DNA of 64,000 nt from a virus: IMG/VR virus record IMGVR_UViG_3300023301_001182, positions 1 to 64,000 of that record, one strand, 5' to 3'. The position numbers and the translations under genes were made by a program. Below are positions 1-64,000 of this stretch, in pieces; the first letter of the stretch is position 1; the number at the start of each line of letters is the position of its first letter. The notes under the pieces are model-generated. The model searched no databases. It was not told the origin of the DNA and saw only the letters and a list, made by a program, of their open reading frames with translations.

Positions 1-1
1 A

Positions 2-295
2 GCAACATCATTCTTTGAAGGTTCATTAAGAAAACTTAAAAAGAATATATTACCATTCAAACAGTCAGGTTTAGATATTATCAATTCTTTAGATATTGTA
101 ACATACGATATGAAGAAGGGTGATATCACAGATAAGATAGGTATTATAATAGATGAGTCACCTAAAGAGGTTGCTAATAAAGAACAGGATGCAGTAGATT
201 TATACAAAACTATATTTGTACAGGCTAAAGCAATACAAGAACTGTCTGAGATGATAGATAAATTAAATGAAAGATTAATTAAAGTAGGATTATAA
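2..295 (+). CDS. tail fibre C-terminus, S74-like intramolecular chaperone (5' truncated by window edge)
   Basis: The frame is open from base 2 to the TAA at 293-295, so this is the last 97 residues of a gene that starts before the window. The segment reads LDIINSLDIVTYDM, then GIIIDESPKEV, AVDLYK, and a heptad-like helix IQELSEMIDKLNERL. That order (helix, 'gxIAeEvP'-like strand, terminal coiled coil) is typical of the Peptidase_S74 / endosialidase-type chaperone at the C-terminus of trimeric phage fibres. In that family it guides trimer folding and often cleaves itself off. The Ser/Lys cleavage dyad would lie further upstream and cannot be seen. The next gene, a tail adhesin-like protein, starts on the last base of this stop codon. 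Confidence 0.7.
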   Translation, partial: ATSFFEGSLRKLKKNILPFKQSGLDIINSLDIVTYDMKKGDITDKIGIIIDESPKEVANKEQDAVDLYKTIFVQAKAIQELSEMIDKLNERLIKVGL

Positions 296-1695
296 TGAGA
301 GCAAATGGACATATGATTACCTACGATGATGCTAACTACATGATTGAATTTGAAGGATTCACTTTGTTAGGCACATTAGATAATGGTGATAGAGTTCTTA
401 CTCGTTCTGTAATAGACACATATATGAATGCAGATAGTTCTTTATATTCTGCCTATGCTTCTAATAGATTAGTACCTTATCAGTTATTAGCTCCTGCTGT
501 AGATTGTACATTACCTATAATTTCAGTTGAGACTTATACCTATGGTGCTAATCCTACTGTTCCAGGTAGCCCTACATTTTCATTATCCACTACTTCAAGT
601 TATAGAGTTAATTTTATAGGTTCTACAGATGATGATGGTATACAACGATATGAAGTCTCTAAAAATGGAGGAGCTGCTATATCAACAGGATTAAATTTAT
701 TTTATAATAATACAGACTCATCGGGTATAACAGCTACTTGGAAAGTACGAGCAGTAGATAACTTAAATAATGTAAGTGCTTGGAGTAGTATTTCATCTTG
801 GGCAACGGTACCAGCAGCGCCAGTATTGACTTTTGATGGTAAATTAACAGATGCAATTAATCTTAGTAGAAATTCAGTTGTAGGAGGTTCTAGTTATTGG
901 CTTACAACATCAGGACAAGTAACAGATTATTATACAGTAACAGGGACTCCATTTACCATTAGTAATTTGTCTTCTGGAACTTATAATTTTAGAATTCAAG
1001 CTAAAGGAGCTTTTGGATTATTATCAGCATATAGTAATACTATAACAGAAACTATAGCAGTATCTATTATCATGCCTAGTTATAAATCACAGGCTGCTGT
1101 AGTTAATAGTACGGGTATAATTATAAATGTATTAATTCCTTTTGGTATTAATGTAAATGATACATTAATCATGAGGGTTCAAGTTAATGGTAATATAGAG
1201 CTTGTAACACCTACTGGGTGGACTCGGATGTCTGTTTGGAACACTGTAAATGGGTATATTTTTTATACCTATTTAAGAAGAGCTGATGGCACAGAGGGAG
1301 GTAGTGTAGCAATACAGAATCAAAATTCATCATCTTTTACTAGTCTAGGTCATATGATTTTATTTCAAGATGTTAATACTGTAGGGCTTTCTACTGAGGG
1401 ATCAGCACAAAATACATCAACAGGAAGTGGATTATCACTTTTGAACACTAATGCTACTCAAGGAGCTCAAAGACTTGCAGTAGGTTTTGGAGCCCATGCT
1501 TCAAGTAACCTCAATAGCACAACTCTTAATGGCTGGACTCAAAGGTCTAACTCAGGTAACGGCAATATTGGGATAATACTGTGTCATACATATCCTATGC
1601 CAACTGCGGGTACAACGACCCCAGCAGGAAGCTTATCGTTTAATGCTAGTACATACGGAGATGAAATAATGTTCTATTTAATTCCAAATCCTTGA
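295..1695 (+). CDS. tail-associated adhesin-like protein with FN3/Ig-like domains
   Basis: A 466-residue, strand-rich protein heavy in Ser, Thr and Asn, with almost no Cys. Two fibronectin-III-like segments are visible at about residues 72-168 (ending in VRAVDNLNNVSAWSSISSW) and 172-255 (ending in RIQAKGAFGLLSAYSN). They are followed by a C-terminal region of about 200 residues that looks like a jelly-roll or Ig-like sandwich (WTRMSVWN, YTYLRRADG). No signal peptide or membrane segment is seen, which fits a virion protein. The ATG shares a base with the upstream fibre stop, and the gene ends in TGA. Position and composition suggest a receptor- or carbohydrate-contacting tail protein. The precise role is inferred. 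Confidence 0.72.
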   Translation: MRANGHMITYDDANYMIEFEGFTLLGTLDNGDRVLTRSVIDTYMNADSSLYSAYASNRLVPYQLLAPAVDCTLPIISVETYTYGANPTVPGSPTFSLSTTSSYRVNFIGSTDDDGIQRYEVSKNGGAAISTGLNLFYNNTDSSGITATWKVRAVDNLNNVSAWSSISSWATVPAAPVLTFDGKLTDAINLSRNSVVGGSSYWLTTSGQVTDYYTVTGTPFTISNLSSGTYNFRIQAKGAFGLLSAYSNTITETIAVSIIMPSYKSQAAVVNSTGIIINVLIPFGINVNDTLIMRVQVNGNIELVTPTGWTRMSVWNTVNGYIFYTYLRRADGTEGGSVAIQNQNSSSFTSLGHMILFQDVNTVGLSTEGSAQNTSTGSGLSLLNTNATQGAQRLAVGFGAHASSNLNSTTLNGWTQRSNSGNGNIGIILCHTYPMPTAGTTTPAGSLSFNASTYGDEIMFYLIPNP

Positions 1696-1700
1696 TAATT

Positions 1701-2972
1701 ATGGCAAATAAATTAATAACAATAACAAAGACAAACTCAGGAGGAGATTCAGATAACTTTGATGTTTTCTGTACCTCTGAAAGCCCTGATGTGTTGTTGG
1801 CAAGCGGTGTATCAAGAGTGGATTTAGAAGCTGGAGTTGATTACATAGTCCCTGCATTTTATACTTCATTCTCTGTAGTAAGTACAGGTGTTTGTACAGG
1901 TACTTCTACTACTACTCCTGACCCTCAAGATATAACTGCACCAACTATACCAACACTATATCAACCCTCTATTGAAGATGGTATAATTAATGTTAATTGG
2001 ACTGCGAGCACAGATTCAGAGAGTGAATTAAGATATTATAAATTATATGAGAAAGTAGGTGCAACTGCCTTTGCATTAGTTTATACAGGAGCATCATTAT
2101 CATTTACTAGGAATCCTGCTACAAACGGAACATCTTATCAATATTATATTACAGCAGAAGATTATGCAGACAATGTTTCAGCAGCTTCAACAACACAATC
2201 AGTAACACCAGAAGCACCAGCAGATGTACTTCAATCTGTTGATTTAGGTAATCCTTACAGTACTGCACAGTTAGCATATGATACTGCAACATCATATACT
2301 ACATATTATCATGATGGTCCACAGACATATCCAAATACATTTGATTATGTATATACTTCCTCTACTGGTACTACAACTTTAACTGGTGGTGGAAATTGGT
2401 ATAAAATTGAAAATACAGATTATGTTATACAAATAGATAATAATGGTTTTGTATTTAACCGATATGACATGAGTCAAACATTATCTATTACACCATCATC
2501 TACCACAGTTAGTGATACAGCAGGAAGCTTTACCGCAACCATTACTTCAAATACAGACTGGATATTATCAGAAGGTTTATCATGGGTATCAATCACAGGA
2601 GCATCGGGAGTTGGAAATGATACCTTTACAGTATCATACACTGCTAATACTGGTGCTGAAAGGTCTGGAACTATTACTGTGAGAACTGGTGATTATGCAT
2701 TCCAAGATACTATAATTCTAACACAAGAAGCTGTGGCTGGTACAGTTTACTCTCACCTTTTAGGTGAGGACTCTTCATCATCAACTGCTTGTAGTGCTAC
2801 TCAACAGACATATTATGCAGATAGTTCAAATTTCGCTACTGCAACTGCATTATATACAGATAGTGCTGGTGCAACGTTTGCAGGGATAGGGTATTATTCT
2901 GATGGTGAATCATGGAGATATTGGAGCGCTAGGGATAATGCGTTCACGGCTGATGGTTTCTGTAGTTTTTAA
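1701..2972 (+). CDS. BACON-domain tail protein
   Basis: A 423-residue protein. I place the start at the ATG at 1701, five bases after the upstream TGA, rather than the TTG at 1692. An FN3-like domain spans about residues 75-172 (VNWTASTDSESELRYYKLYE). A BACON domain spans about 256-348, with the typical opening LSITPSSTTVSDTAGSFT, then NTDWILS, LSWVSITGASGVGNDTF and ending ILTQEA. A short Tyr-rich module occurs before it (about 180-250) and again at the C-terminus (QTYYADSSNF...GYYSDGESWRYW). BACON domains are common in Bacteroidota and in crAss-like phages, where they are thought to bind mucin or glycan. This gene is one of the clearest host-range clues in the window. Confidence 0.82.
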   Translation: MANKLITITKTNSGGDSDNFDVFCTSESPDVLLASGVSRVDLEAGVDYIVPAFYTSFSVVSTGVCTGTSTTTPDPQDITAPTIPTLYQPSIEDGIINVNWTASTDSESELRYYKLYEKVGATAFALVYTGASLSFTRNPATNGTSYQYYITAEDYADNVSAASTTQSVTPEAPADVLQSVDLGNPYSTAQLAYDTATSYTTYYHDGPQTYPNTFDYVYTSSTGTTTLTGGGNWYKIENTDYVIQIDNNGFVFNRYDMSQTLSITPSSTTVSDTAGSFTATITSNTDWILSEGLSWVSITGASGVGNDTFTVSYTANTGAERSGTITVRTGDYAFQDTIILTQEAVAGTVYSHLLGEDSSSSTACSATQQTYYADSSNFATATALYTDSAGATFAGIGYYSDGESWRYWSARDNAFTADGFCSF

Positions 2973-3097
2973 CTAAAATAAAGATAATATGAAATACTTA
3001 GAGACAAGGAAACGATACTCTTTCTTTAAATATTTTTAACGTAACTTTACATCGAGGAAATAAATACAATATAAATGATATATAAATCTACAACTAA

Positions 3098-3412
3098 ATG
3101 AAACAACAAATGCAATATTATATAATAGCGGGTGCATTTCTATTCCTAACAGCAATAGGTAGAACGCTAGATAAACTAAGTAAAGGAGAAATATCAGGAA
3201 AATTAGCATTTACAGTTTCATTTCTTTTTTCAATAATAGGTGGTATAATAGCTGGAATGATAGCAAGTGTATATATAGAAACTATACAGCTACAATGGAT
3301 TTTTATTGCCGCAGGTGCTTGGATGGGGGAGAGAGTACTTGATGTAGTTGCTGATGCATTAGAAGATAAGATTACTTTAATATTTAAAAAACAAAATAAA
3401 GATGAAAAATAA
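3098..3412 (+). CDS. holin-like small membrane protein
   Basis: A 104-residue protein with three hydrophobic stretches, at about residues 6-21, 38-62 and 68-82 (IIGGIIAGMIASV, LQWIFIAAGAWMG). It has a charged C-terminal tail ending KKQNKDEK. The size and topology fit a phage holin that permeabilises the inner membrane. It heads a tight group with a single-span membrane protein, an amidase and a spanin-like protein, which is the logic of a lysis cassette. Its 3' end overlaps the next gene by 11 bases. The 125-base gap before it holds only a possible 16-codon ORF (2989-3039) and a degenerate promoter-like TAACTTTA (3042-3049), neither of which I trust. The holin call rests on topology and context. 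Confidence 0.7.
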   Translation: MKQQMQYYIIAGAFLFLTAIGRTLDKLSKGEISGKLAFTVSFLFSIIGGIIAGMIASVYIETIQLQWIFIAAGAWMGERVLDVVADALEDKITLIFKKQNKDEK

Positions 3413-3761
3413 ACTAATTATTGTAGGATTTATAATAGTTCTACTAACCCTTGCAACATTAGGTATTGTAAAAAGTAGAAAGACAATGAGTGTTATGAAG
3501 GAAAGAACTGACCCAGAGACATTAGATAGTATTATACAACAAAAAGTTGATTACAGCTATATGAGTTATGATACTCATTTTATGTATAATAACTTAGTTA
3601 TTATTGATTCTAGTAACACCATTATAGGTAGATTGATTTTATATACAAATGATAAGGAAATTGATAGTTTTTATAACTCAAGTAAAGATTGGGAAAAAAC
3701 TCGATTATACCATAATTTGAAAAATGGAACATTACGAATTTTAGATAAACCTAACAACTAA
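3402..3761 (+). CDS. single-pass membrane protein of the lysis cassette
   Basis: A 119-residue protein with an N-terminal hydrophobic helix at residues 4-23 (LIIVGFIIVLLTLATLGIV), followed by a charged, soluble domain of about 95 residues with a strand-like centre (NLVIIDSSNTIIGRLILYT). There is no lipobox cysteine, so it looks membrane-anchored rather than a lipoprotein. It lies between the holin-like gene (11-base overlap) and the amidase (one-base overlap), so it probably acts in lysis, perhaps as an antiholin or a spanin component. No family was recognised. Confidence 0.55.
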   Translation: MKNKLIIVGFIIVLLTLATLGIVKSRKTMSVMKERTDPETLDSIIQQKVDYSYMSYDTHFMYNNLVIIDSSNTIIGRLILYTNDKEIDSFYNSSKDWEKTRLYHNLKNGTLRILDKPNN

Positions 3762-4198
3762 TGAGAACTATAACACAAATAGTAGTACACGCATCAGCAA
3801 CTCCTAAAGGAGAGCATTTCGATGTTGAAGATATTCGTGCTTGGCATAAAGCAAAGGGGTGGTCTGATATAGGCTATCATTTTGTTATCTTACTTAACGG
3901 GACTATTCAGTACGGAAGGGACATAAATACTATAGGTGCTCACGTATTAGGTCATAATACTAACAGCGTAGGGATATGTTATATTGGTGGTAAATATGGA
4001 GAGGATACTAGAACAATCCTACAAAAAGTAAGTTTAGTTTACTTGATAGGAACATTAAAAAGACTTTACCCAGCTGCTGAGGTTTTAGGGCATAGGGATT
4101 TTAGCCCTGATTTAGATGGAGATGGTACAATAGAACCACACGAATGGATGAAACTATGTCCTTCATTCGATGCTAAAAACGCTTATAAAAACCTTTAA
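3761..4198 (+). CDS. N-acetylmuramoyl-L-alanine amidase (endolysin) with EF-hand-like loop
   Basis: A 145-residue enzyme of the amidase_2 / T7-lysozyme fold that cuts the bond between muramic acid and L-alanine in peptidoglycan. Visible family residues are His10 in VVHASA, Tyr39 in DIGYHF, His111 in LGHRD, Lys131 and Cys133 in MKLCPSFD. By family analogy these are the zinc ligands (H10, H111, C133) and catalytic residues (Y39, K131). No signal peptide is present, so release would depend on the upstream holin. A canonical EF-hand-type calcium loop (residues 117-128, DLDGDGTIEPHE) sits between His111 and Lys131. It is a cassette member, sharing one base with the preceding gene and leaving two bases before the next. 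Confidence 0.9.
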   Translation: MRTITQIVVHASATPKGEHFDVEDIRAWHKAKGWSDIGYHFVILLNGTIQYGRDINTIGAHVLGHNTNSVGICYIGGKYGEDTRTILQKVSLVYLIGTLKRLYPAAEVLGHRDFSPDLDGDGTIEPHEWMKLCPSFDAKNAYKNL

Positions 4199-4200
4199 TC

Positions 4201-4836
4201 ATGATAACTACGATAGTAACTTCAATAGTAACTTTTTTTACAAGTATTAATTGGACAAAGTTTAAGATTTCTCTTCTATTAAATATAGCATTAGTAGGAG
4301 CTATATTCTTTTTGTTAAAAAAACCTGATCAAGATCCTATAATTAAAATAGTAACTAAAACTATAACTATCCCAGGGAAAGATGGTAAATTAGATACTAT
4401 TTATATGCCTCAACCTCATTATGTAACAAATCCAGTTAATAGTAAATTAGTAGAGGAATATGATGCGTTAAGAGACTCATTAGGTAAAAAGCAGGCTTAT
4501 ATAGATGCAATAACCCAAAGAGAGTATAATGAGGTATATGAGGATTCTTTAGTTAAAATAGATGTTTATACCAAAGTACAGGGAAAGATGCTTAAACAAG
4601 CTCCTAAGTACTATGTGAAGCCTGTTACTGTAACTTATACAGATACAATTAAGATTCCTGCACCTAAATTAAGAAATAAATTACTGACTGGTATTGAAAT
4701 TGGAGCACCTATTAAATTAGATAGTAACCCCATATTTAAAGGCAATATCCTACTACAGAATAAAAAAGATAATATATTATCTGTTGGTTATGATAGTAAT
4801 AACTATGGTTGGATAGGTTATATTATATCCTTCTAA
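4201..4836 (+). CDS. membrane-anchored periplasmic protein, candidate spanin
   Basis: A 211-residue protein with an N-terminal transmembrane helix at about residues 24-40 (LLLNIALVGAIFFLLKK). Next comes a long charged stretch (about 45-150) with coiled-coil character (NSKLVEEYDALRDSLGKKQAY) and a proline-rich spacer. The C-terminus is short amphipathic strands (TGIEIGAPI, NILLQNKKDN, GWIGYIISF) ending in Phe. It is last in the lysis cassette. An inner-membrane anchor, a periplasm-spanning rod and an outer-membrane-like C-terminus together suggest a one-protein spanin that could join the two membranes during lysis. That role is inferred; no family match is claimed. Confidence 0.55.
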   Translation: MITTIVTSIVTFFTSINWTKFKISLLLNIALVGAIFFLLKKPDQDPIIKIVTKTITIPGKDGKLDTIYMPQPHYVTNPVNSKLVEEYDALRDSLGKKQAYIDAITQREYNEVYEDSLVKIDVYTKVQGKMLKQAPKYYVKPVTVTYTDTIKIPAPKLRNKLLTGIEIGAPIKLDSNPIFKGNILLQNKKDNILSVGYDSNNYGWIGYIISF

Positions 4837-4867
4837 TAAAAATAATTACAAATTAATAGTAGAATTA

Positions 4868-4899
4868 TTAGGATATATCAATAATATTTTGTACCTTTG
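4868..4899 (+). promoter_or_regulatory. Bacteroidota-type promoter upstream of metallophosphoesterase gene
   Basis: The -7 element TACCTTTG (4892-4899) matches the TAnnTTTG consensus. A -33 region TTAGGAT (4868-4874) lies 17 bp upstream. Identical TTAGGAT-N17-TAnnTTTG spacing occurs on the other strand at 51448-51479 and 62699-62730. The expected start of transcription is around 4905, giving a leader of about 20 bases to the ATG at 4924. No recognisable Shine-Dalgarno sequence follows. Confidence 0.65.
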
Positions 4900-4923
4900 T
4901 AGTTATAATATAAAATATAAAAT

Positions 4924-5841
4924 ATGATAGTAATGGAATTGAATGAAATTAAAGATTTCTTGAGATTAAAAAGTGGGTATATGAAGGAGGGGTCTAAGAG
5001 ATTAAAAAATCATTTATATAACAAAGGTTATAATACAACAATAAGAGATTGTAAATTAGCATTAAGAGATTGTAGAAGAGAATTAATAACTAAAGACTTA
5101 GATGTTAAGTCATCTAATGATATATTTGCAGAAGCTTTCTTAAATAATGTTAAAATAAAAGAAGACCTACCTAGAATTATAAACATAAAAAATAAGAAAA
5201 ATGTACTTATAATTGGTGATTTACATTTACCATTTTCTTTAGATGGATATTTAGAACATTGTATTAATACTTATAAAAAATATAATTGTAATGAAGTTAT
5301 ATTTATTGGTGATATTATAGATAACCATGCTAGTTCATATCATGAAACAAATCCTGATGGTTTAAATGCAGGACAAGAATTAGCTAAAGCAATTAAAGAA
5401 GTATTAAAATGGTATAAAGCTTTTCCTAAAGCTAGTATAATCATAGGAAATCACGATAGAATTATAATGAGAAAAGCTTTTTCAAGTGGATTATCAAGAC
5501 ATTGGATTAGAGATTATAATGAAGTATTAAACACACCAGACTGGAATTTTATAGAATCTATTGAAATAGATGATGTTAAATATATTCATGGTGAAGGTGG
5601 TACAGCAAAATCGAGAGTAAAAGGTGATTTACAATCTGTAGTACAAGGTCATTTACATACACAATGTTATGTAGAATGGTTTGTAGGTAATAAATTTAAA
5701 TTATTTAGTATGCAAGTAGGTTGTGGAATAGATCATAAGTCTTATGCTATGGCATATGCAAAAGAAAATAAAAAACCAGCTATAGCATGTGGAGTAGTAT
5801 TAGAAGGTATTACTGCTATAAATGTTATGATGGATTTATAA
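4924..5841 (+). CDS. calcineurin-like metallophosphoesterase with N-terminal HTH-like segment
   Basis: A 305-residue protein. The metallophosphoesterase motifs appear in order: IIGDLHLPF (about 97-105), FIGDIIDNH (about 126-134), IIGNHDR (about 173-179), HGEGG (about 221-225) and VQGHLHTQ (about 239-246). These Asp, His and Asn residues bind the dimetal centre. About 55 N-terminal residues (LNEIKDFLRLKSGYMKEGS...) look like a helix-turn-helix, so DNA binding is possible. The substrate (nucleic acid, nucleotide or phosphoprotein) is unknown. It has its own promoter (4868-4899) and is followed after 15 bases by a homing endonuclease gene, so this pair may be a separately expressed insertion between the lysis and connector modules. 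Confidence 0.82.
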   Translation: MIVMELNEIKDFLRLKSGYMKEGSKRLKNHLYNKGYNTTIRDCKLALRDCRRELITKDLDVKSSNDIFAEAFLNNVKIKEDLPRIINIKNKKNVLIIGDLHLPFSLDGYLEHCINTYKKYNCNEVIFIGDIIDNHASSYHETNPDGLNAGQELAKAIKEVLKWYKAFPKASIIIGNHDRIIMRKAFSSGLSRHWIRDYNEVLNTPDWNFIESIEIDDVKYIHGEGGTAKSRVKGDLQSVVQGHLHTQCYVEWFVGNKFKLFSMQVGCGIDHKSYAMAYAKENKKPAIACGVVLEGITAINVMMDL

Positions 5842-5856
5842 TATATATAATTTATA

Positions 5857-6489
5857 ATGAATAATACATATGTATACCTACATAGACGTTTAGATAATAA
5901 TCAAGTGTTCTATGTAGGTATTGGTAGTAAATACAGAGCTTATAATTCAAAACAACGAACTTTATTCTGGAAAAGAATTGTAAATAAATATGGATATAAA
6001 GTAGAATTATTATATGATAAATTAAATTTTAAAGATGCTATAAAAATAGAAATAGAATTAATAGCAAAATATGGTAGAAGAGATTTAGGTACAGGATATT
6101 TATGTAATATGACAGATGGTGGTGAAGGTACTTTAGGTAGAATTATATCTGAAAATCATAGAAAAATTCTTAAAAATAGTAATATTGGAAAAAAAGCAAA
6201 TAAAGAAACTATAGAAAAACTTAGAACATCTCATCTAGGATTAGTATTGACTAAAGAATCTATTGATAAAAGGACTCTTACTATGATAGATTCTGATAAA
6301 TATAAGAAAGGGACTAGTAAATATAAAGGTGTATCTTGGTGTAAGAAAAAACTAAAATGGAGAGCAACTATTCATATGAATAATAAATGTCAACATTTAG
6401 GTTACTTTGACGAAGAAGATGACGCATATAATAAATATAAAGAAGTCTTAGATATAAAAAAGAATAATTTAATTGAAATATTAAAGTAA
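5857..6489 (+). CDS. GIY-YIG homing endonuclease with NUMOD3 and AP2 DNA-binding domains
   Basis: A 210-residue free-standing homing endonuclease. The N-terminal catalytic domain (about 1-90) shows YVYLHRRLDNNQVFYVGIG, with a conserved Arg in YRAYN and a Glu in KIEIELIAKYGRRDLGTGY. A NUMOD3-like helical segment follows (about 95-140), then an AP2-type DNA-binding domain (about 147-200: KYKGVSWCKKKLKWRATI, LGYFDEEDDAYNKYKE). The enzyme would nick or cut an intronless allele to spread its gene. Its stop overlaps the ATG of the next connector gene. The broken gene at 13007-13579 is a paralogue with the same N-terminal half. Confidence 0.9.
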   Translation: MNNTYVYLHRRLDNNQVFYVGIGSKYRAYNSKQRTLFWKRIVNKYGYKVELLYDKLNFKDAIKIEIELIAKYGRRDLGTGYLCNMTDGGEGTLGRIISENHRKILKNSNIGKKANKETIEKLRTSHLGLVLTKESIDKRTLTMIDSDKYKKGTSKYKGVSWCKKKLKWRATIHMNNKCQHLGYFDEEDDAYNKYKEVLDIKKNNLIEILK

Positions 6490-7175
6490 TGGCAAAGTTT
6501 GAAGAATTAGCATATGATATACGTGAAGCTGTAAAAGCATTCTCAGATGACACAGAGTTAGATAATAGGTATATTTTATATTTATATAATATAAAACGTG
6601 CTAAGTATCTAAAGCAAGACTTAAATAACTACCAAAAAACTATAGATAATTCTATTAAACAAACTTTTTGTTTAGATTTAGAAGTAGTATCTGCCAATGA
6701 ATGTAGTCTAGATTATGATTGTGGTACTATATTAAGAAGTACTAAGAAGATTCCTACACCTATAGAAATGCACACTAAAGTAGCTATTACAAGCATTAAA
6801 CCATCTAATAAGATAAGTACACCATTTAACTTTATTAGTAAAGATAAAGCAGCTTATGTAGCTAATGCACCATATGCTAGATCTTTATATGCTTTTCTAG
6901 ATACTGATGGGTATATTTATGTCTATAGTGGATCAGAATCTTATCAATTATTAGATTGCATTAGTGTAACAGGAGTATTTGAAGACCCTATTAGTTTGAA
7001 GGATTATGCTACTTGTTGTGGATGTGACCCAGATACTAATAGTTGTTTTGATATTGATACTTTTAATTACCCTCTACAGCCTAATTATATTGATTTAATT
7101 AGAGAAGAAATTGTTAGAGAAGTATTAAGAAAAATACAAGTACCAGAAGATAAAATAAATGATAGTACAGATTAA
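6489..7175 (+). CDS. probable head-tail connector ring protein
   Basis: A 228-residue soluble protein with no membrane segment. The N-terminus is helical (EELAYDIREAVKAFSDDTELDNRYILYLYNIKRAKYL). Mixed strands follow (about 70-155, SKDKAAYVANAPYARSLYAF), then a short Cys-rich loop (about 175-185, CCGCDPDTNSC), and the C-terminus is a helix (YIDLIREEIVREVLRKIQ). Its place at the start of the connector/tail module, just before the adaptor and muzzle genes, matches ring proteins of crAss-like phages. I infer it helps build the collar beneath the portal. It overlaps the preceding endonuclease by one base. Confidence 0.6.
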   Translation: MAKFEELAYDIREAVKAFSDDTELDNRYILYLYNIKRAKYLKQDLNNYQKTIDNSIKQTFCLDLEVVSANECSLDYDCGTILRSTKKIPTPIEMHTKVAITSIKPSNKISTPFNFISKDKAAYVANAPYARSLYAFLDTDGYIYVYSGSESYQLLDCISVTGVFEDPISLKDYATCCGCDPDTNSCFDIDTFNYPLQPNYIDLIREEIVREVLRKIQVPEDKINDSTD

Positions 7176-7684
7176 TGAAAGAAAGAATACATAAAAATAA
7201 AAGTGATTATGGTATATCTGACTATTATAAATTCTATTTTAATATTAAAGATATAGATAAGAAGTTATATAATACTATTATTACAGACTTTAATAAAGAA
7301 ATTGTCAATCTTATTATAGAAGATAATCTAATTTATTATATACCATATCTAGGTTTTGAAATTATAATTAAGAAAGATAAGAGAAGACCTAAAATAGTAG
7401 ATGGTAAACTAATAAATAATATACCTATAGATTGGAAGGAAACAAATCTTTTATGGGGCAGAGATGTGGAAGCTAAAGAAAAAAAGTTACTAGTAAGATA
7501 TAATAATTCACATAGTTCTGGATATGTATTTAGAATATACTTTAAAAAATTTAAGACTAATATAAAAAATAGGAATCTTTTTAGATTCAAACCAAATAGA
7601 ACATTTCAAAGGGCTTTAAGTGCAAGGATAAAAGATCCTGATAAAGATAACTTTGATGCTTTTTTACTTTATAAAACTAAATAA
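7175..7684 (+). CDS. conserved connector-module protein of unknown function
   Basis: A 169-residue basic protein, rich in Lys, Tyr and Ile, with no membrane segment or Cys. The C-terminal third (YVFRIYFKKFKTNIKNRN, RTFQRALSARIKDPDKDNFD) is the most distinctive part. It overlaps the upstream ring protein by one base and is two bases from the next gene, so it is cotranscribed with connector proteins and is probably structural or an assembly factor. I recognise no domain. Confidence 0.55.
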   Translation: MKERIHKNKSDYGISDYYKFYFNIKDIDKKLYNTIITDFNKEIVNLIIEDNLIYYIPYLGFEIIIKKDKRRPKIVDGKLINNIPIDWKETNLLWGRDVEAKEKKLLVRYNNSHSSGYVFRIYFKKFKTNIKNRNLFRFKPNRTFQRALSARIKDPDKDNFDAFLLYKTK

Positions 7685-7686
7685 TC

Positions 7687-8415
7687 ATGTACAACGGTAT
7701 AACCATCTCATTAAAAACAATATTATGGAAAGTATTAAGATTTCCATTAGCTGCAGAATTAACTTATGAAGAAGCAGCAGAGCATGCTGTAGAAGCACTT
7801 AGGTTATTAGGAGCTCCTTTATCTCTTGTAGATGAAGTTACTAACCCTCCTTTACAAATAGTTAATCATAAAGCAGCTTTACCTTCTAATCTATTACAAA
7901 TTAGAGGGATTAGACTTATAAATAATACAGAAAATTATGATAATGGAGGAATAGCATTAAGATATGCTACTGATATATATCATCAAAATGGTAGTTGTGA
8001 TATTGATGGTAATGAATCCCCTTATGAATATACATATACTGTACAAAAAGGTATTATATTTACATCTGTACCTGATGGTTATGTGCAAGTAAGTTATAAG
8101 GCTTTACCTGTAGATGAAGAAGGTTATCCATTAATACCAGATGATGCTAAAACTATAATGGCTATGGAGTATTATATTCTACATAGATATTTAGAACCTT
8201 TATGGATAATGGGTAAGATTACAGATAAAGCATTTAATTATGTTGACCAAAAAAGAAGCTTCTATATGGGTGGAGCAGGCACTTCATTACAGTTAAGAGG
8301 TACAGATCACTTTGAAAGTATAATGAATACTATAAATAGATTGATTATAAATGATGGTGCATTTAAAGCCTTTTATAAAGGTACGGGAGAGCAGGAACGT
8401 ATTAAAAGATATTAA
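7687..8415 (+). CDS. tail adaptor / connector ring protein (gp4-like)
   Basis: A 242-residue protein with the layout of head-tail adaptor proteins. There is a helical N-terminus (LTYEEAAEHAVEALRLLG), a strand-rich middle with PSNLLQIRGIRLI and GIIFTSVPDGYVQVSYKALP, and a C-terminal helical bundle (AKTIMAMEYYILHRYLEPLW ... FNYVDQKRSFYMGGAG). 'DGYVQVSYKALPVDEEGYP' followed by 'IPDDAK' is a common signature of podovirus adaptors that dock to the portal. Gene order (adaptor, Ig-domain protein, muzzle) supports a role in joining the portal to the tail. Confidence 0.68.
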   Translation: MYNGITISLKTILWKVLRFPLAAELTYEEAAEHAVEALRLLGAPLSLVDEVTNPPLQIVNHKAALPSNLLQIRGIRLINNTENYDNGGIALRYATDIYHQNGSCDIDGNESPYEYTYTVQKGIIFTSVPDGYVQVSYKALPVDEEGYPLIPDDAKTIMAMEYYILHRYLEPLWIMGKITDKAFNYVDQKRSFYMGGAGTSLQLRGTDHFESIMNTINRLIINDGAFKAFYKGTGEQERIKRY

Positions 8416-8417
8416 TA

Positions 8418-9164
8418 ATGAATAAACAAGTTAAATATACTTACGAGGGAGCTAATCAAGATATTACTAAAAGTAAACATCCTTTTCAATTCTATTTTGA
8501 AGGACAGCATATTAAAATATTAGCTACTGATACACAATCTACTGGTTCTGTTACTAATGAAAAAGGTAATGAATTAGTAATTACACTTCCAACTATAAGA
8601 ATTATTGGTAAGCAGGACATACCAATCCAAGCTACAGATGAATCTATAAATGTAATATCTGGGACTAATATTACTATACCTATACTAAATAATGATATAT
8701 TTTTATATCCTGTTACTATTACAATAATATCTCAGCCAACTAAGGGAACTGTAGTAATTAATAATACTAATACTATAACTTATACTAATACTAACAATAC
8801 AATAGGAATAGATAATATTACATACCAAATAGATGATGGTACTACTACTGATACAGCTACTGTTACAATCACTATAAGAGAAACTAAAATTCCTACTAAA
8901 ATTGATGATGAACTTATTATATTAAATAATTTTGATGGGCAATTTTATTATTATAGATTTAAACCATGTGATGTGTCAAGACCATTAATAAATGCTAAAA
9001 GTGTTAAAAGAATCTCAGATTATGATGTATATCCAATATTACAACAGTGGGGTGTAGGCTTGGAAGGAAAGGTAGCATTTAGAATTGAACCAATATCAAC
9101 ACACTATAATATTGGTTATAAACTTGGTACAACTTGTCCATCAAGTACAATTGTTAAATTATAA
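8418..9164 (+). CDS. tail/connector protein with inserted Ig-like domain
   Basis: A 248-residue protein. Residues about 75-158 form an Ig- or cadherin-like repeat of the kind seen in bacterial surface proteins: NVISGTNITIPILNNDI, ISQPTKGTVVINNTNTI, NITYQIDDGTTTDTATVTIT. The flanking halves (1-70 and 160-248, with FDGQFYYYRFKPCDVSRP) are unlike Ig domains and probably form the conserved connector core. Two bases separate it from the adaptor and seven from the muzzle gene. In tailed phages, Ig insertions in virion proteins are usually displayed on the surface and may bind host or mucus glycans. The domain is seen in the sequence; its role is inferred. Confidence 0.66.
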   Translation: MNKQVKYTYEGANQDITKSKHPFQFYFEGQHIKILATDTQSTGSVTNEKGNELVITLPTIRIIGKQDIPIQATDESINVISGTNITIPILNNDIFLYPVTITIISQPTKGTVVINNTNTITYTNTNNTIGIDNITYQIDDGTTTDTATVTITIRETKIPTKIDDELIILNNFDGQFYYYRFKPCDVSRPLINAKSVKRISDYDVYPILQQWGVGLEGKVAFRIEPISTHYNIGYKLGTTCPSSTIVKL

Positions 9165-9171
9165 ATAAATT

Positions 9172-12100
9172 ATGAGTACAGAACTTGCAGGAACTATAGT
9201 ATATGGTAATAGTGAATTATCATTTGTTAATGATAATGAAATACAGGAACAATTAGATTCTGATATATTACCAAATACATCTAGTACACAACAAATTATT
9301 GGACATACTACTACTAGAGATGGTATTGTAATATTTTCTACTGATGATCTAGGTATGGATTGTATATGGTATATTACAGATGTATTACGTAATGCTTATG
9401 AGATGAAATTATTATATGTAAGAAATTTAGGTTTCTCTACAGAATTTCCTATACAAGCAATATTTAATTATGAGAATGAAAACATACAAAAGGTTTATTG
9501 GGTAGATGGAAAGCATCAGATTAGATTTATAAATCTTACACATGATAATATTGAAGGTAATGAGCCTCTAATAGAACTACCGTCAACAAGTATAGATTTT
9601 GTAGGGACTATTGATTTCTCACAGCCTTATGTCACTGATAGAGTAGGTGGTGGAATACATACTGCAGGTATGATTCAATATGCATATAACTTATATAGAT
9701 TAAATTCATCTCAAACTAAATTAAGCCCACTATCAGAATTAGTACCTTTAGATAAAGGAGTAAATGGCGGAGGAGGAGAATTAAATGAAGTAGTAGGACT
9801 TACACCTATAGTTAGGATAGATGATATAGATTTATCATATACTCATATTAAAGTATATGCAATTAAATATACATCTTATAATGAATTACCAAGTATTAAT
9901 CTTATAGAAGATAGAGAAATAGATTCAAGTACTATTACATTATATGATGATGGAACTACTATTGCTTCATTAAGTTTAGAAGAATTTTTATTCTTAGGTT
10001 CAAGTCCTACTACACCAAAACATATTGAAACTAAAGATAATAGATTATTTTTATCTAATATACAAACTAAAGAATTTATATTACCTGATGAGTTAGATAT
10101 GAGGGCATATAGCTTTCCTATCAATTCCTCTACTACAAATGTATATAATAATATATCATCTGTATCTGATGATGTAATGACTGGTGATAAATTAGTTGTT
10201 AGTAATACTACATATGCTGTACCTTTATCCCATGATACTATAAACTTAAATTATAATATAAATAAATATACTTCAAACTCAACTCAGTTAGGAGGGGAAG
10301 GTAAATATATTAAATTTAAAATAGTACAAAAAGATATAACTGATTCTGAAGATTATAGGTTTTTAAAGGATAGAGAAATATATAGATTTGGTATTGAATT
10401 TTATAATAGCCTAGGACAAACATCTTTACCTGAATGGGTTATAGATTATAAAGCTCCTAGTGGTAATTTATTAGGTTCTTATAATACAGTTAATATAGAA
10501 TTAAAAGCAGAATTTTATACTTGGTTAAATAGTACTACATTTGAATCTGGAGATGATAAACCTGTTGGATACAGAATTATAAGAGCTGAAAGAACCTCAA
10601 ATGATAGAACTATATTATGCCAAGGAGTATTAGGTAGTATGATGGTTAATTCTGTCAGAGATAGTGAAAGTGCTGATTTATATACTACTCAACAAAAAAG
10701 AGATGATAGTAAATTAAAACCCAAATTACCAAACTTCTTATTAAGGACTTTTCAAGAACTAGTACCATTAAAAGCTAATAGTCATTTACAAGCTATGCAA
10801 TGGGATTCAACTGGTCAAAGAGCTTTTAATCCATTAAATGAAGTACAATATAAGGATAGTGAGAGAAAAGCTGACACATACCAATACAGTGCTATGTACC
10901 AGATGTACTCACCTGAAATATTATTTAGTACAGTAGGTGTAAATTCATCTACTAAATTTAGTATAGTAGGTGGTGCTGTCAATAATAATAATGCTTGGTG
11001 GGGACAAAAGAGAAACTTTACAACTAAAATTACTGATAATGAAGGCAAGGCTACTGGTAAATTAACACCTCATGCATCAGGTGGTCAAAATTTTGATATT
11101 AATGGTAGAGCTACTGATATGATGCATAGAGGTTTAATTGCTGATCCCCATGGTAGTGATGCAGATAAATTTGTGCAATTTAACCAATTTTATAGGGAGT
11201 TTAGTACTTTTATACCTGCTAATTATAGAGAATACTTTATATTTGGTAAACCAGAACTAACTGTTAGGGGGCAAGGTAATACAAACTATAATAATAATCC
11301 AAATTATGTTTATAGTAATAACTTAGAAGGATTTTTAAGTGATGGTTCAGATGGATGGGACCAGCCTGGGGATCTTGCTAGATCAGTAATTAGTTTAAAT
11401 TCTTATGGTAATAAATGTATAACATTTGTAGGAGATAATGGAACTAACAGTAATACTGTAGCACCACATAATAGACCTTTAATGGAGACACTTTATACTG
11501 CATCAGGTATAAACAACACAAATACCATTTTAATATCAGAATTTATTAGGCCTAAAAATGATACATATTTAGGAGGAATTTATAATGGTAATAGTTATGA
11601 GGATAAAAAAAGAACTACTTATATAAGCATTGGTAGCTATAATGATATAGCTACTACATCTGTACAAATAGATAGTCCTGGTGATACATATGTTCAAGAC
11701 TTTAAATTTGTAAGAATAGGTAAAACTGACAAAGAGGTGTACTCTAATGGTACTAATCAACATACTGAAATAGTATCTGTTAAATTAGAAACTACTGTTG
11801 ACTTAAAAAATAGGAATGACATATCAATATCACAATGGGATTCAAGATTTCAACCAACAAATATTGAATATCATCAATATAATAAAGTATATAGCCAACA
11901 GCCAACTTTAATTAAATCTACTGATGTTGCTTTTACCTTCAAAAGGATAAATAATTTTGATACTAGACTTCAATCTACTAAATTAAAAATACCAAATGAA
12001 AGTATTGATAGTTGGACTGATTTATTAGAGAATGAGATTATGGACTTAAATGGTAAATATGGTCCTATCAATGGATTAGCTTCTTTTGCTGATAATATAT

Positions 12101-13005
12101 ATACATTTCAAGATGAAGCCATAGCAGCTATCTCTATTAACCCTAGAGTACAAATACAAGGAAGTGATGGAGTTGGGTTAGAATTAGGTAAAGGTGGTAT
12201 ATTATATGATTTTGATTATATATCTACTAAATCAGGCTCAGTAAATAAATGGGGTATTATAACAACTAAGAAAGGTATATACTATTATGACATCCTAAAC
12301 AAGGCAATAGGTAGAGTTCCTGATGCAACAAAAACAATGTTAAGTGATGTTAAGGGAATGCATACATATTTTAATACTCATTATAATTATGACTCTCTTA
12401 AAAAGGATAATCCTATATTAAGAGAAGGAGCTTTATTTGGTTATGATAATTTTAATAATGATGTATACTTTACTTTATTACAAGGTGATGAGTCATTTAC
12501 TTGGTGTTTTAATGAATTAAAAGATAATTTTATTGATTTGAAGACATATAAACCATCTATGTATATATATAAAGGTGAGAGATTTATAATTGTCCCAAGC
12601 AATAATAGAGATTTATATGAACAATATAGAGGTGAGTATAATAAGTTCTTTGGACAATATCAACCAAGTTATATTACTTTACAAATAAATCCTGAAAGTG
12701 ATCTAGATTGTGTATTTGATAATATATACTTTAACTCTGAGTTATATTTAGATGATATAGACCAACCTGATAAAACATTAACTCATATACAAGCATTTAA
12801 TGAGTATCAAGATTCAGGTAGGATTCCATTAATATTTGGTAGAGATAAGAATTTAAGACGTAAATTTAGACAATGGAAAGCAAATATTCCAAGATCAGGT
12901 AGGAATAGGGTTAGAAATCCTTGGATATTTCTTAAATTAGAATTAGATAATACATCTAACTATAAATTTATACTTCATGATGTTATAATATCTTATAGTA
13001 TATAA
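9172..13005 (+). CDS. tail muzzle / stabilization protein
   Basis: A 1,277-residue, strand-rich protein without membrane segments. The length and its position between connector ring proteins and the cargo/RNA polymerase genes match the crAss-like 'stabilization' or muzzle protein, which forms the lower part of the short tail and closes the channel. Aromatic-rich, Asn/Gly-rich repeats such as NTNYNNNPNYVYSNN (about residues 703-717) and a C-terminal basic segment (KNLRRKFRQWKANIPRSGRN) are visible. The middle (IDGKYG-like 'MDLNGKYGPINGLASFADNI', GGILYDFDYISTKSGS, KKGIYYYDILNKAIGRV) resembles beta-propeller blades. This is recognised by size, context and composition only. Confidence 0.7.
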   Translation: MSTELAGTIVYGNSELSFVNDNEIQEQLDSDILPNTSSTQQIIGHTTTRDGIVIFSTDDLGMDCIWYITDVLRNAYEMKLLYVRNLGFSTEFPIQAIFNYENENIQKVYWVDGKHQIRFINLTHDNIEGNEPLIELPSTSIDFVGTIDFSQPYVTDRVGGGIHTAGMIQYAYNLYRLNSSQTKLSPLSELVPLDKGVNGGGGELNEVVGLTPIVRIDDIDLSYTHIKVYAIKYTSYNELPSINLIEDREIDSSTITLYDDGTTIASLSLEEFLFLGSSPTTPKHIETKDNRLFLSNIQTKEFILPDELDMRAYSFPINSSTTNVYNNISSVSDDVMTGDKLVVSNTTYAVPLSHDTINLNYNINKYTSNSTQLGGEGKYIKFKIVQKDITDSEDYRFLKDREIYRFGIEFYNSLGQTSLPEWVIDYKAPSGNLLGSYNTVNIELKAEFYTWLNSTTFESGDDKPVGYRIIRAERTSNDRTILCQGVLGSMMVNSVRDSESADLYTTQQKRDDSKLKPKLPNFLLRTFQELVPLKANSHLQAMQWDSTGQRAFNPLNEVQYKDSERKADTYQYSAMYQMYSPEILFSTVGVNSSTKFSIVGGAVNNNNAWWGQKRNFTTKITDNEGKATGKLTPHASGGQNFDINGRATDMMHRGLIADPHGSDADKFVQFNQFYREFSTFIPANYREYFIFGKPELTVRGQGNTNYNNNPNYVYSNNLEGFLSDGSDGWDQPGDLARSVISLNSYGNKCITFVGDNGTNSNTVAPHNRPLMETLYTASGINNTNTILISEFIRPKNDTYLGGIYNGNSYEDKKRTTYISIGSYNDIATTSVQIDSPGDTYVQDFKFVRIGKTDKEVYSNGTNQHTEIVSVKLETTVDLKNRNDISISQWDSRFQPTNIEYHQYNKVYSQQPTLIKSTDVAFTFKRINNFDTRLQSTKLKIPNESIDSWTDLLENEIMDLNGKYGPINGLASFADNIYTFQDEAIAAISINPRVQIQGSDGVGLELGKGGILYDFDYISTKSGSVNKWGIITTKKGIYYYDILNKAIGRVPDATKTMLSDVKGMHTYFNTHYNYDSLKKDNPILREGALFGYDNFNNDVYFTLLQGDESFTWCFNELKDNFIDLKTYKPSMYIYKGERFIIVPSNNRDLYEQYRGEYNKFFGQYQPSYITLQINPESDLDCVFDNIYFNSELYLDDIDQPDKTLTHIQAFNEYQDSGRIPLIFGRDKNLRRKFRQWKANIPRSGRNRVRNPWIFLKLELDNTSNYKFILHDVIISYSI

Positions 13006-13006
13006 T

Positions 13007-13579
13007 ATGGCATTTGTATATCAACATATAAGATTGGACAATAATGAGGTTTTTTATATAGGAATAGGTATTAATAAATATAGACCTCTTAGTAAATATA
13101 GAAGAAATAAGTACTGGCATAATATAGTAAATAAATGTGGGTATAAATCAGAAATTATTTATAATAATTTAACTTGGAAAGATGCAATAGAGTTTGAAAA
13201 GTTTTTAATTAAATTATATGGTAGAAAAGATCTAGGGTAAGGTACATTATCTAATATGACAGATGGTGGTGAGGGTAGTATAAATAGAAAACAAACACAA
13301 CTAGCTAAAGATAAGATAAGTATGGCTAATAAAGGTAATGTATCTGCTAGAAAAGGAATTAAATTAAGTAAAGAGATTATTGATAAGATGTCAAATACTA
13401 AAACAGGTAAACCCAATTTAAAAATTAGAAAAGTTATTATAGATACTAAAACTAATAAATTGTATAGTGGGGTAAAAGAAGCTCATAAAGATTTCCCTGA
13501 ATATTCATTATCTACATTATATTCGTATTTAAATGGTAATAAAAAAAATAGAAGTTCTTTATTGACTTATACTCTATAA
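13007..13579 (+). pseudogene. GIY-YIG homing endonuclease interrupted by an in-frame TAA
   Basis: The first half (13007-13240, 77 codons) reads VYQHIRLDNNEVFYIGIG ... EFEKFLIKLYGRKDLG and then hits TAA at 13238-13240. The same frame continues without a shift as GTLSNMTDGGEGSINRKQ and on to TAA at 13577-13579. The intact paralogue at 5857 has GRRDLGTGYLCNMTDGGEG at this point, so the stop replaces one residue of a conserved motif. The second half carries NUMOD3-like (KDKISMANKGN) and NUMOD1-like (TKTNKLYSGVKEAHKDF) segments instead of AP2. One point change would restore the gene, so the inactivation looks recent. A separate reinitiated product from the ATG at 13256 is possible but would lack most of the catalytic domain. 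Confidence 0.8.
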
Positions 13580-13610
13580 TAAATTTAATTATAAAAAATG
13601 TATAAAATAA

Positions 13611-13642
13611 TTTGTATTTATAACAATAATTCTGTATCTTTG
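13611..13642 (+). promoter_or_regulatory. Bacteroidota-type promoter for the cargo/RNA polymerase operon
   Basis: The sequence has TTTG (13611-13614), then 20 bp, then TATCTTTG (13635-13642). This is an essentially perfect match to the Bacteroidota vegetative promoter (-33 TTTG, -7 TAnnTTTG). The expected start of transcription is only a few bases before the ATG at 13651, so the mRNA would be leaderless or nearly so unless a later start is used. It lies between the broken endonuclease and the run of large virion cargo genes. Confidence 0.72.
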
Positions 13643-13650
13643 CTAAACTT

Positions 13651-15327
13651 ATGAACGAAAGAGAAAGACTCATAGAAAGATTAATTAGTGAAAAAGGGGG
13701 TACTAGACAACAGTACCTCCATTTACTTAAAAGTATTACCAAGCATGAAAGTGGTGGTGATTATAGTATACATCAAAAAAGTGGTGGTCCTGGAAGAGGT
13801 GGTTATCAATTTGAAGAAGGAAAGAATAAAGGAGCTATTACTGCTGCTAGACGTACAAAACAATATTATAGAGAATTAGATCAACCAGTAGAAAAATGGT
13901 TAGAAAAGGCTGTTAAAGGTGATAGTTTAGATGCTAGTACTTTAACTTCTGAACAGCAAGATATATTGTTTTTAGGTAATATGAAGATGCATCCTCGTGC
14001 AGACCTAAATAAAGTAATGACAGGTAAAGAGTCTGTTCCAGACTTCTGGGCTAATTATCATTGGGCTGGTAAGAATAGAGATAGGAAAGCAAGAATAGAT
14101 AATTTTAAGGAAACTTATACACCATATAAAGCTCCTGAAATTACAGAAGAAGGGTTTCAAAAAGAACCATTACCTACACAAGCACAAGATAATACATATA
14201 TAGCTCCTGTAAGACAAATTACAGAAGTTACACAACCACATCAAAGAATAACACAACAAACTGTACAGCCACAGGATGAACCTAATTCTGGAAACTTTAA
14301 TGACTTGATTAGTTATATGAAAGGTATGGGGGTTAATAAACAAGCTTATGGTGGTAATGCTAGTCCTGACTACTCTACAAATGTAAATACATTTGGTAAT
14401 GGTGGTAGTCATGAATCTAATCCTTTAGGTGGTATACCAATGGGAATGGGTAGTAATGGTAAACAGAATAGTGTAGAGCAAGGTGAAACATCATTTAATT
14501 TAAAAGATGGTAAGTATATTTTTTCTAATAGAATTTCACTAGATGGAAAAGTACAATCATCTTCACCTACTGATAATAAGTTTGCAGAAGGTGGTAATAT
14601 AGGTGATCCAATTACACCTAATCAAAAAGCTGATAAAACAGGTAAAGATTTTGTAACTAATTGGATGTCTCATCCTGAAACAAGAAAGAGGTATAGAACT
14701 AATATGAATGAATTAGAAGGTACTAATAATAATAGATTAGCTACTGATAATACAACGTTTCAGAAAGGGTTAACAGATTTAAAGCAAACTACTTCTAAGT
14801 TTAATCCTACTACTAAAAACATTAAAGGCTCATATCAAGATAAGAATATAAATTATTATGGTGATGTAACACCAGGTACAGCAACACATGAACAAACTCA
14901 TGCAACAGGAGATATTAGTAATAATCTTTCTAAATATGCAATGAAGAAATATGGTCTATTAGGTTCCCTAAGAGATAAATTTCCTGGTAGTTCTACTAAT
15001 GAAGCTGTACAACAAGAATTTAATCCTGCTACATCATTTGGTGTAGAGGATCAGATTAAACAAGCGTCTTATATGGGCAGTAATGGTGAACTATATCCTA
15101 GATTTATGGAGATGAGACAATTACTTAATGTAACTCCAGGTCAACCTATTACAGATGATATGGTTAATAAACTAATCAAAGATCCAAAAACAAATCAAAC
15201 TGCTAGATTTTATACTCCTAAGAGATTAAAAGAGATATTAAATACAATAGCAGATAATAATACAAATAAATATCAGAATGTTGCTGCATATGGTGGTAAT
15301 TTTTTAAATACTAAATCTAAAAGATAA
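13651..15327 (+). CDS. virion cargo protein with lytic transglycosylase-like N-terminus and HExxH motif
   Basis: A 558-residue protein. Residues about 25-165 resemble a lysozyme/transglycosylase-type domain: SITKHESGGDYS with a candidate catalytic Glu33, GRGGYQFE, later LFLGNMKMHPRADL and VPDFWANYHWAGKNRDRK. Such domains in ejected proteins open the peptidoglycan during DNA entry. A low-complexity Gln/Pro/Gly linker follows (about 190-320). At His413-His417 the sequence GTATHEQTHATGD contains HExxH, the zinc-binding signature of metallopeptidases. No downstream third ligand was assigned. It is the first gene after a host-type promoter and overlaps the next cargo gene by one base. Both enzymatic assignments are motif-based. 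Confidence 0.68.
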   Translation: MNERERLIERLISEKGGTRQQYLHLLKSITKHESGGDYSIHQKSGGPGRGGYQFEEGKNKGAITAARRTKQYYRELDQPVEKWLEKAVKGDSLDASTLTSEQQDILFLGNMKMHPRADLNKVMTGKESVPDFWANYHWAGKNRDRKARIDNFKETYTPYKAPEITEEGFQKEPLPTQAQDNTYIAPVRQITEVTQPHQRITQQTVQPQDEPNSGNFNDLISYMKGMGVNKQAYGGNASPDYSTNVNTFGNGGSHESNPLGGIPMGMGSNGKQNSVEQGETSFNLKDGKYIFSNRISLDGKVQSSSPTDNKFAEGGNIGDPITPNQKADKTGKDFVTNWMSHPETRKRYRTNMNELEGTNNNRLATDNTTFQKGLTDLKQTTSKFNPTTKNIKGSYQDKNINYYGDVTPGTATHEQTHATGDISNNLSKYAMKKYGLLGSLRDKFPGSSTNEAVQQEFNPATSFGVEDQIKQASYMGSNGELYPRFMEMRQLLNVTPGQPITDDMVNKLIKDPKTNQTARFYTPKRLKEILNTIADNNTNKYQNVAAYGGNFLNTKSKR

Positions 15328-17138
15328 TGAAACAAGATTTAATTAGCCAATTCTCATTACCTCCATATATAAAAGGTAAAAGCTTTTCAGAGGCAAGTAA
15401 AGCTATTGAAAATAAATTCAAGGACAGAAATGATAATGCTGCAAAGGAAACTAAAAATGCTTTGTTGGAAAGATTATCTCAAGCTCAAGAATTTGTTAAG
15501 ATGCAAGAATCTGTAAAGAATGAATCTCAACAAATTCCTGACCAAATGGATGGTCAAGTTCCTGAAGGTATGGAAGAGTATATGGCACAACAAGGTGGTC
15601 AACCACAACAAGAGATTCCTATGCAACCCCAACAAGGTATGCAACCTCAGCAAGGACAACCAGCAGATCCAAATGTAGCTGCTTATGGTGGACTATTTGG
15701 TAAACAGAATAAATATAATGTAGGTGGTTCTATGGGACAAGCTGTTACAGGTATACCAACACAACAAATAGGAGTTAACACAGTTCCTGGTGGAGGTATA
15801 GACCCTACATTAGCTGCTGGAGCACCAATGGGTGTTGAAGTCCCTGGTGGAGGAGGTGGTGCAAGTGCTGCTGGAACTGCTGGAACTGCTGGAACTGCTG
15901 GAGCTGCTGGAACTGCATTAGAGTTAGGAAAAACTGCTTTTGGTCCTACAGGAATAGATATGTCAGGAGCACAAAAAGCACCAGAAACACAAAGTAAAGG
16001 TATGGGAGCTGCTAGTAGTGCTATAAAAGGTGCAGGAGCAGGTGCTGCTTTTGGGCCTATTGGAATGGGAGTAGGCGCAGTAATAGGTGGAGCTGCTGGA
16101 TTTATTGGTGCAGGTAAAGCCCAAAAAGAAGCTAATGAGGCTAGAAATAATTATACATATACTCAAAACTCTGATATAAGACAAAGTGATTTTGCTATGG
16201 GTGGTAAAATGAATAAATATGGTGATGGTGGTAGACCTTTTCAAAGAGATCCTAATGCTCCTAATTATAGTGATTTAAGTAAACCTTTAGATAGAAATAT
16301 AAATCCTGGAGCACCATCATTAACTAGTCCGTCTATATATGGTCAAGCACCTAAAAATATGGGTAATTATGCTGAAAGAACAGCACCTGATACAAGTAAT
16401 TTAGATTTTGGTAGTAAAAATCCTACTAATCCTAATTTTGATAATGGTACAGTAGCAGGTAGAGGTTTAGATTGGTTAGGTAAAAATGCAGGTAATATAG
16501 CACAATATGCTCCTGTTGCAGGTAATCTTATGTCATTAAAGAATTTAAAACAAGGAGCTACTGAAAGAGGTAGTAGAGTAGATAATGTATATCAACCACA
16601 ATTATATGATGAAGCACGTCTACAAAATATATTAGGTCAAAGAAATACTGAAAGAGCTCTTACAGAAGCATCTGGAGGTGATTTAGGAGCATTAAGAAGT
16701 AATTTAGTTGCAAGTGGCGCAGGTAAGACAAAGGCTCAATCTGAAGCTATGGCACAAGCTGATTCAGTTAATAGAGGTGAAAAAGGTAAACAGTTTCAAT
16801 CTGAAGTAGCTAGAGATAGAACTAATATTCAATTAGATCAAAATTTCTTAGAAAGAAAAGCTGCAGATAAAGGAGCATACGAAACTACTAAAGAAAACTT
16901 GAAAAGACAATTAGCTCAAGATGTTGGTGCTATTGGTAAAGAAGAAGTTGATAAAAAGTTAGTTAAAGAGATGTTTGGTTATACATGGAATGGTAAATAT
17001 TGGGTAGATGATGAAGGTAATACTTATTCAAATAAAGATGTTAATACTAAACTTAAAACTGAAAAAGAAACTAAATCAGAGAAAGATAAGAAAGATTATG
17101 AAGACTATCTTACTTATAAAAAATCTAAAAAAGAATAA
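15327..17138 (+). CDS. Gly/Ala-rich ejection (cargo) protein
   Basis: A 603-residue protein. The N-terminus is a coiled coil (ASKAIENKFKDRNDNAAKET), followed by a Gln/Pro/Gly-rich linker and an Ala-Gly-Thr tandem repeat (15870-15914). A strongly hydrophobic Gly/Ala segment occupies about residues 231-263 (GAGAGAAFGPIGMGVGAVIG), of the type that inserts into membranes. The C-terminal half is charged, with long helices (DQNFLERKAADKGAYETTKE). This mix of a disordered linker, an amphipathic Gly zipper and helices is typical of podovirus internal or ejection proteins that form a channel through the envelope. It sits between two other cargo genes with one- and two-base spacing. Confidence 0.68.
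   Translation: MKQDLISQFSLPPYIKGKSFSEASKAIENKFKDRNDNAAKETKNALLERLSQAQEFVKMQESVKNESQQIPDQMDGQVPEGMEEYMAQQGGQPQQEIPMQPQQGMQPQQGQPADPNVAAYGGLFGKQNKYNVGGSMGQAVTGIPTQQIGVNTVPGGGIDPTLAAGAPMGVEVPGGGGGASAAGTAGTAGTAGAAGTALELGKTAFGPTGIDMSGAQKAPETQSKGMGAASSAIKGAGAGAAFGPIGMGVGAVIGGAAGFIGAGKAQKEANEARNNYTYTQNSDIRQSDFAMGGKMNKYGDGGRPFQRDPNAPNYSDLSKPLDRNINPGAPSLTSPSIYGQAPKNMGNYAERTAPDTSNLDFGSKNPTNPNFDNGTVAGRGLDWLGKNAGNIAQYAPVAGNLMSLKNLKQGATERGSRVDNVYQPQLYDEARLQNILGQRNTERALTEASGGDLGALRSNLVASGAGKTKAQSEAMAQADSVNRGEKGKQFQSEVARDRTNIQLDQNFLERKAADKGAYETTKENLKRQLAQDVGAIGKEEVDKKLVKEMFGYTWNGKYWVDDEGNTYSNKDVNTKLKTEKETKSEKDKKDYEDYLTYKKSKKE
15870..15914 (+). repeat. 9-bp in-frame tandem repeat (Ala-Gly-Thr)
   Basis: Five copies of the 9-mer GCTGGAACT occur in tandem, the fourth with GCT in place of ACT. 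They encode Ala-Gly-Thr repeats in the linker of the ejection protein. Such repeats can change copy number by slippage, so linker length may vary between isolates. Confidence 0.9.
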
Positions 17139-17140
17139 CA

Positions 17141-18958
17141 ATGGCTCAGATTAATCGTTACACAAATTTACAACCAGCAAAATATACTCCTAGGACATTA
17201 CAGGAGCAAATGTTGGTTCCAGCATATAAGAGACAACAACATAATGCATTGGATACAGCAGCTTCAGAATTAGGAGCTATAGAATCCAATAGATTAAAAA
17301 CAGATGAAGAGGCTGTATCAGGAGCTATTTCTGAGTTTGATAAGGAGTTATCTGATTATAGAGATAAATTAAATAAAGAAGGTTTTTCTCAATCCAATAA
17401 ATCATATATAAATACTTTAACTAAAAAACGACAAGATTTACTATCTAATACAGGTGTGGTTGGGAAAGCAACTAAATCATATGAAGCCTATAAACAAAAT
17501 GAGGAAGAACTAAAAAAGTTATATACTTCTGGTAAGATAAGTCCAGAAAAATATCAATTAGGAATACAAGAAGCATTATCACAATATGATCAGTCAGGTG
17601 GTGTAGTTAATAATGGTGAATATAATTCATTTATGGCTTCTCCTGATCAAGATATAATGAAGAGAGCAAGGGAAATAGCACTAGATATACAGAAAAATCC
17701 TTCAACATTAACTAATTTTGGATTAATTAAAAAAGGAAATAGATATTATGACACTAAAACTGAGACAGATTATACAAAAGAGGAAGCTATATCTTATGCA
17801 ATTCAAAGTATCTTAGGACAAGACCAAGAGATTAGTTCTGACCTAATGCAAAGAGAAGAGTTGGGGATGTTTGGAGATAAGACAGCTAAAGATTACTTAA
17901 AAAGTATAGGAGATACCCATGAAGTATTTTATTCAAAAAATAACACTAGTAAAACACAATCTGGTTTTTATGATCCAGATGAAACATATTTAAGACATAA
18001 AGCATTAGATAAACAACTTAAAGAAGATGCCGTTGATTTTGAAAATTATACAACTACAGTTACCCAGTTAAATAATAGTGATGATATCGCTAAATTAAAA
18101 GATGTTAGAAATGGTATAATAGGAATTGATGCTAAACAGTATATGAACCGTGGTGATGTATCTTTCCTTGAAGCTATAAAAGATGTTATATTAGGAAAAG
18201 CACCACTATTACCTGAAACATTTGAAAAATTAGAAGGAAATCTTAAAAATAAGGTAGAGAATGTATTTGAAGGTCTTAAACGAAATGGAACATTATCACA
18301 AGATGCAGAAATAGGAAGCAAAGAAAGTTTAGGGGCAGTAATTAATCATATGGAAAATACTAAAGATATATCATTAACTCCTAAAGTAATAAAACCCTCT
18401 CTAAAAAAGCAGGACGAAGAAAGAAAAAATATTATTAAAAATGCAAGAAGTCGAGAATTTTACGTTGTAAAAGATAAAACAGCTTATTCATATGAACAAA
18501 TGATTGATGAAGATTATCTCACAGAAAATTATAATGAGAATTTAAAAAATTCAATTTATAATGGTCAATTATCTTCAGATAATGATTATTCGATGAAATT
18601 ACCTATTGATTATGGGAATACTTGGAATATACCACATGTAATGACAATTGGGGGAAATGAAGTTTTAGTGTCACCTAGTGCATCTGAATTAGCTAGCCCT
18701 TATAATAGGACTGAAGATAATTTACATAAAGAGTTCATAAAACTACAATATAGTGCATTACCAGAATTATATACTTGGAGGTATCAAGATGGAGATGGTG
18801 TAGATATAACCAGAGACGTTGAAGCTGAAATTACTACTGGAGGGAGATATATAGTTAGAGCTCCGTCTTTAAAAGATCCTAATTTTATACAGGAAGATAC
18901 CCTTAGTGCAGATGAATTTAGAGAAGTTTTATTAGATTTTACTCCAAGAAATAAATAA
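17141..18958 (+). CDS. virion cargo protein of unknown function
   Basis: A 605-residue charged, helix-rich protein with no membrane segment. The N-terminal 180 residues look like long coiled coils (KTDEEAVSGAISEFDKELSD, KSYEAYKQNEEELKKLY). The C-terminus is more strand-rich and acidic (EITTGGRYIVRAP, LSADEFREVLLDFTPRNK). It lies in the run of cargo genes before the RNA polymerase, with two-base spacing to the upstream gene. By position it corresponds to the crAss-like cargo proteins stored in the capsid or tail and ejected with the DNA. No catalytic motif is visible. Confidence 0.62.
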   Translation: MAQINRYTNLQPAKYTPRTLQEQMLVPAYKRQQHNALDTAASELGAIESNRLKTDEEAVSGAISEFDKELSDYRDKLNKEGFSQSNKSYINTLTKKRQDLLSNTGVVGKATKSYEAYKQNEEELKKLYTSGKISPEKYQLGIQEALSQYDQSGGVVNNGEYNSFMASPDQDIMKRAREIALDIQKNPSTLTNFGLIKKGNRYYDTKTETDYTKEEAISYAIQSILGQDQEISSDLMQREELGMFGDKTAKDYLKSIGDTHEVFYSKNNTSKTQSGFYDPDETYLRHKALDKQLKEDAVDFENYTTTVTQLNNSDDIAKLKDVRNGIIGIDAKQYMNRGDVSFLEAIKDVILGKAPLLPETFEKLEGNLKNKVENVFEGLKRNGTLSQDAEIGSKESLGAVINHMENTKDISLTPKVIKPSLKKQDEERKNIIKNARSREFYVVKDKTAYSYEQMIDEDYLTENYNENLKNSIYNGQLSSDNDYSMKLPIDYGNTWNIPHVMTIGGNEVLVSPSASELASPYNRTEDNLHKEFIKLQYSALPELYTWRYQDGDGVDITRDVEAEITTGGRYIVRAPSLKDPNFIQEDTLSADEFREVLLDFTPRNK

Positions 18959-18970
18959 AAATAAGATTAC

Positions 18971-21900
18971 ATGGAAGACGAAGTTATAGAAGATAATGGA
19001 TTACTTAATGAGTATTTAAGTAAAAAATATGCACCAAAAGATAGGTCTATATATGCTAAACCAAGTGATGTCAGTTCTTTTACTGGATTTAATACAGGTA
19101 TAGGAACTGCTGGTAAGTATGATGAAGGGTTTGAGGCTAAACTTCATATGGGTGATAGTTCTTTTGATAATGCCTTAAATACATACAGAGCTAAAAGTCA
19201 ATCTGGATTACAACAATTTGGTAATGCACTTGTAAGATTAACTAATATTATACCAGAAGCAGTTGGAAGTATTGGTTCTGCATTAGATTTTGAAGATTAC
19301 TTTAATTCCGATAAAGAAGTTGGTAATTGGTTAACATCTATGATGGAAGAGTGGAAAGCTGCTACTGCTGAGGCTCTACCTATATATAGAGAAACCCCAG
19401 GTAAAACCTTTGATATAGGTGATTCTGGATGGTGGTTTGATAATGGTTCGTCTTTAGTTAATTCTATAGGAGGTTTTGCACTTGGTGGAGGTATATTATC
19501 TAAAGGTCTTGTAGGGTTAAGTAAACTTTCTAAAATAGGAATATTAACAGAAAGTATTATAGGAGCTAATAAAGCTAAACAAGTTGGAAGAATAGCTCAT
19601 AATGTTGCAACATCTACAATGTTAAATCAGGCTGAAAGTATATTAGATGCTACAGATGTATATGACGAAACATATGCTAGAACATTGTCACAACTAAAAG
19701 CTAAAGGTGATATAAATGTTGAAGATAAAGCTAGACAAAAAGCAGCAGATGCAGCTAGTGTCACAATTAATACTAACCGTATTAATATATTATTAAATTT
19801 AACATCTGCTAATCGATTTTTAAAATCCCCTACATTAACTAGAAGGCTCTTAGAAAAACAAACTCTTAAAAGAAGTATGGACCGAGCTTTTATGGAAGGT
19901 GGGCAGGAGTATGCAGAAGAGGTTATAAATTATGTTGCTGGACAAAAAGGTAGAGCATTTGGTAAAGATGAAGATTATACATTTAACTCTCTAATTAAAG
20001 ATGTAAGTTCACCTGAAGCTGCAGAGGCAGGTGTAATGGGTTTTATTGGCGGTATGGGTCAGACAGCTCTTACTAAAGAAGGGTTCCAAAGAATAGCTAA
20101 AACAACAGATCCTAAAACAGGTAAAAAAATAAGTATTAAACAATATGATAGAAATAGATATGATGAACAAAGGTCTATTATAGAAGAATATGAAAATAAT
20201 GCTAAAGTTTCAGATGTAAAATTTTTTACAGATCAGTTTGAAAGTATTGGTGATAAAATAAAAATACAAGAATCTTATAAAAAAGCATTAGAGGATGGTA
20301 ATGATGAAGAAGCCTCTAGAATAGCAAATTTATCATTAGATCTACAAGCTTATAGTTCTTTCCAAAATGGTACTACAGAGTCATTAATTAAACTTTATGA
20401 GGAGTTAAAAGAAGGTGAACAAAAAGAGGGTATGCCAGATAATTATAAGGAAAAGGCACAAGAAGGTATTGATAAGATAAAAAAATTAGAAAAAATATAT
20501 AATAGTTCTTCTAAATTTGCTAATGTAAAAGAAGTATTTTTAAATAGGACTAGTAATGTAGAATTAGAAAATAAATATAATGAAAGTACTACTATATTAA
20601 ATAATAATAAAGCAGAGTTACAAAAAGAAATTGATAGATTAGTAGAACATTCTAAATATAAAAATATAGAAGATAATGTAGATATAGATATAAATGATTT
20701 AGGAAAATTAAAGAAAACTGCTCCTAAATTATATGATGCAATACAAGGTCTACCTCACTATAATCCAGAATTAAAGAAATTACAAGAAGATGATTATAAA
20801 GCTATTGCAAATAATGACAAGTCTTATAAAAAAATAACAAGTAAAGATTTTCAAGATAGATATAAAAATGCAAAGGAAGAGGCTTATAATACTGTTATAA
20901 AGGAATTAGAAAAACAAGATGTAATAGATAAAGAACTTGAGATAATTAATAATATAGATAATAAGGATGATTTAGATAGCTATAAATTATCTACATCATC
21001 AGATACAACTATACAGGATGCCTATAATGCTAAATTAAATGAATTAAAAGATATTTCTGATGAGGTTATAAATAAACAAGCAGATACTCAAACAACCAAA
21101 ACTGAAGAAATTAATCAGGAAAAAGAAGTCGAAGTAGAAGATGATATAGAGGCTAGTAATAATATTATTAATAATTCCAATGTAGGAGAGATTCTTCCTA
21201 TTACACCAGAACTTATTAAACTTGCCAAACTAGATCCTAATTTGTTAGAAGATGCAGGCGGAGCTTTAATTGAAAGTATTGATGGTAATAAGATTAAAAT
21301 TAATATAATAGCAACTGGTGAAAGTAAAATTATAACTTTAGATAAACCTTTACAAACTATACAAGACCCAGAGTTAGATTATAGTACAGATGGTTCTTTA
21401 AATCATGATACTTTAATACCAAAAACAAATGAAAATAAAGGCTCTAGTAAAGCCACTGATGCAGGATCTGGTACATCTTTATTAAGTACTAATATGAGTA
21501 CAGGAGAGAGGCTTGATTTCGTTTCTGAAGCCTATTTAGACTATGAGAGAGAACCTATTGATAAGAAAGGTAAAGGTGTTAACTTTGAAATAAACTTTAA
21601 AGCTGGTAAAAATATTAGTTGGGATAATGCTATAGGTATTTATGATAAATTTAAAAAAGGTAAAGTTCTTAATGCAAAAGAAGTAGAAATATTAATTAAA
21701 GATTTACCTATTAATGCAGTCCTTGCAGAGGATGTATTTACACCTATTCATACATCCTATAAATCTAATGGTAATACAGACACTTTTGATAATAGTTCTA
21801 GAATTTTAAGAACTAAAGTTATAAACGCATTACTTAGTGGTGTAGATATAAAAGATATAACATCTATTATAGAAGGTCAATACAAAGGATTCTTACAGAT

Positions 21901-23647
21901 ATCTCCTAGAATAGATGATAGAGTACAAGAAAATAGTCTTTTAGGTTTACACTTTTTAAAAGGAATGTCTAAAGCAGATAAGATTAAAACCATCAAAAAG
22001 AATATAGGATATATAGATAGTGAAGGTAATATTGTTACTAATAGTAAAACAATACCTTTTAATAAACCTAATGCTAGAGGAGAGATGTATTTAATGATTC
22101 CTCAAGCTAATGGTGCATTGTTTCCTTTAAAATTAAACATTAAAAAAATACAGGAATATGATGCTGAGTTATTATCTAAAATAATAAAAATTAGATTAGA
22201 TAACCAACAGATCGGACAATTAACTACATTATCAGAGATAAAAGATAAAGATTTAAAAGCTCAAATAAGTGAAAAGTTTAAAAGTATAGTACCATTAATT
22301 GGTAAGTCATATAAGGATACTAGTATTAAAGACTTAATAGACCTTATTATATTTCAATATGCAGGTATTTCTGGAGAATTTAGCCCTAAGACACAAGTAA
22401 GGTTCTCTGGGACTGGTATAAAGGGTGAACGAGTATTATTATATGGTAATCCTGAACTTAATGGTAAGTCCGTTAATAATGCTGAAGAGTTTGATGTTGA
22501 CCATTTTAAAAATTGGTTATCTGAAAATAAAAGATATAATATTAATGTTCAGCCTAAAAATAATCAGGATAGTAAAGCTAATATTTGGGAGAACACTAAA
22601 TATTTAGAATACTTAGTTGATAATGATATATTAAATACAAATGCTAAAACTAGTGTAGATAATTCTGTACCAACATTTCAGGGTTATAGTAATATCTTTT
22701 TAGATTCTCATAATGTAAAATATCCCTCTTCTCCTACAAAACAAGAAGTAGTTAATGATGATGGAAAAACAGTTGCAACAAGTGAACAAGATTCATCTTA
22801 CTCTAAAAAAGTAGATGGTTCTTTATCATCTAATGAATATAATGGTAAAGCATACTTAGTTACAGGAGTTAGTGGTAAAGTATTTGAAACAACTAATAAA
22901 ATTGATACCTCTAAAGCAATGTCTAACTTAGAACAATTAAGAGGTAATTTAGTTACTGATTCTGATTTAATTTTTGAAATAGAGAAATTACATATAGAAA
23001 GTACTTGGTTTGGTGATGCTGTTTTATTAAAAAGATACGATAATATTAGGAAATCTCAGAAAAATGTTGTACCTTTGCAAAAACCAGCAACTAAAACAGT
23101 TCAACCAGTTGTTTCTAAAACTATAATATCTGAATTAGTTGAATTAAAAGAAACAGTTCAACCAACTACTAAAACAATAAATAAAGAGGAAGCAATAATA
23201 AAACTTGGTGAACTTTTAGATAAAAAAAATCCTGGAAGGGCTATTTCTAAAAGGTTACAAGGTGATCCTGATTTCTATATAGGTGAAATACAAAATGATA
23301 TTTCCAAAGTAGGAACTAATAATTACTGGATAGCTTCTGAGGATATGGGTAAAGCTAATGATTATATGAATATAATTAAAGGTCATACTCCAATAGTTAC
23401 TAAAGAGGCACCTAAAATAGAACCTAAAGTAAAAATTAAAGTAGACCAAACATTGAAAGTAACAACAAAAACAGTTCAAGAATTAACTATGCTTATAGCT
23501 AAAGCAAAATTATTACCTAAAACAGGTAGTAAAGCTTATAATGATATAATCAAAAATGGTACTAACTTGGATAAATTCAATAATTTAAAAGCAATAGCTG
23601 ATAAACATAAATTAGATATATCAACTATAATCAAAAATTGTAAATAA
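18971..23647 (+). CDS. giant virion cargo protein (1,558 residues)
   Basis: A 1,558-residue protein. Near the N-terminus is a Gly-rich hydrophobic stretch at about residues 160-190 (NSIGGFALGGGILSKGLVGL), a candidate membrane-inserting segment. A long acidic, Lys/Glu-rich coiled-coil region follows (about 390-740). A more globular part comes next (about 760-1290) with VNFEINFKAGKNISWDN and RGEMYLMIPQANGALFPLKL. The tail is low-complexity, with Thr/Val/Lys repeats (KTVQPVVSKTIISE, KTVQELTMLIAKAKLLPK). It lies directly upstream of the RNA polymerase (one-base gap). In crAss-like phages, giant proteins at this locus are co-packaged with the polymerase. Its function is not recognised. Confidence 0.65.
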   Translation: MEDEVIEDNGLLNEYLSKKYAPKDRSIYAKPSDVSSFTGFNTGIGTAGKYDEGFEAKLHMGDSSFDNALNTYRAKSQSGLQQFGNALVRLTNIIPEAVGSIGSALDFEDYFNSDKEVGNWLTSMMEEWKAATAEALPIYRETPGKTFDIGDSGWWFDNGSSLVNSIGGFALGGGILSKGLVGLSKLSKIGILTESIIGANKAKQVGRIAHNVATSTMLNQAESILDATDVYDETYARTLSQLKAKGDINVEDKARQKAADAASVTINTNRINILLNLTSANRFLKSPTLTRRLLEKQTLKRSMDRAFMEGGQEYAEEVINYVAGQKGRAFGKDEDYTFNSLIKDVSSPEAAEAGVMGFIGGMGQTALTKEGFQRIAKTTDPKTGKKISIKQYDRNRYDEQRSIIEEYENNAKVSDVKFFTDQFESIGDKIKIQESYKKALEDGNDEEASRIANLSLDLQAYSSFQNGTTESLIKLYEELKEGEQKEGMPDNYKEKAQEGIDKIKKLEKIYNSSSKFANVKEVFLNRTSNVELENKYNESTTILNNNKAELQKEIDRLVEHSKYKNIEDNVDIDINDLGKLKKTAPKLYDAIQGLPHYNPELKKLQEDDYKAIANNDKSYKKITSKDFQDRYKNAKEEAYNTVIKELEKQDVIDKELEIINNIDNKDDLDSYKLSTSSDTTIQDAYNAKLNELKDISDEVINKQADTQTTKTEEINQEKEVEVEDDIEASNNIINNSNVGEILPITPELIKLAKLDPNLLEDAGGALIESIDGNKIKINIIATGESKIITLDKPLQTIQDPELDYSTDGSLNHDTLIPKTNENKGSSKATDAGSGTSLLSTNMSTGERLDFVSEAYLDYEREPIDKKGKGVNFEINFKAGKNISWDNAIGIYDKFKKGKVLNAKEVEILIKDLPINAVLAEDVFTPIHTSYKSNGNTDTFDNSSRILRTKVINALLSGVDIKDITSIIEGQYKGFLQISPRIDDRVQENSLLGLHFLKGMSKADKIKTIKKNIGYIDSEGNIVTNSKTIPFNKPNARGEMYLMIPQANGALFPLKLNIKKIQEYDAELLSKIIKIRLDNQQIGQLTTLSEIKDKDLKAQISEKFKSIVPLIGKSYKDTSIKDLIDLIIFQYAGISGEFSPKTQVRFSGTGIKGERVLLYGNPELNGKSVNNAEEFDVDHFKNWLSENKRYNINVQPKNNQDSKANIWENTKYLEYLVDNDILNTNAKTSVDNSVPTFQGYSNIFLDSHNVKYPSSPTKQEVVNDDGKTVATSEQDSSYSKKVDGSLSSNEYNGKAYLVTGVSGKVFETTNKIDTSKAMSNLEQLRGNLVTDSDLIFEIEKLHIESTWFGDAVLLKRYDNIRKSQKNVVPLQKPATKTVQPVVSKTIISELVELKETVQPTTKTINKEEAIIKLGELLDKKNPGRAISKRLQGDPDFYIGEIQNDISKVGTNNYWIASEDMGKANDYMNIIKGHTPIVTKEAPKIEPKVKIKVDQTLKVTTKTVQELTMLIAKAKLLPKTGSKAYNDIIKNGTNLDKFNNLKAIADKHKLDISTIIKNCK

Positions 23648-23648
23648 T

Positions 23649-26600
23649 ATGGCTTGTACAAGACAAACTAAGATTAATAAACAACCTTCAATATTATTTG
23701 ATACTTTATTTAGTATATCTAATGATGAGTCACTAGCAGAAGAACAATTAGCACATTTTGAAAGTGATGCTTTTAAGGAAGATTTTGCTAAAGATACATC
23801 TACAGGAAAAGTTATTGATTGGGTAGAAGACTCTAGAAAACCTATTCATAGGAGAGAAATAAATCAGAATAGAGTAGATGAAAATGGAGAACCTTTACTA
23901 ATTTTTGACAATAAATATGGAAAATATTATTATTTAAATAAAGATAATAGTAAAATATATTACCCAAAAGCTGTATCAGAATTAAATAGTAGTTATACTA
24001 ATCAAGCTATTAGAGATATAACTAAAAAACTAGCTTTGAATTTTGTAAAAGATAGACTTAGTGATAATTTTAATGAATTTGATTTTTCTAAAAAAGAAGG
24101 AACTATTAGAAAAAGTATTAATGGTAAGATTAGAGAAAGAAGTACTGAATTAGTAAACAGTGGAGATTTTGAACAATTTATAAAAGGTAATCAATTATTA
24201 GAAAGTTTAGATAATATTGATGAATGGGTTAGAAATGTTGAAGATTACTTTAGGGAAATAAAATTAGTTTACAAAGAAACTACTGATATAGAAGACCAAG
24301 ATGCTGAAGAAACTGAAGAGAGAGGTCAATCTTGGGGTACAGCATCATTTGAAAAAAGTACTAAAAATAATATAACAGCTAATATTAAATTATCATTATC
24401 ATTATTACAAAATGAAGGCACTAAAGATGATTTATTCTTTGAAAATGAATTTAGAGACTTCAGTGAAGTATATTCTACATTATCAGGAGTATTAACAAAT
24501 AGAACAGCTAAAACTGGGGAAGATTTATTTGAAACTTATTTAAATGAAGTATTTAAACTTATTCCTAAAAAACCATATTTAGCCCAACTACATGAGCAGT
24601 TAAAAAAAATGAATGATTATAAAAAGGCTGAATTTGTTTCAGCATTTAATCTTCATAAAAATTTATACTATGGTACTGTTTTTAATATTACATCAGAAGA
24701 GGTATATAATGATAATAAAGATAAAATAGGAGATAAATTTACTATTAAACACGATGTATTAAATTTATCAAATGTAGGTGCTAAAGATAGGTTTGTTAAA
24801 AATGGTTGGTATCATAACTTTATAAAGATATTTTCTAATAAGAATAATATAATTGATGCTGAATCTTATGTTAATTTAACTAAGGGCTCTGTAGATTTTA
24901 CTAAATTTAATAATAATTTAAAATTAACTATAAGTGAATATGATAGTTTTGATGATTTAGATCCAATTGTTACAGAATTATTTTCATATTTAGAAAAGAT
25001 TGGTGTTGTAACTACTAAAGAAGGTGTTCAACATTATTTAGATGGGTTAAATTCTGAAAAAGTCGACATAGATACTTATAAAGCTAATATAATAAAATTA
25101 AGCTCAGATACAAAATTTTTACTTACAAGATTAGCTGATAAAACTATTAATTTAAATAGAGTTAATCCTTTTGATGACCAAGATGAACTTAAAAATCTTG
25201 CAAAAGCAGAAGCATTCTATATATCAGAGATGTCAGATGCCTCTATATTTGCAGGAGGTAAATCAAGATGGTTATATTCTTATCCATCATACTTGTCTTC
25301 TAAAATACAAAGTTGGAGAAATGATAGAAGCTTATTATTAGCACATTATGAATTAGATAAACTTAGTAGTTCATCTCATTATATGCATAATTTATTAGCT
25401 CTTGATATTGAAGATATAACTGAAAGATTAAGAACCTCTCAAGAAAGATTAGATGAATTTCAATTAGCTATATTCAATACATTACAAGAAGAAGAAAAAA
25501 CATCCGATGTAGTGGATAATAAAACTATTACTAAAAATGATTTCTTTGCTGATACCTATAATAAATTATTAAGCTTTAAGAAATCAACTTCTAATGGTGT
25601 TATAAATACTACAACTCCTGCAGATAAAGGTACTCAATATCAATTCAAAGCTTCTAAAGGGATGTTATTTACATCTAATGCTAGATATGTAAATGAGAAA
25701 GTTATAATAGATGATAAGGGGTTAAATATCTTATTTGATCATGTAAAAGGTGAGTTTGAAAGAATTAAATCTACACAAAGAGAATTAAATTTTGCAGAAG
25801 AAACTGGTGATAGAAGTAATTTGAAAATGTATAAACATATACAAGAAGATGAAAGTAGACCAAATGGTTTAAACTTTGCATCATTTCCTAGTTTAAATTT
25901 TAATACATTTAATCACGAGAAATCTGGGTTTTCTTTATACAAAGCTGATGGTAAACCAATAGACTTTGATTTGGAAACTGTAAAGGATTTAATAATGCCT
26001 ATTATAGAAGATGTTATAAGTAAAGATATAGAGGCTACTAATAAACACTTACGTGATGCAGGTATAACTGCATTTGATGAGAATGGTATAACAATTAATA
26101 GAGCTATAGATAATCAAATATGGGAATCATATGGAGATATTAATACAGGTTTAAAAGTTGCAGGAGATATATATATTAATGGTTTAATTTCACAACTTGA
26201 ATATTCTAAAATGTTTGCAGGAGATGTTGCATATTATAAGAATATGATGGATTATAAAAAAAGAATTCCAGCTACATATTCAGATGGATTGCAGTTATAT
26301 TTAAGAGCAGGAAAAGAATTTTTTAATGTAGCAGTAATAGAAGGTGTGGAAGTTTCTGTACCATATATGGCTGAACTTATAGAACTTGTAGGTGAAGAAA
26401 TTGCAAGTAATTATACTAAAGTTAATTCAACAGATGCACAAGCTTGGATTACTCCAGAAAGATGGAGATTCTTAAAGCAAAGATTAGGTAAATGGAGTGA
26501 AATTGATGATATAGTTTATGATAAATTAACTGAAGTAAATGAAGAACCATTTACATTAGAAGAATTAAAGCATGCAGCACAGCCATTAAAAGGTGTATAC

Positions 26601-29600
26601 TTTGAAATAAATAATGGTGCACCTGTATATTTAAAATACTCTCAAGCAGTATTACTGCCACAGATAGTTAAAAATAATCCTGAATTACAAAAATTTAAGG
26701 ATAAAATGGATGTTAAAAATATAGATGAGTTAATTACTATTGATGGTATTAAAGTTGGGGCTAATATACCAGTTAAAACTCATGATATCAATGGTAATGT
26801 ATTAAATGATTTTGAATTAACAACTATTCAACTTAAAAATAGTGGATGGAAATTACAACAAGATTTACCTACAAAAGGATTTAAAGATACAGCAGTAGGT
26901 AGTCAAATTCAAAAGAATATATTTACAGGATTAGCTTTTAATAAAGAAGAATTATTTCTAGTAGATGATGAGGAACTCACTGGTGGTGAATTAATTGACC
27001 ATATTAATGATATTGTAGGGTTATTATCTAATAAAGGTGTTGCTAATTTAAAGAAAGAATTTGGTATTGGTTCAGATAATAAAATAACAAATATAAATAA
27101 ACTAAATAAAGTATTAATAGACGAACTTAAATCGAGAGGCTCATCTCAAAATGTAATAAATGCTTTAGAAAGTGGTTTAAGTCCTTTTGGAATTCCAGGA
27201 TCTCAACAAAAATTACAAAATATATTTGCATCAATTGCTACAAAGAGGATAGTTAAAATAAAGACAAATGGTGGCTCTTTTATACAAATAGCTAATTATG
27301 GATATACTAATGATCAAGCTAACTCTAAGGGCGTTATATGGACTCCTTGGGCTAAGGATAAGACTCATGAGCCAGAGTTTTTAAAAAATGAAGATGGTAG
27401 TTTCAAATTATCTGAATCAGGTAAGAAAATAGTAAGACCTGGTGGTATCTTAATTAGTGGTTCTTTTATTGCCAAGTATGTTCCAGGGTATGAGAAAATG
27501 TCTCATGAAGAATTATTTGGTACAAAAGAAAGTAATTACACAGATGGATTAATTGATAGAAAAATACTTGATAATATAGTTGGATATAGAATACCAAATC
27601 AAGCTTTAGCATCTAACGATGCATTAGAAATTGTTGGTATTTTACCTCCAGGTGTTGGTGATTCTGTTGTTGCTTATACAGGTATTACTAAAAAAACTGG
27701 TAGTGACTTTGATATTGATAAAATGTATTTAATGATGGGTTCTTTTAAAGCTACCTTTAAGAATGCCAAGAAAATTAGAGATTATGCAAATAATCAATTA
27801 AGAGGAGACACTATATTAAAGACCGCTGAAAACATAGCAGATTTATTAGATCAATTAGATAGTGAAATAGAAACAGATATCAATGCTGATGATATAGCAT
27901 CTATGATGTTTAGTAAGTCTGATAAAGATTTAAAAAACCAAGAAATAAATAATTTAATAAATATCCTACTAAAGAATAAAATAGAAAATCCTTTTATAAC
28001 AGAATTAAAAACTAAGATTCCAGGTTTTAATAAGATAGGTAGATTAGTATATTCAACACCTAGATCAAATAATCTAGGGGAAATGTCTAAAGATGAATTA
28101 CAGAATAAATTAATAGAGGCTTATAAATCAGTCTTAACAAATTCTTCAGTAATTCAAAATGTAATGACACCTATTGATTATGATTTTATAAAAGATGATA
28201 TATTACAATTGTTTCCAAGACAGGAAGAAAAGGATTTATTTCATTTTAATATTACAGAGGATATAAACTTAAAATATCAATTCTCTGCAGGTAAAGCTGG
28301 TGTAGGACAGACTGCTAATACTATGATGGATCATATAAGAGGTAGTATGGCAGATTTATCTTTTCATAAGTACTATTTAGGTATTGGTGAATTTAGAATA
28401 AAAGATGGTATAAAAGAAACTATATTTGATACAAAAGAGACCTCTAAAGATATAAAAGAAAAAGGCAATAATCAAAAAAGGATAAAAATAACTGATTCAC
28501 TTTCTGCAATACTTAATGCATTTGTTGATATTGCAAAAGATCCTTATATTACTAGAGGAAATTGGAATACTCAAACTGCTAATGTAGGATTTATGCTACT
28601 TAGAGCTGGTGTTCATCCTTTTCATGTAAATGCTTTATTAGGTCAACCTATTTTAAAGGAATATGTAGAATTTGTAACCAATTCAGAATCTAAAATTAAT
28701 AATGATACTGGTAATTTATCTAAGAAATTCTTAAAAGAAAAATTTGGTGAAGAAAAACCATCTTTAAAAATAGATCCTTTATTTGATATAGGTGATTTTA
28801 CTTTAAAAGAATTAAGATCTCAAATTGCTAATACAGAAAGTGATGAATTTATTCAAAAAAATATATTTAAAACCTTTATTGAGTGGCAAAACCAATCTAA
28901 GAAAGTAGGAGAAAATAATAAAGCTTCTAAATTTGATGTAGAAGGGTATGGTAAAAATGTTACATCTCTAATTGTATATAAAAACTTAATTAATAAATTA
29001 CTAATTACTGGGGAATATGAAGCTGGTAATTTTAAAGGTTTTGCTAGTAAATTAAAAAAAGATGGTAAGAATACTTTCTTAGCACATTATAAGGAAGGTA
29101 TCATTGATTTTATAGGGGATGTTATGGTAGCAAATCCAGGTACATTTTTAGTTGCACAACCTGATATTATAGATACATTTAATGAAATATCTAAAGGTGT
29201 TACAGGGGATGTATTAACAAACGATGAATTAGCAACTAAATTGGAAACTGCATATTATTCATACTTAATGTCTGGATTTAAGCCTTTTGATGTTACTAAT
29301 GAAGATAAAGCTGTTTTACTAGAAAGTATTATTAAAGACTTATCTAATTATAAAAAGGGAAGTAAAAATATATTAATTCAAGAATTAGATATTAAATTAG
29401 CTGAACGAGTTGATGGTAAAGAAACTTTCTTTATTGGGATGAACAATAGAAAGAAATCTGTAACTTATGAGACAGATTTAATTGCCGCTTGGTTAGATTT
29501 AATTGAAGATAATCCAAAATTAGCAGAGGATTTAATTAAATATTCATACATTACATCTGGATTTCAGATGAATATGAATCAATTTTATAATCTAATACCT

Positions 29601-31019
29601 TATCAATGGTTTGTTAGAAATGGTTTAAATGATCACATTAGAGCTCATGTAAGTAACTTAGAGGGCGTAGATACCATATTTATGAAAAACTTCTTTAAAC
29701 ATAGCTTAAAAGACGATCAGATAGTATCAAAGGTCTTCAACAGTATGAAAGATAGAAATTATATTCGTGATGTATTCGGATTTGTTTTAAAGGATAAAGA
29801 TAATGTTAAGAGTTATGTTAAACAAGACGTAGAGGTTAGTAAAGATATGCTTGGAGAACCAATTTATAAAGCTAGATTATATGAATTAGTTGGATATACT
29901 AAGGATAATAAACCTGTATATATGGCTACATCTTCTAAAGGGAGTGTAGATAAAAAAGGTTTTAAAGTTTATGAATATTCACCTATTGAATCAGATAATA
30001 GTATCTTTAGTAAAAATAATGTAAAAGTACCTATAAAGAGACAAGATGAAATTAATAGATATATAGCTCCTAAACAAGATATAGTTAATAGTAGTCCAGT
30101 GGCTAATGTAGAAATAGATATTGTGAATGATAATGATGTAGTAGTTGAGAAGGAAATAGAGGATTTAATAGAACCTAAGACTTTAAAAGAATATGCAGAT
30201 AAATATAATATTAGATTTTATCAAAATAGAGAAATTGTTACACAAGAAGATATTGATTATTATGATGGTCAATTAAAAAGGTTACTGGATGGTGGCTCAT
30301 TTAAATATGCAATGTTTGAATTTTTTGAAAATACTACAAATTTGAGAAATAAATCTTCTTTTAAACGTTACTATGATAAACTAATAGAAAAAGGATTTAA
30401 ACCAGTAGAAGGGAAAGAATATATATTATCTAAAGGGGGTGTAAACCCTATAGATGAATTTAATAAAGAATATAGAATAGGGAAAGTAAGTAATATAGTA
30501 GATACTTCTGAAATATATCAAAAAAGAAATATATTTACAGTAAAACCTATACAAGCAGTAGATAAAAAAGCTATATCTAAAGCAAGTATAGCTACACAAT
30601 ATATAGGATTTGCTGAAGGAATTGAAGGTAGTTCTACAGCTTTATATGCTAAACAAGCAGGTGATGTTGCTAATACAGGAGTTTATAACTTTAATGATGT
30701 AATATTTGTATCTGTAGGTGGAAAAAGAGGTACTGAAGTTATAAGACAAAAACAACAGGATAAGACTATTATAGAAGCTATTAAAGCATTAGAAAAGGGT
30801 GCTACTCTACTTACTGATAATAAAGAATATGTAGACAATAATCCTTATAATGAGGGAGAAAAGAAACTTAAATCTAAACTAGAAAGTGAAAGATATAACT
30901 ATTCTGAAATTATAGTAGATGAAAATAAAATAGGAGTTTGGAATAAAGTAAATAATAAAAAAATAAAACCAATAGATCCAAATCAACTGGATATATTTAA
31001 TAACGAAGATAACTGTTAA
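23649..31019 (+). CDS. virion-packaged RNA polymerase (crAss-like, DFDID motif)
   Basis: A 2,456-residue protein. Residues 1353-1357 read DFDID within KKTGSDFDIDKMYLMMG, the metal-A motif of the single-chain, double-psi beta-barrel RNA polymerases of crAss-like phages (as in phi14:2 gp66, related to cellular beta/beta' subunits). Just upstream are YRIPNQALASNDALEIVGIL and GILISGSFIAKYVPGYEKM, matching the beta'-like barrel lead-in. The first barrel region is probably around 1200-1225 (TKRIVKIKTNGGSFIQIANY). The enzyme would be ejected into the cell to transcribe early genes. The last 300 residues form an extra module (about 2260-2450: GFAEGIEGSSTALYAKQAG, VIFVSVGGKRGTEVIR) with a Rossmann-like look that I cannot name. 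Neighbours are cargo proteins with one- and three-base gaps. Confidence 0.9.
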   Translation: MACTRQTKINKQPSILFDTLFSISNDESLAEEQLAHFESDAFKEDFAKDTSTGKVIDWVEDSRKPIHRREINQNRVDENGEPLLIFDNKYGKYYYLNKDNSKIYYPKAVSELNSSYTNQAIRDITKKLALNFVKDRLSDNFNEFDFSKKEGTIRKSINGKIRERSTELVNSGDFEQFIKGNQLLESLDNIDEWVRNVEDYFREIKLVYKETTDIEDQDAEETEERGQSWGTASFEKSTKNNITANIKLSLSLLQNEGTKDDLFFENEFRDFSEVYSTLSGVLTNRTAKTGEDLFETYLNEVFKLIPKKPYLAQLHEQLKKMNDYKKAEFVSAFNLHKNLYYGTVFNITSEEVYNDNKDKIGDKFTIKHDVLNLSNVGAKDRFVKNGWYHNFIKIFSNKNNIIDAESYVNLTKGSVDFTKFNNNLKLTISEYDSFDDLDPIVTELFSYLEKIGVVTTKEGVQHYLDGLNSEKVDIDTYKANIIKLSSDTKFLLTRLADKTINLNRVNPFDDQDELKNLAKAEAFYISEMSDASIFAGGKSRWLYSYPSYLSSKIQSWRNDRSLLLAHYELDKLSSSSHYMHNLLALDIEDITERLRTSQERLDEFQLAIFNTLQEEEKTSDVVDNKTITKNDFFADTYNKLLSFKKSTSNGVINTTTPADKGTQYQFKASKGMLFTSNARYVNEKVIIDDKGLNILFDHVKGEFERIKSTQRELNFAEETGDRSNLKMYKHIQEDESRPNGLNFASFPSLNFNTFNHEKSGFSLYKADGKPIDFDLETVKDLIMPIIEDVISKDIEATNKHLRDAGITAFDENGITINRAIDNQIWESYGDINTGLKVAGDIYINGLISQLEYSKMFAGDVAYYKNMMDYKKRIPATYSDGLQLYLRAGKEFFNVAVIEGVEVSVPYMAELIELVGEEIASNYTKVNSTDAQAWITPERWRFLKQRLGKWSEIDDIVYDKLTEVNEEPFTLEELKHAAQPLKGVYFEINNGAPVYLKYSQAVLLPQIVKNNPELQKFKDKMDVKNIDELITIDGIKVGANIPVKTHDINGNVLNDFELTTIQLKNSGWKLQQDLPTKGFKDTAVGSQIQKNIFTGLAFNKEELFLVDDEELTGGELIDHINDIVGLLSNKGVANLKKEFGIGSDNKITNINKLNKVLIDELKSRGSSQNVINALESGLSPFGIPGSQQKLQNIFASIATKRIVKIKTNGGSFIQIANYGYTNDQANSKGVIWTPWAKDKTHEPEFLKNEDGSFKLSESGKKIVRPGGILISGSFIAKYVPGYEKMSHEELFGTKESNYTDGLIDRKILDNIVGYRIPNQALASNDALEIVGILPPGVGDSVVAYTGITKKTGSDFDIDKMYLMMGSFKATFKNAKKIRDYANNQLRGDTILKTAENIADLLDQLDSEIETDINADDIASMMFSKSDKDLKNQEINNLINILLKNKIENPFITELKTKIPGFNKIGRLVYSTPRSNNLGEMSKDELQNKLIEAYKSVLTNSSVIQNVMTPIDYDFIKDDILQLFPRQEEKDLFHFNITEDINLKYQFSAGKAGVGQTANTMMDHIRGSMADLSFHKYYLGIGEFRIKDGIKETIFDTKETSKDIKEKGNNQKRIKITDSLSAILNAFVDIAKDPYITRGNWNTQTANVGFMLLRAGVHPFHVNALLGQPILKEYVEFVTNSESKINNDTGNLSKKFLKEKFGEEKPSLKIDPLFDIGDFTLKELRSQIANTESDEFIQKNIFKTFIEWQNQSKKVGENNKASKFDVEGYGKNVTSLIVYKNLINKLLITGEYEAGNFKGFASKLKKDGKNTFLAHYKEGIIDFIGDVMVANPGTFLVAQPDIIDTFNEISKGVTGDVLTNDELATKLETAYYSYLMSGFKPFDVTNEDKAVLLESIIKDLSNYKKGSKNILIQELDIKLAERVDGKETFFIGMNNRKKSVTYETDLIAAWLDLIEDNPKLAEDLIKYSYITSGFQMNMNQFYNLIPYQWFVRNGLNDHIRAHVSNLEGVDTIFMKNFFKHSLKDDQIVSKVFNSMKDRNYIRDVFGFVLKDKDNVKSYVKQDVEVSKDMLGEPIYKARLYELVGYTKDNKPVYMATSSKGSVDKKGFKVYEYSPIESDNSIFSKNNVKVPIKRQDEINRYIAPKQDIVNSSPVANVEIDIVNDNDVVVEKEIEDLIEPKTLKEYADKYNIRFYQNREIVTQEDIDYYDGQLKRLLDGGSFKYAMFEFFENTTNLRNKSSFKRYYDKLIEKGFKPVEGKEYILSKGGVNPIDEFNKEYRIGKVSNIVDTSEIYQKRNIFTVKPIQAVDKKAISKASIATQYIGFAEGIEGSSTALYAKQAGDVANTGVYNFNDVIFVSVGGKRGTEVIRQKQQDKTIIEAIKALEKGATLLTDNKEYVDNNPYNEGEKKLKSKLESERYNYSEIIVDENKIGVWNKVNNKKIKPIDPNQLDIFNNEDNC

Positions 31020-31022
31020 AAA

Positions 31023-34000
31023 ATGGGATGTCCAATAAAAGTAAAATTAATCAACGACTTAATAGATAAGGGAGCTATTAATAGTAAAGAAGAGGTTATT
31101 AATTTAGCCAAATTTAAAGATTTAAATGAATCATATACCAAATTAGCTAATGGAGAGTATGATGTAAATACCTATGGTAAAGATTTATTTACTGTAGAAG
31201 ATATATCTGTTAAAGGTAGGTCTATTACTAAAATTATCCCTAATACTACAGTTTTAGATTTAATGACAGATGTTGTTGAAGATAGTAAAGTAGAAGAGAC
31301 TGTTAATGAAGAAGTTATTATTGATAAAAAAAATATAACAGATTTACTTGATGAAAGTGCAGATAACTTCTTATATACTGTAGAAGAATCAGTACAAACT
31401 GAAACCACTGATCCTAATATAAATAGTAAAATATTATTTGATAATCAAGATAGAACTTTTACAGCTAAAGAAGTGTTAGATAATATTAAACTAAATTATT
31501 CTGGATTGAATGAAGGTGTTATTGCTTTAATTGATAAATTATTACCAAAGTTATATACTACTAATTCTAAGATTAAATTTGTATCAGAAGCAACATTATC
31601 TAACACTAATGATGTAATGGAGTATAATCCTATTACAAATGAAGTTTTAATATCAAAAGATAGATTAGAAAAGTATAATACAGAAACTGTAATAGCTTCT
31701 TTTTTACACGAAGTAATTCATAGTACTGTTATTAAAGCCTATAAGAATCCTGTTACTATGGAAGAAAAGATGTTTAAATCTTTCATAGATGATATATTTG
31801 CAAAGTATAAGGATACTGCAGATTTCAAAGAACAAGGGTTTGATAATGAAATGGAATTCATGGCTAAGATAATGACTGATTCTGAGTTTCAAGATAAAAT
31901 TAAGAACACTGAAAGTCTTTGGGATAGAATAGTAGATTATATTAGAACACTTATAGGGTTACCTAAAAATAGTGAATATAATAATATTATAGAGGAGATA
32001 ACTAAAGTTATAGAAGAGAGTAATTATGTAGGTGGTATAAATGATATGTTATATCAAAGCAGAGCTGAACGTAATTATTATGATATATCATCTACAGAAA
32101 AAAGACAGAAGAAAGTATTAGATGGTATTAAAGATAATTTAGAAGAGAGTGTTAGAAGATATGACAATCTTATTAAAAAATTAAAAGACCCAAGTAAATT
32201 ATCTAAATATTCAGATAAATTAAAAGACATTTTTGATAATTTAGAAAATTTTGATGATACACAAGAATGGTTAGCAATTAGTACATTTGTTGGTCAATTA
32301 AGTAGAAATATTAATAATTTAAAAGAAAGTTTTAATAAAGTAGATATTACAGCAGATGATATAGAGAAAACTGTTAATTTATACGATAAATATTTAACAT
32401 CACATTCTTTAATAGAAGAAATATCTGATTTTGTATCTAAAGCTAAAGCTGATGAACATTTTTCAATTAGTAGGGAAGATATAATAAAACTACAAAATGA
32501 CCTATCTATTGCTAAAGGAGAATATGATGCTTTGAAAAAAGATATTCAAAGTATGAAAGAAAAATTTGCAACAAATCTTTTAAATAATAGAAAATATGCT
32601 TCAGAAGTATTACATAAATGGGAAATTAAATTAGGTAAAAAATATAATACTTTAGGACTTAAAGAAAATAAAACTAATTGGGTAGGTAGACAAATGAATA
32701 CTATCTATAAAGAAGAAATTGATGCAGATGTTAAAGAAAATGCTAATAAATTAGTTAATAATGTAGATTATGATATTACTAAGTTAACAGGATTATTTGT
32801 ATCTGGGATTAGCACTAATTCCAAGTTAATTAAAATCATGCAAAATCTTGTAAATGAAGTTAGGGGAAATATTATTAAAACAATTAGAAATAAAGACTTT
32901 GAATTAAAACCTATCTTTGATAAATTTGTAAAAGCTAAAGGAAATAGTTCTCCATCTGTAATGAATAAAAATATTTTAGAATATGATAAAGATGGTACTG
33001 CTTATTTAAAAGGTGATTATAAATTAGAATTTAGAGAATTATATCAAACTAAATTAAAGGATTATAATGCTGAAAAAATAGCAGTTGAATCTAAATTTGG
33101 AATTGCTTCCTCTGAGTATCAAAAATTATATATTGATTCTGAGTTTAAAAATTGGGTTGATAATAATACTATTACTATATCAGATGAAATGGGTAATGAA
33201 TATAAAAGACCTATTGATAAGTGGAAGAATGATTTATCAAAATTACCTATAGAAGATAGAGAGGTTATTGAGGCATTTAGAAAGATTTCACAAGATAGCA
33301 ATAAGTCTACATTTAAAATACAATCTTTAATTAGTAAACCTTTATTTGGTGGTAGATACTATAGTTTACCTGTAGCTACTAAAACCGATTTAGAAAGAGT
33401 ATTAGAGAAACAAGTTGTTGGTACTATAAAAGATAAATGGTATGATTTAACTAAGGTTAGACCTGATGATATAGGTTATGAAATTATTAATACAGATTTA
33501 GCTGGAAAACCTATTTATAATGTTAAAATACATTATAGGGGTAAGTTAGATCCGTCTCAACAATCCTTAGATGTATTTACTTTATATAGGCTAGAAGCTA
33601 GAAATGGTATAAGCTTTGAAGAGAAGCACAATGCTGAAACTAATGTTAATATGTTAGTAGATATTTCTAAACATAAAGAATACTATCGTAGTACTGGTAC
33701 TAGAGTACCATTTTTAAATATAAATATTAATAGAAATAAAGAAGCTACTAAAAAAGGAGAAGAGTCTAATACATATAAAAGAATGATATCATTGATGGAA
33801 TCAAATATTTATGATATATTATATAAAGATGCTGGAAAGACTGGTAAAATAGATAATAATAAAGCTGTTGCATTAGCTATAGGGTGGACAGCTAAAGTTG
33901 GTTTATGGATGGCTGGCGTAGCTGGTTCTGTTAATGTATTAAATGGTAAAGCTCAGTTATTTTTAGAAACTATTGCTGGTACAAGTATTACTAGAAGATC

Positions 34001-35174
34001 GTTAGGAGTAGCTGAGAAAAACTACTTTAAAGATATAAAAGCAAATATGCAAGATTTGACTAACCCAATTAAAACATCTTTTACCAATCAAGTAAATGAA
34101 ATGTTTGATACTTTTGGTACAATAAGTGTTAAAGTAGAGCAAGCATTTATAAGAAATACATTGGCCAAATCAGTATTAGATACACAATCTTTACAATTTG
34201 TACAAGAAAGTGGAGAACATTGGATGCAATCTACTTTAACTCAAGGTGTTTTAGAAGATATAAAAGTTATGGATAAAAATAATAACTTCTTAACTAAAAC
34301 TGGAGAAATAACTACAGAGGAAAACGGAGCATCTATGTTGGATATGCTGTTTAAAAATCCTATTACTGAGCAATTAGAATTAAACCCAAAAGTAGTTTAT
34401 ACCACTAGAAGCATTGGGGTGAAATATAATGAAGGCGGTAAAGAAATAGTTACTAGTCTTATAAAATTAAAGATATTACAAACAATGGGTAATTATGATA
34501 AAAATATGCAACCCGAGGCTATGCGGCATGCTCAATATAAAATGCTTATGACATTTAGAAGATACTTTGTAGAATTAGGGATAAATAGATTTAGAGGTTT
34601 TTCTCGTGTAGATATAGCAAGTAAAGATTTATTTGATGAAGAGAAATTTTATTCAGAAGAAGAACAAGAGTATATAGAGGGAATGTATACTACAACTATA
34701 CGATATATAATTCCAATTATAAAATCTTTAAATTATAAATTAGTCTCTACAAATTGGAAAGAATTATCAGATTATGAAAAAAGTAATATTCATAAAACTA
34801 TTGTAGAAGTAGCTATAACTAGTGCTGTATTACCAGCTATTGGTGCATTATTAGCAGCTTTAAAAGGAGATGATGATGATGAACGTATTTGGTTTTTAAT
34901 GTTAATTAATAGAAGATTACAATCTGAATTATCTTCTTTTAGGAGTTTAAGTGAACAATATAAAATACTTGAATCCCCTATACCATCTATGAGGATGTTA
35001 GAAAATGCTACTAGGGTGATAGGTGATATAGCACAACCTTTGAATTGGAATGAAAGGGATAGTAAAGATAGATTAAAAATTATAAAAGATTTTAAGAAAA
35101 TAACTCCAATCATAAATTCTACTAATTCTACATATAAACAAAAATATCAATATTTAATATATATGACAAATTAA
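31023..35174 (+). CDS. large virion protein with HExxH metalloprotease motif
   Basis: A 1,383-residue protein that ends the plus-strand block. His229-His233 reads SFLHEVIHSTV, preceded by strands EYNPITNEVLISKDRLEKYN, a typical zincin context. A downstream acidic residue (for example in FDNEMEFMAKIMTD, about 281) could be the third zinc ligand. The middle is coiled coil. Two hydrophobic segments lie at about 947-972 (ALAIGWTAKVGLWMAGVAG) and 1262-1285 (AITSAVLPAIGALLAALKG), so it may contact membranes during ejection. The gene follows the RNA polymerase by three bases and stops about 35 bases before a bidirectional terminator. Protease activity is inferred from the motif only. Confidence 0.65.
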   Translation: MGCPIKVKLINDLIDKGAINSKEEVINLAKFKDLNESYTKLANGEYDVNTYGKDLFTVEDISVKGRSITKIIPNTTVLDLMTDVVEDSKVEETVNEEVIIDKKNITDLLDESADNFLYTVEESVQTETTDPNINSKILFDNQDRTFTAKEVLDNIKLNYSGLNEGVIALIDKLLPKLYTTNSKIKFVSEATLSNTNDVMEYNPITNEVLISKDRLEKYNTETVIASFLHEVIHSTVIKAYKNPVTMEEKMFKSFIDDIFAKYKDTADFKEQGFDNEMEFMAKIMTDSEFQDKIKNTESLWDRIVDYIRTLIGLPKNSEYNNIIEEITKVIEESNYVGGINDMLYQSRAERNYYDISSTEKRQKKVLDGIKDNLEESVRRYDNLIKKLKDPSKLSKYSDKLKDIFDNLENFDDTQEWLAISTFVGQLSRNINNLKESFNKVDITADDIEKTVNLYDKYLTSHSLIEEISDFVSKAKADEHFSISREDIIKLQNDLSIAKGEYDALKKDIQSMKEKFATNLLNNRKYASEVLHKWEIKLGKKYNTLGLKENKTNWVGRQMNTIYKEEIDADVKENANKLVNNVDYDITKLTGLFVSGISTNSKLIKIMQNLVNEVRGNIIKTIRNKDFELKPIFDKFVKAKGNSSPSVMNKNILEYDKDGTAYLKGDYKLEFRELYQTKLKDYNAEKIAVESKFGIASSEYQKLYIDSEFKNWVDNNTITISDEMGNEYKRPIDKWKNDLSKLPIEDREVIEAFRKISQDSNKSTFKIQSLISKPLFGGRYYSLPVATKTDLERVLEKQVVGTIKDKWYDLTKVRPDDIGYEIINTDLAGKPIYNVKIHYRGKLDPSQQSLDVFTLYRLEARNGISFEEKHNAETNVNMLVDISKHKEYYRSTGTRVPFLNININRNKEATKKGEESNTYKRMISLMESNIYDILYKDAGKTGKIDNNKAVALAIGWTAKVGLWMAGVAGSVNVLNGKAQLFLETIAGTSITRRSLGVAEKNYFKDIKANMQDLTNPIKTSFTNQVNEMFDTFGTISVKVEQAFIRNTLAKSVLDTQSLQFVQESGEHWMQSTLTQGVLEDIKVMDKNNNFLTKTGEITTEENGASMLDMLFKNPITEQLELNPKVVYTTRSIGVKYNEGGKEIVTSLIKLKILQTMGNYDKNMQPEAMRHAQYKMLMTFRRYFVELGINRFRGFSRVDIASKDLFDEEKFYSEEEQEYIEGMYTTTIRYIIPIIKSLNYKLVSTNWKELSDYEKSNIHKTIVEVAITSAVLPAIGALLAALKGDDDDERIWFLMLINRRLQSELSSFRSLSEQYKILESPIPSMRMLENATRVIGDIAQPLNWNERDSKDRLKIIKDFKKITPIINSTNSTYKQKYQYLIYMTN

Positions 35175-35209
35175 AGAAAAGGTCAAAAATTTTAGAAAAA
35201 GTCTAAAAA

Positions 35210-35248
35210 AAGAAAGGGAATTCCAAATTGATGGTTTTCCCTTTTCTT
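35210..35248. terminator. bidirectional intrinsic terminator between convergent gene blocks
   Basis: Arms AAGAAAGGGAA (35210-35220) and TTCCCTTTTCTT (35237-35248) can pair with one bulged base, with A-tracts on one side and T-tracts on the other. The hairpin therefore ends in a U-run in either direction. It lies between the stop of the last plus-strand virion gene (35174) and the end of the last minus-strand gene (35257). This is the expected place for a shared terminator. Confidence 0.78.
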
Positions 35249-35256
35249 ATTTCTAT

Positions 35257-35886
35257 TTACCACATAAATGAGCCGTCACTACAAATATTACTATTTCCAG
35301 TATTAGAAACAGCATTACCTCTTACAGAAGTAGTATTTCCAGTCCTAATTTGTTCCCAAATTCCTGGTCCACCTGTACCATTATTACTGATAGTAATAGG
35401 CTGTGTGACTGCAGCTCTTTGTTGAGCTGGTGTATTAAATATATCTCTTACAGCATCTTCAATCTCGTCAATATCTGTTTCATATTTACCACAATTACCT
35501 TTCCATTTAAGTAACATCATAGTCATTTCTGAACCATTAGTGCTTTTATATGGTTGTTTAAAAACCACATCTAGATAAGGTTCTAGTACCTTATTAAGTT
35601 CCCTCATATAACGATTATGAACATCTACTAAGATTTGACTACAAGTGTTTCTTTGTAGAACTTCTATAAACTTTTTAATATCTTCATTAATGATAAGTCT
35701 TATATTTTGTGCTAACCCAATAGAGGATATTTGACAGTTTTGTGTAGGATGTCTTATTATCATTATATTCATACTATAATTATTAGGAGTTTTAAATCTT
35801 ATTTTAGTATCATAACCTTCTCCTTTATAACTTTCTACTACCACTGTAGTTGTTACCTTTTCTTTTTCAACTTCTTTTATCTCCAT
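35257..35886 (-). CDS. unknown protein, last gene of the minus-strand block
   Basis: A 209-residue soluble protein. The N-terminus is strand-rich (KVTTTVVVESYKGEGYDTKI), then helical (NEDIKKFIEVLQRN, RYMRELNKVLEPYLDVVF), with a Gly/Asn/Thr-rich, probably disordered C-terminal tail (about 165-209). No domain was recognised. It is one base downstream of the 306-residue gene and shares its transcript. Confidence 0.6.
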   Translation of the reverse strand: MEIKEVEKEKVTTTVVVESYKGEGYDTKIRFKTPNNYSMNIMIIRHPTQNCQISSIGLAQNIRLIINEDIKKFIEVLQRNTCSQILVDVHNRYMRELNKVLEPYLDVVFKQPYKSTNGSEMTMMLLKWKGNCGKYETDIDEIEDAVRDIFNTPAQQRAAVTQPITISNNGTGGPGIWEQIRTGNTTSVRGNAVSNTGNSNICSDGSFMW

Positions 35887-35887
35887 A

Positions 35888-36808
35888 CTAATATATTCTA
35901 TTTACTTTAGTTCTTGTTAATAAATTCCATTGTATAGCATCAGCCAAATAATCTGGAAAATATTCATCGAAAGAACTCATTATTAATTTAAAATGTGTTA
36001 ACATATAAGTAGTTAACCATGGATTATTAGGTTGTGAACATCTAAACATTATAGCTTTCTTAAATAATCTAACTATATCCTGTGCAGTAGCATCAAACTC
36101 TACTAATTCATCTATAAGAAATTCATTAGCACAGTCAACATATAATCTTTCCATAATTAATTCTAATTTATTCTCATCAGAAAGACATTTCCATAACGCT
36201 TGTGATGGTTGTGTTTTACCTGATGTTAAACATAATAAACTATCTTGCCATAATGAAGAAGGTCTATCAAATTTAAAAAGGTCAAATAATGAATCTTCAG
36301 TAAATAAATCATAAGATTTATATTGATGTGGTATATAGCTTTGTTTATACCCCATTGCACCAAAGAATATTAAATACCTTGACCAAAGTTCTGTTCTCCT
36401 ATGCCATTTGTTTGGTACATCTTTCATATAGGTTTCATATATATGAGAATGTGTTTTAATGTTATCTTCCCAATCTTCAAGATTGCTACTTAAATATGTA
36501 GCTTTAGCTCTAGTCCAAGAGTATACAAATGACAATGGTGCAAGTGTAACTTTTGCCGTAGTATAAGCATGTTTTTTAAAACTTTCAAATACTGCAACTT
36601 TTGTAGCGTCATGTATTGTATAATACTTACCCTCTGTATGGTAAGTTACACTTGCATTATTTGTATGACAAACATCTTTTTCTTTTACTTTTAATTTTTC
36701 TTTTATATTTTTTAATTCTTCGTTGTTCCAACATATAAATTCATTAGGTGGAAGTTCGTCCTCTAACCCTAAATATATATTGTTGGCTGTTCGCCCTACT
36801 ATCATCAT
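35888..36808 (-). CDS. unknown protein with N-terminal YLGLEDEL motif
   Basis: A 306-residue, helix-rich and Trp/Tyr-rich protein (about 90-300: FVYSWTRAKATYLSSNLEDW, NPWLTTYMLTHFKLIMSS). Residues 12-24 read YLGLEDELPPNEF. They closely resemble residues 11-23 of the class I amidotransferase encoded at 52330-53016 (YIGVENELSPNEL), although the rest of the two proteins is unrelated. No catalytic motif is visible. It is seven bases downstream of the SF2 helicase gene. The function is unknown. Confidence 0.58.
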   Translation of the reverse strand: MMIVGRTANNIYLGLEDELPPNEFICWNNEELKNIKEKLKVKEKDVCHTNNASVTYHTEGKYYTIHDATKVAVFESFKKHAYTTAKVTLAPLSFVYSWTRAKATYLSSNLEDWEDNIKTHSHIYETYMKDVPNKWHRRTELWSRYLIFFGAMGYKQSYIPHQYKSYDLFTEDSLFDLFKFDRPSSLWQDSLLCLTSGKTQPSQALWKCLSDENKLELIMERLYVDCANEFLIDELVEFDATAQDIVRLFKKAIMFRCSQPNNPWLTTYMLTHFKLIMSSFDEYFPDYLADAIQWNLLTRTKVNRIY

Positions 36809-36815
36809 AATGTTT

Positions 36816-38012
36816 CTATATTTTTAATGATGTTAAACATTCATTTATATTATTAAAATAGATAGGTTTTAGATTTTGTATTCCTTCTGTCATTTTAGAA
36901 AACCACACTTCTTCTTGTGTATCTTCTGTTAACAAAATAAATACATAACCTACTGTCCCATCATCTCTAAGTCTACCAATTCGTTGTATAAAATCTTTAT
37001 CTGTACTATAATATGACATTATTATACAGTTATCTAATCCTACTAAATTAGCACCTTGTTTAAGTTTTTTAAAACTTCCTATTATATTGATTTTTCCTGT
37101 ATCAAAAGCATATCTAATCCTATCATTAATTACTTCAGTATTCTTTGAACTAACTACATTAGGTGTTATTTTTAATAAACTTTCTAAACTATTACCAAAT
37201 ACAATAGTCTTTGTTGTTAGATGTTCTAGTAGTTTTTTAATAACTACTACTTTAGATTCTAAATTATAAAGAATACTACTACGTTTATAAGCAGATATTC
37301 TAATCTTTAGTCTTTTATCATCTTCATCTAATATATACCAAGCTCTCTTATGAATCTTATCCCAATAATCATAAGCTGCTTTTTCTGTTTGATAAAATCT
37401 CTTACTTTTACTTCCTGCTACTATATTCTTAGTATCACTATCCAATTTATGTAATATTACATATAATTGCAAAGAACGTGCAGTACCTTCTTTTTGTCCC
37501 TGATCAATCGAATATTTGAAACAAATAGGGGCTATACTTTTCAGTATCTCCCCTTTTGTCACCAATTTATCACTAATCATATATTTTACTGTCTTATTCA
37601 CTGTTGCGGATAATCCAATAATAGCATCATAACTATTATTTTTATAAAACTGCGAATAAGCTGGACTTAAAGAATCATGAACCTCATCGCATATCACTAA
37701 ACCATACTTATTACCTTTCAGTCTATAAGCAGATTGATAACATAGGAATTGTAAGTTATAATCATTTGTCACATCTCTATTGAATATTTTATTAAACTTT
37801 TTGATGTCAGCGATTAAATCTTTTTTTCTTCCTACTGTTTCTGCCAAAAAGAGATGTATTTTATTATCTCTAGGCATAGTATATAGGGCATGCAAACTAA
37901 TGAAGGTTTTACCAAGACCTGTGATTATCTCACAAGTCCCGATTTTACCTGCATCTTGCCAAGCTTGCAAAGCCTTTTGTTGAATTTCATCTTTTTGTTT
38001 GTTAATCATCAT
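36816..38012 (-). CDS. SF2 (DEAD/DEAH-like) helicase
   Basis: A 398-residue protein with the superfamily 2 helicase motifs in order: motif I EIITGLGKTFISL (about 25-37), motif II VICDEVHDS (about 107-115, DEVH), motif III GLSATVNK (about 133-140), then KTIVFGNSLES (about 268-278) and motif VI FIQRIGRLRDDG (about 342-353). It should be an ATP-dependent DNA or RNA translocase. It is shorter than bacterial UvsW or RecG types and lacks extra domains, similar to compact phage helicases used in replication or recombination-dependent repair. It overlaps the small upstream gene by 11 bases. Confidence 0.88.
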   Translation of the reverse strand: MMINKQKDEIQQKALQAWQDAGKIGTCEIITGLGKTFISLHALYTMPRDNKIHLFLAETVGRKKDLIADIKKFNKIFNRDVTNDYNLQFLCYQSAYRLKGNKYGLVICDEVHDSLSPAYSQFYKNNSYDAIIGLSATVNKTVKYMISDKLVTKGEILKSIAPICFKYSIDQGQKEGTARSLQLYVILHKLDSDTKNIVAGSKSKRFYQTEKAAYDYWDKIHKRAWYILDEDDKRLKIRISAYKRSSILYNLESKVVVIKKLLEHLTTKTIVFGNSLESLLKITPNVVSSKNTEVINDRIRYAFDTGKINIIGSFKKLKQGANLVGLDNCIIMSYYSTDKDFIQRIGRLRDDGTVGYVFILLTEDTQEEVWFSKMTEGIQNLKPIYFNNINECLTSLKI

Positions 38013-38262
38013 CTATTAACTTCTTCAAACTATAAGTACTATTTTTAGTTTTAAAAGTATTCTTGTCTATTAATTTAGTAACTATTGATGTATATAAATG
38101 TTCTCTAGGATGATCTTTTCCCGTACCAAAACGAAACCTTTCTCCTACTTTAGGAGAAGATATATATCTTCCAACCCAATACATACCTTCCAATATGAAA
38201 TTAGGATGATGATCATTAAATACATCATCAGTTAATTTTTCTAATTTATACATAATTTTCAT
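38002..38262 (-). CDS. small unknown protein
   Basis: An 86-residue basic protein with no Cys cluster or membrane helix (NFILEGMYWVGRYISSPKVG, STYSLKKLIDDD). It overlaps the SF2 helicase gene by 11 bases at its 3' end and the metallophosphoesterase stop by four bases at its 5' end, so it is translationally coupled to both. Function not recognised. Confidence 0.55.
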   Translation of the reverse strand: MKIMYKLEKLTDDVFNDHHPNFILEGMYWVGRYISSPKVGERFRFGTGKDHPREHLYTSIVTKLIDKNTFKTKNSTYSLKKLIDDD

Positions 38263-38936
38263 AGTTTTAATATATTACCATTACTACTAAGTACACCAAA
38301 TTTACCATCAGTTACTACACTTCCATTACTAAAAATAGTATCTTGAATTGATAATTTCATTGTACCAGCATTAATAATATCTTTATTATTATGAATATGA
38401 CCAAATAACATAAGTTTAGGTTGTACCACTAACATTCTTTTCATTAATGCACTACAACCACATCTTTCAATATAATTATTAAAATCATGAGAGTTATCAA
38501 GTATTCCTTTAGGTGGACCATGTACTACTACTATATCAGAATCATCTGGTATAGTCTTCCATAGTTTATCTAATTTATCCCTTTTTCTCATAAAAGACCA
38601 ATTACCAAAAGTAGGAGTATATGGACTTCCCCATATTTTAATACCTTCTATTGTTATATCTTCATTTTCTAAATATATTATATTTAATTCTTTACATAGT
38701 TCTCTAAATTTCTTTGACCATTTATAAGCCAAAGTATCATGATTACCTGAAATAAGAACTTTATATTTAATATCTAATTTAGAATACCAATATAGAAAAT
38801 TATGAGATTCACCTTCATTTTTATATACATCAAATGAATGACTATAATCTCCTGAATGTATTATCATATCTATATCATTAGGTATTTTTAGTAATTCATG
38901 ATATCCATGAGTGTCAGAAATATGATAAATTATCAT
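38259..38936 (-). CDS. calcineurin-like metallophosphoesterase (second copy)
   Basis: A 225-residue enzyme of the short phage type. Motifs in order are YHISDTHGYHE (4-14), IIHSGDYSHS (about 25-34), LISGNHDTL (about 60-68), VVVHGPPKG (about 136-144) and LFGHIHNNK (about 177-185). These give the full set of metal ligands (D, H, D, N, H, H, H). It resembles the lambda phosphatase / YfcE-like group that removes phosphate from nucleotides or proteins. The substrate is unknown. It overlaps its neighbours by four bases on each side. Confidence 0.85.
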   Translation of the reverse strand: MIIYHISDTHGYHELLKIPNDIDMIIHSGDYSHSFDVYKNEGESHNFLYWYSKLDIKYKVLISGNHDTLAYKWSKKFRELCKELNIIYLENEDITIEGIKIWGSPYTPTFGNWSFMRKRDKLDKLWKTIPDDSDIVVVHGPPKGILDNSHDFNNYIERCGCSALMKRMLVVQPKLMLFGHIHNNKDIINAGTMKLSIQDTIFSNGSVVTDGKFGVLSSNGNILKL

Positions 38937-39538
38937 GGTATATATAAATTTGTTGGGTTATTTTTATGAATCTCTATATTTGGAAAATGTTCATGAAAAT
39001 CTCTAATATCAAATGGGGATGTTATAATATGTTCACCATTTTTGCTTGGTATTCTACATATAATATTATGATTCCCTTTATTTGGATTAACCTCATAAGT
39101 AAAATCTTTTATTAAGTTATATAACTTATCATTTACTTCACCATCTATATCTAAAATCCATTTTTTATCAATATCATCATTATGTAAACCTACAACAGAA
39201 TTATAAGCTTTATGTGCTTTATTATGTGTTCCGTCTACTAATTGTAAAACAAGTTTACTAATATGTTTCAATTGCATTTTTTTAAAACTTCTTCTATTAA
39301 GATTAATCCCAGCCCTAGCTTGAAATATTTCACAAAGTTGTATAATTTCTGGCATAACAAATTCAAAATGTTCTAAAGATTTAATATAATAACCTTTTAC
39401 TAATCTTGAATTATTATTTGTACTATTAACTTTGCCTATTTTATGATCTTTCTTTCTTTGAAGAATTTGTATAAAATAAAAATCATCATCTGATCTAAAA
39501 TCTAATAGTTCTTTTATTTGTTTATAATTATTTATCAT
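38933..39538 (-). CDS. unknown protein, possible AEP-type primase/polymerase fold
   Basis: A 201-residue protein. Residues about 128-135 read WILDIDGE (a DxD pair on a strand) and 163-171 KNGEHIITS (an 'sxH'-like strand). That is the order seen in archaeo-eukaryotic primase cores, and the N-terminal part contains RAGINLNRRSFKKMQ. The match is only motif-level and a third acidic residue is not certain, so I keep this as a hypothesis. It lies between two metallophosphoesterase genes with four-base overlaps, within a block of nucleic-acid enzymes. Confidence 0.45.
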   Translation of the reverse strand: MINNYKQIKELLDFRSDDDFYFIQILQRKKDHKIGKVNSTNNNSRLVKGYYIKSLEHFEFVMPEIIQLCEIFQARAGINLNRRSFKKMQLKHISKLVLQLVDGTHNKAHKAYNSVVGLHNDDIDKKWILDIDGEVNDKLYNLIKDFTYEVNPNKGNHNIICRIPSKNGEHIITSPFDIRDFHEHFPNIEIHKNNPTNLYIP

Positions 39539-40128
39539 TTCTTTAACATTTGTTTAGTAATTTGCTCCTTAATATCTTGATAAGAATAAGGATAAAAATT
39601 GTTTGTATCAACACCTACATCCATTTGTGCAGGGTTATGATTCATAATACCTTTATTACTTAATCCACCATGAACATGTCCAAATAATTGCCAAGAACCT
39701 CTATGAGACCCATTCCAACTATTCATTGGATAATGACACATTACTAAATGTTGTTCACCATATGTAATTTCATCATCTTTAACAAATATTTCAGCTATAT
39801 CAAATATATCTTCCCATAAAGATATGGTATATTCTTTAGCTAAAGCACATTTTTCATGATTACCAATAATTAAATATTTCTTACCATTTAAAGAATTTAT
39901 GATATGTTGAGTATCTCTACTATTAAGACCTAATGCAAAATCACCTAAATGAAAGACTATAGCATCTTTTGGAATTTTTTCATTCCAATTTTTTACTAAT
40001 GTTTGATTCATTTCAATTGAATTTTCAAAAGGTCTATCACAAAATTTAATTATATTAGTATGTCCAAAATGTGTATCTGATGTAAAAAATAATTTATCTT
40101 TATCAAATTTTATTCCTTTTATCTTCAT
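39535..40128 (-). CDS. calcineurin-like metallophosphoesterase (third copy)
   Basis: A 197-residue enzyme. Motifs are FFTSDTHFGHTNI (about 14-26), IVFHLGDFALG (about 57-67), YLIIGNHEKC (about 85-94), MCHYPMNSWNGSHRGS (about 130-145) and LFGHVHGGL (about 148-156). 'SDTHFGH' and 'HYP...GH.HG' identify the phage/bacterial subgroup often found near nucleotide-metabolism genes. The product ends 16 bases after the ribonucleotide reductase stop. The substrate is unknown. Confidence 0.86.
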   Translation of the reverse strand: MKIKGIKFDKDKLFFTSDTHFGHTNIIKFCDRPFENSIEMNQTLVKNWNEKIPKDAIVFHLGDFALGLNSRDTQHIINSLNGKKYLIIGNHEKCALAKEYTISLWEDIFDIAEIFVKDDEITYGEQHLVMCHYPMNSWNGSHRGSWQLFGHVHGGLSNKGIMNHNPAQMDVGVDTNNFYPYSYQDIKEQITKQMLKK

Positions 40129-40144
40129 ATTTATTATTTTTTAA

Positions 40145-41168
40145 CTATCCACATTTACTTGAACCACAATCTAGGCATCTTGAACACCCTTCTTCAAATA
40201 TTACATTATTACTGCCACATGAGCTACATGTAGTAGAAGATTTTGAACCATTTGGAATAAATGTTTTTAATACCTTTGCTATTGCAAAATTAAATGAGAA
40301 TAAACTACCACTAGTTTTATTTAGGTCATCTACTATATAATTAATACCTCGTCCATGTCTTAATGAACCTGATATTAATCTAGTAATTATTTCTTGCTCT
40401 TCGTTCATTTTACCAGTAATAATACGATGTCTACTATTATCACCTTCTCCAAGAAATACATAATTACCACTACCTTCTTTTAATATAGAACCTTTACCTA
40501 CTTTAGTGCCACCTAAATAAGCAAAGACTTCATAAGGTTTATCATCCATTAATCCAACAAATACACTATACTTTTTATCACCAGCAGCAGTAATAAACGC
40601 TTCACCTGTTACTTCTTTAGGGCGTTTTATACTATTATTAGTTGAAAATGTATCATTTTTAGAATTATCAGTTATTAGAACTCCACTTCTAGAACCATCT
40701 CTGTAAACAGTGATTCCTTTAGTTCCTTTTTCCCAAGCCATTTTATAGATTTGAGAAACAGTTTCTTCTGATATATCTTTTGGTAAATTTATTGTAGATG
40801 AAATACTATGTGAAATATACTTTTGAATAGTAGATTGCACATTTACTCTATCTTCCCATTTAATATCATTTGCTGTACATCCATACCAAGGAGACGTTTT
40901 AAAGAAATTATCTGTATCTATTTTTGAATACCATGATTCAAAAGATTCATTTGGATATTTATTTTTATATTTAATAAATAACCAATCTTGAAATTTAGGA
41001 TGTAATACTTGAAATTCTTGCCAAGTATCTCCCATTTCATCAGTAAAATCTACCTTAACACCTTCATTATTAGCATTAATCTTTTTTCTACGTGTATAAA
41101 ATGGTTGAAATAATGGTTCAATTCCAGATGTAGTTTGTGTCATTAAACTTACTGTACCAGTCGGAGCG
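40145..41168 (-). CDS. nrdJ: class II ribonucleotide reductase, 3' exon
   Basis: This is the C-terminal half of a ribonucleoside-di/triphosphate reductase. The exon begins by completing a Val codon and then reads APTGTVSL and TQTTSGIEPLFQPF, the active-site phosphate loop and adjacent helix of class II enzymes. The last 25 residues are a four-Cys plus C-terminal Cys module (CSSCGSNNV, CSRCLDCGSSKCG) that relays reducing equivalents from thioredoxin. No small subunit (nrdB) is found nearby, consistent with an adenosylcobalamin-dependent enzyme. Joined to the 5' exon (42156-43759), the protein is 875 residues. On its own, this part would start only from an internal Met at 41143 and be inactive. 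Confidence 0.85.
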
Positions 41169-41328
41169 CATTTGTTATGTATAAGTTCTTTATCTTATAC
41201 TCTCCTCTTTTCAAAGGAGTATCGGACTATATCATCATCCTTAGTAGGATGCTGGATTTTCGTGGGAGAGATTATTGTTAGGCTCACTCTCCTAGTCTCT
41301 GAACCTTCTAAACTCTTTTAACCTAAGT

Positions 41329-42006
41329 TTAGCTTGGCTGCTGATTAACATGTTTTACCACATTATTACAAAATTGTATAAATTCTTTGTTATTTAAAAT
41401 GTTTTTCATAATATTAACTTTTTTATCTAACCATTGAATATTACCTTCAATATAACCTTTAGAAGAGTCTATTCTATCTAATGATGCATTAAATATATTA
41501 TAATTAATATTTCTATTTCCATTTTTAATATTTGTTATTGGTATTGTTTTATCTTCTGGTCTTAATATAATTTTTTTACCAGATAATGCACATTTATTAT
41601 TTTGTTTATTAAATATATTCCATGCGTAATCTAAAGATATATCAAAAACTATATTTCTTCTTTTAGCACTATATTTATAATGATTAAATAACATCTTAGA
41701 TAAATCACCTATTCCCTGATGTGAAGGAGAAAAGTCTTTTGAATGCATTTTATTTAATTTAATATTATTTAAATATTTTTCTTTATTAGAACATACTTTA
41801 CATTGTCCTACTTGATTTGATTTTAATATATCAGCCCTAATAAATTTTTCATTTCCACATTTACATTTAACTAACCAATAAGACTTTCTGTCTTTTGTAG
41901 TAGCTATATTAGTAGAAATTACTGTATAATTTTTAAATATTTTACCAATAACTGGGATTTCTTTTTTATGTGCCCCACACACAAGAATAAATTTATTATT
42001 TTTCAT
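41329..42006 (-). CDS. intron-encoded HNH homing endonuclease
   Basis: A 225-residue protein from the ATG at 42006. The frame is open back to 42054, but the promoter at 42024-42055 covers that region, so the downstream Met is the better start. A zinc-binding part is visible in VKCKCGNEKFIRADI and CKVCSNK. The HNH-like core is CALSGKKI ... NASLDRIDSSKGYIEGN and the helix IQWLDKKVNIMKNILN. It lies within the group I intron of nrdJ, and its last codons overlap the Q element. The enzyme would cut intronless nrdJ alleles to spread the intron. It is a relative of the free-standing HNH gene at 50902-51426 (shared DRID.(S/T)KGYI.GN motif). Confidence 0.88.
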   Translation of the reverse strand: MKNNKFILVCGAHKKEIPVIGKIFKNYTVISTNIATTKDRKSYWLVKCKCGNEKFIRADILKSNQVGQCKVCSNKEKYLNNIKLNKMHSKDFSPSHQGIGDLSKMLFNHYKYSAKRRNIVFDISLDYAWNIFNKQNNKCALSGKKIILRPEDKTIPITNIKNGNRNINYNIFNASLDRIDSSKGYIEGNIQWLDKKVNIMKNILNNKEFIQFCNNVVKHVNQQPS

Positions 42007-42023
42007 AAGTGTACCGTTTGGTG

Positions 42024-42055
42024 CAAATATACGAAAAATAAGTTTAATTACCAAA
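42024..42055 (-). promoter_or_regulatory. Bacteroidota-type promoter inside the nrdJ intron
   Basis: On the minus strand, TTTG (42052-42055) is followed by 20 bp and TATATTTG (42024-42031), a full consensus match. It would drive the HNH endonuclease independently of the surrounding operon, with the ATG about 18 bases downstream at 42006. Confidence 0.74.
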
Positions 42056-42155
42056 CATTTTAGTAATTATTTTATAATAATTTTTGTGATAAAATTTAGC
42101 TTTCCAGCAATTTATCCAATTTTTCAAAGTATATTACTATACTAAGCCGCCATTG

Positions 42156-43759
42156 ACGGTGCTCCATGATACATTTCTACGTCCAAAAGTCATCATCCTA
42201 AAAGCTTGTTTAGGAAATTCACTTAATATAAAATTATAAAAATCATTACCACCTTTATCTTCATATGAACCACCTTCATTTGGATACTCTAACTTGTTAT
42301 CCCATCCTTCAAATGTTCCTCTTAAAATAGCTAGGTCGATAGTACAATCTAGCTCAGATTCCATTTTAGTGTACATTATAGAGTCTATAATCTTATTTGC
42401 TTCCTCTGAACCATACTTTAAACCTAATGCTGCTAGAACGTCTCCTAGAGCTGTAAAACCTAAACCAGTTCTTCTACTTGATAAAGCAGTTAATCTTATT
42501 TTCTTCCATAATGCCATTTCTGTAAACTTCAGCATCATTGGTTCTGGGTCCATTTCAATCTTTGCAATGATTCTATCAATATGTTCAATGTCTAAATCAA
42601 TAAGATTATCACTAAGTCTCATTGCTTCATAGTTGATTTCATAAAAATCATCAAGATTAAATTGTGCCTCTTTAGTAAATGGTTTCTCTACAAAGTTATA
42701 CAAGTTCACTGCTATTAATCTACATGCGTCATAAGGTTGCATTCCTATTTCACTGCATGGATTTGTAGTAACTTGTTTAAATTGTGGATAAACTCCATCT
42801 GGACTGTAATTAACCATCTTATCCCAGTACATAAGTCCTGGTTCTGCTACACTATGTGCAGATTTAATGATTTCATCCCAATATTCCTTAGCTTTAATCT
42901 TTTTAATATATACAGAATTACCTGTATCTCCATCATAAACACTATATGATGTATTATATTTAAATGAGTCCCATCTTGGTTGCTTACTGGCTTCTTCTGT
43001 AGTAGCCCAATAAGCATTATCAATATTAACAGTTGTAGGAAATCTTAAAATATAATCTTCATCAGCTTCTACAGCTTTCATAAACTCATCATTAAGTTTA
43101 ATAGAGATATTAGCACCTGTTACTTGTGACAAATCTCTTTTCATCTTAATAAAGTCCATAATATCAGGATGTCTTACATCCATTGATATCATAAGAGCTC
43201 CTCTTCTACCATTCTGTGCAACTTCTCTAGTAGTATTACTAAATCTATGCATAAATGATACAGCTCCTGTAGAAGTCTTTGCAGCATTACTAGTTGGAGC
43301 CATATTAGGACGAAGTGTAGATATATCAATACCTACACCACCTCTTCTTTTTTCTAACTGTGCAATCTCCTCATCTTTTTGAAATATTCCTCCATATGAA
43401 TCTTCAGGTTGACCTACAACAAAACAGTTGGAAAGACTGCCTATTGATGAACTACCTAATTGAGACATTATTGAACCTTGAGGTACTATATACTTAAAAT
43501 CTTTAAATAGATTATAAATTATACCTTCAATATGTTCTTCTTTAAAGTCTCTATTTACTCCATATTCTGATAAAAATTCTATATTCTTGGAACTTTCTTC
43601 ACTTTTGTTTTTTAATTCAATCCTAGCAAATTCTTTTGCTAATCTTTTGTGCATATCATCAGGAGTTTTCTCTCCTTGTAAAGCGTATTTATCTAACCAC
43701 ACTTGAGCAGCTAAATCATCACCTTTAAAATACTCTAATAATTCATCATTCATCTTCAT
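42156..43759 (-). CDS. nrdJ: class II ribonucleotide reductase, 5' exon
   Basis: The N-terminal 534 codons of the reductase. Conserved features include SLSNCFVVG (a redox-active Cys), RRGGVGIDIS, STGAVSFM, RRGALMISMDVRHPD and TNPCSEIGM, the N-x-C-x-E radical and active-site triad. The enzyme turns ribonucleotides into deoxyribonucleotides to feed phage DNA synthesis. The exon ends GRRNVSWST plus the first two bases of a Val codon. Read-through into the intron stops after NGGLV at TAG (42137). Without splicing the product lacks the phosphate loop and the C-terminal redox cysteines. The next gene upstream (181 residues) ends 53 bases away. Confidence 0.88.
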
Positions 43760-43811
43760 TCGTGTTTTTTACAAAACATTTACATATCACTCATCATTAT
43801 TACAAATAATC

Positions 43812-44357
43812 TTATTTTATAATATTTGTTACCTCAAATGTCTCTCTTACCAGACAGGTTATATCTGATAATTCAGCGCCTTCTGGTAGAGTTACATTTA
43901 ATTTTTTTTCTAATTCTTGTTTTAATTTATTGTCTTGATATAATACTTGTTTTAAAGTCATTAAAAATTTTACTGCGTTTAAGTTACCTGCATAAATATT
44001 ACCAAAGAAATTTATTATTGTATCTTTGGCATCTTTCCCATACTTAGAATACTTACCTTGTTTAAAAAGGTTATATTCTCTTATATATTCTTCTGGAAAT
44101 TCAAATATATATAACACTTGGTTATCTATATCTACGGAATCTATAAAATACGGATTCTCTACTAATTTATGTTCATAAGCTGTAAACTCAGGGTTCTTAA
44201 ATGAAAAATTGTATAATAAAAACATACAATTTTCATACTTTTCATTTGGATCCATTATATATGTATCTACCAAACTACTAAAGAACTTAATTTCAACTAC
44301 TTCAGCTAATAATGGTAATAAGTAAGTTTTAGATTTATTATATCTAATATTACTCAT
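43812..44357 (-). CDS. unknown protein between RNR and PD-(D/E)XK nuclease genes
   Basis: A 181-residue soluble protein. The N-terminal half is strand-rich (KTYLLPLLAEVVEIKFFSSL, QVLYIFEFPEEYIREYNLFK), the C-terminal half is helical and charged (GNLNAVKFLMTLKQVLYQDN) with an acidic end (LPEGAELSDITCLVRETFEV). It lies five bases downstream of a nuclease gene. No domain was recognised. The function is unknown. Confidence 0.58.
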   Translation of the reverse strand: MSNIRYNKSKTYLLPLLAEVVEIKFFSSLVDTYIMDPNEKYENCMFLLYNFSFKNPEFTAYEHKLVENPYFIDSVDIDNQVLYIFEFPEEYIREYNLFKQGKYSKYGKDAKDTIINFFGNIYAGNLNAVKFLMTLKQVLYQDNKLKQELEKKLNVTLPEGAELSDITCLVRETFEVTNIIK

Positions 44358-44362
44358 TTCTA

Positions 44363-45373
44363 TTATGTTTTAATATTAAAAAACTTATCGTTCAAGTCTA
44401 TAGTACCTTTACCTTCTATAATATTTCTAGGAAATGTAAATTCCTTATTTGCAAAATGCCATACTATTTCATCTAGGGTTTCATCTAATCCTTTATAAAG
44501 GTAACCACTAGTTGTAGTAAATCCATCGCAAGCTGCATCATGCCATTTTTGTGTTATATCAAACACTAATGGTATTTGTTCAGTTCTTCCAATATATAGA
44601 AATTGAAATGGTAATACAGCGTAATCTTCTACACCAAGTTCTTTCATAATAGTAGGCACTGCTTTCATATAAATTGCTTCTTGAAAGTAATATCTATATT
44701 TTAAAAAACTTGTTAAAAATTCACTGGATTTTGATTGACCAGTTTTCAAATCAATTAATCTTATTGTTTTTTGTTCATGGTCCAATATAACCATATCAAT
44801 AATTCCTCTAAATTTAACATTTCTATATGTTATTTCAAATTTATATTGATCTTTCCTTTCAAATCTATCTGAAAAGATATAACTTGAATGAGTATGCGTT
44901 TGTAGCACTAATGCTAAATCCATACCCAAATTCATTTGAGAGGTAGTAATAATAGTTTTCCCATCTGTATTGTAGTGGGATTTAAGATAATCCCAAAACT
45001 CTGGAATATCAAAATTTGCAATCAAAGTTTCATCTTTACTTCTTTTCCAAAACTCATTCTTTTTAACTATACTTAATACTTCTTCTTTTGTTGGTATAGT
45101 AACATAATTTTTTAATATTATATCTACTACCTTACCTAATGTTGCTGTTGGTTTTTCACCATCAAATATTTCATATATACTATGAAATTTATCTCTACTA
45201 AATAGCCAATCATCAGTAATAGAACCTATCCTAACTCCTTCTGAGTTAAGTTCTCTTCTTGCTATTAAAGCTCTAGGCCCATTTCTACTAAAATCAGATG
45301 TTCTACTATAACTTAAATAAATATCAACATCTACATTTGAGCCATACAGCTCGTCCAATCCTTCATCTTTCAT
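44363..45373 (-). CDS. PD-(D/E)XK nuclease
   Basis: A 336-residue protein. The nuclease core is around residues 185-240: RNVKFRGIIDMVILDHEQ (the Asp in 'GIIDMV' as metal ligand) followed by IRLIDLKTGQSKSSEF, the D-x-K motif, and an aromatic helix FLKYRYYFQEAIYMK. This matches the Cas4/RecB-like PDDEXK_1 group used in phage recombination and DNA processing. The N-terminal 180 residues (SYSRTSDFSRNGPRALIARR) are typical of the same family. It lies next to the small RusA-like nuclease and an 82-residue protein, in a DNA processing block. Confidence 0.8.
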   Translation of the reverse strand: MKDEGLDELYGSNVDVDIYLSYSRTSDFSRNGPRALIARRELNSEGVRIGSITDDWLFSRDKFHSIYEIFDGEKPTATLGKVVDIILKNYVTIPTKEEVLSIVKKNEFWKRSKDETLIANFDIPEFWDYLKSHYNTDGKTIITTSQMNLGMDLALVLQTHTHSSYIFSDRFERKDQYKFEITYRNVKFRGIIDMVILDHEQKTIRLIDLKTGQSKSSEFLTSFLKYRYYFQEAIYMKAVPTIMKELGVEDYAVLPFQFLYIGRTEQIPLVFDITQKWHDAACDGFTTTSGYLYKGLDETLDEIVWHFANKEFTFPRNIIEGKGTIDLNDKFFNIKT

Positions 45374-45383
45374 AATTTGTTTA

Positions 45384-45632
45384 CTATGTTGCGTCTATTA
45401 AAACATCTAATACAAGATTTTCTAATTCTTGACAATATAATAATTGTTTTACATCAACTTCATCTGTTGTAAAAGAAGCTGTAATATCTAAAAACTCACA
45501 CTTTTCATCTACTAATAATCTAAGGTCGGTTAATTTATTAGTTTGTAAATAGTTTATTGCTTTAATATATTCTTTATCTTCAAAAACAAATTTAAATAAA
45601 TTGATAATTTCTAGTCTTGTTTCTCTAGTCAT
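45384..45632 (-). CDS. small acidic unknown protein
   Basis: An 82-residue acidic, helix-rich protein (RLEIINLFKFVFEDKEYIKA, CEFLDITASFTTDEVDVK) with no metal or membrane signature. It lies one base after the RusA-like gene and 10 bases before the PD-(D/E)XK gene. It could be an accessory subunit of either nuclease, but nothing proves it. Confidence 0.52.
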   Translation of the reverse strand: MTRETRLEIINLFKFVFEDKEYIKAINYLQTNKLTDLRLLVDEKCEFLDITASFTTDEVDVKQLLYCQELENLVLDVLIDAT

Positions 45633-45633
45633 T

Positions 45634-46116
45634 TTAAAATATTTTTATAAATACTCCTGGGTTTACTGAATCTACAGTAAACCATCTTGTTGTTCTTAGA
45701 TTTTTTGTAGTTGGTAATTCACCATCTATACTCATAGGAATAGGGAAGACAAATTCTACATTGTCATCCTCTATAAAATTATGTGCAGTAAATAAATCTT
45801 GAATAATCTCAACACTATTGCTGAAATCAAACAATCTTTTACTACCTCTCACATGGTGATAACCTATAAATAATGGGTTTTCTTTACCAATCTTCATTTC
45901 TTCAAATTGAACTCTAAGATTTTCAATTTGATTAGGACGTGTAATATCTACATATCCTTTCACTTCCTTCTTTCTAGAATTAAAGGACTGAATACCCAGC
46001 TTCCTAATGTATTTGTTTACAGTAGGAGAGCTGAATATGCCTTTACTAGTTTTTACTTTTGAGTTTTTTAAACTCGGTACATTATTTGGTATCCAAATCA
46101 TTTCTTTCTTTTTCAT
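45634..46116 (-). CDS. RusA-like Holliday junction resolvase / endonuclease
   Basis: A 160-residue protein. A fold-typical core is seen in the N-terminal part (NNVPSLKNSKVKTSKGIFSS) and in residues about 105-128, FDFSNSVEIIQDLFTAHNFI followed by EDDNVEFV. RusA-family nucleases use the D...(D/N)...D...DD pattern in 'hDxxN..K.i.D.L...g...DD' to bind metal and cleave four-way junctions. The match is motif-level. It overlaps the upstream small gene by 35 bases. Confidence 0.62.
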   Translation of the reverse strand: MKKKEMIWIPNNVPSLKNSKVKTSKGIFSSPTVNKYIRKLGIQSFNSRKKEVKGYVDITRPNQIENLRVQFEEMKIGKENPLFIGYHHVRGSKRLFDFSNSVEIIQDLFTAHNFIEDDNVEFVFPIPMSIDGELPTTKNLRTTRWFTVDSVNPGVFIKIF

Positions 46117-46432
46117 TGTAATATTTAATAAAGCCTATTATTTGGTCATAAACATGATTAATATTAATACTTAGCTTAATTTCTTTAGAAAATTGCCCTG
46201 ATGTAAGAATATAATCATAATAATCATCTAAATTATATATTCTTCCAACAACTGGCATTAACCAATCCCAAGAAACATTATAAGCTAATTCATACCTATC
46301 AGATTCATATGAAATATCCGACCAATACGGAACTTTTCTTGATTTATCTTTATTAATTACATAGTCTTTACCATATATAGGATGAGTTTTCCATCCCATA
46401 AATTCTGCAATAAGTTTATTATTTTCTACCAT
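46082..46432 (-). CDS. small conserved phage protein of unknown function
   Basis: A 116-residue protein containing KLIAEFMGWKTH near the start and YNVSWDWLMPVVGRIYNLDD in the middle. The combination 'IAEFMG ... SWDWLMPVV' is common in hypothetical proteins of many phages, but no function is known to me. It overlaps the downstream RusA-like gene by 35 bases and the upstream gene by seven. Confidence 0.58.
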   Translation of the reverse strand: MVENNKLIAEFMGWKTHPIYGKDYVINKDKSRKVPYWSDISYESDRYELAYNVSWDWLMPVVGRIYNLDDYYDYILTSGQFSKEIKLSININHVYDQIIGFIKYYNEKERNDLDTK

Positions 46433-47154
46433 ATTATTTTATTTGATTCTCCTCCTAACTGCTCTAAAATATCATTAGCCTCTTTAGTAAATGAAGCGTC
46501 AAATTTTCTTTTATTTGCTATAGATTCAGCAGGGTGTTCAGCACATACTATATGATTATTTCCTGTAATATAAGGTTTAAAAGCCTGTGCTTCATCACCT
46601 AATAGAATAAATACAGTATTTTGATGCCATGAACAAATTGTTTTAATTACCTCTCTAGTAAAGTTTTTCCAATATAACTTATGTTGCATTGGTTCTTTTG
46701 CTAAACTAGAAGTTAAAGCAACATCCATAAAGAATACGCCTTGGTTAATAATATCTTTAAATGTAGGATCTTGATGCATTTTAAATCCATCATACTCACT
46801 TTTCTCAATACCTTTAATAAAAGCTATTAATTCTTGTGAGAAAACATGACCATACGCATCGTTATTACCTAATGGTATACCCATACTTCTAAAATTTGTG
46901 TAAGGTTCTCTACATAGTATTACAGTTTTAATAGTTGCAAAACTAGTGTCTTTAAAACATTTAAAAATATCTTCTTTTTTGGGATACATATTCCCTCCTT
47001 TATACTTTTCATGAAGAAATAACATAAGATTTTCCATATATGGAGTATCGAGCAGACTATCTTTCAATACGTCTGCCCAATCTTGTTCCATAAGTTTGTC
47101 ATGATCTATGTTTAAATCATAGTCAATGTTAACTATACTCATTATCCTCTCCAT
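46426..47154 (-). CDS. divergent uracil-DNA glycosylase-like protein
   Basis: A 242-residue protein with the layout of family 1 uracil-DNA glycosylase. It has IKTVILCREPYTN (where UDG has the water-activating loop GQDPYH), GVFFMDVALTSSLAKEP (the GVLLLN strand) and VFILLGDEAQAFKPYI followed by CAEHPAES (the LLWG strand and the HPSPLS loop). The catalytic Asp and His of GQDPYH are replaced by Glu and Thr, and HPSP by HPAE. It may recognise a different base, or be inactive and bind DNA only. It overlaps the amidoligase gene by 13 bases. Confidence 0.62.
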   Translation of the reverse strand: MERIMSIVNIDYDLNIDHDKLMEQDWADVLKDSLLDTPYMENLMLFLHEKYKGGNMYPKKEDIFKCFKDTSFATIKTVILCREPYTNFRSMGIPLGNNDAYGHVFSQELIAFIKGIEKSEYDGFKMHQDPTFKDIINQGVFFMDVALTSSLAKEPMQHKLYWKNFTREVIKTICSWHQNTVFILLGDEAQAFKPYITGNNHIVCAEHPAESIANKRKFDASFTKEANDILEQLGGESNKIIW

Positions 47155-48887
47155 ATAACTTGACCAGGTGCTACAACCTCAGGCATAGGTGCAACATCCT
47201 CATCTATCATACCTCTAATTTGAGCAGCCATACCACGCCCACCATCAATAAAATTAGGATTAAAATCTCCACCAATTCTTTCATCGAACCCATAGTTAAC
47301 TATATAATCCTTATCATTACCACGTTTACTAACACGAGTTTTAGATAATTCTATATCATCATCTGTAGCTTTACTCCAAACAATACGTTTTCTATTTTTA
47401 AAATTATCCTCATCCCCATTAATAATACCTTGTCTTGCATCACCATAAAAATGATCTTTTCTATATCTAAGATACTCATAAAGATATCCAGCATAGATAT
47501 TTATGTCATTATTTCCATATTTAGTATATCCAGCCATTTTATAACCTATATCTGAAATACTTAAACCGTTTAAGATTTCAGGTTTTTCAAGAATAGCTTT
47601 TTCATTCTCTATTACAAAATTTATAATAGATGCACATAGCATTAGGTAATACATAATTTTTTCATGGTCATATGTTGGAGTATGTAATCTAAACTCCACG
47701 GTCTGCTTATTTCCAAATAATAATGGAATAAGATTAACCCAATGATAACGACTTCTAATATTCCATTTACTGTTCCCACGAGGGTCAGATGGATGATATT
47801 CTACATTACTTAAATCATATCCTACATTTTTATACTTTTGGCCCATTGATAAATAACTATAAAGTATACTAAAATTATCTTTTAATTTACTTTTAGTAAT
47901 TACTTTATCAAATTGAAACATTGTCTCATTAAAAGGATAAGGTCTAGTATAATGTTTTCTTTTCACACCATAATTAAATTGTTTATATAGTGGGAAAATT
48001 TCATACATTTGGTTTTCAAGTGTACACAATGTTTTAAACAATGCTAACATAAAACCTTCAGTTCTAGGAACATTACCTATATGATAATGAATAGAACAAG
48101 ACTTATCATATGTAGTATACTTTTTTAATGCGTCTACACTATTAATAAGAGTTTGTAATCCTTTTTCTCCTTGTAAAGGTATGGTTGCATATTCTAACCC
48201 GCCTATACTACCATCTCTTAAAGCTATCATACCTACTTCATTAGTCAACGATTGAGGTACTTGCCCTTTAATGGTTTCAAATTCTACACCAAATGTTAAA
48301 TCTCCTAATAACTTACCATATTTTGAAACATTAGAACTAATAGTTGGTTTATAAACATCTTGATGATATTTAATTAAACTACTCATTTGTCCTCTTGAAT
48401 CATATGGTAAACCATTTTTAATATTACTATTAACTTGCCCTGGGTTTATAAATTCCTCAACACGATGTTTTAATCTATGAGCATAAGCATTAAAACGAAG
48501 ATTCATTAAATATCCTCCACCTTTTATTACTTCATTACTTACACATGCATATTGGTCTCCTTCTGGTGTAACTAATTTTGGTAAATCAATACCAGCTTCA
48601 TTACTAAAGAAACCTTTAATTAGTTTATCACCATGTAAACCTACAACTCCTTCAATAAGGTTAGTAGCATTCTTAATAACATACTGTTTTAAAGTATGAT
48701 CAAATATTATATAACCAGTATTACTTTTATAATACTTTTCGTTAATAATATAACATTGTCCTGAGTCTTCTATTGAAATATCGCCAATTTTATAAAAAAT
48801 GCCGTTAATTCTTCTGCAATCAGACCGTTTTTCAGTAGTATCATTTATTGTTACTACCATTTCATTGTCTTTTATGAGTTGTGCCAT
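47142..48887 (-). CDS. amidoligase (Amidoligase_2-like)
   Basis: A 581-residue protein. The amidoligase core starts at about residue 190: LLGDLTFGVEFETIKGQ (the 'GvEiE' metal-binding strand), LRDGSIGGLEYATIPL, SCSIHYHIGNVPRTEG (the His pair) and KQTVEFRLHTPTYDH (the E-F-R strand). These glutamine-synthetase/GCS-like enzymes form amide bonds between a carboxylate and an amine using ATP. The first 185 residues are an extra domain (DCRRINGIFYKIGDISIEDS). The C-terminal about 130 residues carry KNRKRIVWSKATDDDIELSK. It lies two bases after the class II amidotransferase and near a phiEco32-type ligase and an ATP-grasp gene, so it is probably part of one pathway. Confidence 0.8.
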   Translation of the reverse strand: MAQLIKDNEMVVTINDTTEKRSDCRRINGIFYKIGDISIEDSGQCYIINEKYYKSNTGYIIFDHTLKQYVIKNATNLIEGVVGLHGDKLIKGFFSNEAGIDLPKLVTPEGDQYACVSNEVIKGGGYLMNLRFNAYAHRLKHRVEEFINPGQVNSNIKNGLPYDSRGQMSSLIKYHQDVYKPTISSNVSKYGKLLGDLTFGVEFETIKGQVPQSLTNEVGMIALRDGSIGGLEYATIPLQGEKGLQTLINSVDALKKYTTYDKSCSIHYHIGNVPRTEGFMLALFKTLCTLENQMYEIFPLYKQFNYGVKRKHYTRPYPFNETMFQFDKVITKSKLKDNFSILYSYLSMGQKYKNVGYDLSNVEYHPSDPRGNSKWNIRSRYHWVNLIPLLFGNKQTVEFRLHTPTYDHEKIMYYLMLCASIINFVIENEKAILEKPEILNGLSISDIGYKMAGYTKYGNNDINIYAGYLYEYLRYRKDHFYGDARQGIINGDEDNFKNRKRIVWSKATDDDIELSKTRVSKRGNDKDYIVNYGFDERIGGDFNPNFIDGGRGMAAQIRGMIDEDVAPMPEVVAPGQVIWRG

Positions 48888-48889
48888 AA

Positions 48890-50905
48890 TTATTCTTTTA
48901 ATTCTATTGCAATTAATACTGTAGCGTCTTTTACTAATTTATTCAAAATAGCAGAAGCTATATTTGCTCTACTATTTTTATATTTTTCTAACCTTTTCAT
49001 ATAGGCTGGAAACTTTTGCAAGGCATCCTTAAACATATCATTAATATCATCATCAAGCTCATCTTCACTAGAAGTATCTAGTGCAATAACTTTGGTTTCT
49101 TTTTTTATGATATTATTTTCAAGTTCCTCTAAATTACCAACTATTAAATTTAGTTTTGTTTGATCAACCTTACCAGATTCAATAATCTTTTTAGTATCCT
49201 TCTCACAGTTAATTCTACTATCTCTAATAACTGATCTACTAATACAATTACCTGCCTCTACTACATATACTTTTTCTGAGCCTAATGGGCAGAATGTATC
49301 TGTAACTAGATTACCATTATACATAATCTCTTGACTTGCATGATTTTTAAACATAGAAGTAAGGTCAACAATAGGATGAGCAGCACAATATGATAATTGT
49401 TCTGCCGTAAGTTCTTGTAAATTCTTTTCACCCATAGACGTACAAGCAGTATAATCAGATTTGCTTCTTAACCTAATACCATTATGAAAATAATGAAAAG
49501 GCATAATAGTTATTGGATGTTCATCATTACTAATAAACGGATAAAATGCAGCATCTCTATCTTTAAATTGTATATCTTCTATACTAGAAAATTCATACTT
49601 AAAGAATAACTGATTAGTTATTGTTTTAAATTTACGTTTAGCTTCTTTTTCATCAAACCCTAAAAAGTAAAACCCAAAGCCTTCTACAAATGTAAAAATA
49701 CCATTTATTTTATGACCATTTCTCCAATAACGTAACATATTCATATAGATACGATTACCATAGAAATTAAGTTTCTCAGCAGGTGTTTCTGTATAAATAT
49801 TATTATTTATCTGTATTTGTAACAAATTAGTGTTAGTTGCAGCATTATGAGCATTATTAACTTCAGCATCTCTTTTATCTTTCTTGTCTTTTCTCATCTG
49901 CCAAGTTTCAATTGGTAGTTGACAAGTTGATGCATCATTGTCATCATTAGGATTATAATCATTCATTTCAAACCTACTATTATGTCTTGCATAATCATTA
50001 TGAACAACTGTTTTGGTCATAGCTGGACCAGTTTGAAAACTAGTAGCTCTACTAATTTTAGTTCTTTTAGCATTTTTTACATCACCATCAGTAATTTCAT
50101 AAATTACATTAGGTGCAAATGACCAAGAATTCTTAGTAGTTGCACCAATACCTAGTAAGCTAGAGAAAATTGATGAAATATATACACTATTTTTAGATTC
50201 TTGATAGAAATACAAAGGTCTTTCTATTTCCACGTCAGAATCTTTCCAATCACGTTTTCTTGATTCACCATGAAAACAATACATTACATTAGGTTTATCT
50301 GTATCTGTCCACACTAAAGCAGCAGCACCAGTATATTCACTTAAAACTTTATAATTTTTAGTTTTAGAAATAATCTCTAAAATTATTTCACTATCAATTT
50401 TAGTTCTAGTTAATGGAAATCTACTAGCTGATTCTCCATTAGGAGCTTCTGTATCAATTCCATATTGTTTTGCTAATGGGGTATGATTTAACAAGGTTCC
50501 ATTATGTACTCCAATCATCTTATACCCTCCACCTCTACTAGTACCATATCCAAAAGGATGGGCATTAGCTATTGTATGAGCTCCGTAGGTACTTTGTCTA
50601 GTATGTCCAAGTACTAAAGGGTATAGTTTTGGATTATCATAACTAGAATTTGCTAAGAAATTTCTAAATAATTTTTGTTCATCAATTCCAATTGATATTT
50701 CTCCATCTTTACTGATACCACAAGAATGTACTCCTCTGGTCTCATTATGTATTCCTAATATATTTAACTTATTTCTATTAAATTTCTTTGGGTCTTTCCC
50801 AGCCCATCCAAAAATTCCACATGTTAATGTGTCTAATTTAGGTTTAAAAATTAATATACTTAATGTATGGATAATTAATAAACCTAATATTATATTTACT
50901 ATCAT
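48890..50905 (-). CDS. class II glutamine amidotransferase with N-terminal hydrophobic leader
   Basis: A 671-residue protein. The Ntn-type glutaminase core is residues about 29-250: CGIFGWAG, NETRGVHSCGIS, LGHTRQSTYGAH, GVHNGTL and later FHGESRKRDW. The nucleophile Cys29 is not next to the start Met. It follows a hydrophobic stretch at residues 2-20 (IVNIILGLLIIHTLSILIF) and a linker KPKLDTLT. The leader must be cleaved for a free N-terminal Cys, or the enzyme is membrane-bound and atypical. No Met, GTG or TTG codon lies directly before the Cys. The C-terminal 400 residues (SIEDIQFKDRDAAFYPFISN) are not recognised. It overlaps an inserted HNH gene by four bases. Confidence 0.8.
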   Translation of the reverse strand: MIVNIILGLLIIHTLSILIFKPKLDTLTCGIFGWAGKDPKKFNRNKLNILGIHNETRGVHSCGISKDGEISIGIDEQKLFRNFLANSSYDNPKLYPLVLGHTRQSTYGAHTIANAHPFGYGTSRGGGYKMIGVHNGTLLNHTPLAKQYGIDTEAPNGESASRFPLTRTKIDSEIILEIISKTKNYKVLSEYTGAAALVWTDTDKPNVMYCFHGESRKRDWKDSDVEIERPLYFYQESKNSVYISSIFSSLLGIGATTKNSWSFAPNVIYEITDGDVKNAKRTKISRATSFQTGPAMTKTVVHNDYARHNSRFEMNDYNPNDDNDASTCQLPIETWQMRKDKKDKRDAEVNNAHNAATNTNLLQIQINNNIYTETPAEKLNFYGNRIYMNMLRYWRNGHKINGIFTFVEGFGFYFLGFDEKEAKRKFKTITNQLFFKYEFSSIEDIQFKDRDAAFYPFISNDEHPITIMPFHYFHNGIRLRSKSDYTACTSMGEKNLQELTAEQLSYCAAHPIVDLTSMFKNHASQEIMYNGNLVTDTFCPLGSEKVYVVEAGNCISRSVIRDSRINCEKDTKKIIESGKVDQTKLNLIVGNLEELENNIIKKETKVIALDTSSEDELDDDINDMFKDALQKFPAYMKRLEKYKNSRANIASAILNKLVKDATVLIAIELKE

Positions 50906-51426
50906 TCGTCTTTGTTTTTAAATTTTTTTATTATGTTTTCTGAAAAAGTTATTAACTCCTCTTTAGTTGCCATTCCTTTCATAGAATTAGCTAATCTTGA
51001 TACTATCCAAACATTACCAGGGATATACCCTTTCGTATTATCTATTCTATCTATACTAGCAGCATTCCAATTAAATACACCTTTAGTTATTTTGTAATCT
51101 AACTTTATATTTAATAATGGGCAATACTCTACTACATCTAGATGTGTCTCTTCTATATTAAATTCTAAATTTCTACCAGAGTACTTTATTTTAGATTTTA
51201 AGGTAGATAATTTATGTTTTAAATAATTTTTATTTACATATTCTACTTTAGAATTTTTATACTCTTCAGATGAATAATAGGATTGCATTTTATCAGATTT
51301 ACGATAACTTATATCATATTCTTTTTTACAATCCTTACACCATCTGTATAACCCATCTTTTGATGTCTTATCTTTGTGAAAATTATTTAATTTAATATCT
51401 TTTTTACATTTACTACAATATTTCAT
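50902..51426 (-). CDS. free-standing HNH homing endonuclease
   Basis: A 174-residue protein. Zinc fingers are seen in MKYCSKCKKDIKLNNFH and CKDCKKEYD. The HNH core is EYCPLLNIKLDYKI ... ASIDRIDNTKGYIPGNVW and the helix RLANSMKGMATKEELITFS. It is related to the intron endonuclease at 41329 (same DRID.(S/T)KGYI.GN signature) but no intron core was found around it. It is inserted between the COOH-NH2 ligase and class II amidotransferase genes, sharing ATGA with the latter. It has its own promoter at 51448-51479. Confidence 0.86.
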   Translation of the reverse strand: MKYCSKCKKDIKLNNFHKDKTSKDGLYRWCKDCKKEYDISYRKSDKMQSYYSSEEYKNSKVEYVNKNYLKHKLSTLKSKIKYSGRNLEFNIEETHLDVVEYCPLLNIKLDYKITKGVFNWNAASIDRIDNTKGYIPGNVWIVSRLANSMKGMATKEELITFSENIIKKFKNKDE

Positions 51427-51447
51427 ATCTTTATATTTTTATTTATG

Positions 51448-51479
51448 CAAAGATACGATATTTATGTGAGATATCCTAA
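51448..51479 (-). promoter_or_regulatory. promoter for the free-standing HNH gene
   Basis: The minus strand shows TTAGGAT (51473-51479), 17 bp, then TATCTTTG (51448-51455). The -7 element is a full Bacteroidota match, and the -33 element is the TTAGGAT variant shared with 4868 and 62724. The ATG at 51426 follows by about 20 bases. Confidence 0.7.
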
Positions 51480-51517
51480 TGATTTCTACACATTTTTATA
51501 ATAAATATAATTATTTT

Positions 51518-52318
51518 TTATTTTACTAATTTTTCTTCTTTTACTTTTTTAATCTCCTGTAATAATTCAATAGCACCGCCTTTATCATTTGTATCAATGA
51601 TTTTTTTAGCTTGATCTGAATATTTAGCGATAATTTCAGGAAGAAATCCTGAATTTACTAAATCAATAGCTTCCATTGTTTTATTATATGCCCATTCAAT
51701 TAATTCATCGTTTTGAATCCAAAAATTAGATAAAGTTCTATACTCTACTCCATATTCTTTAAATCTAAAACATCCTGCATTACCATACATTTCTCTTCTT
51801 CTATCATCTGTATCTAGATTAATAGATTCAAGACCTAATGTAAAGTCCATTGCATAGACTATTTGTTCACTAACTTCTTGTTCTGGGTTTTCATATCCAA
51901 TATGAATGTGCCCACCACAAGTACGTAAATTACCACCTGCTTGAGGTGCTATATTAAATTCTTTTAAATGGACATTTAAATCTGGATCACATCCAAATAA
52001 TAAAGCTTGTTCAGTTTGAAGATGTTTAGGATCTAATTCAGCAGAAGCAGAGATGTTTAATTTTCCACCATGTATTGTTGCTAATGCTTCTAAATAATCT
52101 TTTACCTGATTAATATTATTTTTAAAATCAAGTGATGAACCTGAAGGTGGAATGTTAAACTCTATCATAACATTATCTTCTTGTATATAATGACCATCTT
52201 CACTAATAGCTCTTGGTTCTTCTTTAGTCCCTCCTATTAGGCCTTCAGCAGAAATGATTTCTCCATTTACTTCTAAAAATAATTCAGGGTCTGCACCTAG
52301 TGTTACATTTTTTATCAT
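51518..52318 (-). CDS. phiEco32-type COOH-NH2 ligase (type 2)
   Basis: A 266-residue protein. Signature pieces are VTLGADPELFLEVNG (5-19), EDNVMIEFNIPPSG (about 47-60), LFGCDPDLNVH (about 107-117), CGGHIHIGYENPEQE (about 134-148) and YRTLSNFWIQNDEL (about 195-208). They match the phage phiEco32-like COOH-NH2 ligase family, a glutamine-synthetase-fold group that makes amide bonds. His/Glu/Asp residues in 'GADPE', 'MIEFN' and 'GGHIHIG' are the likely metal and ATP ligands. It lies 11 bases downstream of the class I amidotransferase, so ammonia or amide transfer may be linked. Confidence 0.84.
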   Translation of the reverse strand: MIKNVTLGADPELFLEVNGEIISAEGLIGGTKEEPRAISEDGHYIQEDNVMIEFNIPPSGSSLDFKNNINQVKDYLEALATIHGGKLNISASAELDPKHLQTEQALLFGCDPDLNVHLKEFNIAPQAGGNLRTCGGHIHIGYENPEQEVSEQIVYAMDFTLGLESINLDTDDRRREMYGNAGCFRFKEYGVEYRTLSNFWIQNDELIEWAYNKTMEAIDLVNSGFLPEIIAKYSDQAKKIIDTNDKGGAIELLQEIKKVKEEKLVK

Positions 52319-52329
52319 TTGTTAAATTT

Positions 52330-53016
52330 TTAAATTAAATAGTCTTCAATTAGGTTTAAGCACATTTCTTTTGTACGTTTATCACAACTATCAAATTCAG
52401 GGTGACCTTGAATAGCCAAACTTCTTGTCATAGGATAGTATACAATTTCTGATTCTACAAATTTTTCTGGTAATTCTATTTGTGTATCATTACCATCTAA
52501 ATAAACCAAACTTCTATGTTTAGTTGACCAAGCTAAAATATTGTATTTATGTTTAGGGAGGTTAAAAGGAAACATCATTTGATGATGTGTAGATGTTATT
52601 TTATATATACTAGGTTGAGAATTTCCTTCAAAATGCATAGTAATATCATGTGTATTACCATGTCCTTCAACATGTTGAATTAACTTACCACCTGACATAG
52701 CAGTTACAAATTGAGAGCCTCTACATATACCTAATTTTGGTGTAGTTACATAGATTTCAAATATCTCTTTACATAAAGAATCTCTCTCTGCACTAATCAT
52801 AGTTCTTGAGCCTTTATTTCCTTCTCCATATAAGATAGGTGATACATCTGCACCTCCACTAAAATAGATAAAATTCAATGATTGCCTTTTTTTCAATAAA
52901 TCACTAAATAAGATTTGTTTTACAGAAAACCTACTACTAAAGAAATCTAATTCATTAGGTGAAAGTTCATTTTCTACACCTATATATAGGCTTCTTTTTT
53001 TATTATTATCGCTCAT
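52330..53016 (-). CDS. class I glutamine amidotransferase (peptidase C26-like)
   Basis: A 228-residue protein. The triad is visible as LGICRGSQFV (nucleophile Cys around residue 98), and IQGHPEFDS near the C-terminus (His and Glu, HxE). SGGADVSPILYGE and THHQMM are also typical of the gamma-glutamyl hydrolase / PuuD-like subgroup. It could release ammonia from glutamine or cleave a gamma-glutamyl bond. Residues 11-23 (YIGVENELSPNEL) are shared with the unrelated protein at 35888. It overlaps the ATP-grasp gene by 11 bases. Confidence 0.84.
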   Translation of the reverse strand: MSDNNKKRSLYIGVENELSPNELDFFSSRFSVKQILFSDLLKKRQSLNFIYFSGGADVSPILYGEGNKGSRTMISAERDSLCKEIFEIYVTTPKLGICRGSQFVTAMSGGKLIQHVEGHGNTHDITMHFEGNSQPSIYKITSTHHQMMFPFNLPKHKYNILAWSTKHRSLVYLDGNDTQIELPEKFVESEIVYYPMTRSLAIQGHPEFDSCDKRTKEMCLNLIEDYLI

Positions 53017-53842
53017 GTTTTTCTAAAATTAATTTTGTTAATTCTGTTTTATATTTTTCAATTGTAATATCTCCAAAAGATGGAGCTGAATTAATCTCTA
53101 CAATAATAAAATTTGGATCATTACGAACCACACCTTTATTATTAGTAGATGATTGTATTCTTAAATCAACTGCACCAATATCTAATCCTACTGCATTTAA
53201 TGCTTTAACAGATTCTTCAAGTACTTTATCCCAATTACTTGGTTTATCAAATAATTCATTTTCTTCAAGAATCCAAACACAATGTTCATCATTACGATAC
53301 CATTTGTCTTTATCTTCTGTGTCTTGTTTTAACATCTTTCTACAAGTATAAAAACAACCACTATTTGTGATGTGTAATCTATATTCTCTAGAATAGTTAT
53401 AATACTTTTCAAATATATAATGTGAAGTATTTTTACCTACTAACCAAGCTGCTAATGCTTCAGCAGAGTCATGCTTTGCATTTCCTTGGTTTCTACTTCC
53501 AAAATAACTTTTAGAAATAATAGGATAAGGTAAATTTTCTAATGTATTATTTACATCTTTACCTACAAATCCTCCATTACGGTATGTCCACCAATCAGCT
53601 GTTTTTACATTACCATCTGCAAAACATTGTTTCATTAGCATTTTACTAGATGAATTCTTAATAGCTTGTACTGTATTTATCTCTAACCTATTTCCACCAT
53701 TTGATACAGCATCATCATATTCAGTAGTTGAACCGAAACGAATTACTGATTTAAATGGGAACATAGGAAATGTTCCTCTTACTCTTAAAGGTGCGTGAGA
53801 AGGATGTCTACTTCTAACTCTAGTTCTAAAATATTTAAGCAT
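53006..53842 (-). CDS. ATP-grasp ligase
   Basis: A 278-residue protein with an ATP-grasp fold. Visible elements are YPIISKSYFGSRNQGN (the ATP-binding Lys and glycine-rich loop), YIFEKYYNYSREYRLHI (the hinge 'fEkyi...EyRv'), VGLDIGAVDLRIQ and FIIVEINSAPSFG (acidic metal ligands, 'vlEvNs.P'). Such enzymes ligate a carboxylate to an amine through an acyl phosphate, as in peptide tagging or RimK-like modification. It sits between the cyclotransferase and class I amidotransferase genes, overlapping both, which supports a single pathway. Confidence 0.86.
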   Translation of the reverse strand: MLKYFRTRVRSRHPSHAPLRVRGTFPMFPFKSVIRFGSTTEYDDAVSNGGNRLEINTVQAIKNSSSKMLMKQCFADGNVKTADWWTYRNGGFVGKDVNNTLENLPYPIISKSYFGSRNQGNAKHDSAEALAAWLVGKNTSHYIFEKYYNYSREYRLHITNSGCFYTCRKMLKQDTEDKDKWYRNDEHCVWILEENELFDKPSNWDKVLEESVKALNAVGLDIGAVDLRIQSSTNNKGVVRNDPNFIIVEINSAPSFGDITIEKYKTELTKLILEKHER

Positions 53843-54236
53843 ATTGATTTATCTTTTTTTGTTCCACATATTCTTTCCAATCTCCTGTTGTACAAGTTTC
53901 ATAATGTGCTGCGCGACCTTCATCTGCATAAAAATAAACTGATGCTTCTCCATAAGGAGTTTTAATAGTTTCTTTATTATACATATTAAGTTCATGGCCT
54001 GGTCCTGAATAACCTTCTAATGTATCAATTCTATTTGCTACTTCTTGTGTCACTCTATAAACCTCCATAACTACAGAGGTATGACCATGTTTTAAAAGAC
54101 CTGGAAATGCACTTAATGATTTTAATACATAAATAGGTGCTGTTTCAAACATACCCATATATGTTGCTTCTTTTGTGTCTAATAATCTGTGGTTTCCAAA
54201 ACCTTTTCTAAGTGATCCGTATACTGCTACTAACAT
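53835..54236 (-). CDS. gamma-glutamylcyclotransferase-like (GGCT/AIG2) protein
   Basis: A 133-residue protein of the AIG2/GGCT fold. It shows VAVYGSLRKGFGNHRLL (the substrate loop 'YGSLrkG'), FPGLLKHG and VVMEVYRVTQEVANRIDTLEGY with the catalytic Glu in 'TLEGY'. Family members release 5-oxoproline from gamma-glutamyl amines. It heads the amide-bond cluster and overlaps the ATP-grasp gene by eight bases. A role in trimming or recycling a gamma-glutamyl intermediate is inferred. Confidence 0.85.
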   Translation of the reverse strand: MLVAVYGSLRKGFGNHRLLDTKEATYMGMFETAPIYVLKSLSAFPGLLKHGHTSVVMEVYRVTQEVANRIDTLEGYSGPGHELNMYNKETIKTPYGEASVYFYADEGRAAHYETCTTGDWKEYVEQKKINQYA

Positions 54237-54256
54237 ATTTATTTTTTGTTTTAATT

Positions 54257-55309
54257 TTAAAATGGTGCTCCTGTGAAGTCTTTATCATGTTGATGCATTA
54301 ATACATCTAACAATAATATTGCCGTCTCAGTGTCTTTGTGTTTAATTAAATCACTATAATCTTTTGATTTATATAATGATGGTATTTCGATATTGGGTAT
54401 ATTAAGTAAATCTGCTAAATTTTCAGCATATTCTCTTCCCCAATTAGTTTCTTTATCATAATCATTATCATATAAAATCCAGATTCTTTTGAATCTACCT
54501 CTTAATTCTTGGATTATGTGTAATTTAGGTGTTGTAGTCTCTGATTGTAATGACACACTTGGAATACCTGTAGTTGAATAAATAGCCATAACATCTTTCA
54601 ATGATTTAGTTATTATTAACTCCTTACCAATAGTTGGTAATTGACTCCAACCTTGCCAAATTGAACTATCATGATTATTTAACCATTTATATTTTTCACT
54701 ATATGGTTGATAAATCTTATAAGTTTCTTGTCTACCTTTATGTTCAGTAAATGCATAGGCATACTTATCAGCTTTAATAGGTGATTCATTTATAAAAATA
54801 TAATCAATAGGCTGAACTCTATATTTTAATAACGTTTCAGAGTCTATTCCAAACTGTAGCCAAAATGCATAATCATATGCCATCCATCTTCTACCTCTTT
54901 TACCTAAGTTCATTTGTCCTTTTTCTTTAATTAGGTTTTCTCTTGTCATTACTTTAGTACTTGGTTTATAATTAGATGAAGTTTGTTCAATTCTTTTTAC
55001 TATAAATTTGTCAGCAATTCCAAAATCAAGTGCTATTTTACTCATAGCTTCAAAGAAATTCAAACTAAAAAATTTTTGTACAAATTTAATACAATCTCCT
55101 GAACCTAGTACAAAATCATTATAACATATTTCTCCTGATTCACCAACGAAAAATCCAAATGATGGATCCTCTTCATCTCTTAATGGTGATAATATCTTGT
55201 GAGACATATCAATTTCTTTACCTATATAAAATCTATAAATATCTATGTCTTGGATATGCTTTAATAGTTCTCCTTTAGTTATGTGTTTTCTGTTTAAATC
55301 TATTACCAT
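54257..55309 (-). CDS. DnaG-type primase (TOPRIM)
   Basis: A 350-residue protein. The N-terminal 100 residues resemble the primase zinc-binding region without a full Cys set: SPLRDEEDPSFGFFVGESG, YNDFVLGSGDCIKFVQK. The TOPRIM domain is at about 220-320: ELIITKSLKDVMAIYSTTG and WILYDNDYDKETNWGRE (the DxD metal site). It makes RNA primers for the phage helicase encoded at 58228-62938. It is followed by an SSB-like and a Sak4-like gene upstream in the same replication block. Confidence 0.84.
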   Translation of the reverse strand: MVIDLNRKHITKGELLKHIQDIDIYRFYIGKEIDMSHKILSPLRDEEDPSFGFFVGESGEICYNDFVLGSGDCIKFVQKFFSLNFFEAMSKIALDFGIADKFIVKRIEQTSSNYKPSTKVMTRENLIKEKGQMNLGKRGRRWMAYDYAFWLQFGIDSETLLKYRVQPIDYIFINESPIKADKYAYAFTEHKGRQETYKIYQPYSEKYKWLNNHDSSIWQGWSQLPTIGKELIITKSLKDVMAIYSTTGIPSVSLQSETTTPKLHIIQELRGRFKRIWILYDNDYDKETNWGREYAENLADLLNIPNIEIPSLYKSKDYSDLIKHKDTETAILLLDVLMHQHDKDFTGAPF

Positions 55310-55322
55310 ATTTTTAGAAATG

Positions 55323-55350
55323 AAAAATAAGGGGAAATTAATCCCCTTAT
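55323..55350 (-). terminator. intrinsic terminator after the SSB-like gene
   Basis: Perfect arms ATAAGGGG (55327-55334) and CCCCTTAT (55343-55350) with an 8-base loop, followed on the minus strand by a T-run (55323-55326). It lies 11 bases past the SSB stop and just before the primase start, so it may cut transcription into the primase and give more SSB than primase. Confidence 0.8.
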
Positions 55351-55361
55351 CTTAGTTTATA

Positions 55362-55925
55362 TTATACCCAACTTTCTTTTTTAGAGTCTGTTGCAGAGTC
55401 CGCTGGTGCATCTTGTGCAATTCTTTCTAATAAGTCATTAGGTGTTGCTTTTAATCTAGATGGGTCAGTTCCTGCTGGCTCAATAAAATTAAAATAACGT
55501 AATCCAAGAAACTTACCTGGATAACCTGTTGTTCCATAAGAAGCAAATACATTTACTTTTATATTAGGAGCTTTTTCTCCTATTAAAGCAAATAATGTAT
55601 CATATGCTTCTTTTGCATTACTTACAGTAGGGAAAGTATAATCATTTCCTACTACAGCTTTTGCAACGTGTATTACTCTCCCAACTTCTCTAACTGCAGC
55701 TTGGGCATTCTGGTCTTCTGTTTTAGCAGAATTAGCTTTAGGATAATAAAACCCTTGATTAATCTGGGCTGTACCATCACTTACTATTAGTTTATAATCA
55801 GGGTGATTATCTGGTTCATCTTGTTTTCTCTTCTCCACAGAAATATCAACATTTTTCACTACTCCACCTTGTCCGTTATTAAATATAACAGATCCTCCAA
55901 ATTTCTTCTCATTCAAATCAAACAT
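55362..55925 (-). CDS. single-stranded DNA-binding protein candidate
   Basis: A 187-residue strand-rich protein (SVIFNNGQGGVVKNVDISVE, YKLIVSDGTAQINQGFYYP, KVNVFASYGTTGYPGKFLGL) with a Ser/Asp/Glu-rich tail (QDAPADSATDSKKESWV). An OB-like body and an acidic tail, its position between a Sak4-like ATPase and primase, and its own terminator all fit a phage SSB. No classical SSB family match can be made by eye. Confidence 0.6.
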   Translation of the reverse strand: MFDLNEKKFGGSVIFNNGQGGVVKNVDISVEKRKQDEPDNHPDYKLIVSDGTAQINQGFYYPKANSAKTEDQNAQAAVREVGRVIHVAKAVVGNDYTFPTVSNAKEAYDTLFALIGEKAPNIKVNVFASYGTTGYPGKFLGLRYFNFIEPAGTDPSRLKATPNDLLERIAQDAPADSATDSKKESWV

Positions 55926-55940
55926 AATCTTTCTTTCGTT

Positions 55941-56708
55941 TTATTTATTTATAAATATTTGAGACCAATCTACTTTTAGTTGTCCTGCCTCATCAGACTT
56001 AGCCACTACAATTTCTTTACCTTTTAGATGATCACATCTAGACCCTGATAATAAATTCTCAGAGGCAATAAAGTTAATTATAGTTTCTTTTTCTTTTCTA
56101 TAAAGGTATCCTACTGCATCTACTTGAGAACATAAGATTGATGACTGTCTTCCTGTTAGGGCTAAACCACGTTCATTCATTTCTTTACCTTCTTTTTCAA
56201 CTAGTTTATCCTTAACATGTCCTAGTAATATTAATGTATCACATACATCTTCTAACTCACTTAGAACCATACTTAATGCTTTTCTAGTATATCCATATCC
56301 TGCTCCATTTGGTAGAGATATAACATCGTCTCCTTGCCAATTACGACCAACACTAGTTTCACGATACATTTTACCAGCTAAAGGTAATACAATTTCTTCT
56401 AAAGCAGTTACAGTATCTATTGCTAGATATTTATATGTGTAACCTTTTTTAGCTTGATTGCTTTCCTCTATATCATTAATTAATTCTTTAAGGACTACTA
56501 TTGGTAGTTTATTTTCCTCTTTAGAAACTTTTAAAACATCGTATTTTAGGGCATCTACAAAATGACTCCCACTCTCTAAATCTATAATCAAACAATTATC
56601 TAATTCAGACACTACACTGGTTTTACCCATCTTAGGTTGACTAAAAATAACCATTGATTTTGGATTTACTCTTGATGCTTTACTCTTTTTACTCGGTAAT
56701 TCACTCAT
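55941..56708 (-). CDS. Sak4-like RecA-fold ATPase (AAA_24)
   Basis: A 255-residue protein. Walker A is FSQPKMGKTSVVSEL (about 22-36), a strand with LIIDLESGSHF follows, and Walker B is KYLAIDTVTALEEI (about 95-108). ILLGHVKDKLVEKEGKEMNE and TGRQSSILCSQVDAVGYLYR match the C-terminal motifs of the phage AAA_24/Sak4 recombinase group, which anneals single strands with SSB help. It is 15 bases upstream of the SSB candidate, a usual pairing. Confidence 0.84.
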   Translation of the reverse strand: MSELPSKKSKASRVNPKSMVIFSQPKMGKTSVVSELDNCLIIDLESGSHFVDALKYDVLKVSKEENKLPIVVLKELINDIEESNQAKKGYTYKYLAIDTVTALEEIVLPLAGKMYRETSVGRNWQGDDVISLPNGAGYGYTRKALSMVLSELEDVCDTLILLGHVKDKLVEKEGKEMNERGLALTGRQSSILCSQVDAVGYLYRKEKETIINFIASENLLSGSRCDHLKGKEIVVAKSDEAGQLKVDWSQIFINK

Positions 56709-56747
56709 TCATTCTATCTCCGTCCTCTTCATCCACTATTAAGTTAA

Positions 56748-56870
56748 TTAATAATCAGATATATACCTATGTTTAGCACGAACTAATAATTTATAACTCG
56801 CACTACCAGGCCCAACCTGATTAATCAAATTATTTAGGTATTCTATACCTTTTGTAAATTTTGTTACCAT
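56748..56870 (-). CDS. 40-residue unknown protein
   Basis: The ATG at 56870 overlaps the upstream gene's stop (ATGGTAA), a coupling seen elsewhere in this block, and the frame ends in TAA at 56748. The peptide begins MVTKFTKGIEYLNNLINQ and ends LVRAKHRYISDY, and is basic with an amphipathic helix. It fills the otherwise empty gap between the Sak4-like and DUF1937-like genes. Coding status rests on the tight start and the fill of the gap. Confidence 0.55.
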   Translation of the reverse strand: MVTKFTKGIEYLNNLINQVGPGSASYKLLVRAKHRYISDY

Positions 56871-57250
56871 TTTACGTTAATTTTCTCAAATAGTTTTCCA
56901 TTTCTAACCTCTACAAATTGTACAGGTCTATTATGTAATTTTGCATACTCTATTTCTGCACATACTCCAGTTGACTTACGTAAACGGTCTATACCCTCAT
57001 CAGGTATTAATACCCATAATTCATCCGCCCAATCAATAAATTGATAATCTATATGTTGCCAGTAATCCCAAGTATGGGGTACTTCAAATTTATCAATTAA
57101 TGTTAGTGGGTGAGAATGGGTTATTGGACTATACACATTAAATCCTTTATTTAGTATTAAAACAGAAGCTATATTAGCTTGTTTAAAACTACTTTCAGTC
57201 ATTCCTGTATATGATATAGCCAAATAAATTTTTCTTAGTTTTTTATCCAT
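56864..57250 (-). CDS. DUF1937 / nucleoside 2-deoxyribosyltransferase-like protein
   Basis: A 128-residue protein. KIYLAISYTGMTES at the start and GFNVYSPITHSHPL, then DWADELWVLIPDEGIDRLRK and TGVCAEIEYAKLHNRPVQFV, follow the fold of the nucleoside deoxyribosyltransferase-like group (DUF1937/DUF4406). The family moves or hydrolyses N-glycosidic bonds of nucleotides. It lies beside the dATP/dGTP diphosphohydrolase-like gene, suggesting a shared nucleotide-pool role. Confidence 0.76.
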   Translation of the reverse strand: MDKKLRKIYLAISYTGMTESSFKQANIASVLILNKGFNVYSPITHSHPLTLIDKFEVPHTWDYWQHIDYQFIDWADELWVLIPDEGIDRLRKSTGVCAEIEYAKLHNRPVQFVEVRNGKLFEKINVKW

Positions 57251-57881
57251 ATTTATTATCTGTTAAAAACTTATTCATTGAAGTTCCTCTAAATTTTAAC
57301 AAAGAATCTACATTCTTTGGTATAATATCACATATAACTAAAGAATGGTTTCCCCAAGAATTATAAGTTGTATCTATAGGCATAACTATATTCTTGTTTA
57401 CAAGTTCCATTAAAAAATACAGAGGGTCAGTTATAATTCTATCTTTAGCTCTTAAATCTATAAAAAATTGTTTATGATTAAAAACACATGGTTTATACCA
57501 AATCATTCTTAAAAAGTTTAATAATACTAAATTATTATAATATTTACTTTCACTTATTAAATCATATCTAATATATGTTTCTTTAAATTTAGTTACAATT
57601 TTACATGGTGTTATCATATTAATAATATCTACCATAGCTTTTGTAGCTGCTAAAGAGTTAATATTGGTTCTAAAATCACTAATATAAATTTGCTTAATTG
57701 ATGGTCCTTTATAAGTATAGTGTATTAAACAATTATATTTATTTATCGTTCCATCAGTATAATTAACTATAGTTGGGTACATTAAGCTATACCAACAAGC
57801 ACTATTTTTAACCTTTACTAACTGTTTTTCTCTGCCAATATCTATATGATAATGACAACTATAATGACTCTCTGTTCTCAT
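57243..57881 (-). CDS. unknown protein
   Basis: A 212-residue protein rich in Tyr, Ile and Asn, without a membrane segment. Blocks such as YPTIVNYTDGTINKYNCLIHY and YIRYDLISESKYYNNLVLLN suggest alternating strands and helices. It overlaps the deoxyribosyltransferase-like gene by eight bases and lies 14 bases after the dATP/dGTP diphosphohydrolase-like gene. Function not recognised. Confidence 0.56.
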   Translation of the reverse strand: MRTESHYSCHYHIDIGREKQLVKVKNSACWYSLMYPTIVNYTDGTINKYNCLIHYTYKGPSIKQIYISDFRTNINSLAATKAMVDIINMITPCKIVTKFKETYIRYDLISESKYYNNLVLLNFLRMIWYKPCVFNHKQFFIDLRAKDRIITDPLYFLMELVNKNIVMPIDTTYNSWGNHSLVICDIIPKNVDSLLKFRGTSMNKFLTDNKYG

Positions 57882-57895
57882 TTTTTAAATTTTAA

Positions 57896-58225
57896 TTATT
57901 CTTCTTTTGTAAAGTTTTTATCTTTAAACCTATCATCTAGGTCTTTTCTAAATAAATACATATAAGATAAGAACATTGCATTACACATTATATGTCCTAC
58001 GTGGTCTAAACCACTTTCCTTATCTTTATCTACTCCATCTGAAAAGGAATTTATATGTCGTTGCATGCTATCTAAAGTTTCAGAATATTTTAGACCTTTT
58101 CTCCAATTATGGTCATCATATTTTTTAGCACCAAACATTAGTACTCTAACTAAAGGTTCTAATGCTTTCCAACTAACTAACCCCCATCTTAATTTCCCTT
58201 CATTCTTTCTTTCTCCTAATTCCAT
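57896..58225 (-). CDS. dATP/dGTP diphosphohydrolase N-terminal-like protein (DUF5664)
   Basis: A 109-residue protein. KNEGKLRWGLVSWKALEPLV, RVLMFGAKKYDDHNWRKGLK and LDHVGHIMCNAMFLSYMY follow the 'yd.lPfeaLe.va.v..fGa.KYg..NW' signature of the phage dATP/dGTP diphosphohydrolase N-terminal family. It is a MazG-like helical fold that binds nucleotides. It would hydrolyse purine dNTPs or regulate the pool. It lies two bases after the helicase stop. Confidence 0.74.
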   Translation of the reverse strand: MELGERKNEGKLRWGLVSWKALEPLVRVLMFGAKKYDDHNWRKGLKYSETLDSMQRHINSFSDGVDKDKESGLDHVGHIMCNAMFLSYMYLFRKDLDDRFKDKNFTKEE

Positions 58226-58227
58226 AT

Positions 58228-59163
58228 TTACCTTCCTGTTGTAGACTCAATGAAATTATAAACCTCTTTTATGTTAGCATTATCATAAGGTAAAGGTAGT
58301 TCTCTAAAAAAGTTTACAGCTCCATCAAAGAATAGTGGACAAACTGTGCCACCACCACCACTTCTACCACCAAGTATTTCTAAAAACCTTATATTATCTC
58401 TAAAAAAGGTTATATCATATCCTTGGTACTCTCTTATCTCGTGTCTAAACGGACTAAATAGTCCTATTATAACATTAGCATCCCGTTGAGTTAATTTGCA
58501 ATCGCCAAGACCATCTAATGAAGGTTTTAATCGACCTACCTTCATATTCTCGACTGATTCTTGTGCACTTGCTTGTTGTTGAATAACAACTGGAATGTAG
58601 TTATATTTATTCCTGAGTCTTAAAAGATAATCTGAAGACAATTTAACAATAGAAGCATGTAAGCTCATTTTGTGTCCATTTTCTTCTTCTGTAGAAATTA
58701 AACCTACATGGTCAATAAAGACCATAACATACTCTTCTGGATCATTAGGTTCATAATAATCATCAATCTCTGTTAATGTACCTTTGATATTGATAGTTTT
58801 TTTGTACTGTGTCCCATTGGCTTGTGCATAGGAACGGACAAATTTATAAATACCTGTAGGATTTCTAATATCATCAATGAACTCTACTATTTCTTCAATC
58901 TTCTTGAAATATGGTTCATATTTTGCTATTAACTCTAAAATTTTAATATCTAATATTTTATCTGCTTTAGTACTTCTAAGGTCAGTAGGAGGAATTCTTA
59001 CCCCTTCTTTAACATATATAATGTTAGAGAATGCTGATAACATTTTCTCCTCCTTAGACATCTCTAAAGTAAAATAAAATATCTTCAATCTAATGTTTAA
59101 AGATTTATCAATTACTTGTTGAATAGTATTATACAAAAATAGCCAATCAGCTATTTGAGTTTT
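58228..59163 (-). CDS. DnaB-type replicative helicase, 3' exon
   Basis: This codes for 311 residues of a RecA-fold helicase. It starts in the middle of Walker A at Lys-Thr (KTQIADWLFLYNTIQ). It continues with IFYFTLEMSKEEK, Walker B YVMVFIDHVGLIST, VIQQQASAQESVENMKVG and LGDCKLTQRDANVIIGLFSP, the usual order in phage DnaB-like helicases. Read alone it would need a TTG at 59166 and would lack the first part of the P-loop, so it cannot work without the 5' part at 62774-62938. Joined to the 5' exon, plus a proposed Lys-Val-Gly microexon, it gives a 369-residue helicase. Confidence 0.82.
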   Translation of the reverse strand, partial: KTQIADWLFLYNTIQQVIDKSLNIRLKIFYFTLEMSKEEKMLSAFSNIIYVKEGVRIPPTDLRSTKADKILDIKILELIAKYEPYFKKIEEIVEFIDDIRNPTGIYKFVRSYAQANGTQYKKTINIKGTLTEIDDYYEPNDPEEYVMVFIDHVGLISTEEENGHKMSLHASIVKLSSDYLLRLRNKYNYIPVVIQQQASAQESVENMKVGRLKPSLDGLGDCKLTQRDANVIIGLFSPFRHEIREYQGYDITFFRDNIRFLEILGGRSGGGGTVCPLFFDGAVNFFRELPLPYDNANIKEVYNFIESTTGR

Positions 59164-59177
59164 CAATTTTGTTATTT

Positions 59178-59645
59178 CTAACGATTACTAAAATATTTCT
59201 TATTTTCAAAAAATTTTTTAAGTTCTATACCAAATTCATCAACTCCTCTACGTGGAGCATATAAACGCCAGTAACTTCCTGTGTAATTAGTAGTAGAATC
59301 TCTAACTCTATATACTTGTTTGTTTATATCATTACAAAACATACCAACTAAATTATCAAGTGACATTACAGTATTAAAAAACTCTTCATATGTGGCTTTA
59401 GGATAATAATTTAAACAGATCCTGTATAAATCTCCCATAGATCTATTGCAATCCTTTCCACATTGTTTTCTGTTACTTTTAAGATGATATGTTTTATTAC
59501 TGTATATATATCTTGATAATAATAATCTTACAAAATTCTTAAAAACTTTAGAATAAATTTTATGTTTTGTAATGCCAGCTTTTGAAAGGTATAATATTCC
59601 TCTTCCTCTTAATTTTATTTCTATTTTATTAAATTTTTGTTTCAT
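59178..59645 (-). CDS. unknown basic protein, in the insert splitting the helicase
   Basis: A 155-residue basic protein (KQKFNKIEIKLRGRGILYLS, KVFKNFVRLLLSRYIYSN) with a Cys pair in KQCGKDCNRSMGD. It stops at TAG, 14 bases before the helicase 3' exon. Within the 3.6-kb insert that separates the two halves of the helicase, it is the last of five small genes. A basic, helical protein could bind nucleic acid. No family was recognised. Confidence 0.58.
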   Translation of the reverse strand: MKQKFNKIEIKLRGRGILYLSKAGITKHKIYSKVFKNFVRLLLSRYIYSNKTYHLKSNRKQCGKDCNRSMGDLYRICLNYYPKATYEEFFNTVMSLDNLVGMFCNDINKQVYRVRDSTTNYTGSYWRLYAPRRGVDEFGIELKKFFENKKYFSNR

Positions 59646-59663
59646 ATTTTAGAAATTTAGAAA

Positions 59664-59684
59664 GTTAAGTCATTTCTACTTAAC
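59664..59684 (-). repeat. short perfect inverted repeat between insert genes
   Basis: GTTAAGT (59664-59670) and ACTTAAC (59678-59684) form a 7-bp stem with a 7-base loop, right after the stop of the 134-residue gene, followed by a T-rich stretch. It could be a weak terminator or part of an RNA fold in the insert. Confidence 0.5.
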
Positions 59685-59685
59685 T

Positions 59686-60090
59686 CTATAATTTAATATC
59701 AATTTTTAATGAATCAAATAGTTTATCAATATAAGCAGCATCATATTTAGTATCCTTTGTACTTCTACCATAGTTAAATGTAACAGAATTTACATGACCT
59801 GGTATAATTTTACTAGCCCATATAGATATAGATGGCTTTTGACATTTCTCATAAAAGCTATAAAATATTACTTTATTAATACCACCACATACTCTTGCTC
59901 TGAATTTAGTTTCATATAAAGCTTGTAATACCATCTTTTCAGTTGCTCCTTTTTGTTTATAATATTTAAACAAATCATCAAAGCTTCTTCTATCATAGAT
60001 CCCTTTGTCTTTTTTAAATAGAGTACTTCTAAAATACCTCTTATGATTTACTTTATTTAATAAATCTTTTTTTAACTCCTTTAAATTCAT
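59686..60090 (-). CDS. unknown basic protein, in the insert splitting the helicase
   Basis: A 134-residue basic protein (LKELKKDLLNKVNHKRYFRS, RSFDDLFKYYKQKGATEKM). Motifs ARVCGGINKVIFYSFYEKCQ and GRSTKDTKYDAAYIDKLFDS are not ones I recognise. It lies in the small-gene set inside the helicase insert. The 44-base gap before it (60091-60134) holds a GATAGTCCG string that resembles a group I intron S element. Confidence 0.58.
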   Translation of the reverse strand: MNLKELKKDLLNKVNHKRYFRSTLFKKDKGIYDRRSFDDLFKYYKQKGATEKMVLQALYETKFRARVCGGINKVIFYSFYEKCQKPSISIWASKIIPGHVNSVTFNYGRSTKDTKYDAAYIDKLFDSLKIDIKL

Positions 60091-60134
60091 CTTTAATTAA
60101 TTTTTATTTTTATAGTTCGGACTATCTCATCAAC

Positions 60135-60587
60135 CTATCTATGTATTACACATTTACAGTCATAATCATGATGTCCTTTTAATGCATCATTATAACATTC
60201 TGTACAACATTGTATACCTTCTGTTATAATTGTTGCAATATTATCACAATCTGTACATAGTATAGGTTGCCCATTGTTAGTCTCTACGTCCTTTTGAATT
60301 TTTGATATTGTATTATCTATAGTTGATTGAAATCTATCATCACAACTATATCCAGCTTTATAATAAGCTAAACCTTTCATAATATTTTCAATATTTCTTT
60401 TATTCAACTGTGACACGGGATTGCCTTCTTTTTTTTCAGTTTCTACACCGTTTTGTAAAGCAAGTCTAACTCCTACTGAAACTCCTAGTTTATAATCATC
60501 CCACCATTTAGGACTTCCTAAAAATTTAGTTAATCGTTTTACTTCTTTCTCAAGTGATAGCATAGGATTGCTTTCTGTTTTTTCCAT
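60135..60587 (-). CDS. small zinc-finger-like protein, in the insert
   Basis: A 150-residue protein. The C-terminal third has a Cys cluster CTDCDNIATIITEGIQCCTE followed by CYND and CKC (C-x2-C, CC-x2-C), plus His residues (KGHHDYDCKCVIHR), which looks like a zinc-binding domain. The N-terminal part is helical and charged. It overlaps its upstream neighbour by one base. Function unknown. Confidence 0.58.
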   Translation of the reverse strand: MEKTESNPMLSLEKEVKRLTKFLGSPKWWDDYKLGVSVGVRLALQNGVETEKKEGNPVSQLNKRNIENIMKGLAYYKAGYSCDDRFQSTIDNTISKIQKDVETNNGQPILCTDCDNIATIITEGIQCCTECYNDALKGHHDYDCKCVIHR

Positions 60588-60898
60588 TATAAATCATCTC
60601 TAGTTAAGTTCTTAATATACATCTGTAAATCTCCATTAGGATAACCTACCCTTCTTGCAAAGGTATGTTTGTATTCAAATCCTAATGTTTTTAGATTGGA
60701 TCTTAATAAGTGCTCATTTGGAGATACTATTACAAAGACAGCTGTCTGGCCTCTACCATATGTATAATCTACTTCTTTATTAATAAGCATTTCCATAGTA
60801 AGCCGTTTTAACTTAGCTTTAAATTCATCTAAAGTTGTGTCATCTCCTACATTATTTAATTGACATAATGCACAGCATGCTGTTGTTGTTTTTTCCAT
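60587..60898 (-). CDS. small unknown protein, in the insert
   Basis: A 103-residue protein. The start MEKTTTACCALCQLNNVG has three cysteines close together. LTMEMLINKEVDYTYGRGQT and VFVIVSPNEHLLRSNLKTLG follow. It overlaps the next gene by one base, and both begin MEKT. Function unknown. Confidence 0.58.
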   Translation of the reverse strand: MEKTTTACCALCQLNNVGDDTTLDEFKAKLKRLTMEMLINKEVDYTYGRGQTAVFVIVSPNEHLLRSNLKTLGFEYKHTFARRVGYPNGDLQMYIKNLTRDDL

Positions 60899-60929
60899 TA
60901 TAATGTTTTTTTAAAAAAGGGTTTCCCCG

Positions 60930-61451
60930 TTAGCTAATTATTTTTAACAAATACTTTTTTAACCAAGACTTAGAAGTAAATTCTCCAAGTTTAATTAATT
61001 GTTCAATTGTTAAAATTCCTTTTTTCTTTCTTTTTAATATTATTTCTTTTGCTATTCCATCTTGTTTAAATCTTGCAACATAGCCATCTCTATTTCTGAT
61101 TTGATATTTAGTAAAATATGTTGCAAAATATTGGAAGCCATAACCATAACCTGTTGGTATTGCTACACAAGATATTAATATAAAATATTTTGCTAAATTT
61201 TCAACATATAATTTGGATGTTACATTTATTGAAAATGTTACTTTCTGAGCTGCATGTAATACTTTAGCCACTCTTTCTATAGCTTTAGGTGTACACAGTG
61301 ATGCAAAACTTGATACTTGATCTAAGTAACAATGTTTACAATTACCAATTGCGTCTTGGTAAAAAATTGTACTATAATCTGAAAGATACACTTTATATAC
61401 ATCTGTGTCACACATATTTGGAATACAGTCTTCTAGTCTTATATTTATCAT
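60930..61451 (-). CDS. unknown protein, first gene of the insert set
   Basis: A 173-residue protein (VYKVYLSDYSTIFYQDAIGN, CKHCYLDQVSSFASLCTPKA) with a hydrophobic middle (LAKYFILISCVAIPTGYGYG) that is not a convincing membrane helix, and a basic C-terminus (LKKYLLKIIS). It is first in the set of five small genes between the two halves of the helicase. The 31-base gap after it contains GGGGAAACC. Function unknown. Confidence 0.58.
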   Translation of the reverse strand: MINIRLEDCIPNMCDTDVYKVYLSDYSTIFYQDAIGNCKHCYLDQVSSFASLCTPKAIERVAKVLHAAQKVTFSINVTSKLYVENLAKYFILISCVAIPTGYGYGFQYFATYFTKYQIRNRDGYVARFKQDGIAKEIILKRKKKGILTIEQLIKLGEFTSKSWLKKYLLKIIS

Positions 61452-61523
61452 TTTTTCTTAATTAACCCCCATTTCTGGGATTCTGAGTTCAATTACATAT
61501 TACTATGCAAAGGGGCAAAATCT

Positions 61524-61532
61524 ACCTACTTT
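61524..61532 (-). other. proposed 9-nt microexon (Lys-Val-Gly) of the split helicase
   Basis: The minus strand reads AAAGTAGGT, preceded by a G (61533) and ending in T. This fits the group I rule (an intron ends in G, the 5' exon ends in U). Placed between the 5' exon (ends GCG AAT AGT, Ala-Asn-Ser) and the 3' exon (begins AAA ACT CAA, Lys-Thr-Gln), it makes ANSKVGKTQ, a proper Walker A. Direct joining of the two known exons gives ANSKTQ, which lacks exactly these three residues. No transcript evidence is available, and a chance 9-mer match cannot be excluded. Confidence 0.35.
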
Positions 61533-61920
61533 CGTTTATATTCCACATAAGACGTAACTCTTATATGCGTTTATGATAAATAGTATATATGGTAGGTCTA
61601 TCCTCAATAACTTTTAAGATATTGGTTATTTTCCACGAGTACTGTACCTGCTTATACTTCTTAATACTATTTACTTTAACTGCTATATATTTCTATATAG
61701 ACTGGACTATATCTTCATCTACTTGAGATGGCTTCCATTTCCAATACCATTAACTTGTATTGTACGTGCTCTATTGCACTAGTCTCTGAACGTTACTATT
61801 TCTAGTCTTCGCTGCTGATTGTCTTATATAAAAAAGACACTATATTAGTGTCTTAATTATACTTAGAGTTTCCAGCAATTAAAAAGCTAATCATCTAGAT
61901 GTCACCATCTAGCGTAGCAA

Positions 61921-62682
61921 TTAAATTGTTATTAATAAATATTGTTTTTTAAATTTTTGTTGTACTTTTATTGCATAACTTATACTAGGTCTGTGTGTTT
62001 TAAAATATTCAGCACATTCTTTTAAAGAATTAAATTCCATAATTAATTCTCTTGTACTATAATCTAATACTTGGACTTTCTTATATAAATATTCCATATT
62101 TTTAGTATCTTTTTTATAAGGAGATAATATTTCTTTATAATCATATGACCATAAATAATTACCTGCTTTTTTATAAGTACCATTAATATATCTACATATA
62201 GATGATTTAGAAATATCACACTCAGATGAAGCTTCATTAAGGCTATTATATTTACATATATATTCTCCATTTAAAGAGTACTTATATATAACTTTAGTAG
62301 CTAATATTATTTCACCTATTTTAATTTTGTATTTCCTTGTATTAGATTGTTTAAGTCTAGACTCTTTAGGAAGGATATTTCTATCTACTTCTAAAGTAAT
62401 ATTATATAAAGGTTTTAATATATCTATATAAAATTGTTCTCTACTTATTAACTTATTTTCTTCACATTTTTCTAATATATAAAAATTAAAGTCATTCTCT
62501 GTATTATTATTCCAAGAATTTTGTAATAATATATTACAATGCTTTAATTTTTTTAATGTATAAAAATGATTATATAACCTAGTTCTAATGTTTTTAGAAC
62601 TACCTATATATTGTTTACCATTTTTAATATTTATTATGCAGTAAATACCACTGCAGTTATAATCTTTTGTTATTTTCTTCAT
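61921..62682 (-). CDS. intron-encoded GIY-YIG homing endonuclease
   Basis: A 253-residue protein. The catalytic domain (about 8-100) shows CSGIYCIINIKNGKQYIGSS with the GIY and YIG elements, IRTRLYNHFYTLKKLKHCN (Arg, His) and ISREQFYIDILKPLYNI (Glu). The C-terminal part has a NUMOD1-type helix-turn-helix (KYNSLNEASSECDISKSSIC) and a second one (LKECAEYFKTHRPSISYAIK). It would cut intronless helicase alleles. It lies in the 5' portion of the intron and has its own promoter. It differs in architecture from the tail-region GIY-YIG genes. Confidence 0.88.
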   Translation of the reverse strand: MKKITKDYNCSGIYCIINIKNGKQYIGSSKNIRTRLYNHFYTLKKLKHCNILLQNSWNNNTENDFNFYILEKCEENKLISREQFYIDILKPLYNITLEVDRNILPKESRLKQSNTRKYKIKIGEIILATKVIYKYSLNGEYICKYNSLNEASSECDISKSSICRYINGTYKKAGNYLWSYDYKEILSPYKKDTKNMEYLYKKVQVLDYSTRELIMEFNSLKECAEYFKTHRPSISYAIKVQQKFKKQYLLITI

Positions 62683-62698
62683 AATTTATATATTTATA

Positions 62699-62730
62699 CA
62701 AATATACGAAATTAAATTCAATAATCCTAA
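62699..62730 (-). promoter_or_regulatory. promoter for the intron GIY-YIG gene
   Basis: The minus strand reads TTAGGAT (62724-62730), 17 bp, TATATTTG (62699-62706). It matches the promoters at 4868-4899 and 51448-51479 in both elements and in spacing. The gene starts 17 bases downstream at 62682. Confidence 0.7.
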
Positions 62731-62773
62731 TTTATAACTGCTAATTTTATAACTTTATTTATTATAACTAATT

Positions 62774-62938
62774 ACTATTCGCTGTAATTAAATAATATTT
62801 ACCTTGCTCAATGCCAGGTAATTCATTTTCAAACCGAGGTAACCCCCATGGTATACAATTAATTTGCCCATTAAGTAACCTCTGTCTCTTTTCTATGATA
62901 TTGTCATAGACTCTTGTATATAAACTTGTTTCTTTCAT
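62774..62938 (-). CDS. DnaB-type replicative helicase, 5' exon
   Basis: This codes for 55 residues, MKETSLYTRVYDNIIEKRQR through PGIEQGKYYLITANS, the linker helix and the strand leading into Walker A of a phage DnaB-like helicase. I chose the ATG at 62938, two bases after the upstream gene's stop, over the earlier in-frame ATG at 62962, which would overlap that gene. Unspliced reading adds one Asn and stops at TAG (62768). The break lies exactly in the P-loop, and the rest of the helicase resumes 3.6 kb away at 59163. Confidence 0.8.
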
Positions 62939-62940
62939 AT

Positions 62941-63549
62941 TTAATTTAATTTTGAAGTCCATTCATCTCTACTAGGTAATCCTATCTCCTCTATATAAGC
63001 AGATAATCTGGATGACTCTTCACGATTGTTCTCTTGTTTAAATATAAAATAATCAGCACGTTGTAAGAATCTATAATCTCCATGTAAGCTGTCAATATAA
63101 ATATCAACTGCTTTTAGGATATCATCGAATGTATATTTAGAGTTTTCTTTCATCCATCTTGTAAGTTTAATTTCACATGACTTTGGACTACCCATAGAAC
63201 CAGCTTTTAACCCTTTCCATTTGTCTCTAAATAATTCAATTCTACCATCAATCTCTTGATTAATAGTTCTTTGTGATCTTTTAGTAGTCTTCTTAGAAGG
63301 CTCTAAAGCATCAGGTATTTCTACTGTTAAAAACTCTAATAGTTCTACAGATTTCTCCCTTAATATATATTTTGTCTTTTCTTCATCTGTTATAATTTTT
63401 ATTAGTTTTTCTCTTTGTAATTTTTGTAAGTCTATATTAGCTATATTAACTTCTTTCTCTTCAAATAAGTTATATAGAAATAAGAGATCTTCTACAGAAA
63501 TATTGAAATCATTTAGTACAGTAAAATTTAGTACTAAGTTTTTTCTCAT
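62941..63549 (-). CDS. candidate helicase loader / replication accessory protein
   Basis: A 202-residue protein. The N-terminal 75 residues look like a winged helix (VEDLLFLYNLFEEKEVNIAN, LQKLQREKLIKIITDEEKTK). The C-terminal half has FRDKWKGLKAGSMGSPKSCE, YTFDDILKAVDIYIDSLHGD and YRFLQRADYFIFKQENNREE. It lies directly upstream of the helicase exon. A winged helix plus an alpha-helical module next to a DnaB gene is a common arrangement for helicase loaders, but no loader family is recognised. Confidence 0.6.
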   Translation of the reverse strand: MRKNLVLNFTVLNDFNISVEDLLFLYNLFEEKEVNIANIDLQKLQREKLIKIITDEEKTKYILREKSVELLEFLTVEIPDALEPSKKTTKRSQRTINQEIDGRIELFRDKWKGLKAGSMGSPKSCEIKLTRWMKENSKYTFDDILKAVDIYIDSLHGDYRFLQRADYFIFKQENNREESSRLSAYIEEIGLPSRDEWTSKLN

Positions 63550-63558
63550 TCAATATAT

Positions 63559-63714
63559 TTAAAATTCATTTAATTTTTCGTCTATTAATGATTCAGATAA
63601 TTCTTTATCGATCATACCATCACCTTTACAAAATCTGCATAGTTTAAGATACTTTCCTTTAATTACTTCTTCACCAACCCCTAGACAATTGGGGCATTCT
63701 ACTAGTTTACTCAT
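63559..63714 (-). CDS. 51-residue zinc-ribbon protein
   Basis: The ATG at 63714 overlaps the upstream stop (ATGAGTAA) and the frame ends at TAA 63559-63561. The peptide has two CxxC pairs, VECPNCLGVG and LCRFCKGDG, each followed by a glycine turn, as in DnaJ-type zinc ribbons. The rest is acidic (KELSESLIDEKLNEF). It probably binds one zinc and acts as a small adaptor. Tight coupling with both neighbours supports that it is real. Confidence 0.7.
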   Translation of the reverse strand: MSKLVECPNCLGVGEEVIKGKYLKLCRFCKGDGMIDKELSESLIDEKLNEF

Positions 63715-64000
63715 TATTTAATATTTCTAAAGATTCATATAAAGCACTCTCTAATGCAGATTCATAATTAAGAAACTTTCTCATAGGATTATCAGTAATA
63801 TCAAATGAAATTAAAGGTACATATGTACCATCTAATTCAACATCTGTACCTATATAATGTATTTCATAATCCCATTCAATACCTTCTTCATCATCAATAA
63901 AATCATCTATTTTGATATGAATATTATGAACTTTTCTTAACCATCTTTGTAATAATGATTGACTATGTCTTAATAACCATGTATCTGGGCTTAATAATAA
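63707..64000 (-). CDS. unknown acidic protein (5' end beyond window)
   Basis: The frame is open from the window edge to TAA at 63707-63709, giving at least 97 residues. Visible text includes HIKIDDFIDDEEGIEWDYEI, ELDGTYVPLISFDITDNPMR and a C-terminal helix YESALESALYESLEILNNE. Its acidic, Glu/Asp-rich style resembles hypothetical phage proteins. The 3' end overlaps the zinc-ribbon gene. Its start is outside the window. Confidence 0.66.
   Translation of the reverse strand, partial: LLLSPDTWLLRHSQSLLQRWLRKVHNIHIKIDDFIDDEEGIEWDYEIHYIGTDVELDGTYVPLISFDITDNPMRKFLNYESALESALYESLEILNNE

Follow-up and report, generated by a model that had tools for sequence, protein, structure and literature searches.

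A predicted 9-nt exon between two group I introns in the Walker A codons of a crAss-like phage helicase gene

In a crAss-like phage, the P-loop codons of the helicase gene are almost certainly interrupted by two different group I introns that lie 9 nt apart, and their splicing would restore ANSKVGKTQ, a complete Walker A motif. The gene is of the DnaB type, is split within Walker A and has all its parts on the minus strand of the window, i.e. the 64,000 nucleotides analysed here (positions 1 to 64,000 of IMG/VR record IMGVR_UViG_3300023301_001182). The coordinates of the features are given in Table 1. The whole record of 92,163 bases was searched for a second, unbroken helicase, whose presence would have undermined the sequence-only reading of this locus, and the split gene was found to be the single copy.

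Exon 1 ends with GCGAATAGT (...ATTACAGCGAATAGT) at position 62774 and runs directly into AAT TAG, i.e. a stop codon, and exon 3 begins with AAAACTCAA (AAAACTCAAATAGCTGATTGG) at position 59163. Between the two, Lys-Val-Gly is encoded in a spliceable context only once, by AAAGTAGGT at 61532-61524. The exon ends, the position of AAAGTAGGT, the G that precedes it and its final T had all been placed correctly by the sequence-only reading. Joined in frame, exon 1, the microexon and exon 3 gave a 369-residue protein reading ITANSKVGKTQIADW. This protein matched Pfam DnaB_C with 33.5 bits (cutoff 27) and PHROG 19 with 57.5 bits; without the microexon there was no Pfam match, and PHROG 19 gave 36.7 bits. 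A DnaB_C domain with a complete Walker A was thus found only with the microexon included. The first glycine position of the P-loop is occupied by Ala in the window helicase and in its intronless relatives. Exon 3 showed 40-52% identity to helicases of named crAss-like phages, among them crAss001, DAC15 and phi14:2, and several of its homologues in named phages are annotated as replicative DNA helicase.

Table 1. Features of the split helicase locus in the window, in the direction of transcription.
Feature	Position	Strand	Remarks
Exon 1, DnaB-type helicase	62774..62938	-	55 codons, MKETSLYT...YLITANS; last base U; homologous to relatives' 5' exons
Intron 1, group I, 1241 nt	61533..62773	-	Final base G; 5' exon ends U; P1; Rfam Intron_gpI; empty sites
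GIY-YIG + NUMOD1 homing endonuclease ORF in intron 1	61921..62682	-	Between 5' splice site and guide; Pfam GIY-YIG 42.6 bits, NUMOD1 37.1 bits
Intron 1 catalytic core (P, Q, R, S elements)	61683..61917	-	RF00028 80.6 bits, E 5.1e-21, with the endonuclease ORF omitted from the searched stretch
Microexon AAAGTAGGT	61524..61532	-	Lys-Val-Gly of Walker A; preceded by G (61533), ends in T
Intron 2, group I, 2360 nt	59164..61523	-	Dispersed core, five ORFs; ends in G; same intron alone in 18 relatives
Intron 2 P3 5' strand (CUCA)	61484..61487	-	Pairs with UGGG 3' of R element; two-sided changes in 4/4 pairs
ORF1, intron 2	60930..61451	-	173 aa; no assigned function
Intron 2 P4 5' strand (ACGGGG)	60925..60930	-	Adjoins ORF1 stop; covariation
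ORF2, intron 2	60587..60898	-	103 aa; in P5 loop; no assigned function
ORF3, intron 2	60135..60587	-	150 aa; reads through Q and R elements
Intron 2 Q element AAUCCCGUG (P4 3' strand)	60414..60422	-	Inside ORF3; covariation
Intron 2 R element GUAGAGACUA (P7 5' strand)	60278..60287	-	Inside ORF3; covariation
Intron 2 P8 3' strand + S element UAGGUUGAUGAGAUAGUCC	60119..60137	-	First three bases are the ORF3 stop codon
ORF4, intron 2	59686..60090	-	134 aa; P9 region; 31-52% identity in five intron-2 relatives
ORF5, intron 2	59178..59645	-	155 aa; between P9 and 3' splice site
Exon 3, helicase	58228..59163	-	KTQIADW... to stop; intact frame

Within the 3,610-nt insert, G followed by AARGTNGGT occurred once, at the microexon (0.03 matches expected from dinucleotide shuffles), which agrees with the earlier claim that no other stretch both codes for Lys-Val-Gly and obeys the group I splice rules. 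Since any AARGTNGGN was expected 0.5 times in the insert by shuffling, the sequence of the microexon alone is suggestive, not proof; the decisive evidence comes from the comparison among relatives.

Both introns were found to be of group I. A group II intron was considered and rejected, as there is no GUGYG start and group I cores are present. Searching the whole window, or positions 58200-63000, gave no Rfam group I match, because ORF insertions interrupt the cores and not because the introns are absent. Intron 1 has a P3-P9 core with P, Q, R and S elements, a U paired to G in P1 and G as its last base, and an ORF-less copy of 302 nt in L002 matched RF00028 with 99.5 bits. In P1 the exon sequence GCGAAUAGU pairs with the internal guide sequence GCUACGC. 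A compensatory change was seen in L090, where exon AACAGU faces GCUG (guide GCUGCGC) in place of AAUAGU facing GCUA (guide GCUACGC), which supports the 5' splice site of intron 1 after the serine codon. By eye, P10 of intron 1 has at most two pairs in the window, and none was obvious in L002. The ORF of intron 1 combines the catalytic domain of a GIY-YIG homing endonuclease with a NUMOD DNA-binding repeat, and its relatives lie within introns of L004, L020, L027, L030 and L052.

The core of intron 2 is dispersed, and in the long copies its elements form islands between or inside ORFs. The search with the group I model that had been proposed as a check gave no Rfam match for this intron in the window, as the ORFs split the core; the core itself was established by covariation. 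A compact intron at the same site in L013 matched RF00028 with 67.1 bits, the match beginning in the exon, immediately upstream of the KVG codons. In a composite of the islands from 12 relatives, 97.0% of the cells in P3, P4, P5, P6, P7 and P8 could pair, as compared to 85.5% after shuffling, and two-sided changes were found in 15 of 33 pairs (0 of 500 shuffles). When the partners were slid by one column, about 43% and at most 44% were paired. One P7 pair was seen as A-U, G-C and U-A. As the motifs used to pick the islands were taken from the established group I architecture, the alignment is biased towards this architecture; the choice of islands does not, however, account for the two-sided changes. 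Intron 2 has P3-P8 with the P3/P7 pseudoknot, U61524 before its 5' site, G59164 at its 3' end and a P10; by eye, in most relatives the AAAA of exon 3 is faced by UUUU or UUU preceding the guide, and at the shifted site of L032 AGG is faced by UCU. P1 of intron 2 has an internal mismatch in the window.

No recognisable endonuclease was found in intron 2 of the window. Relatives of ORF1 are located in the intron in L001, L002, L004, L005 and L007, and also occur in L046, L047 and L059, which have an uninterrupted helicase. ORF2 has relatives of 55-66% identity in twelve other loci and lies outside the intron in L026. A tblastn search for ORF3 among the collected loci gave no homologue, and ORF5 has weak relatives both inside and outside introns.

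Our survey of natural INTERMEDIATES drew on viral contigs scanned twice, once with exon 3 and once with exon 1, on DNA-pattern scans and on two named phages. It yielded 83 distinct loci with exon 1, all metagenomic except the named phages. The helicase was uninterrupted in 52 of them; intronless relatives were checked for SKVGKTQ, as the sequence-only reading had proposed, and the motif was present, with either ANSKVGKTQ or ANQKVGKTQ in most of the closer relatives. Intron 2 alone, directly after KVG or KIG, was found in 18 loci, including the cultured Cellulophaga phage phi14:2; these single copies typically start with 'agaatttgcccct' and end in G before AAAAC. Both introns with a 9-nt exon were present in nine loci, the window included. 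In four further loci (L032, L052, L127 and L143), an intron sits at a point five bases 3' of the intron 1 site.

The microexons of the nine two-intron loci are all preceded by G and end in U, and encode KVG in eight cases and KIG in one. The sequence is AAAGTAGGT in the window, AAAGTGGGT in L002, L004, L027, L030, L090 and L116, AAAGTTGGT in L020 and AAAATTGGT (KIG) in L021/L024. The third position of the Val codon thus varies (GTA, GTG, GTT) with the amino acid kept, and ATT occurs once. With intron 1 omitted, the junction could be aligned ungapped between sister loci over about 160 bases with 86-94% identity (window/L001, L030/L040, L090/L013 and L021/L078), and the KIG codons of the uninterrupted L078 are the same codons that form the microexon of L021. 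The uninterrupted L072 reads GCGAATAGTAAAGTAGGTAAAACACAAATAGCTGATTGG; in this stretch it differs by a single base from the spliced product predicted for the window. The relatives with intron 2 alone, those with both introns and the empty sites in sister loci bear out the earlier proposal that two introns flank a 9-nt exon and together restore ANSKVGKTQ.

In phi14:2 (NC_021806), VTANSKVG extends to 13149 and KSQ begins at 15766, with AACGGGGAAA, AATCCCGTG, GTAGAGACTG and GAGACAGTCC in this order between them. The GenBank record leaves intron 2 unannotated, places exon 1 within g024, calls the intron ORFs g025-g028 and gives a truncated helicase that starts only at 15865. Gene callers thus misread split-helicase loci of this kind, phi14:2 being an example.

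On a tree of exon 3 the nine two-intron loci required at least eight changes of state, the resolved cases standing beside loci with intron 2 only, so intron 1 was gained or lost many times. Of the 27 loci with intron 2, 9 also had intron 1, whereas intron 1 was absent from all of the approximately 50 loci that lack intron 2 (Fisher p about 3e-5, relatedness not being considered and 50 loci being taken to lack intron 2). A scan of the collection for intron 1 alone found no such arrangement, the pattern being narrow and the result weak evidence on its own. The order of gain that we infer is that intron 2, after Lys-Val-Gly, would have arrived first, and that intron 1, after Ala-Asn-Ser, would later have inserted nine bases upstream and thereby carved out the 9-nt exon. 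We tentatively suggest that intron 1 might home only into helicase genes that bear intron 2, with its GIY-YIG endonuclease recognising the boundary between exon and intron 2. Such stacking of selfish introns could account for the repeated creation of the same 9-nt exon.

Splicing in infected cells, its accuracy and the inclusion of the microexon are predicted here from the sequences. Each intron would be removed by its own ribozyme, with guanosine attacking 3' of the P1-held U that ends exon 1 or the microexon, and the freed exon end then attacking 3' of the G that ends the intron. Either intron could be removed first; if this were intron 1, the joined GCGAATAGT-AAAGTAGGT would serve as the 5' exon for intron 2. 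Skipping is known for tandem group I introns around short exons (PMC10136302, PMC11878797), and some transcripts may therefore lack KVG. A regular mixture of inclusion and skipping is conceivable but somewhat doubtful. The skipped product, ANSKTQ, is in frame without KVG and would be a helicase dead for ATP binding, which could dampen replication. Both downstream exons start with AAA, and their first bases cannot distinguish the two 3' splice sites. Precedents for skipping are Twort orf142 with its 23-nt exon (PMC10136302) and one SIOphi gene, in about half of whose transcripts it was seen (PMC11878797). However, introns 1 and 2 differ in sequence and structure, which makes the joint-ribozyme route discussed in PMC10136302 less likely.

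It is very improbable that a single 3.6-kb intron joins exon 1 to exon 3 and that the KVG codons are a chance match. The direct ANS-KTQ join is in frame, and skipping of exons between tandem group I introns is documented in the phages Twort and SIOphi (PMC10136302, PMC11878797). With this join, however, the P-loop is three residues short and the protein no longer matches Pfam DnaB_C; moreover, the insert has two distinct group I cores, nine lineages have retained the 9-nt exon, and there are relatives in which intron 2 stands by itself behind KVG. That the locus is a decaying pseudogene or an artefact of assembly has a negligible probability: the assembly is metagenomic, but this gene structure recurs in nine distinct lineages that come from different assemblies, the Val codon of the microexon varies at its third position with the amino acid kept, and the frame of exon 3 is intact in the sole helicase of the record.

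Two introns around a microexon, the reading we prefer, have several known counterparts. In Staphylococcus phage Twort, orf142 has a 23-nt exon between two group IA2 introns and shows exon skipping (PMC10136302). There, too, a very short exon of a phage gene is enclosed by a pair of adjacent group I introns; in the window, however, the exon is 9 nt long and belongs to the Walker A motif of a replicative helicase, neither intron is a close copy of the other, and the arrangement recurs in nine lineages. A 34-nt exon between group I introns is known in Coxiella (PMC10136302). In placozoan mitochondrial cox1, two group IB introns enclose a micro exon of a single base (PMC5436844). It was similarly attributed to the insertion of a second group I intron beside an existing one and shares the conserved order of G, exon and next intron; it differs in belonging to a mitochondrial gene with RNA evidence, whereas the window has a phage gene with predicted splicing. 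Among Bastillevirinae phages, a small extra exon in rNDPL of phiNIT1 and exon skipping in SIOphi have been described (PMC11878797). Small internal exons between group I introns of a phage gene are again seen there, and a few of the introns have more than one ORF; those phages infect Bacillus, and the genes concerned encode polymerase, reductase and terminase.

Delta and Zeta crAss-like phages are dense in self-splicing introns, and both introns and inteins have been described in them (PMC7886860). Our locus fits with this richness, but in that survey introns were found via endonuclease domains, and exons and microexons are unmentioned. As intron 2 has no recognisable endonuclease in the window, it would be missed by such a search. 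We did not find in the open-access papers searched a 9-nt exon in a phage P-loop that recurs in nine lineages. So tiny an exon in a phage gene had been called remarkable in the sequence-only reading; striking it is, yet group I introns that enclose very small exons had been described before (PMC5436844, PMC10136302). The window microexon is a striking variant and not a new kind, with shorter exons known in mitochondria and the 23-nt one in Twort.

In the open-access papers searched, no exon between two group I introns as short as these 9 nt is reported for a phage. Within an essential replication enzyme, the microexon occupies the motif under the strongest constraint, and the phage should therefore depend on its correct inclusion. 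The relatives provide a natural system with all intermediate states, i.e. no intron, intron 2 only and both introns, which allows asking how tandem ribozymes include a 9-nt exon rather than skip it.

Intron 2 of the helicase gene was found to carry five ORFs, which lie in separate loops of a single group I intron, and two of its catalytic core elements are read through by one of these, ORF3. None of the five intron 2 ORFs had a Pfam match. The ORF complement varies from relative to relative, and in one relative (L026) ORF2 was found outside the intron. A second copy of an R-like motif (AAAACGGTGTAGAAACTG) was also observed within ORF3, 32 bases upstream of the core element Q, a position that departs from the usual element order.

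Inspection by eye of intron 2 in two relatives (L004 and L009) showed an ORF that is located immediately 3' of the P7 5' strand and ahead of P3' and includes a stretch resembling LAGLIDADG (IIGMVLGDSYIS); this ORF is possibly the endonuclease of intron 2.

The helicase gene of Cellulophaga phage phi14:2 contains a 2.6-kb group I intron that carries no annotation.

Features of intron 2 and of the phi14:2 helicase locus
Feature	Location	Strand	Content
Intron 2	59164-61523	-	five ORFs
ORF3	60135-60587		
R-like copy	60454	-	
phi14:2 helicase locus (L148)	NC_021806.1 12982-16707		
phi14:2 g024			contains helicase exon 1
phi14:2 g025-g028			ORFs of helicase intron
phi14:2 g029			exon 3, truncated

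In the relative with a KIG microexon (L021), intron 1 has no GIY-YIG ORF; in its stead, a short ORF that contains Cys-rich motifs (KCPKCNKEN) is placed 3' of the core.

Four loci (L032, L052, L127 and L143) revealed a third intron site, between GT and AGG (or the like) of the Val-Gly codons. This site is occupied by an intron-1-like intron in L052, with a GIY-YIG ORF at 52% identity, and by an intron-2-like intron in L032, where the bases preceding the guide are compatible with the new downstream exon.
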